Shown in pieces: positions 1 through 45,221 of a DNA stretch of 45,221 bases. The position numbers were made by a program, and so were the translations under genes. Location of the stretch: assembly GCA_030765865.1 (NCBI GenBank), contig JAVCDK010000098.1, forward strand, positions 1 to 45,221. The letters are read 5' to 3'. A model generated the notes under the pieces. It had not been told where the DNA came from. It saw only the letters and a list, made by a program, of their open reading frames with translations, and searched no databases. This DNA comes from Candidatus Celaenobacter antarcticus. Lineage in GTDB: Bacteria; Cloacimonadota; Cloacimonadia; JGIOTU-2. Within the stretch, counting starts at the first letter, position 1; each line of letters opens with the position of its first letter.

Positions 1-2
1 AA

Positions 3-71
3 ATCAATGAATTAAAGCCAATTTCTTATCATAAAACCATAATTCCTGAAATAAAAAACGAAAAAAAGTAA
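3..71 (+). CDS. C-terminal tail of an upstream CDS (partial, 5' end outside window)
   Basis: Open frame from the window edge, INELKPISYHKTIIPEIKNEKK followed by TAA at 69-71; no start inside the window. Confidence 0.35.
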   Translation: MNELKPISYHKTIIPEIKNEKK

Positions 72-272
72 ATCTAAACCGAATATTATAAAATCATAAC
101 TAAAATTCCTTTATGGAATTTCCTGGATTAAGTTACATTTTAATTTTTTTATCAGCATTTATCAGTTTCATCAGCGTAAATTTGTGTTCTATTTCTTTCT
201 TGATATTTTCAAGGAAATTGACATCCAATCTTGCATACAAAGATTCACATGAAAGAATTCTCAGGACATGCA

Positions 273-3200
273 ATGCGAAAAAAATATCTAAATTTGATAA
301 TCATACTTGTTATAATTTTACTCAATCACTCATCACTTTTTGCAAAGAAAAAATCAGACAAAGAAATTCAAACCTATCCTTACGAATGGTCTTTCCAGCA
401 GGATACAGAACCGTTACAAACTGAGGTCGTTGGCAATCCCCTTGATTATGCAGGAAGGCGAATCGGAATAGATGTACGAAATTTTGAGCTTCCGCGAGCA
501 TATGAAAATTCCTACAGGTTTGCCTGCAGGTTCCCTCTTATAGATTATGTATCTAATCAGCCACTCTATATGAAGCAATGGACAGAAGATGTAAGTGAAC
601 GATTTATTGAGATTCAGAAGAAAGAGGGGATCAAGGTAACGAATTATGCACTTGAATTGCTGCGTGACACTCAAGAATTCCCTTCCATGAGCATATCAGA
701 GAATGTCGAATTGTTAGAAGATTTCAAGGATATGATAAGAAGTAGATCATTTTCTACTTCATATCAAAATGCAGTATCCAAATTGGTTGAGAAATATCTT
801 ATTGCAAAATCGCTGGTTTCAAAAGCAAAAGAAAATCTCTCCCCTGATGATTTAAAATTTTTCAATGATAATCCCGCCTACTTTCTCATTCCGGATGGTG
901 AACACATGCCTTCTCTTACCGGAGATGTTTCAACCCAATTTGAATTTATCGAGCACGCAAGAAAGTTCAAGTATCAGTATATGTTCTTTGCTGCAAAGAT
1001 CATGTCTGAGGCAATTTATAATTACTGGAATCTCACAAAAGATATGAGTGTTTCTGATATTTATAATGATCAATCTGCTTATAAAGAACCATTTATTTAC
1101 GTGACAAATTCATTAAGAATTGTCATCCGGGGAGTAGGGGATGATGTCTATACAAAAGATGCAGATCTTCTTATAGATATTGGCGGAGATGACATTTATC
1201 AAAACAATGCAGGCGGATGTAGATCGAGTTTTGAAGAGATCGCAGTTTGCATAGACCACAACGGAAATGATACCTACGACTCTCCAAATGATACGTATGT
1301 GCAGGGTTTCGGTTTTTTAGGCTGTGGTTTTCTGGCTGATTTCAATGGAAATGATATCTATTCTGCAAAGCATTTTGCGCAGGGTGCTGGTGTGTGTGGA
1401 GTTGGAGTGCTCTGGGATGAGTCTGGTTTTGATACGTATGATGCTCATGCATTCTGCCAGGGAGCAGGTATGTTCGGGTTGGGCATGCTGCTGGATAATA
1501 ATGGTGAAGACATATACGATTGCGCGACACTCGGACAGGGTGGGGCAACCACTCTCGGCATGGGCGTTCTCTCCGATCTGGATGGAGATGACCGATATTA
1601 CTTAGCTATTGATGAATCAAAAGACAAATTGGGAAACCTTGCAGGTTACGGACAGGGAGGCGCGCTTTCATTTAGAAATTATCCATGGAGCAAGAAACTC
1701 ACTGCATACGGAGGTGCGGGACTGCTTTTTGATGCATCCGGCAATGACCGCTACTGGGCAAAGGGCTGGTGTGATCAGGGAGGAAGCTATATCATGTCTT
1801 TGGGTGCATTAGTCGACCAATCTGGAAATGATCACTACACTGCAAATACTGGTCAGGGCAGCGGAATTCATATCACCAATGCAATCCTGATCGATAAAGA
1901 AGGGCATGATATTTATGAAGGAGGTTTCCGCACAGGTGGATCAGGTGGAGATCGATCTCCGGGATTCTTCATAGATTATGCAGGAAATGATGTGTATAGA
2001 TCCGGAACTTCTTCCTATGGAACAGGTGTGAAACCCGCGAGTTACTCACTTTTTATAGATTACCAGGGCGCAGACACATATATTTGTGATGAGCCAGAGA
2101 ATGAAATCACTTTCAATAACTGGCAAAGTTTTGGTGGAGTATGGCCTGGATCAGAACCCTATAGCTGCCCATATGCTATTTGCATGGATCTTGAGGGAGA
2201 AGATGATTATCACGTTAGGTATCATAAAAATAATTGTGAAAGATCGAGTTTCGGGCACGGGATTTTCATAGATACTGAGTGGAATGAGGGTGATGTAATT
2301 GGGGAGATCACCAACGAACTGAAAAAGCAGAAGTTGCCAGAACTAAGCGATAAGATAAAGGAATCGACGTATTACAGAGATATTACAGAATTATTGTCAT
2401 CGAGTGCGTTTATCCGTTTTCAGGCAATTGGGAAAATAATTCGGAACTCTGCAGACATCATACCTTATCTTACTGAAACCCTCAAGACTTCAGAAAACCG
2501 AAATGTAAATCGTGATGTTCTTGAGATAATTCACTATTACATTATGAATAATATGCTGGATGAGAATACTGAGAAGGAACTGATCTCATGTTTGGATTCA
2601 CCTGATGAAGAAGTACGTTATGTTATCGCAGATGATATCGGAATGTGGAATATTGAAACAGGCGAAAATGCACTGTTAAACATTGCAGTGTCGGATACTT
2701 CTGCGGATGTACGATATGCAGTATTAAGATCATTAGTACAGTTGGAATCAATGAAAGGACTTCTTATTGCCCGCAGATTATCAGAAAAAGATCCATCGGA
2801 AAAAGTGCGTAGAATTGCGACAGACTACCAGGGTGTTGTTGATGATGGAGTTGATCCTTTTCCTTTGTTGAGCTATATTCTACAGCATGATTCTTCTCCA
2901 TCTGTTCGAGTTGAAGCAGCGGAAGCATTTGGAAAACTCAAAGATGATAGAGCTGTTCCTCTACTTAGAAAAGCATCGCAATCTTTTGATGTGTATCTCC
3001 AGCGTGCTGCAGGGAAAAGTCTCGCAGAATTAGGATATATTGAGGGAATCGATATTCTGATAAAATCTCTCTCATTTCCTTCGATAGATGCGTTTGAAAA
3101 TTATAACTATAATGTTCCAAATTTTATTTCTATGTACTCCGGATTTGACCTACCCGAATCAGAACGATATGATCAGCAGAAATGGCGTGAATGGTTTGAT

Positions 3201-3632
3201 AAAAATAAATTCCAAATCGATATTCAAGAGAATCTGAAGAATTTGGATGTGTACCATGTTTTGCAGGATTCAATAGACCAATTTGAGCAACAAGAGAAAA
3301 TACCATTTCTTGAAAAATTTGTAGCCTCTCATTCGAATTTTATTAAAGCAAAGAAGGATCTCGCCCAAATTCTGAACAGAGCTGCCTGGGATATGGTAAC
3401 TGCTCCGGAAACTTCCGAAAAATATAATCCCAAGAGTGGGGTAGAATATGCAAAACGAGCCGTCGAACTCGACCCTCAATTGAATTATATTGACACACTT
3501 GCAGAAGCATATTATCAAAATGGTGATTATGCTAATGCACTTAAAATATGCAACGATATTATAGGGGATAATCCGAAAGATAAGATGTTTTTAGAGAGAA
3601 AAGAACTGTGCGAAAAGAAACTCCAAAATTAA
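273..3632 (+). CDS. Exported repeat protein: G-N/D-D-x-Y and Q-G-x-G-x-x-G-x-G-x-L-x-D repeats, then HEAT-like and TPR-like regions
   Basis: ORF 231-3632. The Met at 273 gives a good signal peptide (MRKKYLNLIIILVIILLNHSSLFA). Repeats run about 1131-2276; HEAT-like text includes DEEVRYVIADDIG, SADVRYAVLRSLV, SPSVRVEAAEAFGKL; C-terminal AVELDPQLNYIDTLAEAYYQNGDYANAL is TPR-like. Confidence 0.8.
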   Translation: MRKKYLNLIIILVIILLNHSSLFAKKKSDKEIQTYPYEWSFQQDTEPLQTEVVGNPLDYAGRRIGIDVRNFELPRAYENSYRFACRFPLIDYVSNQPLYMKQWTEDVSERFIEIQKKEGIKVTNYALELLRDTQEFPSMSISENVELLEDFKDMIRSRSFSTSYQNAVSKLVEKYLIAKSLVSKAKENLSPDDLKFFNDNPAYFLIPDGEHMPSLTGDVSTQFEFIEHARKFKYQYMFFAAKIMSEAIYNYWNLTKDMSVSDIYNDQSAYKEPFIYVTNSLRIVIRGVGDDVYTKDADLLIDIGGDDIYQNNAGGCRSSFEEIAVCIDHNGNDTYDSPNDTYVQGFGFLGCGFLADFNGNDIYSAKHFAQGAGVCGVGVLWDESGFDTYDAHAFCQGAGMFGLGMLLDNNGEDIYDCATLGQGGATTLGMGVLSDLDGDDRYYLAIDESKDKLGNLAGYGQGGALSFRNYPWSKKLTAYGGAGLLFDASGNDRYWAKGWCDQGGSYIMSLGALVDQSGNDHYTANTGQGSGIHITNAILIDKEGHDIYEGGFRTGGSGGDRSPGFFIDYAGNDVYRSGTSSYGTGVKPASYSLFIDYQGADTYICDEPENEITFNNWQSFGGVWPGSEPYSCPYAICMDLEGEDDYHVRYHKNNCERSSFGHGIFIDTEWNEGDVIGEITNELKKQKLPELSDKIKESTYYRDITELLSSSAFIRFQAIGKIIRNSADIIPYLTETLKTSENRNVNRDVLEIIHYYIMNNMLDENTEKELISCLDSPDEEVRYVIADDIGMWNIETGENALLNIAVSDTSADVRYAVLRSLVQLESMKGLLIARRLSEKDPSEKVRRIATDYQGVVDDGVDPFPLLSYILQHDSSPSVRVEAAEAFGKLKDDRAVPLLRKASQSFDVYLQRAAGKSLAELGYIEGIDILIKSLSFPSIDAFENYNYNVPNFISMYSGFDLPESERYDQQKWREWFDKNKFQIDIQENLKNLDVYHVLQDSIDQFEQQEKIPFLEKFVASHSNFIKAKKDLAQILNRAAWDMVTAPETSEKYNPKSGVEYAKRAVELDPQLNYIDTLAEAYYQNGDYANALKICNDIIGDNPKDKMFLERKELCEKKLQN

Positions 3633-3705
3633 AAATTTCTAAGTTATTGACGGAAATTATTTATTTTTTCTATTTTGAAATTAGTTTTTTACTAAATATA
3701 TAAGG

Positions 3706-5376
3706 ATGACTATGGAAAAGTTTGATATCAATAATTACAAAGAATTCAATATAGTTTTACAGCAACTAAATGAACTTATTGGGAAACAAAGTAAACATAT
3801 CAAAGAGCTTATTCATATTGGTGAGTCCCTCTCAGCAAAAAATAGTCTGGTAAACATTTTTACTCTGATCCTCAACGAAGCAATGGATTATGCAAATGCC
3901 GATGGGGGCACTATTTATATTGTCTCTAATGATAAAAAGTTCCTTGATTTCAAACTAACCTATAATAAATTTCTGAATTTAAGAATGGGGAATGTGGATG
4001 CACCGATAACATGGCCAAGCATACCACTCTATTTAAAAACCGGTTTAGCAAATATGAGCTATATGGTCTCTTATGTGTATCATACAAAGGATAGCAAAAC
4101 CTTTGATGATGTGTATGAACAGAAGCTGTTTGATAATGCTGGCACTCAAAAATTTGATACACGCAATAAATATCGTTCTGAATCAATGGCAGCTATTCCG
4201 CTAATAAATCATGAAGATGTGGTGATGGGTGTGATCCAGCTCATTAATGCGATGGATAATGATGGTAACATTATTCCATTTGGAACAGACCATATTGAAA
4301 TGCTTAATTCTCTTGCGTCGCAAGCTGCTATCTCACTTTCTAATACAAGACTAATTGAAAATCTTGAAGAATTGCTTCTGCAATTTATCAAATCTATCGG
4401 TTCCGCAATAGACAGAAAATCCAAATATACTGCCGGGCATGTCAAACGGGTGGCAACACTTACAGAAGAAATAGCCCAAAGAATAAATGAGGATGAGGAT
4501 GGTTTTTTCAAAGATGTGTATTTTAATGGTGATCAATTAAAAGAACTCTCGATGGCAGGGTGGATGCATGATGTCGGTAAAATTGTCACGCCTGAATATA
4601 TCATGGACAAATCAACTAAACTCCAGACGATCATTGATAGAATTGAGCTCATAAAAATTCGATGTGAACTGTTGAAACAAGTCATCAAAAAAGATATTAA
4701 TAAATTGCAGTTAGATAGCAAGCTAACCAAAGAAAAAAAGCAAGAACTAATAAAAATTTCCAATCAAATAGACCAAGACATTTCTCTGATTGAGAAAATG
4801 AATTTTGGCGTGGAAAAATTTTCAGATGAAAACAAAAATGAAATAAAACGAATATATTCTTTTTCCTATTTTTCAGAAGGAAAAGAATACAAGATCATCT
4901 CTGAAGACGAGATGAAGAATCTAATGATAAGCAGAGGCACTCTTACTGATGATGAATTTGCCATTATGAAAGATCATGCACAGGTAACCTGGGAAATGCT
5001 TTCTACTCTTCAATTTCCCAAAAAGTATGAGAATGTACCCCTCTATGCGGCTTCACATCATGAGAGATTGGATGGGGGTGGGTACCCTAACAATCTACCT
5101 GAAGCAAAGATACCTATGCAAGCTCGCATAATTGCCGTGGCTGATGTCTTTGAAGCGCTTCTTAGCATACGTCCTTATAAGAAAGGAAAAAAGATCAGTG
5201 AAGCATTGAAAATAATGGCTTTAATGGTTCGAGACCACCAGCTTGATAAAAATGTGATGGATATCTTGTTGGATTCCGGGTTGTATATGTCCTTTGCCAA
5301 AAAAATAGCTAAACAAGAACAGATCGACAAAGTGGATATTAATATTTTTAAAAGTATTTATCATATAGAAAAATGA
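3706..5376 (+). CDS. GAF domain + HD-GYP phosphodiesterase (predicted c-di-GMP hydrolase)
   Basis: GAF-like N-terminus (SMAAIPLINHEDVVMGVIQLIN), WMHDVGKIVTPEYIMDKS, ASHHERLDGGGYPNNLP, ADVFEALLSIRPYKKG. RBS-like AAGGATG upstream. Confidence 0.9.
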   Translation: MTMEKFDINNYKEFNIVLQQLNELIGKQSKHIKELIHIGESLSAKNSLVNIFTLILNEAMDYANADGGTIYIVSNDKKFLDFKLTYNKFLNLRMGNVDAPITWPSIPLYLKTGLANMSYMVSYVYHTKDSKTFDDVYEQKLFDNAGTQKFDTRNKYRSESMAAIPLINHEDVVMGVIQLINAMDNDGNIIPFGTDHIEMLNSLASQAAISLSNTRLIENLEELLLQFIKSIGSAIDRKSKYTAGHVKRVATLTEEIAQRINEDEDGFFKDVYFNGDQLKELSMAGWMHDVGKIVTPEYIMDKSTKLQTIIDRIELIKIRCELLKQVIKKDINKLQLDSKLTKEKKQELIKISNQIDQDISLIEKMNFGVEKFSDENKNEIKRIYSFSYFSEGKEYKIISEDEMKNLMISRGTLTDDEFAIMKDHAQVTWEMLSTLQFPKKYENVPLYAASHHERLDGGGYPNNLPEAKIPMQARIIAVADVFEALLSIRPYKKGKKISEALKIMALMVRDHQLDKNVMDILLDSGLYMSFAKKIAKQEQIDKVDINIFKSIYHIEK

Positions 5377-7298
5377 AAAAACTCCTTTTGCTCATTGCAG
5401 TTTTGGTACTGACAACTTACTCACTTCAGGGGATAACAGAAGTTGATAGTCTTAAAATTGCAGTGCAAGATGCTCCGATCGATGAGCGAATTTCCATCCT
5501 AAACACTCTCGCGACAAAATACTGGTATATCGACCCGGATTCAAGTATCTTTTTTGCATGCAGAGCACTCGAACTTGCTCAAACCAGTAAAGATAAGATG
5601 CATGAAGCTGAAGCATATCATAAATTAGGCGGAGCTTACTATTTTCTCAGTGATTACAGTAAAGCCCTTGAAAACTATAAGAAGTCTTTGCTGATCAAGA
5701 AAGAACTTATGGACAATGAGGGAGTAGCAAAGATCTCTAATAATATCGGTATGATATATCAGGAGTTGGGAAGCTATGATAAAGCATTAGATAACTATAT
5801 GCTCGCTTTGCAGTTTTATGAGGCTTCTCAGGATGAAAAAAAAATAGCAGTTATACTTAACAATATCGGCACAGTATACGGAGACCTGAAAAACTACGAT
5901 AAAGCATTGTTTTCCTATATGCATTCTTTAGAGATCAAACAAAAGCTTGATGATAAAAGGGGTATTGCAAGCACACTTCATAATATTGGACGAGCATATG
6001 ATAATTTGAAAGAGTATGATAAAGCTCTTGAATACTACGAGCGCTCAATAGTTCTAAAAAAAGAATTGAATAATCAATATGGTCTCGCTCTCACAATGAA
6101 CAATATTGGTAAAGTCTATTCCGAACAGAATAAAATTGAGAAAGCTCTTACATATTATGATGATGCCCTGCAGATCGAAGAAGCTCTTGGAGATAAGTTC
6201 GGAGAAGCCAATACTCTAAATAATATTGGTGAAGCATATATAACTCTGTATGATTTGAGCAAAGCTGAAAATTATATACAACAAGCACTGGAAATAGCGC
6301 AGGAAATAGATGCGAAATATATTATTGAAGCTAGTTATCTATATTTATCTGATCTTCATGAAATGAGAGGACAACCTGAAAAAGCTTTGATTTATTATCA
6401 AAAAATGTTTGAAATAAATCAGGAAATATTCAATGAGCAGGTACGTGATAAGATAGCAATGCTCCAAACCAGATATGAGACTGAGAAAAAGGATCAGGAG
6501 ATCGAACTCTTAATTAAGGAAAGAGATATTAATGAACTCACCATTGAGAAACAGCAAAACTTAAGAAATTTTCTTATTGTGCTCATTTTCTTAGTTATCA
6601 TTATTGCAATAATAATGTATATAAGTTATCGTCAAAAAAGAAAAGATAATCAAGTTATCGCTGAGGAAAAAGCAAAGTCTGACAAACTTTTGTTGAACAT
6701 CTTGCCTGTTCGAATTGCACATGATTTGAAAGAAACCGGCACGACAGAACCCGAGTTATTTAAAGATGTGTCGGTTTATTTTTCTGATATTGTGGGTTTT
6801 ACAGTTGCTTCTGCCAATCTTACCCCGAAAAAGCTCATTGATGAATTAAATGAGATATTTACTGCTTTTGATGAAATCATAGAAAAATATGAGTGCGAAC
6901 GGATAAAAACGATTGGCGATGCATATCTTGCTGTTGGAGGAATGAACAGAAGTAATGAAACGCCTGCAATAAATATAGTTCGCGCAGCCATTGCGCATAT
7001 AGAATATTTGAAAAAACGAAATAAATCATCCGATATTAAATGGCAGATCAGAGTCGGCATCCACACTGGAGATGTGATAGGTGGTGTGGTGGGTATAAAA
7101 AAATATATTTATGATGTATTCGGTGATACAATAAATTTGGCAGCAAGAATGGAACAATATTCGGATACGATGAAAATTAATATTAGTGAAGATACATATC
7201 AATACCTAAAAAACAATTTTACCTGTATCGAACGGGACGGTATTGTTGTGAAAGGAAAAGGAGTAATGAAAATGTATTTTGTGGAAGGTGTTATATGA
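5373..7298 (+). CDS. Signal peptide + TPR array + TM helix + class III adenylate/guanylate cyclase domain
   Basis: MKKLLLLIAVLVLTTYSLQG, about 7 TPRs (NNIGxxYxxLxxYDKAL), TM FLIVLIFLVIIIAIIMYISY, cyclase motifs VYFSDIVGFT, RIKTIGDAYLAVGG, YDVFGDTINLAARME. ATGA overlap with the upstream gene. Confidence 0.92.
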   Translation: MKKLLLLIAVLVLTTYSLQGITEVDSLKIAVQDAPIDERISILNTLATKYWYIDPDSSIFFACRALELAQTSKDKMHEAEAYHKLGGAYYFLSDYSKALENYKKSLLIKKELMDNEGVAKISNNIGMIYQELGSYDKALDNYMLALQFYEASQDEKKIAVILNNIGTVYGDLKNYDKALFSYMHSLEIKQKLDDKRGIASTLHNIGRAYDNLKEYDKALEYYERSIVLKKELNNQYGLALTMNNIGKVYSEQNKIEKALTYYDDALQIEEALGDKFGEANTLNNIGEAYITLYDLSKAENYIQQALEIAQEIDAKYIIEASYLYLSDLHEMRGQPEKALIYYQKMFEINQEIFNEQVRDKIAMLQTRYETEKKDQEIELLIKERDINELTIEKQQNLRNFLIVLIFLVIIIAIIMYISYRQKRKDNQVIAEEKAKSDKLLLNILPVRIAHDLKETGTTEPELFKDVSVYFSDIVGFTVASANLTPKKLIDELNEIFTAFDEIIEKYECERIKTIGDAYLAVGGMNRSNETPAINIVRAAIAHIEYLKKRNKSSDIKWQIRVGIHTGDVIGGVVGIKKYIYDVFGDTINLAARMEQYSDTMKINISEDTYQYLKNNFTCIERDGIVVKGKGVMKMYFVEGVI

Positions 7299-8245
7299 AG
7301 CAATTACCAATTTCAATCTTATATGTAGAGGACGAACATATTATTCTTCAATCAGTCACAGAATTATTAGAGGATAAAGTTCGAGACCTATATCTCGCGA
7401 TGAACGCCACTGAAGCGCTTGAGCTTTTTAAGAAACACAAACCCGATGTGGTTATTACGGATATAAAAATGCCGGGTATGGATGGGCTGGCGCTTCTAAG
7501 GGAAATAAAAAAGATAAAAAGCGATACGAAGCTGGTGATCCTGACTGCATTTGGGAAAAAAAATTATCTCATGGATGCGATCACCCTTGGGGTTGACAAA
7601 TTTATTTTGAAACCTATTGAAGAAAGTTCTTATTTTCAAGAATTGCAGGATCTATCCAACTCTATAAAATTAGAAAAACAGCTCAAACTTGAAGAAGAAC
7701 GAAGAAAAAAAGCTCAGAAAGAATTGGAAGATGCGAATAAGAGATTGAGCAAATTAGCCAGAACCGATCCGTTAACAGGACTGTCCAATCGTCGGGATAT
7801 TTATGAGAAAATAGAATATGAGATTAGTCGTTTTGAAAGAAATAATGAAACTTTTGCAATTGTTATCGGGGACATAGATGATTTTAAAAATGTCAATGAT
7901 AACCTTGGACATGATGCAGGTGATTTCGTGCTCTTTTCTCTTGCTCATCAGATGCACTCCATGCTTCGAAAGCAAGATATTGTCGGAAGATGGGGGGGAG
8001 AGGAGTTCATATTAATGCTTCCTAATACAAAATTAGACGGCGCAAAAATAATTGTTGAAAAAGTCAGAGAGGCTATCCAGGATAAAGTGATACATTATAA
8101 GGATAAGGAAATATCCGTAACAATTACCTTTGGTATAGTGATATTTGATGAAATGCAACCGATAAATGATTGTATAAAAAAAGCAGATGTTGCACTCTAT
8201 AAAGGGAAAAAGAAAGGGAAGAACTGTGTAGTAGTGTATGAATAA
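7295..8245 (+). CDS. Response regulator: receiver domain + GGDEF diguanylate cyclase
   Basis: REC (YVEDEH, VVITDIKMPGMDG, LTAFG, FILKPI); GGDEF with LTGLSNRRD, GDIDDFKNVNDNLGHDAGD, WGGEEF, and an I-site RKQD five residues before GGEEF. ATGA overlap with the cyclase gene. Confidence 0.94.
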   Translation: MKQLPISILYVEDEHIILQSVTELLEDKVRDLYLAMNATEALELFKKHKPDVVITDIKMPGMDGLALLREIKKIKSDTKLVILTAFGKKNYLMDAITLGVDKFILKPIEESSYFQELQDLSNSIKLEKQLKLEEERRKKAQKELEDANKRLSKLARTDPLTGLSNRRDIYEKIEYEISRFERNNETFAIVIGDIDDFKNVNDNLGHDAGDFVLFSLAHQMHSMLRKQDIVGRWGGEEFILMLPNTKLDGAKIIVEKVREAIQDKVIHYKDKEISVTITFGIVIFDEMQPINDCIKKADVALYKGKKKGKNCVVVYE

Positions 8246-8344
8246 TAAATGATTTAAAAGATTAAGATTTGAATTTATAAAGATATTAACAAACTACACT
8301 AATCTAATTAGAGGTAAAAATCTTTCCTACTCCAAAAAAACTTG

Positions 8345-8361
8345 ACGCTCGATATGAGCGT
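8345..8361. promoter_or_regulatory. Short perfect hairpin/palindrome (acgctc-gatat-gagcgt)
   Basis: 6-bp arms with a 5-nt loop, followed by an imperfect T-rich run; lies between the GGDEF gene and the lipoprotein gene. Could be a weak terminator or an operator. Confidence 0.35.
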
Positions 8362-8406
8362 ATTAATTTTTTGTTCAAATTTTTTTGAATAAAAAATCAA
8401 GGATGA

Positions 8407-9408
8407 ATGTTAATAATAAAAATGACTAAAAAATATTTGCCATTGCTTTTGCTAACTATCTTACTATTAGCCAGTTGTGCAGATTTTCTTGAACCAATTA
8501 TTAACAATGGGGAGCTTGTGATCGAAGCAATTATTCCCACTATCGGCTTTGCCAGAGATGTATTTGTCTCTGATGATTATATCTATATAGCCGAAGATCA
8601 AGCTGGTTTTTCTATTTATGATAAGACTAATAATTTGCTTGTGACACATTATTATGGAAATATTGAAAATGCCCGGCTTATTCAAGCAGTCGATGCTATT
8701 AAGCAAGTTTTTGTATACGATCAATATGGAAGTCCTGCTGCGATAATGGTTTATGATATTACCGATCCTTCAAATCCCGCTGAAATGCCACCCATTACTG
8801 GTCAGACCGGCGATATTGAAGCACTGGTCTGTGATATTCAGCCAGATAACAGTATCGATGTTTTATGGACTCATACCAATATTTATCAGTATGGAAATTA
8901 TGATAATATTTGGCTCGGTTCTTATGCATATAACTTTCCCAATGCAGTCGGAGGATTTGATATTGTAGACACTCTGCTTTTTGTAACAGGAGAACAGAGA
9001 GGATTGTATATCACAAACCGTAATGATGGCACTATCATAAGTGAAGTTAATACTCCCGGAACAGCAGTCGATGTTAAGGTGTATGGCAATTATGCTTATA
9101 TTGCAGATAAAGAATATGGAATCTCTGTCATTGATATTTCAGATATTACTCAACCTGAGCTGATTTACAATCACGATACTTCCGGATATGCTCAGAGAAT
9201 CGACGCTGAAGAAGATTATCTTACGGTTGCTTCCGGTGGCGGGGGAGTATATCTGTTTGATATTTCAGACAGAGCTCAACCGGAATTCACAGATCGCTGG
9301 GATGATTCGGATATCGGGTATACCTATGATGTAGATATTCACGAGGGGGAAGTATTTGTTGCAACCCGTGAGGGTGTATATCGAATGTTGATAATTAATG
9401 ATAAATAA
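8407..9408 (+). CDS. Lipoprotein with LVIVD-like beta-propeller repeats
   Basis: Lipobox LLLASCADF; repeats such as VFVSDDYIYIAEDQAGFSIYD, VYGNYAYIADKEYGISVIDISDITQPELI, YLTVASGGGGVYLFDISDRAQPEF. Start may be 8422. Confidence 0.85.
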   Translation: MLIIKMTKKYLPLLLLTILLLASCADFLEPIINNGELVIEAIIPTIGFARDVFVSDDYIYIAEDQAGFSIYDKTNNLLVTHYYGNIENARLIQAVDAIKQVFVYDQYGSPAAIMVYDITDPSNPAEMPPITGQTGDIEALVCDIQPDNSIDVLWTHTNIYQYGNYDNIWLGSYAYNFPNAVGGFDIVDTLLFVTGEQRGLYITNRNDGTIISEVNTPGTAVDVKVYGNYAYIADKEYGISVIDISDITQPELIYNHDTSGYAQRIDAEEDYLTVASGGGGVYLFDISDRAQPEFTDRWDDSDIGYTYDVDIHEGEVFVATREGVYRMLIINDK

Positions 9409-9429
9409 AAAAAAGCATAGAGGATCCAA

Positions 9430-12400
9430 ATGAAAAAAACGTTCTTAATTATTATTCTCAGTTTTATTTGTTTTTCAAATGTAAATGCTTCATCCAGTGA
9501 CACTGTTGCTCTTTCTCAGGATGAAAAAGTAATGAAATGTCAATTTTCAAACTTACAAGTATCAGAACTGCATTTTGAACTTCCGGACTTTGAACAATTT
9601 TCAATGTATGAAAAGAATGTTAAGTACACCAAAATCACCATTCCGACTGAAGGAGCATTAGTGCTCGAAGGGTATCCCGATCTCCCTGTTATCAGCAGAC
9701 TTATTGCTATTCCCTCTCAAGGATCAGTAAGTTATGAAATTGAAAATATATATGAAGAAGTTATCTTAAATGTTGAGATATATCCATACCAGGGAGAAGA
9801 AAGAACGGTTGAAAATTTCCTTCGGAATGAAAAAGTATACCAAGGGAATGCCCCCTTTCCTTCTGAAATTATTACCGTGTCGGAACCTCAGATATTGCGT
9901 GATCTGCGCCTTGTCCGCGTGACGATACAACCATTTCAATATTTCCCCGAAACAAAAGAACTGCGAATTATTAAAAATGCTGATATACGGGTGACCACAT
10001 CCGGTACTGGTGGAGTGAACGAGAAATCCTCCCAAAGGAAAATTTCACGATTTTTTGAGCCGATATACAAATCCGTTGTACTTAATTATGAAGAAATTTT
10101 TACTGATGTCGAGTACCAGGAGCCCTGTTACTTATTTATCTATCCAACCGACAATACCGTTCAGAACTATCTTTCCTATCTTACCGAGTGGAAACATCAA
10201 AAGGGATTCCATGTTGAAACTACCGACCTTTCTCATACAGGTTCGAGTTTATCACAAATTAAAGCTTTTATACAAAATGCTTATAACACATGGGCATATC
10301 CACCGGAATTTGTTTGTCTAGTAGGTGATGCTGATGGTTCATACAATATACCAACCGGGTACTATTCTGGAGAAGGTGACCAGTATTATGCATTGCTTGA
10401 AGGTAGTGATATTCTAGCTGATGCCATTATTGGAAGACTCTCCTTCAACACAATTCTGGAATTTCAAACAATTATATCAAAAATACTTAATTATGAAAAA
10501 ACTCCTTATATGGCAAATACGGATTGGTATAAAAAAGCATTGCTTGTGGGCGATGCTTCTTCTTCAGGTCCTTCATGTATCTCTACATGTAAATTTGTTA
10601 AAGAGATCATGCAGGATTACTCAACCGAATATGCCTATGATGAAGTCTATTCAAATCCCTTTGTGTCAGGAATTTCAAACTCTATCAATAATGGTGTAAG
10701 CTATTTTCATTATCGTGGTTATTACGGCATGAGCGGCTGGAATAATGGTGATATTTCAAATCTTTCAAATGGTTTTCTTCTTCCTTTTGTCGTCATACCA
10801 ACTTGTGGAACCGGAGATTTCCAGGGTACAACAGGACGTTCTGAATATTTTTTAAAAATTGGTTCTCCATCTGCACCAAAAGGTGCGATCGCAGCTATTG
10901 GAAGCGCAACGCTCAGTACCCATACATGCTTTAATAACTGTATTTCTGCAGGCGTTTTTAATGGTGTATTCCGTGATCATATATTTAATCCGGGAGGTGC
11001 ATTAGTCCGTTCTAAACTCAGTCTATATGTCAGTTATCCTACGAATCCTAATAACTGGGTTGATAAATTTTCCTATTGGAACAATCTTATGGGTGATCCT
11101 GGTATGGAATTGTGGACAGGCGTACCTATTGAGCTGGACGTGACACATCCTACAACAGTTGCGGTTGGAACAAATAATATAGAAGTCACCGTAAAGAACA
11201 TATTTGGTTTTACAATTGAAGATGCCTGGGTAACAATTGTTCAGGAGGGTGATAATATCTTTGAAAGCGGTTATACTGACGAAGATGGAAAAATTATTTT
11301 GCCTATTAATACATCCATCTTAGAAAATGTAACTATAACCGTTACAAAGCATGATCACATTCCATATATTTCTGAATTTAGTATCACTCAAGCAAGCAGT
11401 TTTGCAAGCGTTTCTCAGATAGTGATAGATGATGATAATAGTGGGTCTTCCTCTGGGAATAATGATGGACTTGTTAATCCGGGAGAAGACATAGAACTAA
11501 TTATACGTTTGAAGAACCATGGAACATATGATCTTCATAATGTTACGGCAATCCTTGATACAAACACTCCGGGAGTTACGATAACTGATAATACAGAGGA
11601 TTTTGGAACTATTATTTCTAACCAGACAGTGCAATGTTTAGACGATTTTGACTTTTCCGTTGATGCCGATGTTCTTGGGGGTTCTGAGATATCTTTTGAT
11701 CTCGTTATTACTGATAGTGCATCAGATGAGTGGACAGACAGGTTCACAATACCCATTGACGGAGCGAATCTTGACTTTGTAGAATGCACTATTATTGATG
11801 GAAATGATGGGATATTAAGTCCGGGAGAAACTGCACAAGCAATTATCACTCTTAGAAATTCCGGAACAGTTACTGCTTATTCTGTTGATGGTCTTCTTCA
11901 AAGTGATGATGATGCTATCGTTATCAATGACAGTCTTGGTTATTGGGGTGTTATATATGCGAATGACACGGGCACGAATAATACAAACTCTTTTGAAGTA
12001 TATGCAGACACTCAGATCATACCGGGCACTCAATTCCAATTACCTCTTCATTTATCGAATACTGATGGATATGATGACAATGTTATAGTTACAATTGAAG
12101 TTGGAATCGTTGATATCGGTGATCCTTTAGGACCTGATCAATATGGTTATTACTGTTATGATGATGGAGATACAGACTATGATATAGCACCTTTTTATTC
12201 CTGGATCGAGATTGATCCTGATAATGGGGGTAACGGTACGATCTTGAATCTGTATGATGGTGGTGATGATGGTGATATCGAGTCGATAGAAATCCCATTC
12301 AGCATGACCTTCTATGGGCGCTTTTATCATTATATCGCAGTATGTACAAATGGATGGATTGCCCCGGGTGGAAGCGAAGAATTTGCGTTCATGAATAGAC

Positions 12401-14865
12401 CTATACCCGAATTGCTAGGACCTTCACCAATGATCGCAGCTTTCTGGGATGATTTGAAAACTTCTACGAATGGAAATATATGTTACAAATATGACAGCAG
12501 CGCACATTATTTTGTTGTTGAATGGTCTCATTCGAGAAATGACTATAATAATGCAGAAGAATCGTTTCAAGTTGTGATATATGATCCTGCATATTATCCT
12601 ACTCCAACAGGAGATTCCGATATATTAATTCAGTACAAGGTTTTTAATAATGTAAATGCAGGTTATTATTCTGGCTATTCTATTCAACATGGAGAATATG
12701 CAACGATTGGTTTGGAAGACCACTCTGGGAAAGTTGGTCTTCAATACAGCTTCTGCAATCAATATCCTACTGCTGCGAAAACTCTGAGCAACAACTCGGC
12801 AATTCTATTTACAACTCGAGGTTCACAAATTCTTGATCCTCCGATAGCTGGTGTCTCTCCTCTGGAATTCAACTTTCAAATTGATCAGGGACAGACCGGG
12901 TCGGATGTACTTAATATCACAAATACCGGTGAATCCAATCTTATATATTCTATCGAAAAAGATTATGATACAGATCGTGATGGGGGAGGTCCAGACAGCT
13001 ATGGCTATGTATGGACTGATTCAAATGATCCAGGCGGTCCTAATTATGATTGGATAGATATCAGCAGCATCGGAACTGAAGTGAATTTTACTCATAATGA
13101 TGTTGCTTCCTGTCCTTTTAATATTGGTTTTGACTTTGATTTTTACGGAGAAACTTACGACGAATTCATCATAAATCCGAACGGGTGGATAGGATTCGGG
13201 AGCGATTGGGATGATTATCACAACTATTCGATACCGAGAAGCGATGCACCAAAACCCGCTATCTTCGGATTCTGGGATGATCTTGATCCTCTTCAGGGGG
13301 GAGATGTGTATTATTATTCTGATGGATCTGAGAATTTAATAATCTGGTTTGATCATGTAATACATTTTCCCGGAAACACTAACGGCACATATGATTTTGA
13401 AATAATCATAAAAAGCGATAATACGATCAAATATCAATACCGATCACTGAGTGGAGCGCTTAACTCTTGTACGGTTGGTATCCAGAACGCGACCGGTTCA
13501 GTCGGTCTGGAAGTTGTGTATAATAACAGCTATCTGCAAAACAACCTTGCTGTTGAGTTTTATAGAGTGATAGACTGGCTTACTGTTGACCCGACGAGCA
13601 GCGTTGTTTTTCAAAATGATACACAGATCGTTGATATTATAGTTGATACTGACGACCTGGAATATGGACAAAATTATCAGTGTGATCTCTATCTCACTAC
13701 AAATGATCCTAATCTCAGCCAAATAGTCATACCTGTATATTTAACAGTAGGCAACATTGATCAAGGTACCGTACTTGGAAATGTAACATTACTTGGTGGA
13801 TCATCCACAATGGATGATGTTACTATAGATATCGGTAGTATAACTATATATCCTAATGCTTCAGGATATTTTGAAATTGATGTACCTATCGGTAACTATA
13901 CTTTTGAGGCAACTTGCCCCGGATACGACAGTTATGTTGAGGATATTGAAGTTTTGCTTGATCAAGCCACAACAGTAAATCCTATCCTCGAATATGTCGA
14001 AGCACCCGAAGAAGCGTGGATTGAACTTTCTGAAGATTATCGTGCCACTGTTATTTGGAATAGTGTTCCTCAATATGATGCGAAATTATTCCAGTCCTAC
14101 ACACTTGCACGGCAAGTTGATGCGAGCAATTGGATAATTCTTCAAGAAGGATTATCCGATACGACTTATACTGATAATCTATTTAACCAGTCAGATGGAG
14201 AATATAAATATGGCGTGAAAGCAGTATACGAATTCGCGCAAAGTGGGCTTACTCAATCTGAAGCGCTGCCAATCTTCCGCTTTGTTGATGCCCAATTTGA
14301 ATTCACACTTTCTGACGGACAGGTGCCGGAAGGTATTCATTTCACTTTAACAGGATTGGATACGATCTATACACAAGTATATGTGGACACAACACAAACA
14401 AATGGAATCTTAACTTATACGGATGTTTTCAAAACAGACTATCATCTCATAGCAGAAAAAGCTGGATATGAAACGATAGATGAAACTATCACAATTGATG
14501 ATGAAACAACGAATTTTGAATATACTCTTCAATTCATTACCGCTGTCGGAGATGAGCCGGTTCCGCTTGTGAGTAAGATCGAGCAGAATTACCCTAATCC
14601 CTTCCATGTTTCCGGATACTCTCAAGGAGGAACTGAGATCAATTATCACGTTCATAAGCCAGCTCGTGTTTGTGTTGAGATATTCAACATCAAAGGTGAA
14701 CGTGTTACGACATTAGTCAATAAAAGCATGACACCTGGCGTCTATTCCACCACATGGGATGGACTGAACGATCAGAAAAAATCAGTAAGTTCCGGCATTT
14801 ATTTCTATAGATTAATGCTTGATAATAATACCATAGAAAGCAGAAAGTGTATTCTAATTAGATAA
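9430..14865 (+). CDS. C25 (gingipain-like) peptidase-family multidomain exported protein with C-terminal T9SS-type sorting module
   Basis: Signal peptide; C25-like core with IPTCGTGDF; internal NDGxxxPGE modules; C-terminus KIEQNYPNPF...VEIFNIKGERVTTLV...SSGIYFYRLMLDNNTIESRKCILIR. Confidence 0.85.
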   Translation: MKKTFLIIILSFICFSNVNASSSDTVALSQDEKVMKCQFSNLQVSELHFELPDFEQFSMYEKNVKYTKITIPTEGALVLEGYPDLPVISRLIAIPSQGSVSYEIENIYEEVILNVEIYPYQGEERTVENFLRNEKVYQGNAPFPSEIITVSEPQILRDLRLVRVTIQPFQYFPETKELRIIKNADIRVTTSGTGGVNEKSSQRKISRFFEPIYKSVVLNYEEIFTDVEYQEPCYLFIYPTDNTVQNYLSYLTEWKHQKGFHVETTDLSHTGSSLSQIKAFIQNAYNTWAYPPEFVCLVGDADGSYNIPTGYYSGEGDQYYALLEGSDILADAIIGRLSFNTILEFQTIISKILNYEKTPYMANTDWYKKALLVGDASSSGPSCISTCKFVKEIMQDYSTEYAYDEVYSNPFVSGISNSINNGVSYFHYRGYYGMSGWNNGDISNLSNGFLLPFVVIPTCGTGDFQGTTGRSEYFLKIGSPSAPKGAIAAIGSATLSTHTCFNNCISAGVFNGVFRDHIFNPGGALVRSKLSLYVSYPTNPNNWVDKFSYWNNLMGDPGMELWTGVPIELDVTHPTTVAVGTNNIEVTVKNIFGFTIEDAWVTIVQEGDNIFESGYTDEDGKIILPINTSILENVTITVTKHDHIPYISEFSITQASSFASVSQIVIDDDNSGSSSGNNDGLVNPGEDIELIIRLKNHGTYDLHNVTAILDTNTPGVTITDNTEDFGTIISNQTVQCLDDFDFSVDADVLGGSEISFDLVITDSASDEWTDRFTIPIDGANLDFVECTIIDGNDGILSPGETAQAIITLRNSGTVTAYSVDGLLQSDDDAIVINDSLGYWGVIYANDTGTNNTNSFEVYADTQIIPGTQFQLPLHLSNTDGYDDNVIVTIEVGIVDIGDPLGPDQYGYYCYDDGDTDYDIAPFYSWIEIDPDNGGNGTILNLYDGGDDGDIESIEIPFSMTFYGRFYHYIAVCTNGWIAPGGSEEFAFMNRPIPELLGPSPMIAAFWDDLKTSTNGNICYKYDSSAHYFVVEWSHSRNDYNNAEESFQVVIYDPAYYPTPTGDSDILIQYKVFNNVNAGYYSGYSIQHGEYATIGLEDHSGKVGLQYSFCNQYPTAAKTLSNNSAILFTTRGSQILDPPIAGVSPLEFNFQIDQGQTGSDVLNITNTGESNLIYSIEKDYDTDRDGGGPDSYGYVWTDSNDPGGPNYDWIDISSIGTEVNFTHNDVASCPFNIGFDFDFYGETYDEFIINPNGWIGFGSDWDDYHNYSIPRSDAPKPAIFGFWDDLDPLQGGDVYYYSDGSENLIIWFDHVIHFPGNTNGTYDFEIIIKSDNTIKYQYRSLSGALNSCTVGIQNATGSVGLEVVYNNSYLQNNLAVEFYRVIDWLTVDPTSSVVFQNDTQIVDIIVDTDDLEYGQNYQCDLYLTTNDPNLSQIVIPVYLTVGNIDQGTVLGNVTLLGGSSTMDDVTIDIGSITIYPNASGYFEIDVPIGNYTFEATCPGYDSYVEDIEVLLDQATTVNPILEYVEAPEEAWIELSEDYRATVIWNSVPQYDAKLFQSYTLARQVDASNWIILQEGLSDTTYTDNLFNQSDGEYKYGVKAVYEFAQSGLTQSEALPIFRFVDAQFEFTLSDGQVPEGIHFTLTGLDTIYTQVYVDTTQTNGILTYTDVFKTDYHLIAEKAGYETIDETITIDDETTNFEYTLQFITAVGDEPVPLVSKIEQNYPNPFHVSGYSQGGTEINYHVHKPARVCVEIFNIKGERVTTLVNKSMTPGVYSTTWDGLNDQKKSVSSGIYFYRLMLDNNTIESRKCILIR

Positions 14866-14874
14866 ATAAAGGTT

Positions 14875-14906
14875 AAATATGCCAGTAAGACAGGAAGACC
14901 CAAAAT
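14875..14906 (+). repeat. Partial copy (3' half) of the GxxExxY-flanking repeat
   Basis: aaatatgccagtaagacaggaagacccaaaat aligns with aaatatgccacaaagacaggaagacccaaaga at 15502. Confidence 0.7.
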
Positions 14907-14924
14907 GTTTTTAAAGGTTTTAAT

Positions 14925-15023
14925 TTGTTATATTCTTTGTGACTTTGTTCCTTGGTGGCAACAAGAAGGGTAAGAAGAAATTCAATATGCCACAAAGACT
15001 CGAAGACCCAAAGATTCACAAAG
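14925..15023 (+). repeat. Full 99-bp direct repeat, copy 1 (contains the GxxExxY start codon)
   Basis: Ungapped alignment with 15443-15541, about 9 mismatches in 99 bp by eye. Confidence 0.9.
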
Positions 15024-15415
15024 AAAGATTCAAACCTATTCCTGAATCAACAGAAAAGATAGGTAAGTTGATAATTGATTCGGCATTCAAAGTACACAAT
15101 AATCTGGGACCAGGTCTATTGGAGAAAATATATGAAGTATGTTTTTGTCATGAACTATCTAAGCGGGGCCTAAAGTATCAAAGACAGGTAGATATTCCAA
15201 TTGTTTACGACGATCTTGAATTTAAAGAAGGATTGAGGCTTGATGTACTAGTTGAGGAATGTATTATTTGTGAGTTAAAAGCCATCGAGATAGTTAATCC
15301 AGTATGGGAAGCCCAGATTATAAGCCATTTAAAACTTACTAATAAGAGACTGGGGTACTTGATAAATTTTAATGTACCAAAAATTAAAGATGGTATTAGA
15401 AGGTTTGTTAATTAA
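14987..15415 (+). CDS. GxxExxY family protein
   Basis: IIDSAFKVHNNLGPGLLEKIYEVCFCHELSKRGL...CELKAIE...WEAQIISHLKLTNKRLGYLINFNVPKIKDGIRRFVN is diagnostic of the family. Start at 14987 (MPQRLEDPK) or the longer 14939. Confidence 0.9.
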   Translation: MPQRLEDPKIHKERFKPIPESTEKIGKLIIDSAFKVHNNLGPGLLEKIYEVCFCHELSKRGLKYQRQVDIPIVYDDLEFKEGLRLDVLVEECIICELKAIEIVNPVWEAQIISHLKLTNKRLGYLINFNVPKIKDGIRRFVN

Positions 15416-15439
15416 ACCCACAATGTTATTAATGGGTTT
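15414..15439 (+). terminator. Putative hairpin at the end of the GxxExxY gene
   Basis: aaaccca / tgggttt 7-bp stem around a 12-nt loop, overlapping the TAA; weak U tract. Confidence 0.35.
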
Positions 15440-15442
15440 AGC

Positions 15443-15541
15443 TTGTTGTATTCTTTGTGACTTAGTGCCTTCGTGGCAACAAGAAAGGTAAAAAGAAATT
15501 AAATATGCCACAAAGACAGGAAGACCCAAAGATTCACAAAG
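15443..15541 (+). repeat. Full 99-bp direct repeat, copy 2
   Basis: See 14925-15023. Confidence 0.9.
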
Positions 15542-15575
15542 GAAATTTTAACGGATTTGGCTTTAATTTTGGACA

Positions 15576-15598
15576 TTCCACAAGCAGTGGCTTGGGAA
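15576..15598. repeat. REP-like palindrome ttccacaagc-agtg-gcttgggaa
   Basis: Imperfect inverted repeat (one bulge) between repeat copies. Confidence 0.5.
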
Positions 15599-15619
15599 CG
15601 AGAAGTTAGTTTAACTTTG

Positions 15620-15668
15620 TGTATTTTTCGTGACTTGGTGCCTTCGTGGCAAATAAAAAAGTAAATAT
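15620..15668 (+). repeat. Partial copy (5' half) of the GxxExxY-flanking repeat
   Basis: tgtatttttcgtgacttggtgccttcgtggcaaataaaaaagtaaata matches tgtattctttgtgacttagtgccttcgtggcaacaagaaaggtaaa. Confidence 0.7.
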
Positions 15669-15686
15669 TTTTTTGGAGTTTTAATA

Positions 15687-18600
15687 ATGAAAAAGTTTTT
15701 GTTGATCACTATAGTTCTATTTGTTTGTTCTTCAGCGTTTGCAGATGTTATTGAACATACTTATTATTTTGATGACCCTCATTTCACTCATGTGGATGCT
15801 CAATATCAACTTATTGAATTTCAATCAACACTTCAGTCTGCAATAGCAGGCAATCCTTCCATTCCGTACTATGCAGTATCTCTATTGCTTCCAGAAGGAC
15901 AGGAAGCACATCAAATTGAAGTATTTCCTGAAGGCAAAACTGTGATCTTGGGAGAGTATGAACTCTATCCTATGCAGTATGTACAGCCCTATTCAAAGGG
16001 AGTTTCCGATGAGTTTATAAAAAATGAAGAACTGTACAGCGAGTCGAAAACCTACCCGGAAGCATTTCACGGCGAGCTCACAAATCATTTCATGAATGGG
16101 TATGGATTTGCTTTTACTGCGATCACTCCAGTTCAATATATCCCAAACGAAAAAAGTATTTCATATTATAAAAGTTTAACGATCAGGATAAAAACAAAAC
16201 CTGTTAAAGATGCCACTACTGTTGCAATTCCAGCTTATATTACTGATCCGCAATTTAATACATTACAACAACTCGCTCAGAATGACGAGATGTTCATGAG
16301 CTATGAACGGAAGCAGCGTGATGGTGAGTATGAGATATTGCTTATCACACCCGAAGCGTTTATGAATGATTTTTCTGATCTAATAGATATGTACTTAACG
16401 CAGGGCTTGAGAACACAGATCGCAACAACTCAAACAATTAACACCTCAATGACAGGAATCGATCTCCAGCAAAAAATTAGAAACTATATTATTCAAGAGT
16501 ATCAAAATAATGGAATTCAATATGTAATACTTGGCGGTGACGATGAGCACATTCCGCACAGAGGTTTTTTCTGTGAAGTGCAGTCCTCTTCGTTATATAC
16601 TGATGATGATATTCCAGCGGATCTATATTATTCAGCACTTGACGGAATCTGGAATGATGATGGTGACAATCTCTGGGGTGAGATAGGGGAAGACGATCTA
16701 TTGCCTGATGTGTCGGTTGGAAGAATATCTTTCAGTAATTCTACCGAGCTTGCAAACATTCTCAATAAATCTATGATGTATCAGGAAAATCCTGTACTTG
16801 GAGAGCTGACAAAACCAATTCTTGCAGGAGAAGATCTCTGGAGTGATCCTCAAACATGGGGCGGTGATTATATGGATTTGCTAATTGGCTATCATGAGGA
16901 TAACGGCTATACAACAGATGGTATCCCTGCTACCAGCACTATTGAAAAATTGTATGATAGAGATGTCGGCTCCTGGAGCGCCTCAACACTTATTAGCAAG
17001 ATCAATGAAGGAAAATCCTATGTCCATCATTCAGGTCATGCCAACGAGACATATTGTATGAGAATGTCCAACAGTGATATTACAAATACTAACTTTTCAA
17101 ACGTAAACGGGACTACACATAATTATACGCATATATACACTCATGGATGTCTTTCAGGTGCTTTTGATTTCAATGATTGTATTGCTGAGAAGATGGTTAA
17201 TTTAGAAAATTTTGCAGCTTCTTTTATCGGTAATTCACGTTACGGTTGGTTCAACGAGGGACAAACCGAGGGTCCTTCCGAACATATGCATAGAGAATAT
17301 GTGAATGCTCTTTACACACTTCGAACAGACCGGATAGGCGAAGCTCATCTTAATTCAAAGATCAATACAGCTCCATGGGTAAATGCTCCCGGTCAACACG
17401 AAGAGGGGGCACTTCGATGGTGTTTCTATAGCTGCAATGTCATCGGAGATCCGGTGATATCCATATGGACGGATGAACCAATTGATATGCAGGTCATGTA
17501 TCCCGACAGTATTTTTATCGGGCAAGATCAAGTACAAGTTATCGTTACAAGCATAGTATCCGAGACAGAAGGTCTGGTTTGTACGCTTATTAAGGATGGA
17601 GTATTCCATGGATCTGCAGCAGTCGGCGCAACCGGAGTTGCAAATATAAATATCGATCCCGTTTTTACGGATGTCGGCACAGTTCAACTTATTGTAACTG
17701 GTTATAATTGTTTGAAATCAACATATGATATCATGATTATTCCCAGTGCTGGCGCATATGTCATAATTGATAGCGTGGCGACCAAAGATGATAATAACAA
17801 TATTCCTGAATATTCAGAAGAAGTAAGTTTTGATTTTGTGCTGAAAAATGTAGGAACCCAGGATGCAGCAAATGTGAATGCAACACTCAGCTCAGATGAT
17901 GAATATATTACTTGTTCCTATTCCTCTGCTTTCTTTGATACCATTTTTGCAGGAGGAACCGCAGCTCAGCAGAATGTTCTTCCTATTCTGGTTGCTGAAT
18001 ATGTCCCGGATCAGCATGAAGCTATGATAACAATGGATATTACTGCAGATGGAAAGCAGAATTGGGACACTCAGTTTGCAATCATTCTTAATGCGCCGGT
18101 TCTGGAAATGGGAACTTACCAGATCGATGACAGTTCCGGAGACAACGATGGAATTCTCGATCCCGGGGAAACAGTTCTTTTAACTATCCCGACACTGAAT
18201 ACCGGACATGCGCTCTCGCCAATTGCTCAGGCAACACTCTCATGTTCTGAGAATTTGATCACGATACAGAATGCTATTATTTCTCTCGGACAGCTTGAAG
18301 CCGGAGGAAGTGTAAATGCGATCTTCACCGTTACTGCAAGTTCACAGCTTTTCGAAGGGACACCTATATCTTTTAATTATTCCGTTGATGCAGGGGTGTA
18401 TGATCTTGATGAAGAAATCAGTATGACGGTTGGTTTGATAATAGAAGATTTCGAATCAGGTAACTTTAATATGCTCGATTGGTATTTTAGCGGTGATGCA
18501 GATTGGTCGATAACCGAATCGGATGTATATGAGGGAAATTACTGTGCCAAGTCGGGAGATATTTCAAATAATTCCATTACATCTATTATGATTGATGTGA

Positions 18601-19160
18601 TATTAAGTCGGGAAGGTGATATTTGCTTCTGGAAGAAAGTATCCACTGAAGTTAATTATGACTACTTGCGATTTTTTATTGATGGAATTATGCAAGATGA
18701 ATGGAGTGGTGAGATCGGATGGTCTGAGGAAATATTTTCAATACCTACCGGCAATCATACACTTAAATGGGTATATGAAAAAGATTATCTTATAGCAAAT
18801 GGTCAGGACTGTGTTTGGATTGATTTTATTATATTTCCAAATTTTGAAGCTCCGGTTTCCAATGACGAGCCATTTCAAATCATTCATAATTTCCTTGCTG
18901 AGAATTATCCGAATCCATTTGGAAGTACAACAAATATTGAATTTGCTTTGAAGCAGTCTTCAATGGTTACTGTTGATGTTTATAATATTTTAGGACAGAA
19001 GGTTAAGACCCTCACAGAAGATGAGATGCCTTCAGGAATTCACTCTATACAATGGGATGGAAAAGATGCTTTCGGGTATCAGGTTGCAAACGGAGTGTAT
19101 TTTTATCGAATGAATACTGATGAATTCCATCAAACCAGGAAAATGATCTTGATGAAATAA
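15687..19160 (+). CDS. C25 (gingipain-like) peptidase with NDG-DPGE modules, MAM/jelly-roll-like domain and T9SS-type sorting module
   Basis: MKKFLLITIVLFVCSSAFA signal peptide; putative catalytic SYVHHSGHAN and YTHGCLSGAFD; C-terminus LAENYPNPFGSTTNIEF...VDVYNILGQKVKTL...ANGVYFYRMNTDEFHQTRKMILMK. Confidence 0.88.
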   Translation: MKKFLLITIVLFVCSSAFADVIEHTYYFDDPHFTHVDAQYQLIEFQSTLQSAIAGNPSIPYYAVSLLLPEGQEAHQIEVFPEGKTVILGEYELYPMQYVQPYSKGVSDEFIKNEELYSESKTYPEAFHGELTNHFMNGYGFAFTAITPVQYIPNEKSISYYKSLTIRIKTKPVKDATTVAIPAYITDPQFNTLQQLAQNDEMFMSYERKQRDGEYEILLITPEAFMNDFSDLIDMYLTQGLRTQIATTQTINTSMTGIDLQQKIRNYIIQEYQNNGIQYVILGGDDEHIPHRGFFCEVQSSSLYTDDDIPADLYYSALDGIWNDDGDNLWGEIGEDDLLPDVSVGRISFSNSTELANILNKSMMYQENPVLGELTKPILAGEDLWSDPQTWGGDYMDLLIGYHEDNGYTTDGIPATSTIEKLYDRDVGSWSASTLISKINEGKSYVHHSGHANETYCMRMSNSDITNTNFSNVNGTTHNYTHIYTHGCLSGAFDFNDCIAEKMVNLENFAASFIGNSRYGWFNEGQTEGPSEHMHREYVNALYTLRTDRIGEAHLNSKINTAPWVNAPGQHEEGALRWCFYSCNVIGDPVISIWTDEPIDMQVMYPDSIFIGQDQVQVIVTSIVSETEGLVCTLIKDGVFHGSAAVGATGVANINIDPVFTDVGTVQLIVTGYNCLKSTYDIMIIPSAGAYVIIDSVATKDDNNNIPEYSEEVSFDFVLKNVGTQDAANVNATLSSDDEYITCSYSSAFFDTIFAGGTAAQQNVLPILVAEYVPDQHEAMITMDITADGKQNWDTQFAIILNAPVLEMGTYQIDDSSGDNDGILDPGETVLLTIPTLNTGHALSPIAQATLSCSENLITIQNAIISLGQLEAGGSVNAIFTVTASSQLFEGTPISFNYSVDAGVYDLDEEISMTVGLIIEDFESGNFNMLDWYFSGDADWSITESDVYEGNYCAKSGDISNNSITSIMIDVILSREGDICFWKKVSTEVNYDYLRFFIDGIMQDEWSGEIGWSEEIFSIPTGNHTLKWVYEKDYLIANGQDCVWIDFIIFPNFEAPVSNDEPFQIIHNFLAENYPNPFGSTTNIEFALKQSSMVTVDVYNILGQKVKTLTEDEMPSGIHSIQWDGKDAFGYQVANGVYFYRMNTDEFHQTRKMILMK

Positions 19161-19171
19161 AAGGAGCTTGA

Positions 19172-22165
19172 ATGAAAATTATTCCGGTATTAGTGGTATG
19201 TGTACTTTTTTCTTCTTTACTATGTGGACAAACAATCTGGCAGGATGACGGAATCCCGATCCGTCAGGGTGTGAATATAGAATGGTATCGATCTGGAGCA
19301 TCGCTGAATGATGGCTCGGTAGTGTATGTATGGTCAGATACACGCCTGGGAGATCGTGACGTCTGGGGTCAGCATGTTGACGTGAATGGGAATCTTCTCT
19401 GGGGAGCTGATGGGATCATGATAAATGGTGAGATCAACAGGCAGGAAGATCCTGTTGTTATTAATACTGGAGATGGGGGAGCTATAGTCACATGGGTTGA
19501 TTTCAGAAATGAAGACGCCGGCGATGTGTATGCTCAAAAATTGGATGAGAACGGGAACCTTCTCTGGGATGAATCTGGTGTTCCTTTATGCCTTGCGTCT
19601 GATGTGCAGATATCACTTAATATTGTAAATGATGCAAATCAAGGTGCTTATGTAATTTGGCAGGATCATCGAAATCCAGGTGGAGTAGATATTTACGGTA
19701 CTCATATTAATGCTTCCGGTACGATTGTTGCAGGTTGGGATGCAAATGGAAATCCGATCGCTGCTCAAAATGGCGATCAGGACGGACATACTTTCTGGGA
19801 AGATGGATATGGCGGAGCTGTCGTTGCCTGGCATGACACAAGAGTTGCTACGAATGAAAACCTCTACATGCAAAGAATCGCTTCAGATGGCTCGTTGCTT
19901 TGGGATGCAGGTGGTACTCTTTTATGCGGTTCAACTGACACACAGAGTAACGTGAAAATGTGCTCTGATGGCACTGGAAATTTCATTTTTGCATGGAGAG
20001 ATAAACATAACGATGCTGACGGTGATATCATGGCAATGCGCGTAGATATCAATGGAAGTTTTTTATGGGCTGGCGATGTCCCGATATTCCAGGATGATAG
20101 CGTTCAAAAGGACCCGAGAATCACTGGATCATCAGATACTGGCGCTTTTGTGGCGTGGGTTGATTACCGTAATGATCCATACTCTTCAGATATTTATGCA
20201 CAAAAAATTGATGTGAGTGGAGCACTTCTCTGGACTGCTACAGGGCTTGCACTTTGTACTGCCCCGAATGATCAGCTCGAGCCGCGCCTTACAAATGATG
20301 CCAATGCCGGATGCTATTTTGTGTGGACAGATGGTCGCGATGGAGGGCATCCTCACGAAGATATTTATATGCAGCATGTAAGTGATATCGGTTCAATAGA
20401 ATGGGAAGCCAACGGCAAAATAATATGTAATGCATATGGTGAGCAATTTTCTCCGCTTCTCAGAGGTAATGGATCTGGAAAAGTTTACACTATATGGGGT
20501 GATAATAGAACCGGATCAACAGGACTTTATTTGCAAATACTGGATGGAGCAGGAACAGAATATATTACCACTAATGGAAAACCGATATATTACGGCTTGT
20601 GCGGAGATGCAAAAAATTATTCTCTGTTTGAAGCAGATGAAAAATCACTCATTCTGTGGGAAGATAGTAGAAGTCCTTATATTGGCAATCAATTATATAT
20701 GCAAGTACTTAGTGATGATGGTTCGGTGGATCTTCTGCTGAATGGAGAATCTCTAACTGATCCAACTGGATATGACCAGGAGAATGTTGAAGCTGTCTAT
20801 TCAGCTTCAGAAAATGAATTGGTTGCAGTGTGGGAGGAGAATAGATCAGGTTTCAAACAAATATTTGCACAGGCAGTAGATGATCAATGCAACTCTCTTT
20901 GGGCAAATACCGGTTTAGCTTTGGGTGAATATTTTGGTGAACAGCAAAATCCGAAAGTTTCATCAGTAACCGGTTCAAGATCAGTGGAATATTATACAGG
21001 ATGGTCGGATTATCGTGATTTTATGGATCCGGGAATCTACGGTCAAAAGGTTATTGATGGAGTGTTGCAATGGGATGATGAAGGTGTTGAGATCGTAAAC
21101 CGATCTGGTGAAGATAAACTAACTGATATTGTAGATTTGTATTATATCTTTCAAAGCGGAGCATGGAATGATCAGAATATTTATGTGAAGCTTATTGATA
21201 CCGACGGAAATACTGCAGCCGGATGGCCTGATGAAGGTATTGCCGTCTGCACCGCAACCGGGAATCAGGATAATGCAACCGGTGTGATCGTACCTGAGGG
21301 CTTGCTCGTGATCTGGGAAGACACCCGTGATAGTGTGCTTGCAGTATATGGGCAGATCGTAGCCAGTAACGGCTCAGTACTGTGGCAGGATAATGGTATT
21401 CCGATTGCTAATTATGACAACGACCAATCATCTCATGCATATATCTATGAGGATGAACTCTATGTTACGTGGGAAGATTTCCGAAACGGAATTGATTATA
21501 ATATTTTTGGGCAAAAGGTACAGACCTCGAACGGTGCCCTTCTCTGGAATCCTGATGCAGTAGCAATTGTTGATGTAGTCGGAGATCAAACCAGCCCGGC
21601 ACTCTCTATGATTGGAACTAATCTCTGCGTCCCCTGGCAGGATTTCCGTAATGGAACAAATTCGGATATATTCGGACAAAAAATTTCTTCAGATGGAAAT
21701 GTGCTCTGGGCAGCTGATTTGCCAATATGTACGGCAATTAAAAATCAGTCAGGACCTCTCACTGTTCCTTTTGATGATAATTATGCAAGTGTTATCTGGC
21801 AGGATGCGCGATCAAGCGGTAAAGCAGATATTTACAACATTTATGCCCAGAAAATAGAAATAAATGAAGTATCAATTGATGATCCTCACTATGAGAATAA
21901 TAATCTTATTGCACATTACCCAAATCCGATCAAAGGATCAGTATATTTTACTTTGAGAAATATTGCTCTAAATTCAAAAAGTACTCTTGATATCTTCAAT
22001 CTCAAAGGGCAACGGGTTTTTTCATATACATTTGATACTGGTCAGAGCGGCTTTGAGTGGAATACATGTGAAATAAATGGAACATCTGTTCCTAACGGTG
22101 TATATTTTTATAAATTTGTAAATAATGACAATTCATCAATAAATAAATTACTTATATTAAGGTAA
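19172..22165 (+). CDS. Exported tandem WxDxR-repeat protein with C-terminal sorting module
   Basis: Many about 50-70 aa repeats (IVTWVDFRNEDAGDVYAQKLDENGNLLWDESGVPLC; VTWEDFRNGIDYNIFGQKVQTSNGALLW; VPWQDFRNGTNSDIFGQKISSDGNVLW); C-terminus HYPNPIKGS...LDIFNLKGQRVF...NGVYFYKFVNNDNSSINKLLILR. Confidence 0.85.
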   Translation: MKIIPVLVVCVLFSSLLCGQTIWQDDGIPIRQGVNIEWYRSGASLNDGSVVYVWSDTRLGDRDVWGQHVDVNGNLLWGADGIMINGEINRQEDPVVINTGDGGAIVTWVDFRNEDAGDVYAQKLDENGNLLWDESGVPLCLASDVQISLNIVNDANQGAYVIWQDHRNPGGVDIYGTHINASGTIVAGWDANGNPIAAQNGDQDGHTFWEDGYGGAVVAWHDTRVATNENLYMQRIASDGSLLWDAGGTLLCGSTDTQSNVKMCSDGTGNFIFAWRDKHNDADGDIMAMRVDINGSFLWAGDVPIFQDDSVQKDPRITGSSDTGAFVAWVDYRNDPYSSDIYAQKIDVSGALLWTATGLALCTAPNDQLEPRLTNDANAGCYFVWTDGRDGGHPHEDIYMQHVSDIGSIEWEANGKIICNAYGEQFSPLLRGNGSGKVYTIWGDNRTGSTGLYLQILDGAGTEYITTNGKPIYYGLCGDAKNYSLFEADEKSLILWEDSRSPYIGNQLYMQVLSDDGSVDLLLNGESLTDPTGYDQENVEAVYSASENELVAVWEENRSGFKQIFAQAVDDQCNSLWANTGLALGEYFGEQQNPKVSSVTGSRSVEYYTGWSDYRDFMDPGIYGQKVIDGVLQWDDEGVEIVNRSGEDKLTDIVDLYYIFQSGAWNDQNIYVKLIDTDGNTAAGWPDEGIAVCTATGNQDNATGVIVPEGLLVIWEDTRDSVLAVYGQIVASNGSVLWQDNGIPIANYDNDQSSHAYIYEDELYVTWEDFRNGIDYNIFGQKVQTSNGALLWNPDAVAIVDVVGDQTSPALSMIGTNLCVPWQDFRNGTNSDIFGQKISSDGNVLWAADLPICTAIKNQSGPLTVPFDDNYASVIWQDARSSGKADIYNIYAQKIEINEVSIDDPHYENNNLIAHYPNPIKGSVYFTLRNIALNSKSTLDIFNLKGQRVFSYTFDTGQSGFEWNTCEINGTSVPNGVYFYKFVNNDNSSINKLLILR

Positions 22166-22168
22166 ATC

Positions 22169-24436
22169 ATGAAAAAATATTGTTTCCTGGTGCTATTGTT
22201 TTTTGTTGCTATACCTTTATCTGCACAGGTTGCGCTTCCATCGAGGTATCATACCTATGATGAGATCAAAGCTGAATTGGATTCCCTTCAGCTTGAGTAT
22301 CCTGATCTTGTATTTGTAGATTCTATCGGAGTCACAAAAACGGATTCATTACCGATTTGGGCTGTAAAACTTTCTGATAATGCTATTGATGATGAAGATG
22401 AACCAGCAGTTCTGTATGTGGGGCAATGTCATGCTGAGGAGATCCTGGGCGTAGAGATCACAATGTATATGATCAATGAGATACTTGGGCATTTTTATCA
22501 AACTCCTTATTCGATCTGGCTGAGTGAACTGGAAATATGGTTTATTCCTTCGATCAATCCGGAGGGATTACAGGTTGTAATGGATGGATGGGATACTGCT
22601 TTCAGAAAAAATAAACGAGATAATAATCTCAATGGGATTTTTGATTTCCAACCAGGTCCGGGTCATGATATAGACGGCGTCGATCCGAATAGAAATTATT
22701 CCTATAACTGGGTTCACGGAGATACTTTATACGAGCCAAGTGGAGAAGAGCGGTACGATTATTACAGAGGTCCTTATCCATTTTCAGAAGGTGGTACAGA
22801 AGCTGTAAAATGTCTCGCAAAAGAACAGCAATTCCTCTATTCGATCAACTGGCATTCCTCACGCACAGGGAATTTTTCTGAGAAGGTTTTCTATTCATGG
22901 GAATGGGATGGTTTTAAACAGTCACCGGATTTTGACTTCAATAAAATAATTGGTGAAACGGTCGCATCACTAATAGAGACAGAGGATGGTACAGGTCATT
23001 ATGAGCCATCACCTTCCCGCGGGCGAAAAGGAAATGCGCACGATTGGTTTTATAATACATTCGGCACTGTGCAGCTACTCATCGAGTGTGGAACAGAGAA
23101 TCTACAGCCAAATGCCGCACTTGTAGATGATACCTGCGAACGCTGTAAGATCGGTGCTTACTGGATGATGAACCGAGTACTTGGCTGTCAAACTGATGCA
23201 GCTATGCTGACAGGTCATATCGAGGATGCTCAAACGGGTTTGCCTGTTCGAGCTGAAGTGTACGTAAACGATCATGATATTGTGAGTTTTACTCCAAGAA
23301 TTTCAGATGAATTATACGGGCGTTACTGGCGGTTGCTCGAACCGGGCACATATTCTGTTACATATAGAAAAAAAGGATACCAGGATACAACACTCACAAA
23401 TGTAACTATTAATAATTCAACCTGCACGATCAAAGATGTTGTCCTTGAACCGCTTCAAGAACTCACAGTTGCAGGCAGTATTCATAATAATGGCACACCA
23501 ATGCAGTGCGATGTTATCCTTAATGATGGCTATTTTGCAGATACTTTATCACTGAATGGAATTTTTAGTTTTAATTATTATGTTAGAACCTATCAAGCAT
23601 CCTTTTTTACACAGGGATATGTTCCACAGGTAATAGAACTTACTATTGAAAACGGCATGGATGCTCTGGATATAAATTTTCAACCTGAAGTAGTTGTTTT
23701 CGAGGAAAACTGGGAATCGGGAATGGATGGCTGGAATGCTCAAGATTATTGGTGCCTGTACCTCGAATCCTATGAAGGCAGTTTTGCCTTGCGCGATAAT
23801 GGTGACCGATTTTATCATAATGGTTTTGAATCTACGATAAAAACGAGTTCATCCATAAATCTGAATGGTGTGAATGACGATCTCGCTCTCACATTCTGGC
23901 ACAAATATCACACTGAATGGGAGTTTGACAGCTGCTTTGTGGAGATATCATCAAATAATCAGGATTGGACTGTACTTGCTTCATATTCCGGTGTGCAGCA
24001 GGATTGGCAGCAGGCAATAATTCCTTTGCATGATTGGATCGATACACACAGCTACCTGCGTTTCCGAATACAAACCGATTCTTATCTGAGTGATCCCGGT
24101 TGGCTTGTAGATAATATTTCATTGATCTCATCACACGGAAATGGTGATCCTCAAACTCCGGATTATGTTCTGCATCAGAACAAACCGAATCCTTTCAGGT
24201 TCATTACTTTTTTCCCGTATGAAGTTAAGAATCCTCATAATGAGAAGCTTACACTTTCACTTTTCAATATTAAGGGACAGCTTATTCGCTATTATGAATT
24301 AGATGAAAATATCTCAATGGTTTCATGGGATGGAAAGAATGCACGTGGTCGTGAAGTCGGCTCAGGTATCTATTTCTATCAGCTCAAAGCAGACAGCAGG
24401 GTCATACAGACAAAAAAGTGTTTGTTTTATAAATGA
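22169..24436 (+). CDS. M14 zinc carboxypeptidase with C-terminal sorting module
   Basis: HxxE in GQCHAEEILG, NPEGLQ, GVDPNRNYSYNW, NWHSSRTG, QLLIECGTE; carboxypeptidase regulatory-like region; C-terminus HQNKPNPF...LSLFNIKGQLIR...GSGIYFYQL...KKCLFYK. Confidence 0.92.
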   Translation: MKKYCFLVLLFFVAIPLSAQVALPSRYHTYDEIKAELDSLQLEYPDLVFVDSIGVTKTDSLPIWAVKLSDNAIDDEDEPAVLYVGQCHAEEILGVEITMYMINEILGHFYQTPYSIWLSELEIWFIPSINPEGLQVVMDGWDTAFRKNKRDNNLNGIFDFQPGPGHDIDGVDPNRNYSYNWVHGDTLYEPSGEERYDYYRGPYPFSEGGTEAVKCLAKEQQFLYSINWHSSRTGNFSEKVFYSWEWDGFKQSPDFDFNKIIGETVASLIETEDGTGHYEPSPSRGRKGNAHDWFYNTFGTVQLLIECGTENLQPNAALVDDTCERCKIGAYWMMNRVLGCQTDAAMLTGHIEDAQTGLPVRAEVYVNDHDIVSFTPRISDELYGRYWRLLEPGTYSVTYRKKGYQDTTLTNVTINNSTCTIKDVVLEPLQELTVAGSIHNNGTPMQCDVILNDGYFADTLSLNGIFSFNYYVRTYQASFFTQGYVPQVIELTIENGMDALDINFQPEVVVFEENWESGMDGWNAQDYWCLYLESYEGSFALRDNGDRFYHNGFESTIKTSSSINLNGVNDDLALTFWHKYHTEWEFDSCFVEISSNNQDWTVLASYSGVQQDWQQAIIPLHDWIDTHSYLRFRIQTDSYLSDPGWLVDNISLISSHGNGDPQTPDYVLHQNKPNPFRFITFFPYEVKNPHNEKLTLSLFNIKGQLIRYYELDENISMVSWDGKNARGREVGSGIYFYQLKADSRVIQTKKCLFYK

Positions 24437-24597
24437 ATAGACTAAAGTTGTGTAATTGTAATGATAAATCTTCTAACTTTATTTTTTAAAACCACACTGT
24501 GCTGTCCCGGTATAGTGAGGTTAGGGATGATGAATAAAATGATAAATTTATGGATAAACAATGAAACTCTGGATCAAAATTGTGATCAGCGGAAAAT

Positions 24598-25947
24598 GTG
24601 GAAGTAAGCATTCTTTTAATTATGAAAAGAAAGAGTGCGAAAGTGATCAAGTGCAGAATTACTGCGTTAATAATACTTTTATTGTTTTTCATCATTCAAG
24701 CAGTATATGCATCTGATCATTTCAAAATTGAACCCGATTTAATTAATTTCGGCTTTGTTCCAATCGAAACTGGTGTAATAAAACAAGTAACCATAAAGAA
24801 TAATACCGATTCAACAATAACTGATCTATCAATTACTATTCCGGATTCCCTTCTGTCGTATTATAAATGTGAAAGCTTGCCTAATACAATCGAACATCAA
24901 GATTCAATAACTATTCACATTTCATTTTGCTGTCATGAAATGTTTGTTACATGCGAAGGATTAATTTACATAGAATACATGATTGGTGTAAATTCGTTTA
25001 CAGATATAATAGAAGTACATGGAGAACCAGCCCTGAAAAGAGGTTGGAATTGGATTTCATTCCCAAAACTGAACAGAAGGAGCAATCAAGGAACGGAAAT
25101 ATCCGCTATACTAAAACCACTCAAACCCTTTGCCCGGATCGTTCTGTGTAAGGGAGGGGTAATGGAATCTATTGAAAACACATGGACACACATGGGATTG
25201 TTTTATTATGACGATACCGCGTTTATAAAACTGAGAATGCTTGGCGGCAATGAAAATGTATATCCCTTTGAACTGAAAGAAGATTCTTTGTCTTTGATTC
25301 CTGCAGACACTGCTTTAGATCTCAATAAAGGATACAACTGGATTGGCTACTGGCTTCCTGAAAGCCAGAAATTACGAACAGCTTTCGGAACACATTGGGA
25401 TAAAGTACATGCAATAAAGGCGGAGGGTTGGTTCTACATTAATCAAAAATTTTATGCAAATGATTATAGCATCATCTTTAATCTGCCAGCAAATCAGGAT
25501 CGATTGCTCCATTATGGAAGAGGGTATGTGGTCATCATGAAGGAACCCGTGAAGGGATTTTATTGGACCAATACCACAGAAAACAGAACACAAGAGCTGC
25601 TTTGTAAAAAATCATCCTATTTTGCATATCAAGAAGAAGCAAACTATGAAGTGGTTGATGTGATCAACATTCCGGAAAATGCAGAAGAACTGGGTGCCTT
25701 TAACGCTGATGGTGTGTGCATTGGTGCTGGTATTGTAAACGAATCTCATGCTGCACAAATACTTGTGTACCCTTGTGATACAAAAATTGATACTGAAGAT
25801 ATCTTTTTCAAACTGAAATATTACGATGAAACCGACCTACACCTTATAGAATACCTTCTCTTCGATAATTCTGACAAGAAGTTTGTTGACAAAAAATTAC
25901 ATGTGAATACACAGGTTTACAATATAATAAAGATGTGCAATGGATAA
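24598..25947 (+). CDS. Hypothetical exported protein with GWNWISFP / GYNWIGYW motifs and no C-terminal sorting module
   Basis: Likely start 24622 (MKRKSAKVIKCRITALIILLLFFIIQAVYA signal peptide); N-terminal IEPDLINFGFVPIETGVIKQVTIKNNTDS resembles an ASH/Ig-like domain. Confidence 0.65.
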   Translation: MEVSILLIMKRKSAKVIKCRITALIILLLFFIIQAVYASDHFKIEPDLINFGFVPIETGVIKQVTIKNNTDSTITDLSITIPDSLLSYYKCESLPNTIEHQDSITIHISFCCHEMFVTCEGLIYIEYMIGVNSFTDIIEVHGEPALKRGWNWISFPKLNRRSNQGTEISAILKPLKPFARIVLCKGGVMESIENTWTHMGLFYYDDTAFIKLRMLGGNENVYPFELKEDSLSLIPADTALDLNKGYNWIGYWLPESQKLRTAFGTHWDKVHAIKAEGWFYINQKFYANDYSIIFNLPANQDRLLHYGRGYVVIMKEPVKGFYWTNTTENRTQELLCKKSSYFAYQEEANYEVVDVINIPENAEELGAFNADGVCIGAGIVNESHAAQILVYPCDTKIDTEDIFFKLKYYDETDLHLIEYLLFDNSDKKFVDKKLHVNTQVYNIIKMCNG

Positions 25948-25978
25948 TAGTTCATTTAATAAATCCGGAGGTATAGTT

Positions 25979-28267
25979 ATGAAATCAATTATTCTTTTTG
26001 CTGTACTAATCCTGTTAGGGCAAACTCTTTTTGCAACAACCCACATAGTATCCCTCGATGGTACCGGAGACTTTACAGTTATCCAGGATGGTATTGATGC
26101 AGCTTCAAACGGTGATACTGTTTTAGTGTATCCAGGAACGTATTATGAAAATATTAATTACAATGGAAAAAACATAACGGTTGCCAGTCTTTACCTCACC
26201 ACACAAATAGATTCATTTGTTAAGACAACAATAATAGATGGGAATCAAAATGGAAGTGTGGTGAAAGCAATAAACGGGGAAGATGATACAGCGATGCTCT
26301 GTGGTTTTACTATTCAGAATGGTTCTGGTACTATTGATCAGTATGATTATCTTGAAGGAGGAGGAATAAACCTTCATGATAGTTTTCTCATTATTAACAA
26401 TTGTGCTATAATTAATAATTCAGCAGGATATGGAGGCGGTGTTTTCATTGGTTCATCATATAATGGATATTGCTGTCCCACATTAAAAGGATGCAAGATT
26501 GAATCAAATCATGCATTTTTATATGGAGGTGGGATTTTTATTTCATATTTCTCTTCAGTAACATTTGATCAGAATGAATTATGTAATATATATTTTAATA
26601 CCGGCGCTGCTGGTTCGGATATATGTAGAGGAGGATCCGATTGTGAACCTATACATGTATATGTAGATACCTTCACAGTAATAGAACCGGATGCGTTCTT
26701 CTTTTCAGATTTTGTTGGATCAACTTTGGAAATACAACATGCAAAGGTTACTCCTCAGAATCAAGATCTTTATGTATCTCCGGCTGGTGATAATAATAAT
26801 TCCGGGTTGAGTGAAAACGATCCACTTAAGAACATATATATGGCGCTCATAAAGATCGCTTCGGATAGCAATCATCCGAATACCATACATATAGCTGAAG
26901 GAACCTATTCTCCTTCAATGACGGGTGAAAAATATCCTCTCAATCTAAGAAGCTATATAACCTTTAAAGGAGTAGGGAAAGAAGAAACGACTTTAGATGC
27001 TGATGAACTATCATGTATATTCTACGATTATGATTACCAGCGGAATTACACAATTCGGGATATGAGAGTAATCAATGGAAAAAAAATATCTGGAGGAGCA
27101 ATTAATTTTTTTCAACCAAGAGGTACAGTAATAGAAAACGTAAGATTTGAAAATAATATAAGTCCGGAGGGCTATGGACGTTCTGTTATTGCATCATCTT
27201 ACCTGAGCGCTTTCATTCTTGATTCTACAAGTGTCTTAATAAAGGATGTTGAAGTAGTAAACAATCAGGGTGGTAGAGCAATAGCGCTGGGTCCTTTTGA
27301 ATATACAAGAATTGAGAATACAATAATTAAAGGAAACATTCCAAATTATTCAGCAGATGATTGGCAGGCTGGAGGATTGATAATCGGAGGGCATTCACAT
27401 TATGAGGACAGATGGTATGCAGAAGTGGTAAATACGGAGATTACTGAAAATGTTAATCAAACGACAGACTGGCCAAATTCTGCTTCAGCTCTGTATGTAA
27501 TGAATAGACAGAATGCATTATTCGTAAATTGCACAATCGGTAATAACACTGCACCCGCTAGTGGACAAGGTGTGGGCATATCAAGAGGCTCGAATGTCGG
27601 TTTTTATAACTGTATTATTTATGGCGATGATCCAAGGGAGATGTTGGTTGACGGGAGTAATATTTCCAATACGGTAACTTTCCAAAACACCTTATTGGAA
27701 GGTGGGCAATGGGATATAACTGTGCTGGGGACAAATACTCTTAACTGGCTGGACGGCAACCTCGATACGAATCCTTTATGGGAAGGTATTGGAGAGTATC
27801 CTTATTATCTTTCGTCCAATTCGCCCTGTATCGATGCAGGAACTCTTGATTTACCGGACAGTATAGAAATCCCTTTATACGATCTTGCGGGAAATCCGCG
27901 AATTTATGGGAATATAATAGATATGGGCGCCTACGAATGGCAGGGATATGGAATCGACGATGTCCCGCATTTTCCAGACGAGATAATTACATTTAAGAAT
28001 AGCCCTAATCCATTCAAGGATTATACAAAGATTTTATGCAGTATCAAAGATGTTTTAGAATTTTCAAAAATAAAGATAAGCATATATAATTCAAAGGGAC
28101 AATTGATCAGAACTTTTTCAGAGGATAATTATGATCTTTCACCTTATACGGAGATTTATTGGGACGGTACAGATGAGAAGGGAAAGCAGGTTGCACCCGG
28201 TGCTTATTTCTATAAGTTGGTGTATAATGGGAATGCGGTGGTGAGGAAGATGGTTCGCCTACATTAG
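25979..28267 (+). CDS. Right-handed parallel beta-helix (pectate-lyase-fold) exported protein with C-terminal sorting module
   Basis: ORF 25940-28267; Met at 25979 preceded by GGAGG and followed by a signal peptide; FTVIQDGIDAASNGDTVLVYPGTYYENI; C-terminus NSPNPF...ISIYNSKGQLIRTF...PGAYFYKLVYNGNAVVRKMVRLH. Confidence 0.85.
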   Translation: MKSIILFAVLILLGQTLFATTHIVSLDGTGDFTVIQDGIDAASNGDTVLVYPGTYYENINYNGKNITVASLYLTTQIDSFVKTTIIDGNQNGSVVKAINGEDDTAMLCGFTIQNGSGTIDQYDYLEGGGINLHDSFLIINNCAIINNSAGYGGGVFIGSSYNGYCCPTLKGCKIESNHAFLYGGGIFISYFSSVTFDQNELCNIYFNTGAAGSDICRGGSDCEPIHVYVDTFTVIEPDAFFFSDFVGSTLEIQHAKVTPQNQDLYVSPAGDNNNSGLSENDPLKNIYMALIKIASDSNHPNTIHIAEGTYSPSMTGEKYPLNLRSYITFKGVGKEETTLDADELSCIFYDYDYQRNYTIRDMRVINGKKISGGAINFFQPRGTVIENVRFENNISPEGYGRSVIASSYLSAFILDSTSVLIKDVEVVNNQGGRAIALGPFEYTRIENTIIKGNIPNYSADDWQAGGLIIGGHSHYEDRWYAEVVNTEITENVNQTTDWPNSASALYVMNRQNALFVNCTIGNNTAPASGQGVGISRGSNVGFYNCIIYGDDPREMLVDGSNISNTVTFQNTLLEGGQWDITVLGTNTLNWLDGNLDTNPLWEGIGEYPYYLSSNSPCIDAGTLDLPDSIEIPLYDLAGNPRIYGNIIDMGAYEWQGYGIDDVPHFPDEIITFKNSPNPFKDYTKILCSIKDVLEFSKIKISIYNSKGQLIRTFSEDNYDLSPYTEIYWDGTDEKGKQVAPGAYFYKLVYNGNAVVRKMVRLH

Positions 28268-28417
28268 CACTCCGGCGTAACAGGTCAAGCTTCGCTAATT
28301 ACTGCGTGATAGACCGAGAAAAATCGAAGAAAAATATTTAACAAAAATTAGAGAAATAGTTTACATTAATTACTCATCAAAATAAAAGAGAATAATATTT
28401 CAAAAATAGGAACAACT

Positions 28418-31400
28418 ATGAAAAAATGTTTATTGTTGATCATATTATGTTTGATTTTTTCTTCTCCCCTCTTTGCATGGCGATCCGGGGAAATGGAAGT
28501 GAAAGTTATTCTGAATTCACAAGAAGATTTTCAAGCATTACATGCACTCAAACTAAATGGAGATGTCTATCCTGGATTTGCAAGAGTGTTTCTTATTCCA
28601 GATGAATTAATAAAATTAAAATCCACAGGTTTAGAATATGAGATATTAGACGCAGATTTAAATAGAACCTCAAGTGTGTTTTGGTCAAATATGGATAGAA
28701 CACGAGATGCTTATCATACTTTTCCCGAGATAGTTGCATTAGCAGATAGTCTTGCAAATTCATTTCCAGGTATCTGTGAGAAACATATTTTTGGATATTC
28801 TGTTTTCGGAAATGAGCTTGGTGCACTTAAGATAAGCGATAATGTGGCTTTAGATGAAAATGAAGCTGAGGTAATGTTTGATGGTGGAATTCACGGTGAT
28901 GAGATTGGTTGTTCTGAGAATGTGATTAGATTTGCGCGGGACCTTTGCATTGGTTATGGCAGTGACCCTACAATCACAGATCTGATTAATAATCGAGAGA
29001 TTTGGTTATATTATTGCGTCAACCCTTATGGTCGTATTCACGATATTCGATATAATGGGAACGGCGTTGACCTAAATCGTGACTGGGGTTATATGTGGGA
29101 TGCTTGGGGAGGCAGCTCGGGAGCTTACTCACAACCCGAAACAAAAGCACTTCGTAACTGTATGTATAATAGGCAATTCGTAGTTCACACAACCTATCAT
29201 TCGGGGACTGAATATATTTCATGCCCCTGGAGTTATCGAGCAGACCAGTGTCATGACTATGATCATATAATACAATTAGCAGGTGTTTATTCATCAACAT
29301 CTTTATATTCCAATTTAGAATATGGGCAGGGTTGCACCGGAATGTATCCAATAAATGGAAGCTCTAAGGACACAAATTATGGAATGATGGGTTCAATTAG
29401 CTGGTCAATGGAAATTTCTTATTCCAAACATCCTCCAACATCACAGATTATGCTATATTATAATAGAAATAAACCAGCCATGCTTGAAATGATAGAATAT
29501 TCCGGATATGGTGTTGAAGGTATTGTAACAGATGCAGAAAACGGAGATCCGGTCCGAGCAATCGTATGGGTAAATGATTACTTTCCAACTTATACAGATT
29601 CTGCTGTAGGTGATTACCATAAATATATTCTTCCGGGAACTTATTCTATAACTGTAACTGCAAATGGATATGAAACTCAGACAATAAATAACGTTGTGGT
29701 TGCAGCAAACAGTTCCACAGTTACAGATTTCCAACTGCAACCCTCTACTGACGATACTTTTTATGGATATAAATTCTCTGCAAGTCAGATACCTAATAAC
29801 AATACAGGGGATGAGGGAAACACTCCTGCATCTCTTGGCGAACCGGATAATATAAATTACTCAATTGGAAAAGATGGATGGTGCATAATTGATATGCAAT
29901 ATCCAATTGTCGATGGTAGCTTTAATGATTTCACAGTTTATGAGGGAGACATTTCCCCGGAAGGATTCGATTGTTATGTTGGAAACTCGATCGATGGACC
30001 TTTCTATTTAATTGGTCCTGGATTTGGAACTACAGAATTTGATCTCAGCGGATCAGGTCTTTCAGAAGCCCAATTTATAAAAATAATCGATGATGGAGAC
30101 GGCACTGCCACTGCTCCTGATGCCGGCTTTGATCTCGATGCGATCTCAACTGAATTCATTCAAGGGGTCAATCTTGTAATTGATAACTACTATATTGATG
30201 ATTCTGCTACAGGCAACAATGATGGAGTACTCGATCCGGGAGAGCAGGCTGATCTTTACATTATTATACGTAATAACGGCACAGAAATTGCGACGGACAT
30301 CTTTTCTTTGCTGAGTTGTACTGACCCGTTTGTCAGCGTGATCGGGCAATTGGATCCATATAGCAATATTGAACCCGGTGAGATGGATACCTCATACGTG
30401 ACCGTTGAAGCTTCGGGTGGCACTCCGAATGGACATCCTGCTCATTTTTCACTCGATCTGCATTGTAATAATAATACTTTTTCGAGTATTTATGAGATCA
30501 TATTAAACATCGGTTCTATGCCCTGTGAAGATTTTGAGACAGGTAATTTCAGCGCTTTCAATTGGCAATTTGGAGGCAATCTGGATTGGACTATTGATTC
30601 TAATAATGCTTTTGAGGGATTGTATTGTGCCCGGTCCGGTGCAATAGGTCACAGCCAAACAACAGAAATATTAGTCTCTATGGATGTAAGCAGTGGACAG
30701 ATATCCTTTTATAGAAAAGTCTCTTCGGAAAACAGTTATGATTTTCTGCAATTCTTTATTGACGGCACCATGCAGGGGCAGTGGTCAGGTCAGATGGACT
30801 GGTCACAGGAGTCCTATTCGGTAACGACAGGAACTCATACATTTAAATGGGTGTATGATAAAGATACATACACAACAGGTGGAAGTGATTGCGTGTGGAT
30901 AGACAATATATATTTCCCCGCTTCAAATCCGGACTATCCGATTCTATATCTTGTACCTACGATGATCAATTTTGGTCAGGTATTTGTAAGCGAGGACTCA
31001 ACCGCACAATTTGAGATAGAGAATGTCGGTGGAGGTACGCTGTCTGGAAGTATATCAACACCAGAAGGTTTTACTGTGATGGAAACCGGTGGAACAACTC
31101 CAGTATCGAATCTAAGCTACAGTTTGTTAAGTGGGGAAAGTCAGGAATACGATCTGATATTTTCACCAACACTTGCACAAATTTATAATAACCAAATTAC
31201 CGTAACAGTATTTCCATTTCAGATGGAATATATTAATGTTTCAGGTGAAGGAGTTTCCCAAACCGGTCTCGATAACCCGGAATTCTTTTCTGAGACGAGA
31301 CTGCTCGGTAATTTCCCGAATCCTGTAGGGAATGCAACAGTGATTTCATATCAACTTAAGGGAAGTGCTCAACTGCAGGATGTTTCCATCAATATTTATA

Positions 31401-31546
31401 ATATTCATGGAGATTACGTTACTACGATCAAGGGTGAAAATGGAAGAGCTCATTTAGATACTTCTCAGCTTGGAAACGGTTTGTATCTTTACAAGTTGCA
31501 GTACGGGGGCTCAGTTCAAATCCAAAAGATGATAATACTAAAATGA
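28418..31546 (+). CDS. M14 zinc carboxypeptidase with regulatory-like, NDG-DPGE and MAM/jelly-roll-like domains and sorting module
   Basis: HGDE in GGIHGDEIGC, GVDLNRDWGYMW, TTYHSGTEYISCPWS, SWSMEISYSKHPP; C-terminus GNFPNPV...INIYNIHGDYVTTI...GNGLYLYKLQYGGSVQIQKMIILK. Confidence 0.9.
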   Translation: MKKCLLLIILCLIFSSPLFAWRSGEMEVKVILNSQEDFQALHALKLNGDVYPGFARVFLIPDELIKLKSTGLEYEILDADLNRTSSVFWSNMDRTRDAYHTFPEIVALADSLANSFPGICEKHIFGYSVFGNELGALKISDNVALDENEAEVMFDGGIHGDEIGCSENVIRFARDLCIGYGSDPTITDLINNREIWLYYCVNPYGRIHDIRYNGNGVDLNRDWGYMWDAWGGSSGAYSQPETKALRNCMYNRQFVVHTTYHSGTEYISCPWSYRADQCHDYDHIIQLAGVYSSTSLYSNLEYGQGCTGMYPINGSSKDTNYGMMGSISWSMEISYSKHPPTSQIMLYYNRNKPAMLEMIEYSGYGVEGIVTDAENGDPVRAIVWVNDYFPTYTDSAVGDYHKYILPGTYSITVTANGYETQTINNVVVAANSSTVTDFQLQPSTDDTFYGYKFSASQIPNNNTGDEGNTPASLGEPDNINYSIGKDGWCIIDMQYPIVDGSFNDFTVYEGDISPEGFDCYVGNSIDGPFYLIGPGFGTTEFDLSGSGLSEAQFIKIIDDGDGTATAPDAGFDLDAISTEFIQGVNLVIDNYYIDDSATGNNDGVLDPGEQADLYIIIRNNGTEIATDIFSLLSCTDPFVSVIGQLDPYSNIEPGEMDTSYVTVEASGGTPNGHPAHFSLDLHCNNNTFSSIYEIILNIGSMPCEDFETGNFSAFNWQFGGNLDWTIDSNNAFEGLYCARSGAIGHSQTTEILVSMDVSSGQISFYRKVSSENSYDFLQFFIDGTMQGQWSGQMDWSQESYSVTTGTHTFKWVYDKDTYTTGGSDCVWIDNIYFPASNPDYPILYLVPTMINFGQVFVSEDSTAQFEIENVGGGTLSGSISTPEGFTVMETGGTTPVSNLSYSLLSGESQEYDLIFSPTLAQIYNNQITVTVFPFQMEYINVSGEGVSQTGLDNPEFFSETRLLGNFPNPVGNATVISYQLKGSAQLQDVSINIYNIHGDYVTTIKGENGRAHLDTSQLGNGLYLYKLQYGGSVQIQKMIILK

Positions 31547-31606
31547 GAACAGAAATGATCAGAATAAAAGAAATATACAGTTTTTAATGAATATAAATGA
31601 GGTAAC

Positions 31607-32803
31607 ATGGAATTATCAAAAAGAGCTATTGAAATACAGGCATCACCGATAAGAAAACTTGCTCCATATGCAGACGAAGCAAAGGCAAGAGGCATACATG
31701 TATATCATCTCAATATTGGGCAACCGGATATCGAAACCCCCAAAGAGATCATGGATATGTATAATCATTTTGATGAGAAGGTGCTTTGCTACGGTCCTTC
31801 ACAGGGATTATTAAAATACAGGAAAAATCTTGTAAACTATTATAAAAAGCACCATATTCCCATCAAAACAGAAGATCTGATCGTTACCACTGCCGGATCG
31901 GAAGCTATCATATTTGCACTTCTTGCGACCTGTAATGTAGGTGATGAAGTAATAGTTCCGGAACCTTTCTATACAAATTATAACGGATTTGCAACGATTG
32001 CAGGAGTGAAGATCAAGCCGCTCACGACATATGCAGAAGAAGGATTTGCGCTACCCTCAAACGAGAAAATTATTGAATGTATTACAGATAGAACAAGGGC
32101 AATTCTTTTCAGCAATCCAGGAAATCCAACAGGTGCTGTCTATTTAAAAAATGATCTTGAGCGATTAGCAGATATTGCTCTGAAGTATAATCTGTATATT
32201 ATCTCTGATGAAGTGTATAGAGAGTTTGTGTACGATGGCCTTTCACATACAAGCATTTTCCATATCAACGGGATCGAAGATCGCGCAATTATGGTTGACA
32301 GCATTTCTAAACGATATAGTGCGTGCGGTGCGAGAATCGGCTGCATCATTTCCAGAAATCAGGTGTTAATGCAGTCAATTTTGAAGTTTGCACAGGCACG
32401 GCTCTGTCCTCCAACTATCGATCAGCTTGCAGCAAATGCGGCAGTAGATATTCAAGACGAGTATTTTATTAATGTGCTACAAGAGTATGATAAACGCAGA
32501 AATATCGTTTATAATGAAGTCCAGCAAATCGAAGGTGTGGTGTGTGTCAAACCTCAGGGAGCATTTTATATTATTGTCAAACTTCCTATTGAAGATGCTG
32601 AAGATTTTGCTATATGGATGCTTGAGGAATTTTCTGAAAATAATGAGACAGTTATGTTCGCACCGGCTGAAGGGTTCTATGCAACCCCTGGTCTGGGCAG
32701 AAATGAAGTTCGTCTTGCGTATATTTTGAATGAGAAGGCACTCACACATGCAATGTTCCTGTTCCGCAAAGGATTGCAGGAATATATGGGGAAAAGCAAA
32801 TAA
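31607..32803 (+). CDS. Class I/II PLP-dependent aminotransferase (aspartate aminotransferase-like)
   Basis: LNIGQPDIETP, YGPSQGLLKYRKNLVNYY, FSNPGNPTGAVY, IISDEVYREFVYDG, PLP-lysine motif DSISKRYSACGARIG. Confidence 0.93.
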   Translation: MELSKRAIEIQASPIRKLAPYADEAKARGIHVYHLNIGQPDIETPKEIMDMYNHFDEKVLCYGPSQGLLKYRKNLVNYYKKHHIPIKTEDLIVTTAGSEAIIFALLATCNVGDEVIVPEPFYTNYNGFATIAGVKIKPLTTYAEEGFALPSNEKIIECITDRTRAILFSNPGNPTGAVYLKNDLERLADIALKYNLYIISDEVYREFVYDGLSHTSIFHINGIEDRAIMVDSISKRYSACGARIGCIISRNQVLMQSILKFAQARLCPPTIDQLAANAAVDIQDEYFINVLQEYDKRRNIVYNEVQQIEGVVCVKPQGAFYIIVKLPIEDAEDFAIWMLEEFSENNETVMFAPAEGFYATPGLGRNEVRLAYILNEKALTHAMFLFRKGLQEYMGKSK

Positions 32804-32896
32804 ATGGAGTTTCGTATTAGATATCATAAAGGTTAAATATGATTTTGTTAAAAAATTTCCACTACTCGAAATCAACGAAATAATAGGAGTTTTTGT

Positions 32897-35800
32897 ATGA
32901 AATTTATAGTGTTACTTGGAATGTTTATTTTGATGAGTTCAACCGTATTCGGAGAAGTGATCGAGCTTTCGCCAACCGAAACAATGGTGGATATTCTTAA
33001 TTATAATGAAAAGAGTGTTTCCATGCATATTTCGGTAGGTAAATTTGAGAGAACTATTCAGCAAGAAGGGGATGTTGCATTTGATAATCTTTTTGTTGAT
33101 TCGTGGAGCAGATTGAGAGAGGAAGGATACCCTGCATTGCCTTCCATAAGAAAGATGGTCATGGTTCCTGAAAACGGCTCTATTGATGTGGATATATCTG
33201 TACTGCACAGCACAGAATTTGAGAACATTCTTCCGTATCCAGCTCAGCCCTCAGCAGTTGATAATGATGCCTTTGATACACCTCCATTTACCTATAACGA
33301 GCAGTTCTATACTTCTCAAAATACCTACCCGGAGAAAATGTACACCATATCCGATGTGTACACAATACGAGGATTGAGTTTTGTATATCTTACCATAACA
33401 CCATTCCAGTATCATGCTTCAAAAAATATTCTATCCGTTGCAGAAGAATTTGAAATATCATTAAATATTTCAGGCAATTACGAATTTGATGACAGACTGT
33501 ATTCCAAATATTTAAGTTCAATAGTTATGAACAATGCAGTGAATCCTGTGTATGAAATTCCGCAAAGAAATCAGCCAAAAGATGTTGATGGTGCTGACCT
33601 GATCATTGTCACAACCTATGATTTTATGGATGCTGCAGAAACGCTGAAAGAATGGAAATCTCAAAAGGGATTTTATACGGATATAGCATACTTAGAAGAA
33701 ATCAGTTCAACGGCTTCGAATATTTATACATATTTATTTCTTGCATATGAAATTTGGTCTCTCCCACCTTCTTTTGTGATCTTTTTGGGAGATTCGGATA
33801 TCGTGCCAACCAATTATATTAATGATCAGCTTTCTGGCGGGCTTTTGGGAAGTGATAGACCTTACGCCTGTATGGACGCTGATTTTCATCCTGATATGGG
33901 GTATGGAAGAATCTCTGTAGATGATGAGCAGCAGGCATTTGTGGTGATAGATAAGATCATTCAGTACGAGAAAAATCCACCAACGCTGCCATCGTTTTAT
34001 GAAGATGTTGTCAACGCAGGATATTTTCAGGATGATGAACATGATGGGTATGAAACACGAAGATTCATAAAAACTTCAGAAGAAATGCGAGATTTTCTCC
34101 TTACGGAAAACTATGATGCCGAAAGGATATACGTTACAGAGGGTTCTGTGAATCCGACTAATTATAATAATGGATACTATGCCAATGGAGGACCGATTCC
34201 AGATGAATTGCTGAGAGCCAACGGTTTTCCATGGAACGGCAGTGCAACCGACATCACAAATGCGATCAACACAGGTATTTTTATGTTAACACATCGTGAT
34301 CACGGTTATACGGCAGGTTGGGGAGATCCTGCATACAGTATCAACAATGTCTTGCAGCTTACAAATGGAGAACTTGTTCCAATGGTGTTCAGCATTAACT
34401 GCCAGACTGGGTGGTTTGACAGTGAAACAGATACTGATCCAGGACCGTCTTTCGAATGTTTCTGTGAAGAATTTCTTCGCAAAGGAAATGGGGGAGCGGT
34501 AAGCACAATCGGAGCTTGCAGGAATTCTTTAAGCGGGTATAATGATTTCCTTGCACTTGGAATGATCGATGGAATGTGGAATAATTTCCTTCCAAGTTTT
34601 GGCTTTGATACAAATGGCTATCTCGGTTATGTCCTTTATAACGGACTGCTCGCGATGGAAGAGATGTGGGGAGGAAATTCTACGGAATATGAATTCAATA
34701 TCTTTCATGTAATTGGTGATCCCACAATTCAAATCTGGCGGGAGCAGCCCCAGGAAATCACAGCAACTCACGATCTCAGCTTTACCTATGATATTACTTC
34801 TATTCCAATTACGACTAATATTAATGAAGGAATTGCTTCTCTTGTGGTGGATGGTGAGCTTGTAGGAAAAGCAGAATTTACTTCTTCATCTTTTGATCTT
34901 TACCTGTCCGAATCCTTAGCTACACCTCAAACGGGAACAATTACAATAACTGCCCGTGATCATCAACCCTATATTCAATCTGTGACATTCATTCCACCAA
35001 ATGGGAGTTTTGTAATTATCGATAATTTCTCAATTTCTGATATAAACGGAAATGACGATGGAGAATGGGATGCAGGGGAAGAAATTGTCTTGACCTATAA
35101 TATGACTAATGTGGGTAATGAACCAGCTGATACTGTTGATGTTGTGATTAATACTGATGAAAACTATTTAGTTATCGATCAACCACTCACAAAAATTATC
35201 GGTTTAGCACCGGGTGAATCTACAAGCTATAGTACAGATGCCCAGATTTCAATGGATTGTACTAATAACCAGAAAATCACTGTAGAGGCAATAGTAAGTA
35301 ATCTTGAAGTAGATTTTATAGATGTTCAGAATTTCTACGTTGTCAAGCTGCCGAAGATCCTACTGCCTGTAGATTCAGTCTATTATGTAGTATATGACAA
35401 TTCAGTAGTAAGTATACCCTTTGAGATTCAGAACATTGGCGCTGATACGCTGCGATGCAAACTGACCAATCATTCGCATCAATGTGCCGATATATCCGAA
35501 AATGCTTCCTATCTTACTATCCCTCATGTGGTTGAATTCGACAGTCTGAGCCAGCTTACATTAACGATGTGGTTAAAACTCAGCCAGATCTCACAACCAG
35601 GATTTATATTAAACAAAGGTGTGATCAACGGAGATTTGAGTTTCACAATATCAATGACAAACAGCTCAACGTTGTTATACAAATTCAGAAACGCATCAGG
35701 TACAGACTTTCAGAAAATTGTGAGCTTGGATGTAGCGTTTGATGAATGGTTCAATCTCGCAATTGTTGTTGATGAAACCTCTATTACATCCTATCTGAAT

Positions 35801-36589
35801 GGTGACCTGCTCGAAACTGACAATTTCACCTCACCGATTTATTCGACATCTACAGATATATTAGTAGGATCCTACGTGAATTCCGTGTATGAATTTAATG
35901 GGTATATTGACGAGCTCGGAATCTATACTGAAGCTTTAACCCAGAATGAATTGCAGGGCATTATCTGTTCAACTGTAAGAGAAAATACACCAGCCCTGCT
36001 CAGTTATTACAAGTTTGATAGTGATACGGAAATCCTTGATTATACAGGTTATAATGATGCGATTCCGGAAGGTGCAGTATCATTTAATGAGGCGGGAGCT
36101 CCTGTAATGACCTGGTTTGGTTTTAACTGTTTGGAGTTAGTTGTAGAACCTTATCAAAATTTAGTTATGGATATCTCTTTTAATACTCTTGGATATGATC
36201 CACAACTATTTTCATCAAGCATGGAAATTACATCCAATGCAGAGAACAGAAGCGATGTGCTGATACCGATAGAGCTACTGTACGAGCCCTATAGTGTTGA
36301 TAATAATAATGTGAACGGTGCTTTCTCGGTTATCTATTCAAATCCTTACTCACCCAACGATGAAATACAATTCAGTCTGAAAACCCAACAGCATATTTCT
36401 GTGGATATCTACAATATTAAGGGACAGTTTGTAACAAATATCGTCGATGATATGTTGGCGCCCCAGTACTATTCTTATCAGTGGAATGGGAAAGATCACT
36501 TGGGCAGAACTGTAGAAAATGGTATATATTTCATTAGAATAAATGCCGAAGAGAGTACGAATTTCAAGAAAATGATCTTCCTGAGATAA
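32897..36589 (+). CDS. C25 (gingipain-like) peptidase with LamG-like domain and C-terminal sorting module
   Basis: Putative catalytic LTHRDHGYTAGWG and SINCQTGWFD; NDDGEWDAGEE module; LamG-like LTLTMWLKLSQ...YIDELGIYTEALTQNELQGI; C-terminus YSNPYSP...VDIYNIKGQFVTNI...ENGIYFIRINAEESTNFKKMIFLR. Confidence 0.88.
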   Translation: MKFIVLLGMFILMSSTVFGEVIELSPTETMVDILNYNEKSVSMHISVGKFERTIQQEGDVAFDNLFVDSWSRLREEGYPALPSIRKMVMVPENGSIDVDISVLHSTEFENILPYPAQPSAVDNDAFDTPPFTYNEQFYTSQNTYPEKMYTISDVYTIRGLSFVYLTITPFQYHASKNILSVAEEFEISLNISGNYEFDDRLYSKYLSSIVMNNAVNPVYEIPQRNQPKDVDGADLIIVTTYDFMDAAETLKEWKSQKGFYTDIAYLEEISSTASNIYTYLFLAYEIWSLPPSFVIFLGDSDIVPTNYINDQLSGGLLGSDRPYACMDADFHPDMGYGRISVDDEQQAFVVIDKIIQYEKNPPTLPSFYEDVVNAGYFQDDEHDGYETRRFIKTSEEMRDFLLTENYDAERIYVTEGSVNPTNYNNGYYANGGPIPDELLRANGFPWNGSATDITNAINTGIFMLTHRDHGYTAGWGDPAYSINNVLQLTNGELVPMVFSINCQTGWFDSETDTDPGPSFECFCEEFLRKGNGGAVSTIGACRNSLSGYNDFLALGMIDGMWNNFLPSFGFDTNGYLGYVLYNGLLAMEEMWGGNSTEYEFNIFHVIGDPTIQIWREQPQEITATHDLSFTYDITSIPITTNINEGIASLVVDGELVGKAEFTSSSFDLYLSESLATPQTGTITITARDHQPYIQSVTFIPPNGSFVIIDNFSISDINGNDDGEWDAGEEIVLTYNMTNVGNEPADTVDVVINTDENYLVIDQPLTKIIGLAPGESTSYSTDAQISMDCTNNQKITVEAIVSNLEVDFIDVQNFYVVKLPKILLPVDSVYYVVYDNSVVSIPFEIQNIGADTLRCKLTNHSHQCADISENASYLTIPHVVEFDSLSQLTLTMWLKLSQISQPGFILNKGVINGDLSFTISMTNSSTLLYKFRNASGTDFQKIVSLDVAFDEWFNLAIVVDETSITSYLNGDLLETDNFTSPIYSTSTDILVGSYVNSVYEFNGYIDELGIYTEALTQNELQGIICSTVRENTPALLSYYKFDSDTEILDYTGYNDAIPEGAVSFNEAGAPVMTWFGFNCLELVVEPYQNLVMDISFNTLGYDPQLFSSSMEITSNAENRSDVLIPIELLYEPYSVDNNNVNGAFSVIYSNPYSPNDEIQFSLKTQQHISVDIYNIKGQFVTNIVDDMLAPQYYSYQWNGKDHLGRTVENGIYFIRINAEESTNFKKMIFLR

Positions 36590-36595
36590 TGTAAA

Positions 36596-39079
36596 ATGGC
36601 AATGGCAACGAAAACAAATAAATTTTTAGTACTTTTTTGTAGTATATGTTTGTTTATTCCACTTGCTCTTTCCGCAGTTCAGAATACTTCGCTTCTTGAT
36701 TCTCTCATGATTTCAGGAAAAGAAAACTATGAAAGTGGACGATCTGACCATGCGATATTTATTCTTTTGCGTGCTCAGGAATTAGCAGAAAACCTTCAAG
36801 ATATTGAGCAATTACAATCGATTGATAGATTACTTGCTGAAATTTATGAAGAGCAAGGAGATTACCAATCGGCAAATATATACTTAAGGAAACTTCAGAA
36901 CATACAGGATAGTCTGTCTCTTCTGCAATCAGGACAGATACTTTATTATGAAGATGATGAGACGAGGCTGATAAGGCATCAACAGTATATCGAAAAATTT
37001 GAAATAGATAAAACAAATCAGCTCACCCTGTTTTTTATTATTCTTGTTGTAATACTAATTGCAGCAGGATTAATCATAATCAAACGAGAAAAGCTTTCGA
37101 AAAATCGCATGAGACGGATTATCGATGAACAGACCCAAAGCTTGAAAGAAAGCAATCTTCAACTTGAAAAGGAAATGAAAGAAAAGGGTATTAATGGGGA
37201 GAAATTCAGAACGATATTTAACTCATCTACTGATTCGATATTTATTCATGATTTAAAAGATTTAAGTATTATAGATGTTAATGATAGATCTTGCGAATTA
37301 TATGGTTACACAAGGGAAGAATTCAAGCAGCTTACAATTGATGATCTATCTTCAACTTCAATGCTTTCTGTGGATTCACCCGAGGCAAAGTTGTATCTCG
37401 AAAAAATGTTAAATGGGGAAGTGATTTTTAAAGAATGGGAAGCGAAAAAAAAGAATGGCAAAAAATTTTGGCAGGATATACAGGCAAAAATATCATTAAT
37501 TGATGGGGAACAAAGGATGTTGATTTTCGCAAGAGATATCACAGAACGCAAAAAAGCTGCGATGAAATTGAAAGAAAGTCAGGAACGTTACAAACAATTA
37601 ATTGATAACTCCCCTTCGTTGATACTGGAAGTTGATGTAGAAACGTTTAAGATTATAAGTTGTAATCCAGCAATGGCGAAAAGTTTTGGTATTACTGTAA
37701 ATAAAATCATTGGAAATGATATTAGAAAATTACTTCCAGGGGAAATATTTAAAAGCAGAATGGCAGTTGTTCGGAAAGCTTTGGAAGAAAATAATGTTAT
37801 AGTATTTGAAGATTACAATAAAGGGCGATTCTTTTACAACACGTTTATACCATTAGTATTATCTAATAGAAAGACTTTTCAAATAGTTTCGTATGATATC
37901 ACCGAGAGAAAACATACTGAAATTGCGCTCAAAGAAAGAGAAGCTTTGCTTCAATCAATGATCTTCAGTATACCCCTCCAATTTTATGCCTATGGTAGAG
38001 ATGGTAAAATATTCATGCAAAGTGAGCGATCACTTAACAAGTTGGGTAATCTGTTTGGTATGAGAATTGACGATTTACCAATTGATGAATCCTTAAAAAA
38101 ATTATGGAATAAGTGGGTGAATTCAGCTTATGCAGGCAATGAAGTAGAAGGCAACTTCGATATTTATATAAATGATGAACTTCATCACATGAAAACCATT
38201 ATAGCTCCCATAAAAAAGGAAAATGAAATAATTGGAGTTTTGGGAACAGATATCGATATTACTGAGATGAAAGAGAATGAGAAAAAATTACTGATGACCA
38301 AAGATGATCTGGAAAACATGGTGAGAGCTGAAGTTGAAAAAAGAAAAACTCAACAAGAACTTCTAATCCAGAAATCTAAGCTGGAATCCCTTGGGCAACT
38401 TGCTGCAGGTATTGCTCATGAGATCAATCAGCCGATTGGGTTGATAGCATTGGGGTTAGATAATATTTATGAAAAATTTAAATCCGGAAGTGACGTTTCT
38501 GAAAAGTATCTGAAGGAAAAAATTGATAAATTTTTCAAATATATTGAACGAATTCACCAGATAATTGATCATATAGGCACATTCTCCAGAGACCAGAAGG
38601 ATATAACTTATGACGAAGTGAATATCAATAATGTAATAGAACAAGCTCTATCAATGATCGGGATGCAATATGGGGATCATGACATTCATTTTGATACTCA
38701 TCTTAGTGAAAATCTTCCAATGATACTGGGCAACTCATTCAAGATTGAACAGGTTCTCCTTAATCTTTTATCAAATTCTCACGATGCTCTGGAAGCTAAA
38801 ATGAATGATGGGATAGAATTCCAAAAAACAATAACAATTAAAACATTCAAAAAGGGGAAATATATAATTGTTGAATTCGCTGATAACGGAATTGGCATGA
38901 TCTCCAGAGAGATAGAAAGAATTTTTGATCCCTTCTATACAACAAAAGAACCAGAAGTAGGAACAGGATTAGGATTATCCATTTCTTATGGTATTCTTGA
39001 GGAGATGAAAGCAGAAATTTCAGTAAAGAGTGTTCAAGGTGAATTTACTACTTTTACAATAAAATTTCACTCTTGTTAA
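36596..39079 (+). CDS. Membrane sensor histidine kinase: periplasmic TPR-like region, TM, three PAS domains, HisKA, HATPase
   Basis: TM LTLFFIILVVILIAAGLIII; PAS blocks ending ARDITERKKA, SYDITERKHT, GTDIDITEMK; H-box LAAGIAHEINQPIG; N-box NLLSNSHDAL; G-boxes DNGIGM and GTGLGLSISYG. Confidence 0.94.
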   Translation: MAMATKTNKFLVLFCSICLFIPLALSAVQNTSLLDSLMISGKENYESGRSDHAIFILLRAQELAENLQDIEQLQSIDRLLAEIYEEQGDYQSANIYLRKLQNIQDSLSLLQSGQILYYEDDETRLIRHQQYIEKFEIDKTNQLTLFFIILVVILIAAGLIIIKREKLSKNRMRRIIDEQTQSLKESNLQLEKEMKEKGINGEKFRTIFNSSTDSIFIHDLKDLSIIDVNDRSCELYGYTREEFKQLTIDDLSSTSMLSVDSPEAKLYLEKMLNGEVIFKEWEAKKKNGKKFWQDIQAKISLIDGEQRMLIFARDITERKKAAMKLKESQERYKQLIDNSPSLILEVDVETFKIISCNPAMAKSFGITVNKIIGNDIRKLLPGEIFKSRMAVVRKALEENNVIVFEDYNKGRFFYNTFIPLVLSNRKTFQIVSYDITERKHTEIALKEREALLQSMIFSIPLQFYAYGRDGKIFMQSERSLNKLGNLFGMRIDDLPIDESLKKLWNKWVNSAYAGNEVEGNFDIYINDELHHMKTIIAPIKKENEIIGVLGTDIDITEMKENEKKLLMTKDDLENMVRAEVEKRKTQQELLIQKSKLESLGQLAAGIAHEINQPIGLIALGLDNIYEKFKSGSDVSEKYLKEKIDKFFKYIERIHQIIDHIGTFSRDQKDITYDEVNINNVIEQALSMIGMQYGDHDIHFDTHLSENLPMILGNSFKIEQVLLNLLSNSHDALEAKMNDGIEFQKTITIKTFKKGKYIIVEFADNGIGMISREIERIFDPFYTTKEPEVGTGLGLSISYGILEEMKAEISVKSVQGEFTTFTIKFHSC

Positions 39080-39229
39080 AGAAAGGATCGTTACCTGTAA
39101 TCTTTTTGCAACAGCCGTCCGATATCGGTCAAATATAAATAACATCCATAAATTACAATATACTGGCAGGTTAGGCAATTTAATCAATAATTTTACAATA
39201 AAAGATTGACCGAAATCGAACAATTTGGC

Positions 39230-39260
39230 AATTAGTAAAAATACGTGATTTTTGCTAATT
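39230..39260. promoter_or_regulatory. Imperfect palindrome aattagtaaaaat-acgtg-atttttgctaatt (candidate activator site)
   Basis: 13-bp arms with one mismatch and a 5-bp spacer, centred about 70 bp upstream of the predicted sigma-54 start. Confidence 0.55.
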
Positions 39261-39286
39261 ATCTGTTAGTAAGCGAGTTAACATAT

Positions 39287-39303
39287 TTGGCACGGTAATT
39301 GCC
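39287..39303 (+). promoter_or_regulatory. Sigma-54 (-24/-12) promoter TTGGCACG-GTAA-TTGCC
   Basis: Matches the established consensus TTGGCACG-N4-TTGC with correct GG/GC spacing, just upstream of the pseudo-receiver gene. Confidence 0.85.
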
Positions 39304-39316
39304 TATATAATGCATT

Positions 39317-39664
39317 ATGGATGTTTCAATGAATATACTTTTAGTAAATTTTACAGAAGGCAAGCAGAAAGAGCTTGAGGAGTTCCTTAATACTCAAGGC
39401 TATAAAGTATATTTTGCTGATACCGATCTGGAAGCAGTTCAGATTCTCAATAATATAAACATTAGTGATGTAATAGTTCATCTTATTAAAATTTTGAATA
39501 TTGGATTGATAAATTATATTAATAATCATTTCTCTGATATTCGTGTATTATTGGTGACAAATAATTATGTTGAACAAGCAATATCCGTTATTAAAAGTAC
39601 TGCCTGTGAAATTATTCATGAACCCTTTACGTTGGCTGACTTTAGACAAACACTACAAAATTAG
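39317..39664 (+). CDS. Degenerate (pseudo-)receiver domain, stand-alone
   Basis: Aligns with the REC domain of the gene at 39755 but lacks the acidic pocket (LLVNFTEGK vs LILDDEKGY), phospho-Asp (DVIVHLIKI vs DVVILDIKL) and conserved Lys (IIHEPF vs FLTKPF). Confidence 0.75.
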   Translation: MDVSMNILLVNFTEGKQKELEEFLNTQGYKVYFADTDLEAVQILNNINISDVIVHLIKILNIGLINYINNHFSDIRVLLVTNNYVEQAISVIKSTACEIIHEPFTLADFRQTLQN

Positions 39665-39754
39665 ATTGATTGAAAGTGTAATAAAGTTTCCATTATGCTG
39701 GCTCGACTTATCAAATCAGGTGGATGAATTTCGAGGGAAAGGTAAGCTTTCTTA

Positions 39755-41119
39755 ATGGAAGAACTCAAAATCCTCATTTTAGATGATGAAAAGGGATATC
39801 GTGAGGGGATCGAGGAGTATTTATTAACGCAGGGCTTCACTGTTTTTATGGCAGAGAAGCCCTCAGAAGGTTTTCAGATTTTAAAGGATGAACCTTGTGA
39901 TGTTGTAATACTTGATATCAAGTTGCCGGAAATGAACGGCATTCAGGTTCTCCGTAAAATTAAGAAATCCTATCCGGAAACTGAGATCATAATGATCACA
40001 GCACATGGAGATATGGAAAGCGTTATTGAATCCTTGCGATATGGAGCTTCAGATTTTTTGACGAAACCATTTCGACTTCTAAAGCTGAAGACAGCAATAG
40101 AACGTACAAAAAGATTCGTTGCTCTTCAGAATAGAATCACAGGTCTGAAATTCCAATATGATCATCTCATCTCTCAAATAAAGGATACTGACGGTATGAC
40201 CATAATCGGTAAGAGTAAGGCAATGCAGGATATTTTGGATTTGATGAAAAAGGTTGCGGGGACTGATAATACGACTATCCTCGTAACTGGTGAAAGCGGA
40301 ACTGGAAAAGAAATTGTAGCAAGAGGAATTCATACATTAAGCAATCGAAAAAACCGCACTTTTTTAGATATCAATTGCAGCTCGATACCTGACAATCTTT
40401 TTGAAAGTGAATTTTTTGGACACACGAGAGGTGCATTTACTGGTGCAATCGAACATAAATCGGGATATTTTGAGGTTGCTAACCATGGTACTATATTTTT
40501 GGACGAGATCTGCGACATGCCAAAACATATGCAGACTAAACTTCTCAGAGTTCTGGAGGGAAACATTTTCAGAAGAGTTGGGAGTAATAGAGATATCAAA
40601 TTCGATGTACGGGTAATATCAGCAACTAATCAAGATATTGATTCTCGCGTGAAAAATCATGAATTTAGAGAAGACCTTCTTTATCGTCTTAATACGTTCC
40701 GCATACACATTCCTCCATTACGGGAAAGAAAGGATGATATAAAGCCATTGTTGGATTATTTTGTGAAAGTGTATTCCAGAAAGTTAAAAAAATCGATCAA
40801 GAACGTGAGCAATCGCATCTATGATTATTTATTCAACTATGAATTTCCAGGGAATGTCAGAGAATTAAGGAATATGGTAGAGAGGGCTTTGATACTCTGC
40901 GACAACTCAACGCTGCGGATAGAGCATTTTACTCATATCGTAAAAAAAGCGCAAGAAACTGATGAAGATTCATTAGATCTGTCAATTCTTGAAAACAAAG
41001 AAAAAGAAATGCTCACAAAAGCATTAGAAAGATCAAATAATAATAAGACAAGCGCGGCAAAACTTTTAAATATTTCCCGTTCCGCACTGAATAGGAAGAT
41101 CGAGAAATATAAATTATAA
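39755..41119 (+). CDS. NtrC-family sigma-54 activator: REC-AAA+-Fis HTH
   Basis: VVILDIKLPEMNG, Walker A GESGTGKEIVARGIH, GAFTGA loop, LFLDEICDMP, NFPGNVRELRNMVE-type motif (EFPGNVRELRNMVE), C-terminal NNKTSAAKLLNISRSALNRKIEKY. Confidence 0.97.
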   Translation: MEELKILILDDEKGYREGIEEYLLTQGFTVFMAEKPSEGFQILKDEPCDVVILDIKLPEMNGIQVLRKIKKSYPETEIIMITAHGDMESVIESLRYGASDFLTKPFRLLKLKTAIERTKRFVALQNRITGLKFQYDHLISQIKDTDGMTIIGKSKAMQDILDLMKKVAGTDNTTILVTGESGTGKEIVARGIHTLSNRKNRTFLDINCSSIPDNLFESEFFGHTRGAFTGAIEHKSGYFEVANHGTIFLDEICDMPKHMQTKLLRVLEGNIFRRVGSNRDIKFDVRVISATNQDIDSRVKNHEFREDLLYRLNTFRIHIPPLRERKDDIKPLLDYFVKVYSRKLKKSIKNVSNRIYDYLFNYEFPGNVRELRNMVERALILCDNSTLRIEHFTHIVKKAQETDEDSLDLSILENKEKEMLTKALERSNNNKTSAAKLLNISRSALNRKIEKYKL

Positions 41120-41135
41120 CATAAGGAGAAGATGT

Positions 41136-41240
41136 ATGAACAAAATACTTTTGATCGGAGTGCTAGTATCACTTATTATAATTCCGGGTATTATTGTTGG
41201 TTTTTTCCTCAATAGAAAAAAAGATCCGGAGATAAAATAG
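41136..41240 (+). CDS. 34-aa single-TM microprotein
   Basis: MNKILLIGVLVSLIIIPGIIVGFFLNRKKDPEIK; AAGGAG RBS upstream of ATG; not in the supplied ORF track (below length cut-off). Confidence 0.6.
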   Translation: MNKILLIGVLVSLIIIPGIIVGFFLNRKKDPEIK

Positions 41241-41295
41241 CATTTAATCAATCCTAGTTCATAAAATCATTATTGATTATAATGATACGTACTGG

Positions 41296-41619
41296 ATGGA
41301 TATTCCTCTCACCCCAGATGTGTCTATTGATGATAGTGAGCAGCAAGATCGCATCACCCGTATCTATCCAAATCCCTGCACTTCATATACCGCAATTAAA
41401 TATTTCATGAAATTCTCAGGAAATGTAGATATCGGAGTTTATAACATCAAAGGACAAAAGGTTGTTACTCTAGTAAATGAGTATATCGAAGCTGGTTATC
41501 ATGATGTAACATTTGATAATTTAACAGAATATACTGCAGGACTTACTTCTGGAATCTATTTCATGAAATTAGAAACAAAGCATGCCTCTCATGTTGAGAA
41601 ATTCATAATTCTTGAATAG
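41296..41619 (+). pseudogene. Orphan T9SS-type C-terminal sorting module (likely remnant of a larger exported protein)
   Basis: RITRIYPNPCTSYTAIKY...IGVYNIKGQKVVTLVNEYIEAGYHDVTF...LTSGIYFMKLETKHASHVEKFIILE with no signal peptide; the frame extends upstream (SILVHKIIIDYNDTYW) to a TAA without a clear start. Confidence 0.65.
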
Positions 41620-41639
41620 GATATATTCATAAATATTTA

Positions 41640-41671
41640 AGCCAGTTCAATATTTGAGCTGGCTTTTTTTA
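41640..41671 (+). terminator. Rho-independent terminator
   Basis: agccagttcaa-tat-ttgagctggct stem (one G-U) followed by a T run. Confidence 0.9.
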
Positions 41672-41972
41672 TAAAAATTTGGTAGCCCCAAACTGGAGTA
41701 AATTTATGGATGTTTATAAAGAATTGGTTGTTATGAATGAAGTGCTGAAGGATATATTAGATTGATGGTATGATACTTATCTTCAATAATGAATTTACTT
41801 CAGATAAAAACTGAAACTCAAATTGATAGTGTTATTGATTTAATCTGAACCACTACCTGAAGCAAAGCCCGTATAATAAAAAATATTCTCTATCCTGTCA
41901 CGTCGTAATATAATGTGAACGGATTTGCTCGTTAATTCGGATCACTGCGAAACCCGGCGGCTTATGCACGGT

Positions 41973-42014
41973 CCGTTAAAAAATAAAAGGCTGGAAGGTT
42001 TGAAAGTTAAAAGG
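41973..42014 (+). repeat. Direct repeat upstream of RNase Z
   Basis: ccgttaaaaaataaaaggctggaaggtttgaaagttaaaagg, similar to 43212-43254. Confidence 0.65.
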
Positions 42015-42179
42015 TTTAAAAAAATGGAAATTATAGCAAATAGTCAGAGTTATTTTTATTGACAGAAAAACAAATAAATTTAAACAAATATTAAAAAAAA
42101 AATGATAATGATATACTGCGAAATAGAGCACTATAATGTATGTTATGCCTTTAAAGGTAACACAAAAATATAGGTTGAT

Positions 42180-43145
42180 ATGGAAATAATATTTTTGGGT
42201 ACATCATCAGGAACACCTACAAGAACAAGGAATGTATCGGGTATCGCAATCAAAATGATAAATTCAAAGTCGTGGAATCTTGTAGATTGCGGTGAATGTA
42301 CACAACATCAAATATTAAAGACCAATTTAACCTTAAATAATTTACAGGCCATCTTTATTACACATGTACATGGAGATCACTGCTATGGTCTTCCTGGATT
42401 ACTGGCAAGTACAGCAATGTCAGGTCGAACTGACCCTTTGACTATCATTGCTCCAGGTAAACTCAAAAGTTTTTTAGAAAACGCACAGAAAGTAACTCAA
42501 ACAAGGTTTTCTTACGAAATAAATTTTATAAGTATTGAAGATATTTCTAAATTTATTGAAGTTGAAGAATTTGATATTGAAGTAGTTAATTTATCACACC
42601 GAGTATCCTCATATGCTTTTGGTTTTATTGAAAAAAACATTAAGCCCAAACTCAATATTAAGAAGTTAAAGAAAGAGGGTATTGATCCGGGACCTGCTTG
42701 GGGTACTCTGCAAAATAGAGAAGATGTTTTACTTCCAGGTGGCAAAAAACTAAAAAGTCAGGATTATCTATTAGAAGAGAGAAAGCCAAGAAAAATTATT
42801 GTGAGTGGAGACAACGATGATCCATGGTTACTTTCAGAGTGTTCGAAGTCAGCCCAAGTATTAGTACATGAGGCAACATATACTTATGAGGTGGCAGAGA
42901 AAATGGCGAAAGCACAGCATAGTTCTGCTAAATTGGTTTCTCTGTTTGCAAAAGAACTATCCATCCCAAATTTAGTGTTTACCCATTTTAGTCCACGATA
43001 TCAAAGTGTAAATACTACTGGACCATCAATTAAAGATATAGAGAATGAGGCAAGAGAATTCTATGATGGGAATCTTTTTTTGGCAAATGATTTCGATGTA
43101 TTTCACCTTAATCTAAATGGTAAGCTAGTAAATGTTGAGCTATAA
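42180..43145 (+). CDS. rnz: Ribonuclease Z (metallo-beta-lactamase fold)
   Basis: MEIIFLGTSSGTPTRTRNVSG, THVHGDHCYGLPGLL, LSHRVSSYAFGF, GPAWGTL, VSGDNDD, VHEATYT, LVFTHFSPRYQ. Confidence 0.93.
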   Translation: MEIIFLGTSSGTPTRTRNVSGIAIKMINSKSWNLVDCGECTQHQILKTNLTLNNLQAIFITHVHGDHCYGLPGLLASTAMSGRTDPLTIIAPGKLKSFLENAQKVTQTRFSYEINFISIEDISKFIEVEEFDIEVVNLSHRVSSYAFGFIEKNIKPKLNIKKLKKEGIDPGPAWGTLQNREDVLLPGGKKLKSQDYLLEERKPRKIIVSGDNDDPWLLSECSKSAQVLVHEATYTYEVAEKMAKAQHSSAKLVSLFAKELSIPNLVFTHFSPRYQSVNTTGPSIKDIENEAREFYDGNLFLANDFDVFHLNLNGKLVNVEL

Positions 43146-43211
43146 ATAAGGCATAACAAATTGTACCAACTGACATTTTTCCGCTACGTTCCAAAATGAA
43201 GGTGAGCTCGA

Positions 43212-43254
43212 CCGTTAAAAAATTACAAGGTTGGAAGGTTTGAATGTTGAGAGG
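43212..43254 (+). repeat. Direct repeat downstream of RNase Z
   Basis: ccgttaaaaaattacaaggttggaaggtttgaatgttgagagg. Confidence 0.65.
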
Positions 43255-43388
43255 GAGCGAAGCGTAGATGGGTGGGGGTTTTAGTGGGTGGTTGGAGCGA
43301 GGTAGGGAAGAAAGGTATTTTGAAAGAAACACTAAAACAATATTGAGAGCACGTGCTGGTGCAGAGGGGATAATAGGGGTGAATGTGA

Positions 43389-43885
43389 CAGCCGAAGCCG
43401 GTTAACTTGTTCGAGGAGGAACTGAAAAGAATATATAATCAGAGGGAAAAGAAATTTTCAGCTCAGAGAAGAATCTTAAAGGAAAAAATCACAAAACTCA
43501 ATAATAAAAAGGAAAAAGTAATTCAGCTCGGATAAGCGGAGAGTTCGACAGAGACATCTACGAAAGGAAGATCAATGATATAAATTCTGATATTGAATAT
43601 AATGAAAGTGAACTCATCAGTATATACAATAGTATAAAGGATATCGACAAATTATTAATAAAAGTAAAGAAACTGGTTCAAAATCCTAAAAAACTATTGA
43701 ACACCTTGAAACCCATTGATAAATTTAAGGTTTTGTACATTTTATTCCCAGAAGGGGTTGGAGTAGGACCTAAGGGTTATCGAACACCCATAACCTCTCC
43801 CATTATCAAGCACTTAGAGAATATTTCAGGTGATAATCCAAAAATGGTAGCCCCAAGGGGAATCGAACCCCTGTTACCGGAATGA
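43389..43885 (+). pseudogene. Decayed C-terminal part of a large serine recombinase, frameshifted, running into antisense tRNA-Glu
   Basis: Frame 1: LFEEELKRIYNQREKKFSAQRRILKEKITKLNNKKEKVIQLG then stop at 43533; a frame shift near 43530 restores ISGEFDRDIYERKINDINSDIEYNESEL...PIDKFKVLYILFPEGVGVGPKGYRTPITSPI, matching the coiled-coil and IFPEG...YRTP tail of large serine recombinases. Confidence 0.7.
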
Positions 43886-43919
43886 GAATCCGGCGTCCTC
43901 ACCCCTAGACGATGGGGCC
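43845..43919 (-). tRNA. tRNA-Glu (anticodon CTC), CCA encoded
   Basis: Reverse complement GGCCCCATCGTCTAGGGGTGAGGACGCCGGATTCTCATTCCGGTAACAGGGGTTCGATTCCCCTTGGGGCTACCA folds as a cloverleaf with anticodon loop TTCTCAT. Confidence 0.95.
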
Positions 43920-43969
43920 ACGTGGGAATTGTTTATTTAGTGCGGGATTTTGCTGTCAAGAATTACAAA

Positions 43970-44167
43970 ATTACACACCCCGATTCCTTTGGAATCGCCC
44001 CTCTTGATACAGGGGAAAATTTGATTGGTTCAAAATATCTGAAAGTTGAGGATCCATCATATAAAAAATAAATCATTATAAACAAAAAAATCTTCTCTAA
44101 TTTATCACGGCGTAATGTTAATGAAGACGGAAAAGGGGAGTACGGCTTTAGCTGAGGAGTGTGTAAT
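43970..44167. mobile_element. MITE-like non-coding element 1
   Basis: Terminal inverted repeats attacacacccc ... ggagtgtgtaat; shares a 49-bp core (44095-44143) with element 2. Confidence 0.6.
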
Positions 44168-44187
44168 CTTGAGGAAAATCTATTAAA

Positions 44188-44437
44188 TAAACACACCCCG
44201 TTTTCCAATCCCAGTGAAATAGAAAACAGAGATTTCACGGGACAGGTAAGTTGGAATCCACCCCTCTTTTTAAAGGGGAAAAAATGAATATCTTCAAATT
44301 ATTTGACATTCTTAACATACATTGAATCAAGTATTTATAAGTTATTATGATAAAATCTCCTCTAATTTATCACGGCGTAATGTTAATGAAGACGGAAAAG
44401 AGGAGTACTCCGCCAGCTGGCGGAGGGAGGTGTGTAA
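44188..44437. mobile_element. MITE-like non-coding element 2
   Basis: Inverted ends aaacacacccc ... ggaggtgtgtaac; core 44360-44408 nearly identical to element 1. Confidence 0.6.
44408..44425. repeat. Perfect 18-bp palindrome ctccgccagctggcggag
   Basis: Read directly from sequence; lies inside MITE-like element 2. Confidence 0.9.
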
Positions 44438-44536
44438 CAGATAAGCACATGCCGGTCATGAATTCCAAAATTCCAGTGTGACAAGTAGAGAAAAAAAAGG
44501 GGAAAGAATTAAATCATTGACAAAATTAATCACATA

Positions 44537-45221
44537 ATGGATTTGCAAAACATGAATGAGGAAATATTGAATACGATTTCTGAACTTGTTGAGCGTTTTG
44601 CAAGAAACGAGGGTGTATATAAGAATCCCAAATACAAAGAGGCACAACTCAGGCGTGAGTTTATTGATCCCTTCTTTTCTGCCTTAGGATGGGATATGGA
44701 TAATAAACAGGGACACGCAGAGCAATATAAAGATATTGTTCATGAAGATGCGATTAAAATAACAGGCACGACAAAAGCGCCCGATTATTCTTTTAGAATC
44801 GGGGGAGTAAGGAAATTCTTTGTCGAAGCAAAGAAACCGGCTATAGATATTAAGTACGATATACATCCTTCTTTTCAATTGCGAAGATATGCCTGGAGTG
44901 CTAAATTACCTATTTCTATTCTCACAGATTTTGAAGAATTCTCAGTGTATGATTGTCGGATCAAGCCGAATAAAAATGATAAATCAAGCGTCGGCAGGAT
45001 TTATTATCAGACGTTTGATCATTATCTTGAAGATCTGGATTTTCTCTACAATACCTTTTCACGAGAAGCAATTCTAAAAGGTAGTTTTGATAAATACACT
45101 GAAACGGCTACGAAGAAAAGAGGAACATCCGAAGTTGATCAGGAATTCCTGAAGGAAATTGAAAACTGGCGGGATGTGCTTGCTAAAAATATAGCATTGC
45201 GAAATAAAGAATTATCCATTT
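44537..45221 (+). CDS. Type IIG restriction-modification enzyme, N-terminal part (3' end outside window)
   Basis: Open to the window end, hence absent from the ORF track: MDLQNMNEEILNTISELVERFARNEGVYKNPKYKEAQLRREFIDPFFSALGWDMDNKQGHAEQYKDIVHED...APDYSFRIGGVRKFFVEAKKPAIDI (PD-ExK nuclease motif). Confidence 0.85.
   Translation, partial: MDLQNMNEEILNTISELVERFARNEGVYKNPKYKEAQLRREFIDPFFSALGWDMDNKQGHAEQYKDIVHEDAIKITGTTKAPDYSFRIGGVRKFFVEAKKPAIDIKYDIHPSFQLRRYAWSAKLPISILTDFEEFSVYDCRIKPNKNDKSSVGRIYYQTFDHYLEDLDFLYNTFSREAILKGSFDKYTETATKKRGTSEVDQEFLKEIENWRDVLAKNIALRNKELSI

Follow-up and report, generated by a model that had tools for sequence, protein, structure and literature searches.

Directly upstream of a gene for an NtrC-type response regulator, a 45,221-nt stretch of Candidatus Celaenobacter antarcticus DNA (contig JAVCDK010000098.1, positions 1 to 45,221, referred to here as the window) carries a small gene whose product resembles a receiver domain stripped of its catalytic residues. 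This raises the question of what a receiver that cannot accept phosphate would be kept for, next to a regulator whose own receiver is intact. A preliminary description of the locus had seen in it a tandem duplicate of the neighboring receiver, retained as a phosphorylation-independent partner of the NtrC-like protein, such as a dimerization decoy or an anti-activator. The features on which the following analysis is based are listed in Table 1.

Table 1. Features of the locus in the window (positions in the 45,221-nt stretch).
Feature	Position	Strand	Remarks
Sensor histidine kinase	36596..39079	+	Pfam PAS, HisKA (weak), HATPase_c; TPR weak
Distal enhancer-like dyad CGTCCGATATCGGTCA	39116..39131	.	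Conserved in sister species
Proximal enhancer-like dyad TGACCGAAATCGAACA	39207..39222	.	Conserved in genus
Sigma54 -24/-12 promoter box TGGCACGGTAATTGCC	39288..39303	+	Conserved in sister species
Stand-alone degenerate receiver, putative kinase feedback inhibitor	39329..39664	+	111 aa from conserved ATG; 115-aa ORF opens at 39317
NtrC-type response regulator	39755..41119	+	Pfam Response_reg, Sigma54_activat, HTH_8; intact receiver
Secreted-protein remnant	41266..41619	+	T9SS sorting tail only; Por_Secre_tail E=2.4e-11

A receiver homologue with a degenerate catalytic site

The 115-aa reading frame described previously (39317-39664) is open and conserved and proved to be real, with orthologues of 84, 85, 74 and 57% identity in four other species of the window's genus, where the order small receiver/NtrC is the same; orthologues are present in MAGs named Candidatus Cloacimonadota. 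Translation probably begins at the fifth codon of this frame (M5), since that ATG is common to all five species of the genus and the sigma54 box upstream would place the transcription start at about 39314. The match to Pfam Response_reg (E=1.9e-4, 22 bits) falls under the curated cut-off of 30.2 bits; despite this score, homology to receivers is clear from profile comparison, the best PDB match of the family profile being the NtrC1 receiver 1zy2 (E=1.2e-9). An AlphaFold prediction, for which five sequences only were used, has the element order of a receiver at low confidence (pLDDT 58), and receiver structures match this model at a TM of about 0.6 with weak E-values.

Alignment places N11-F12, H55, T81 and E102 at the positions that hold D-D, D, T and K in a working receiver, so that the Thr/Ser position is the one left intact. 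The earlier reading of the acid pocket as NF and of the phosphoacceptor as His was correct, and so was the view of the protein as a phosphorylation-dead receiver. The assignment of His to the Lys position has to be amended: the residue is Glu102, which directly precedes Pro103, and His101 lies one position earlier. Identity to the adjacent NtrC receiver is 26%. The alignment between the two had been described as free of large gaps, which holds, but the family presented below lacks two residues in the beta3-alpha3 loop and one in the beta4-alpha4 loop, shared deletions that set it apart from the NtrC receivers.

An old family under purifying selection

Profile searches of about 125 Cloacimonadota genomes, followed by a re-scan of the fetched loci, yielded 24 stand-alone degenerate receivers, counting that of the window, from several families of the phylum. 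None of the 24 has kept the acid pair or the Lys, and 22 of them have lost the phospho-Asp as well, whereas the NtrC receivers from the same loci are intact in 18/18 cases; a loss confined to the window's genome is thus ruled out. The two members that retain the phospho-Asp, without acid pair and Lys (L085:4262-4615 and L083:5006-5335), are somewhat Osp-like and may possibly represent intermediates.

In the tree, the small receivers come together in a single clade, separate from the NtrC receivers (support 99/99), a monophyly that is supported but, because of long branches, not beyond doubt. Tree and shared indels rule out a recent tandem duplication. The idea of a tandem duplicate is also difficult to reconcile with the location of most members, after the NtrC gene and before a gene for a secreted protein. 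Judging from these comparisons, the small receivers are an old family in Cloacimonadota. Two further stand-alone receivers located before a large protein, L039:4857-5225(-) and L084:4131-4493(-), have intact catalytic residues; they occupy the same gene slot but cluster in the tree with the NtrC receivers and apart from the degenerate family.

Within the window's genus, dN/dS of the small receiver is about 0.16-0.28, far below 1, and the protein is therefore under purifying selection, in agreement with the previous proposal that it has been retained. Neither of the two results named beforehand as counting against that proposal, homologues with the D-D-D-K residues or a neutral dN/dS ratio, was thus obtained. 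A decaying pseudogene of a duplicated receiver might be suspected from the loss of all catalytic acid and Lys positions and from the intact receivers that L039 and L084 have in this slot. This reading is contradicted by the dN/dS values, by one open frame in every species, by the conserved promoter and start codon and by the deep monophyly, and we give it practically no credence.

Gene order and neighbors

The usual order in these loci is a TPR-type kinase gene, the NtrC gene, a gap, the small receiver gene and a gene for a large protein whose start resembles a signal peptide; several of these proteins have a type IX sorting tail at their end. Kinase, small receiver, NtrC and secreted protein follow one another in the window's genus. 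The kinase of the window, which occupies the same slot in the sister species, has an N-terminal TPR-like part, one transmembrane segment, PAS repeats and HisKA/HATPase_c domains with a HEINQP motif, while the NtrC-type protein combines an intact receiver (DD/D/T/K) with an AAA+ domain bearing GAFTGA and a Fis-type HTH. A second kinase/NtrC/small-receiver system, in the common order, is found in the window's own genome (contig C92, L029 2152-4829), and where a genome has two systems, it keeps two small-receiver/NtrC pairs that have diverged from each other. Upstream of the kinase gene, the window encodes a gingipain-like C25 peptidase (32897-36589) with a propeptide, a lectin-like domain and a type IX sorting tail; its gene ends 6 nt before that of the kinase, with which it is possibly co-transcribed.

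A sigma54 promoter with paired upstream dyads

Absent from the preliminary description were a sigma54 promoter and an enhancer-like pair between the kinase and small receiver genes, which make the small receiver a likely NtrC target. Across the family, a sigma54 box of the TGGCACG-N4-TTGC type precedes the small-receiver start by 12-46 nt, in most cases by 20-30 nt. Its score averages 13.6, versus 9.1 in front of 80 other genes taken from these loci, and strong boxes (score of at least 13) are present before 18 of the 24 small receivers and in none of the 80 control regions. The associated Mann-Whitney p of 7e-14 is too small because the family members are related; the difference is nonetheless maintained across the lineages. 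The loci had been found by protein similarity and not by promoter. Weaker boxes are those of L029, L074, L080, L081, L082 and L085. The gene for sigma54 (rpoN) is present in the window's genome.

Upstream of the box, most loci contain paired dyads 69-132 bp apart, which are 91 bp apart in the window; the proximal one is the sole exact copy of TGACCGAAATCGAACA in the window's genome. The pair given here for the window is conserved in sister species; the automatic best pair of the control scan is in this case an AT-rich chance repeat. Half-sites are lineage-specific, as exemplified by the pairs TGAACGATTTCGTTCA / TGAACGATATCGTTCG in L030 and TTCTCGTTATTGAGAA / TTCTCGTTTTTGAGAA in L025, a pattern to be expected of pairs that are each dedicated to their own NtrC. 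Dyad pairs differ from control regions at p=1e-8, and the sole control region with as high a score is the same stretch viewed from the divergent gene in L076. The sigma54 box and the paired dyads upstream of it make it very probable that the small receiver gene is the first one targeted by the adjacent NtrC.

Correlated divergence with NtrC and a possible role of the kinase-docking helix

Divergences among the small receivers correlate with those among the NtrC receivers (Mantel r=0.83), in line with the previously suggested tie between the small receiver and the neighboring NtrC-type system. When ten structural elements were compared, alpha1 alone was closer to the cognate than to non-cognate NtrC, with p=0.0002 when all pairs are used and 0.002-0.005 when each lineage is represented once, in a post hoc test on one element of ten in about eight lineages for which Bonferroni correction gives roughly 0.02-0.05. 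One lineage, L025, runs opposite to the trend. Being post hoc and one of ten, the alpha1 signal is to be taken as a lead and not as proof. Helix alpha1 is the element by which receivers dock on the kinase in Spo0F/Spo0B-type complexes.

The face used by receivers to dimerize looks different. Alpha4, beta5 and alpha5 carry no cognate signal (p of about 0.3 or more) and are among the least conserved parts of the family, and alpha5 is absent in a 104-aa subgroup (L027-L031 and L074). The alpha1 signal, its lack in alpha4-beta5-alpha5 and the missing alpha5 speak for a small receiver that binds the shared kinase rather than one that pairs with NtrC. These same data bear on the decoy or anti-activator of the preliminary description, in which the dead receiver would pair with the NtrC receiver or with the AAA+ ring and block oligomerization: the poorly conserved dimer face disfavors it, even though the best structural relatives of the small receiver are NtrC1 receivers and it is inherited together with NtrC.

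A further argument for a decoy comes from the psp system, where the first gene of the sigma54 operon encodes PspA, the protein that restrains the activator PspF. The small receiver occupies the same position as a sigma54 target, and would share with PspA the property of a first operon gene acting back on the activator. PspA is, however, a coiled-coil, ESCRT-III-like protein and the small receiver a receiver homologue, in which a Pfam search gave no PspA/IM30 match. Altogether, we regard a decoy as unlikely and less favored than a feedback inhibitor that docks on the kinase.

Comparison with known stand-alone receivers

Among known systems, the small receiver would work most like FixT and Osp. 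FixT is a single-domain receiver without acid pair that inhibits FixL autophosphorylation in a feedback loop (PMC7078487, PMC9430884); Osp, also a single-domain receiver lacking the acid pair, inhibits CckA, is activated by CtrA and works unphosphorylated (PMC9430884). The small receivers share with FixT of Sinorhizobium and Caulobacter the stand-alone receiver and the lost acid pair. They differ in their association with sigma54 and NtrC instead of the alphaproteobacterial FixLJ system, kinase inhibition being putative in their case, and in lacking the 4-Cys Fe-S motif of Caulobacter FixT: no cysteine is family-wide, with 0-3 per protein at varying positions, which rules out an Fe-S-binding FixT orthologue. 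With Osp of Rhodobacter the likeness would extend to control by the regulator of its own system, which is putative and read from the sequence for the small receiver, whereas Osp retains Asp51 and its regulator CtrA is not a sigma54 activator. The closest solved sequence relatives, the NtrC1-type receivers (1zy2, 1ny5), differ from the small receiver in having catalytic residues, longer loops and an output domain.

The location of the gene suggests another comparison, with PorX, also a receiver linked to type IX secretion. As a secretion adaptor, the small receiver would bind the T9SS motor much as the receiver of PorX binds PorL/GldL, and would couple expression to export. The next gene often encodes a large secreted protein, in several cases with a T9SS sorting tail, and the CheY-like domain of PorX does bind GldL, but this requires a phosphorylatable Asp (PMC10951265) that is absent in most members of the family. 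PorX differs besides in that it can be phosphorylated and carries a fused PglZ phosphatase-like domain. A GldL profile gave no match in nine Cloacimonadota genomes, but the control of that search likewise failed. Since such an adaptor would leave the cognate alpha1 signal unexplained as well, we consider it improbable.

A putative feedback brake on the kinase

The explanation that we hold, on balance, to be probable is that the small receiver, phosphorylation-dead and transcribed under the control of its own two-component system, inhibits that system by feedback in a manner similar to FixT and Osp. To judge from domain content, the neighboring kinase would phosphorylate the intact NtrC receiver, and activated NtrC, on the paired dyads, would drive RNA polymerase-sigma54 at the box before the small receiver; promoter and dyads are seen in the sequence, from which we infer NtrC binding and activation. 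The small receiver would then accumulate with the other operon products, a large secreted protein in most species and, in the window's genus, NtrC itself together with the secreted protein. By analogy with the known inhibitors, it would dock by alpha1 on the same kinase, be unable to accept phosphate and block autophosphorylation or the access of NtrC, so that the response is damped. Because the operon also holds NtrC, the loop in the window's genus would mix positive and negative feedback.

The promoter and alpha1 evidence would fit equally a positive adaptor or stabilizer, that is, a dead receiver whose binding to the kinase or to NtrC would make activation last longer in a feed-forward manner, and in the window's genus the probable co-transcription with NtrC has the layout of positive autoregulation. 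Yet the studied precedents of such build, FixT and Osp, are inhibitors; by this precedent the sign of the regulation would probably be negative, a brake rather than a boost, and a positive role seems quite improbable to us.

If the small receiver is indeed a feedback inhibitor, a broader and more tentative possibility is that receiver-like kinase inhibitors under sigma54 control arose in Cloacimonadota separately from FixT and Osp and form a class that spans the phylum. Each would serve a single kinase-NtrC pair and be the first product of its operon, before the large secreted cargo. Surface-protein operons would then carry a built-in timer, and the locus would illustrate a means by which large secreted proteins may be controlled in an uncultured phylum. 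The general question of whether dead receivers are a recurring brake of two-component systems on their own kinase also becomes testable: there are about two dozen natural kinase/activator/dead-receiver sets, most with readable promoter and enhancers, in which specificity can be tested by swaps. A text search, with most subscription journals outside its reach, found no description of a sigma54-linked family of dead receivers.

A candidate selenoprotein in the same operon

The operon of the window's genus also carries an apparent new secreted selenoprotein. The secreted protein encoded downstream of NtrC in three species, L020:289-2292(-), L021:354-2357(-) and L022:4386-6389(+), has an in-frame TGA in the same place, at codon 338. 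Homologues with one in-frame TGA were found in 42 of the 123 Cloacimonadota genomes searched, the TGA context being Y/F-C-V/L-G-TGA-G, i.e. CxxU, in the members examined. Among the homologues at loci L091-L110, two, L108 and L110, have TGC in exactly that column. About 15 nt past the TGA there is a strongly covarying SECIS-like hairpin with a covariation score of 0.61, versus 0.08-0.16 for slid versions, a value reached in 0 of 500 shuffles. Of the 42 genomes with TGA, 37 have SelB, as do 24 of the remaining 81 (p=3e-10), a distribution that partly follows phylogeny. These sequence features make the secreted CxxU protein a strong candidate for a new selenoprotein family, of which no description was found in a literature search that left most subscription journals out of reach. 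Compared with L020-L022, where the protein is complete, the window retains only the tail of the TGA-bearing gene, corresponding to the C-terminal T9SS tail. Elsewhere in the window's own genome, contig C1 (11124-11666) encodes a divergent homologue of the secreted protein with one in-frame TGA.
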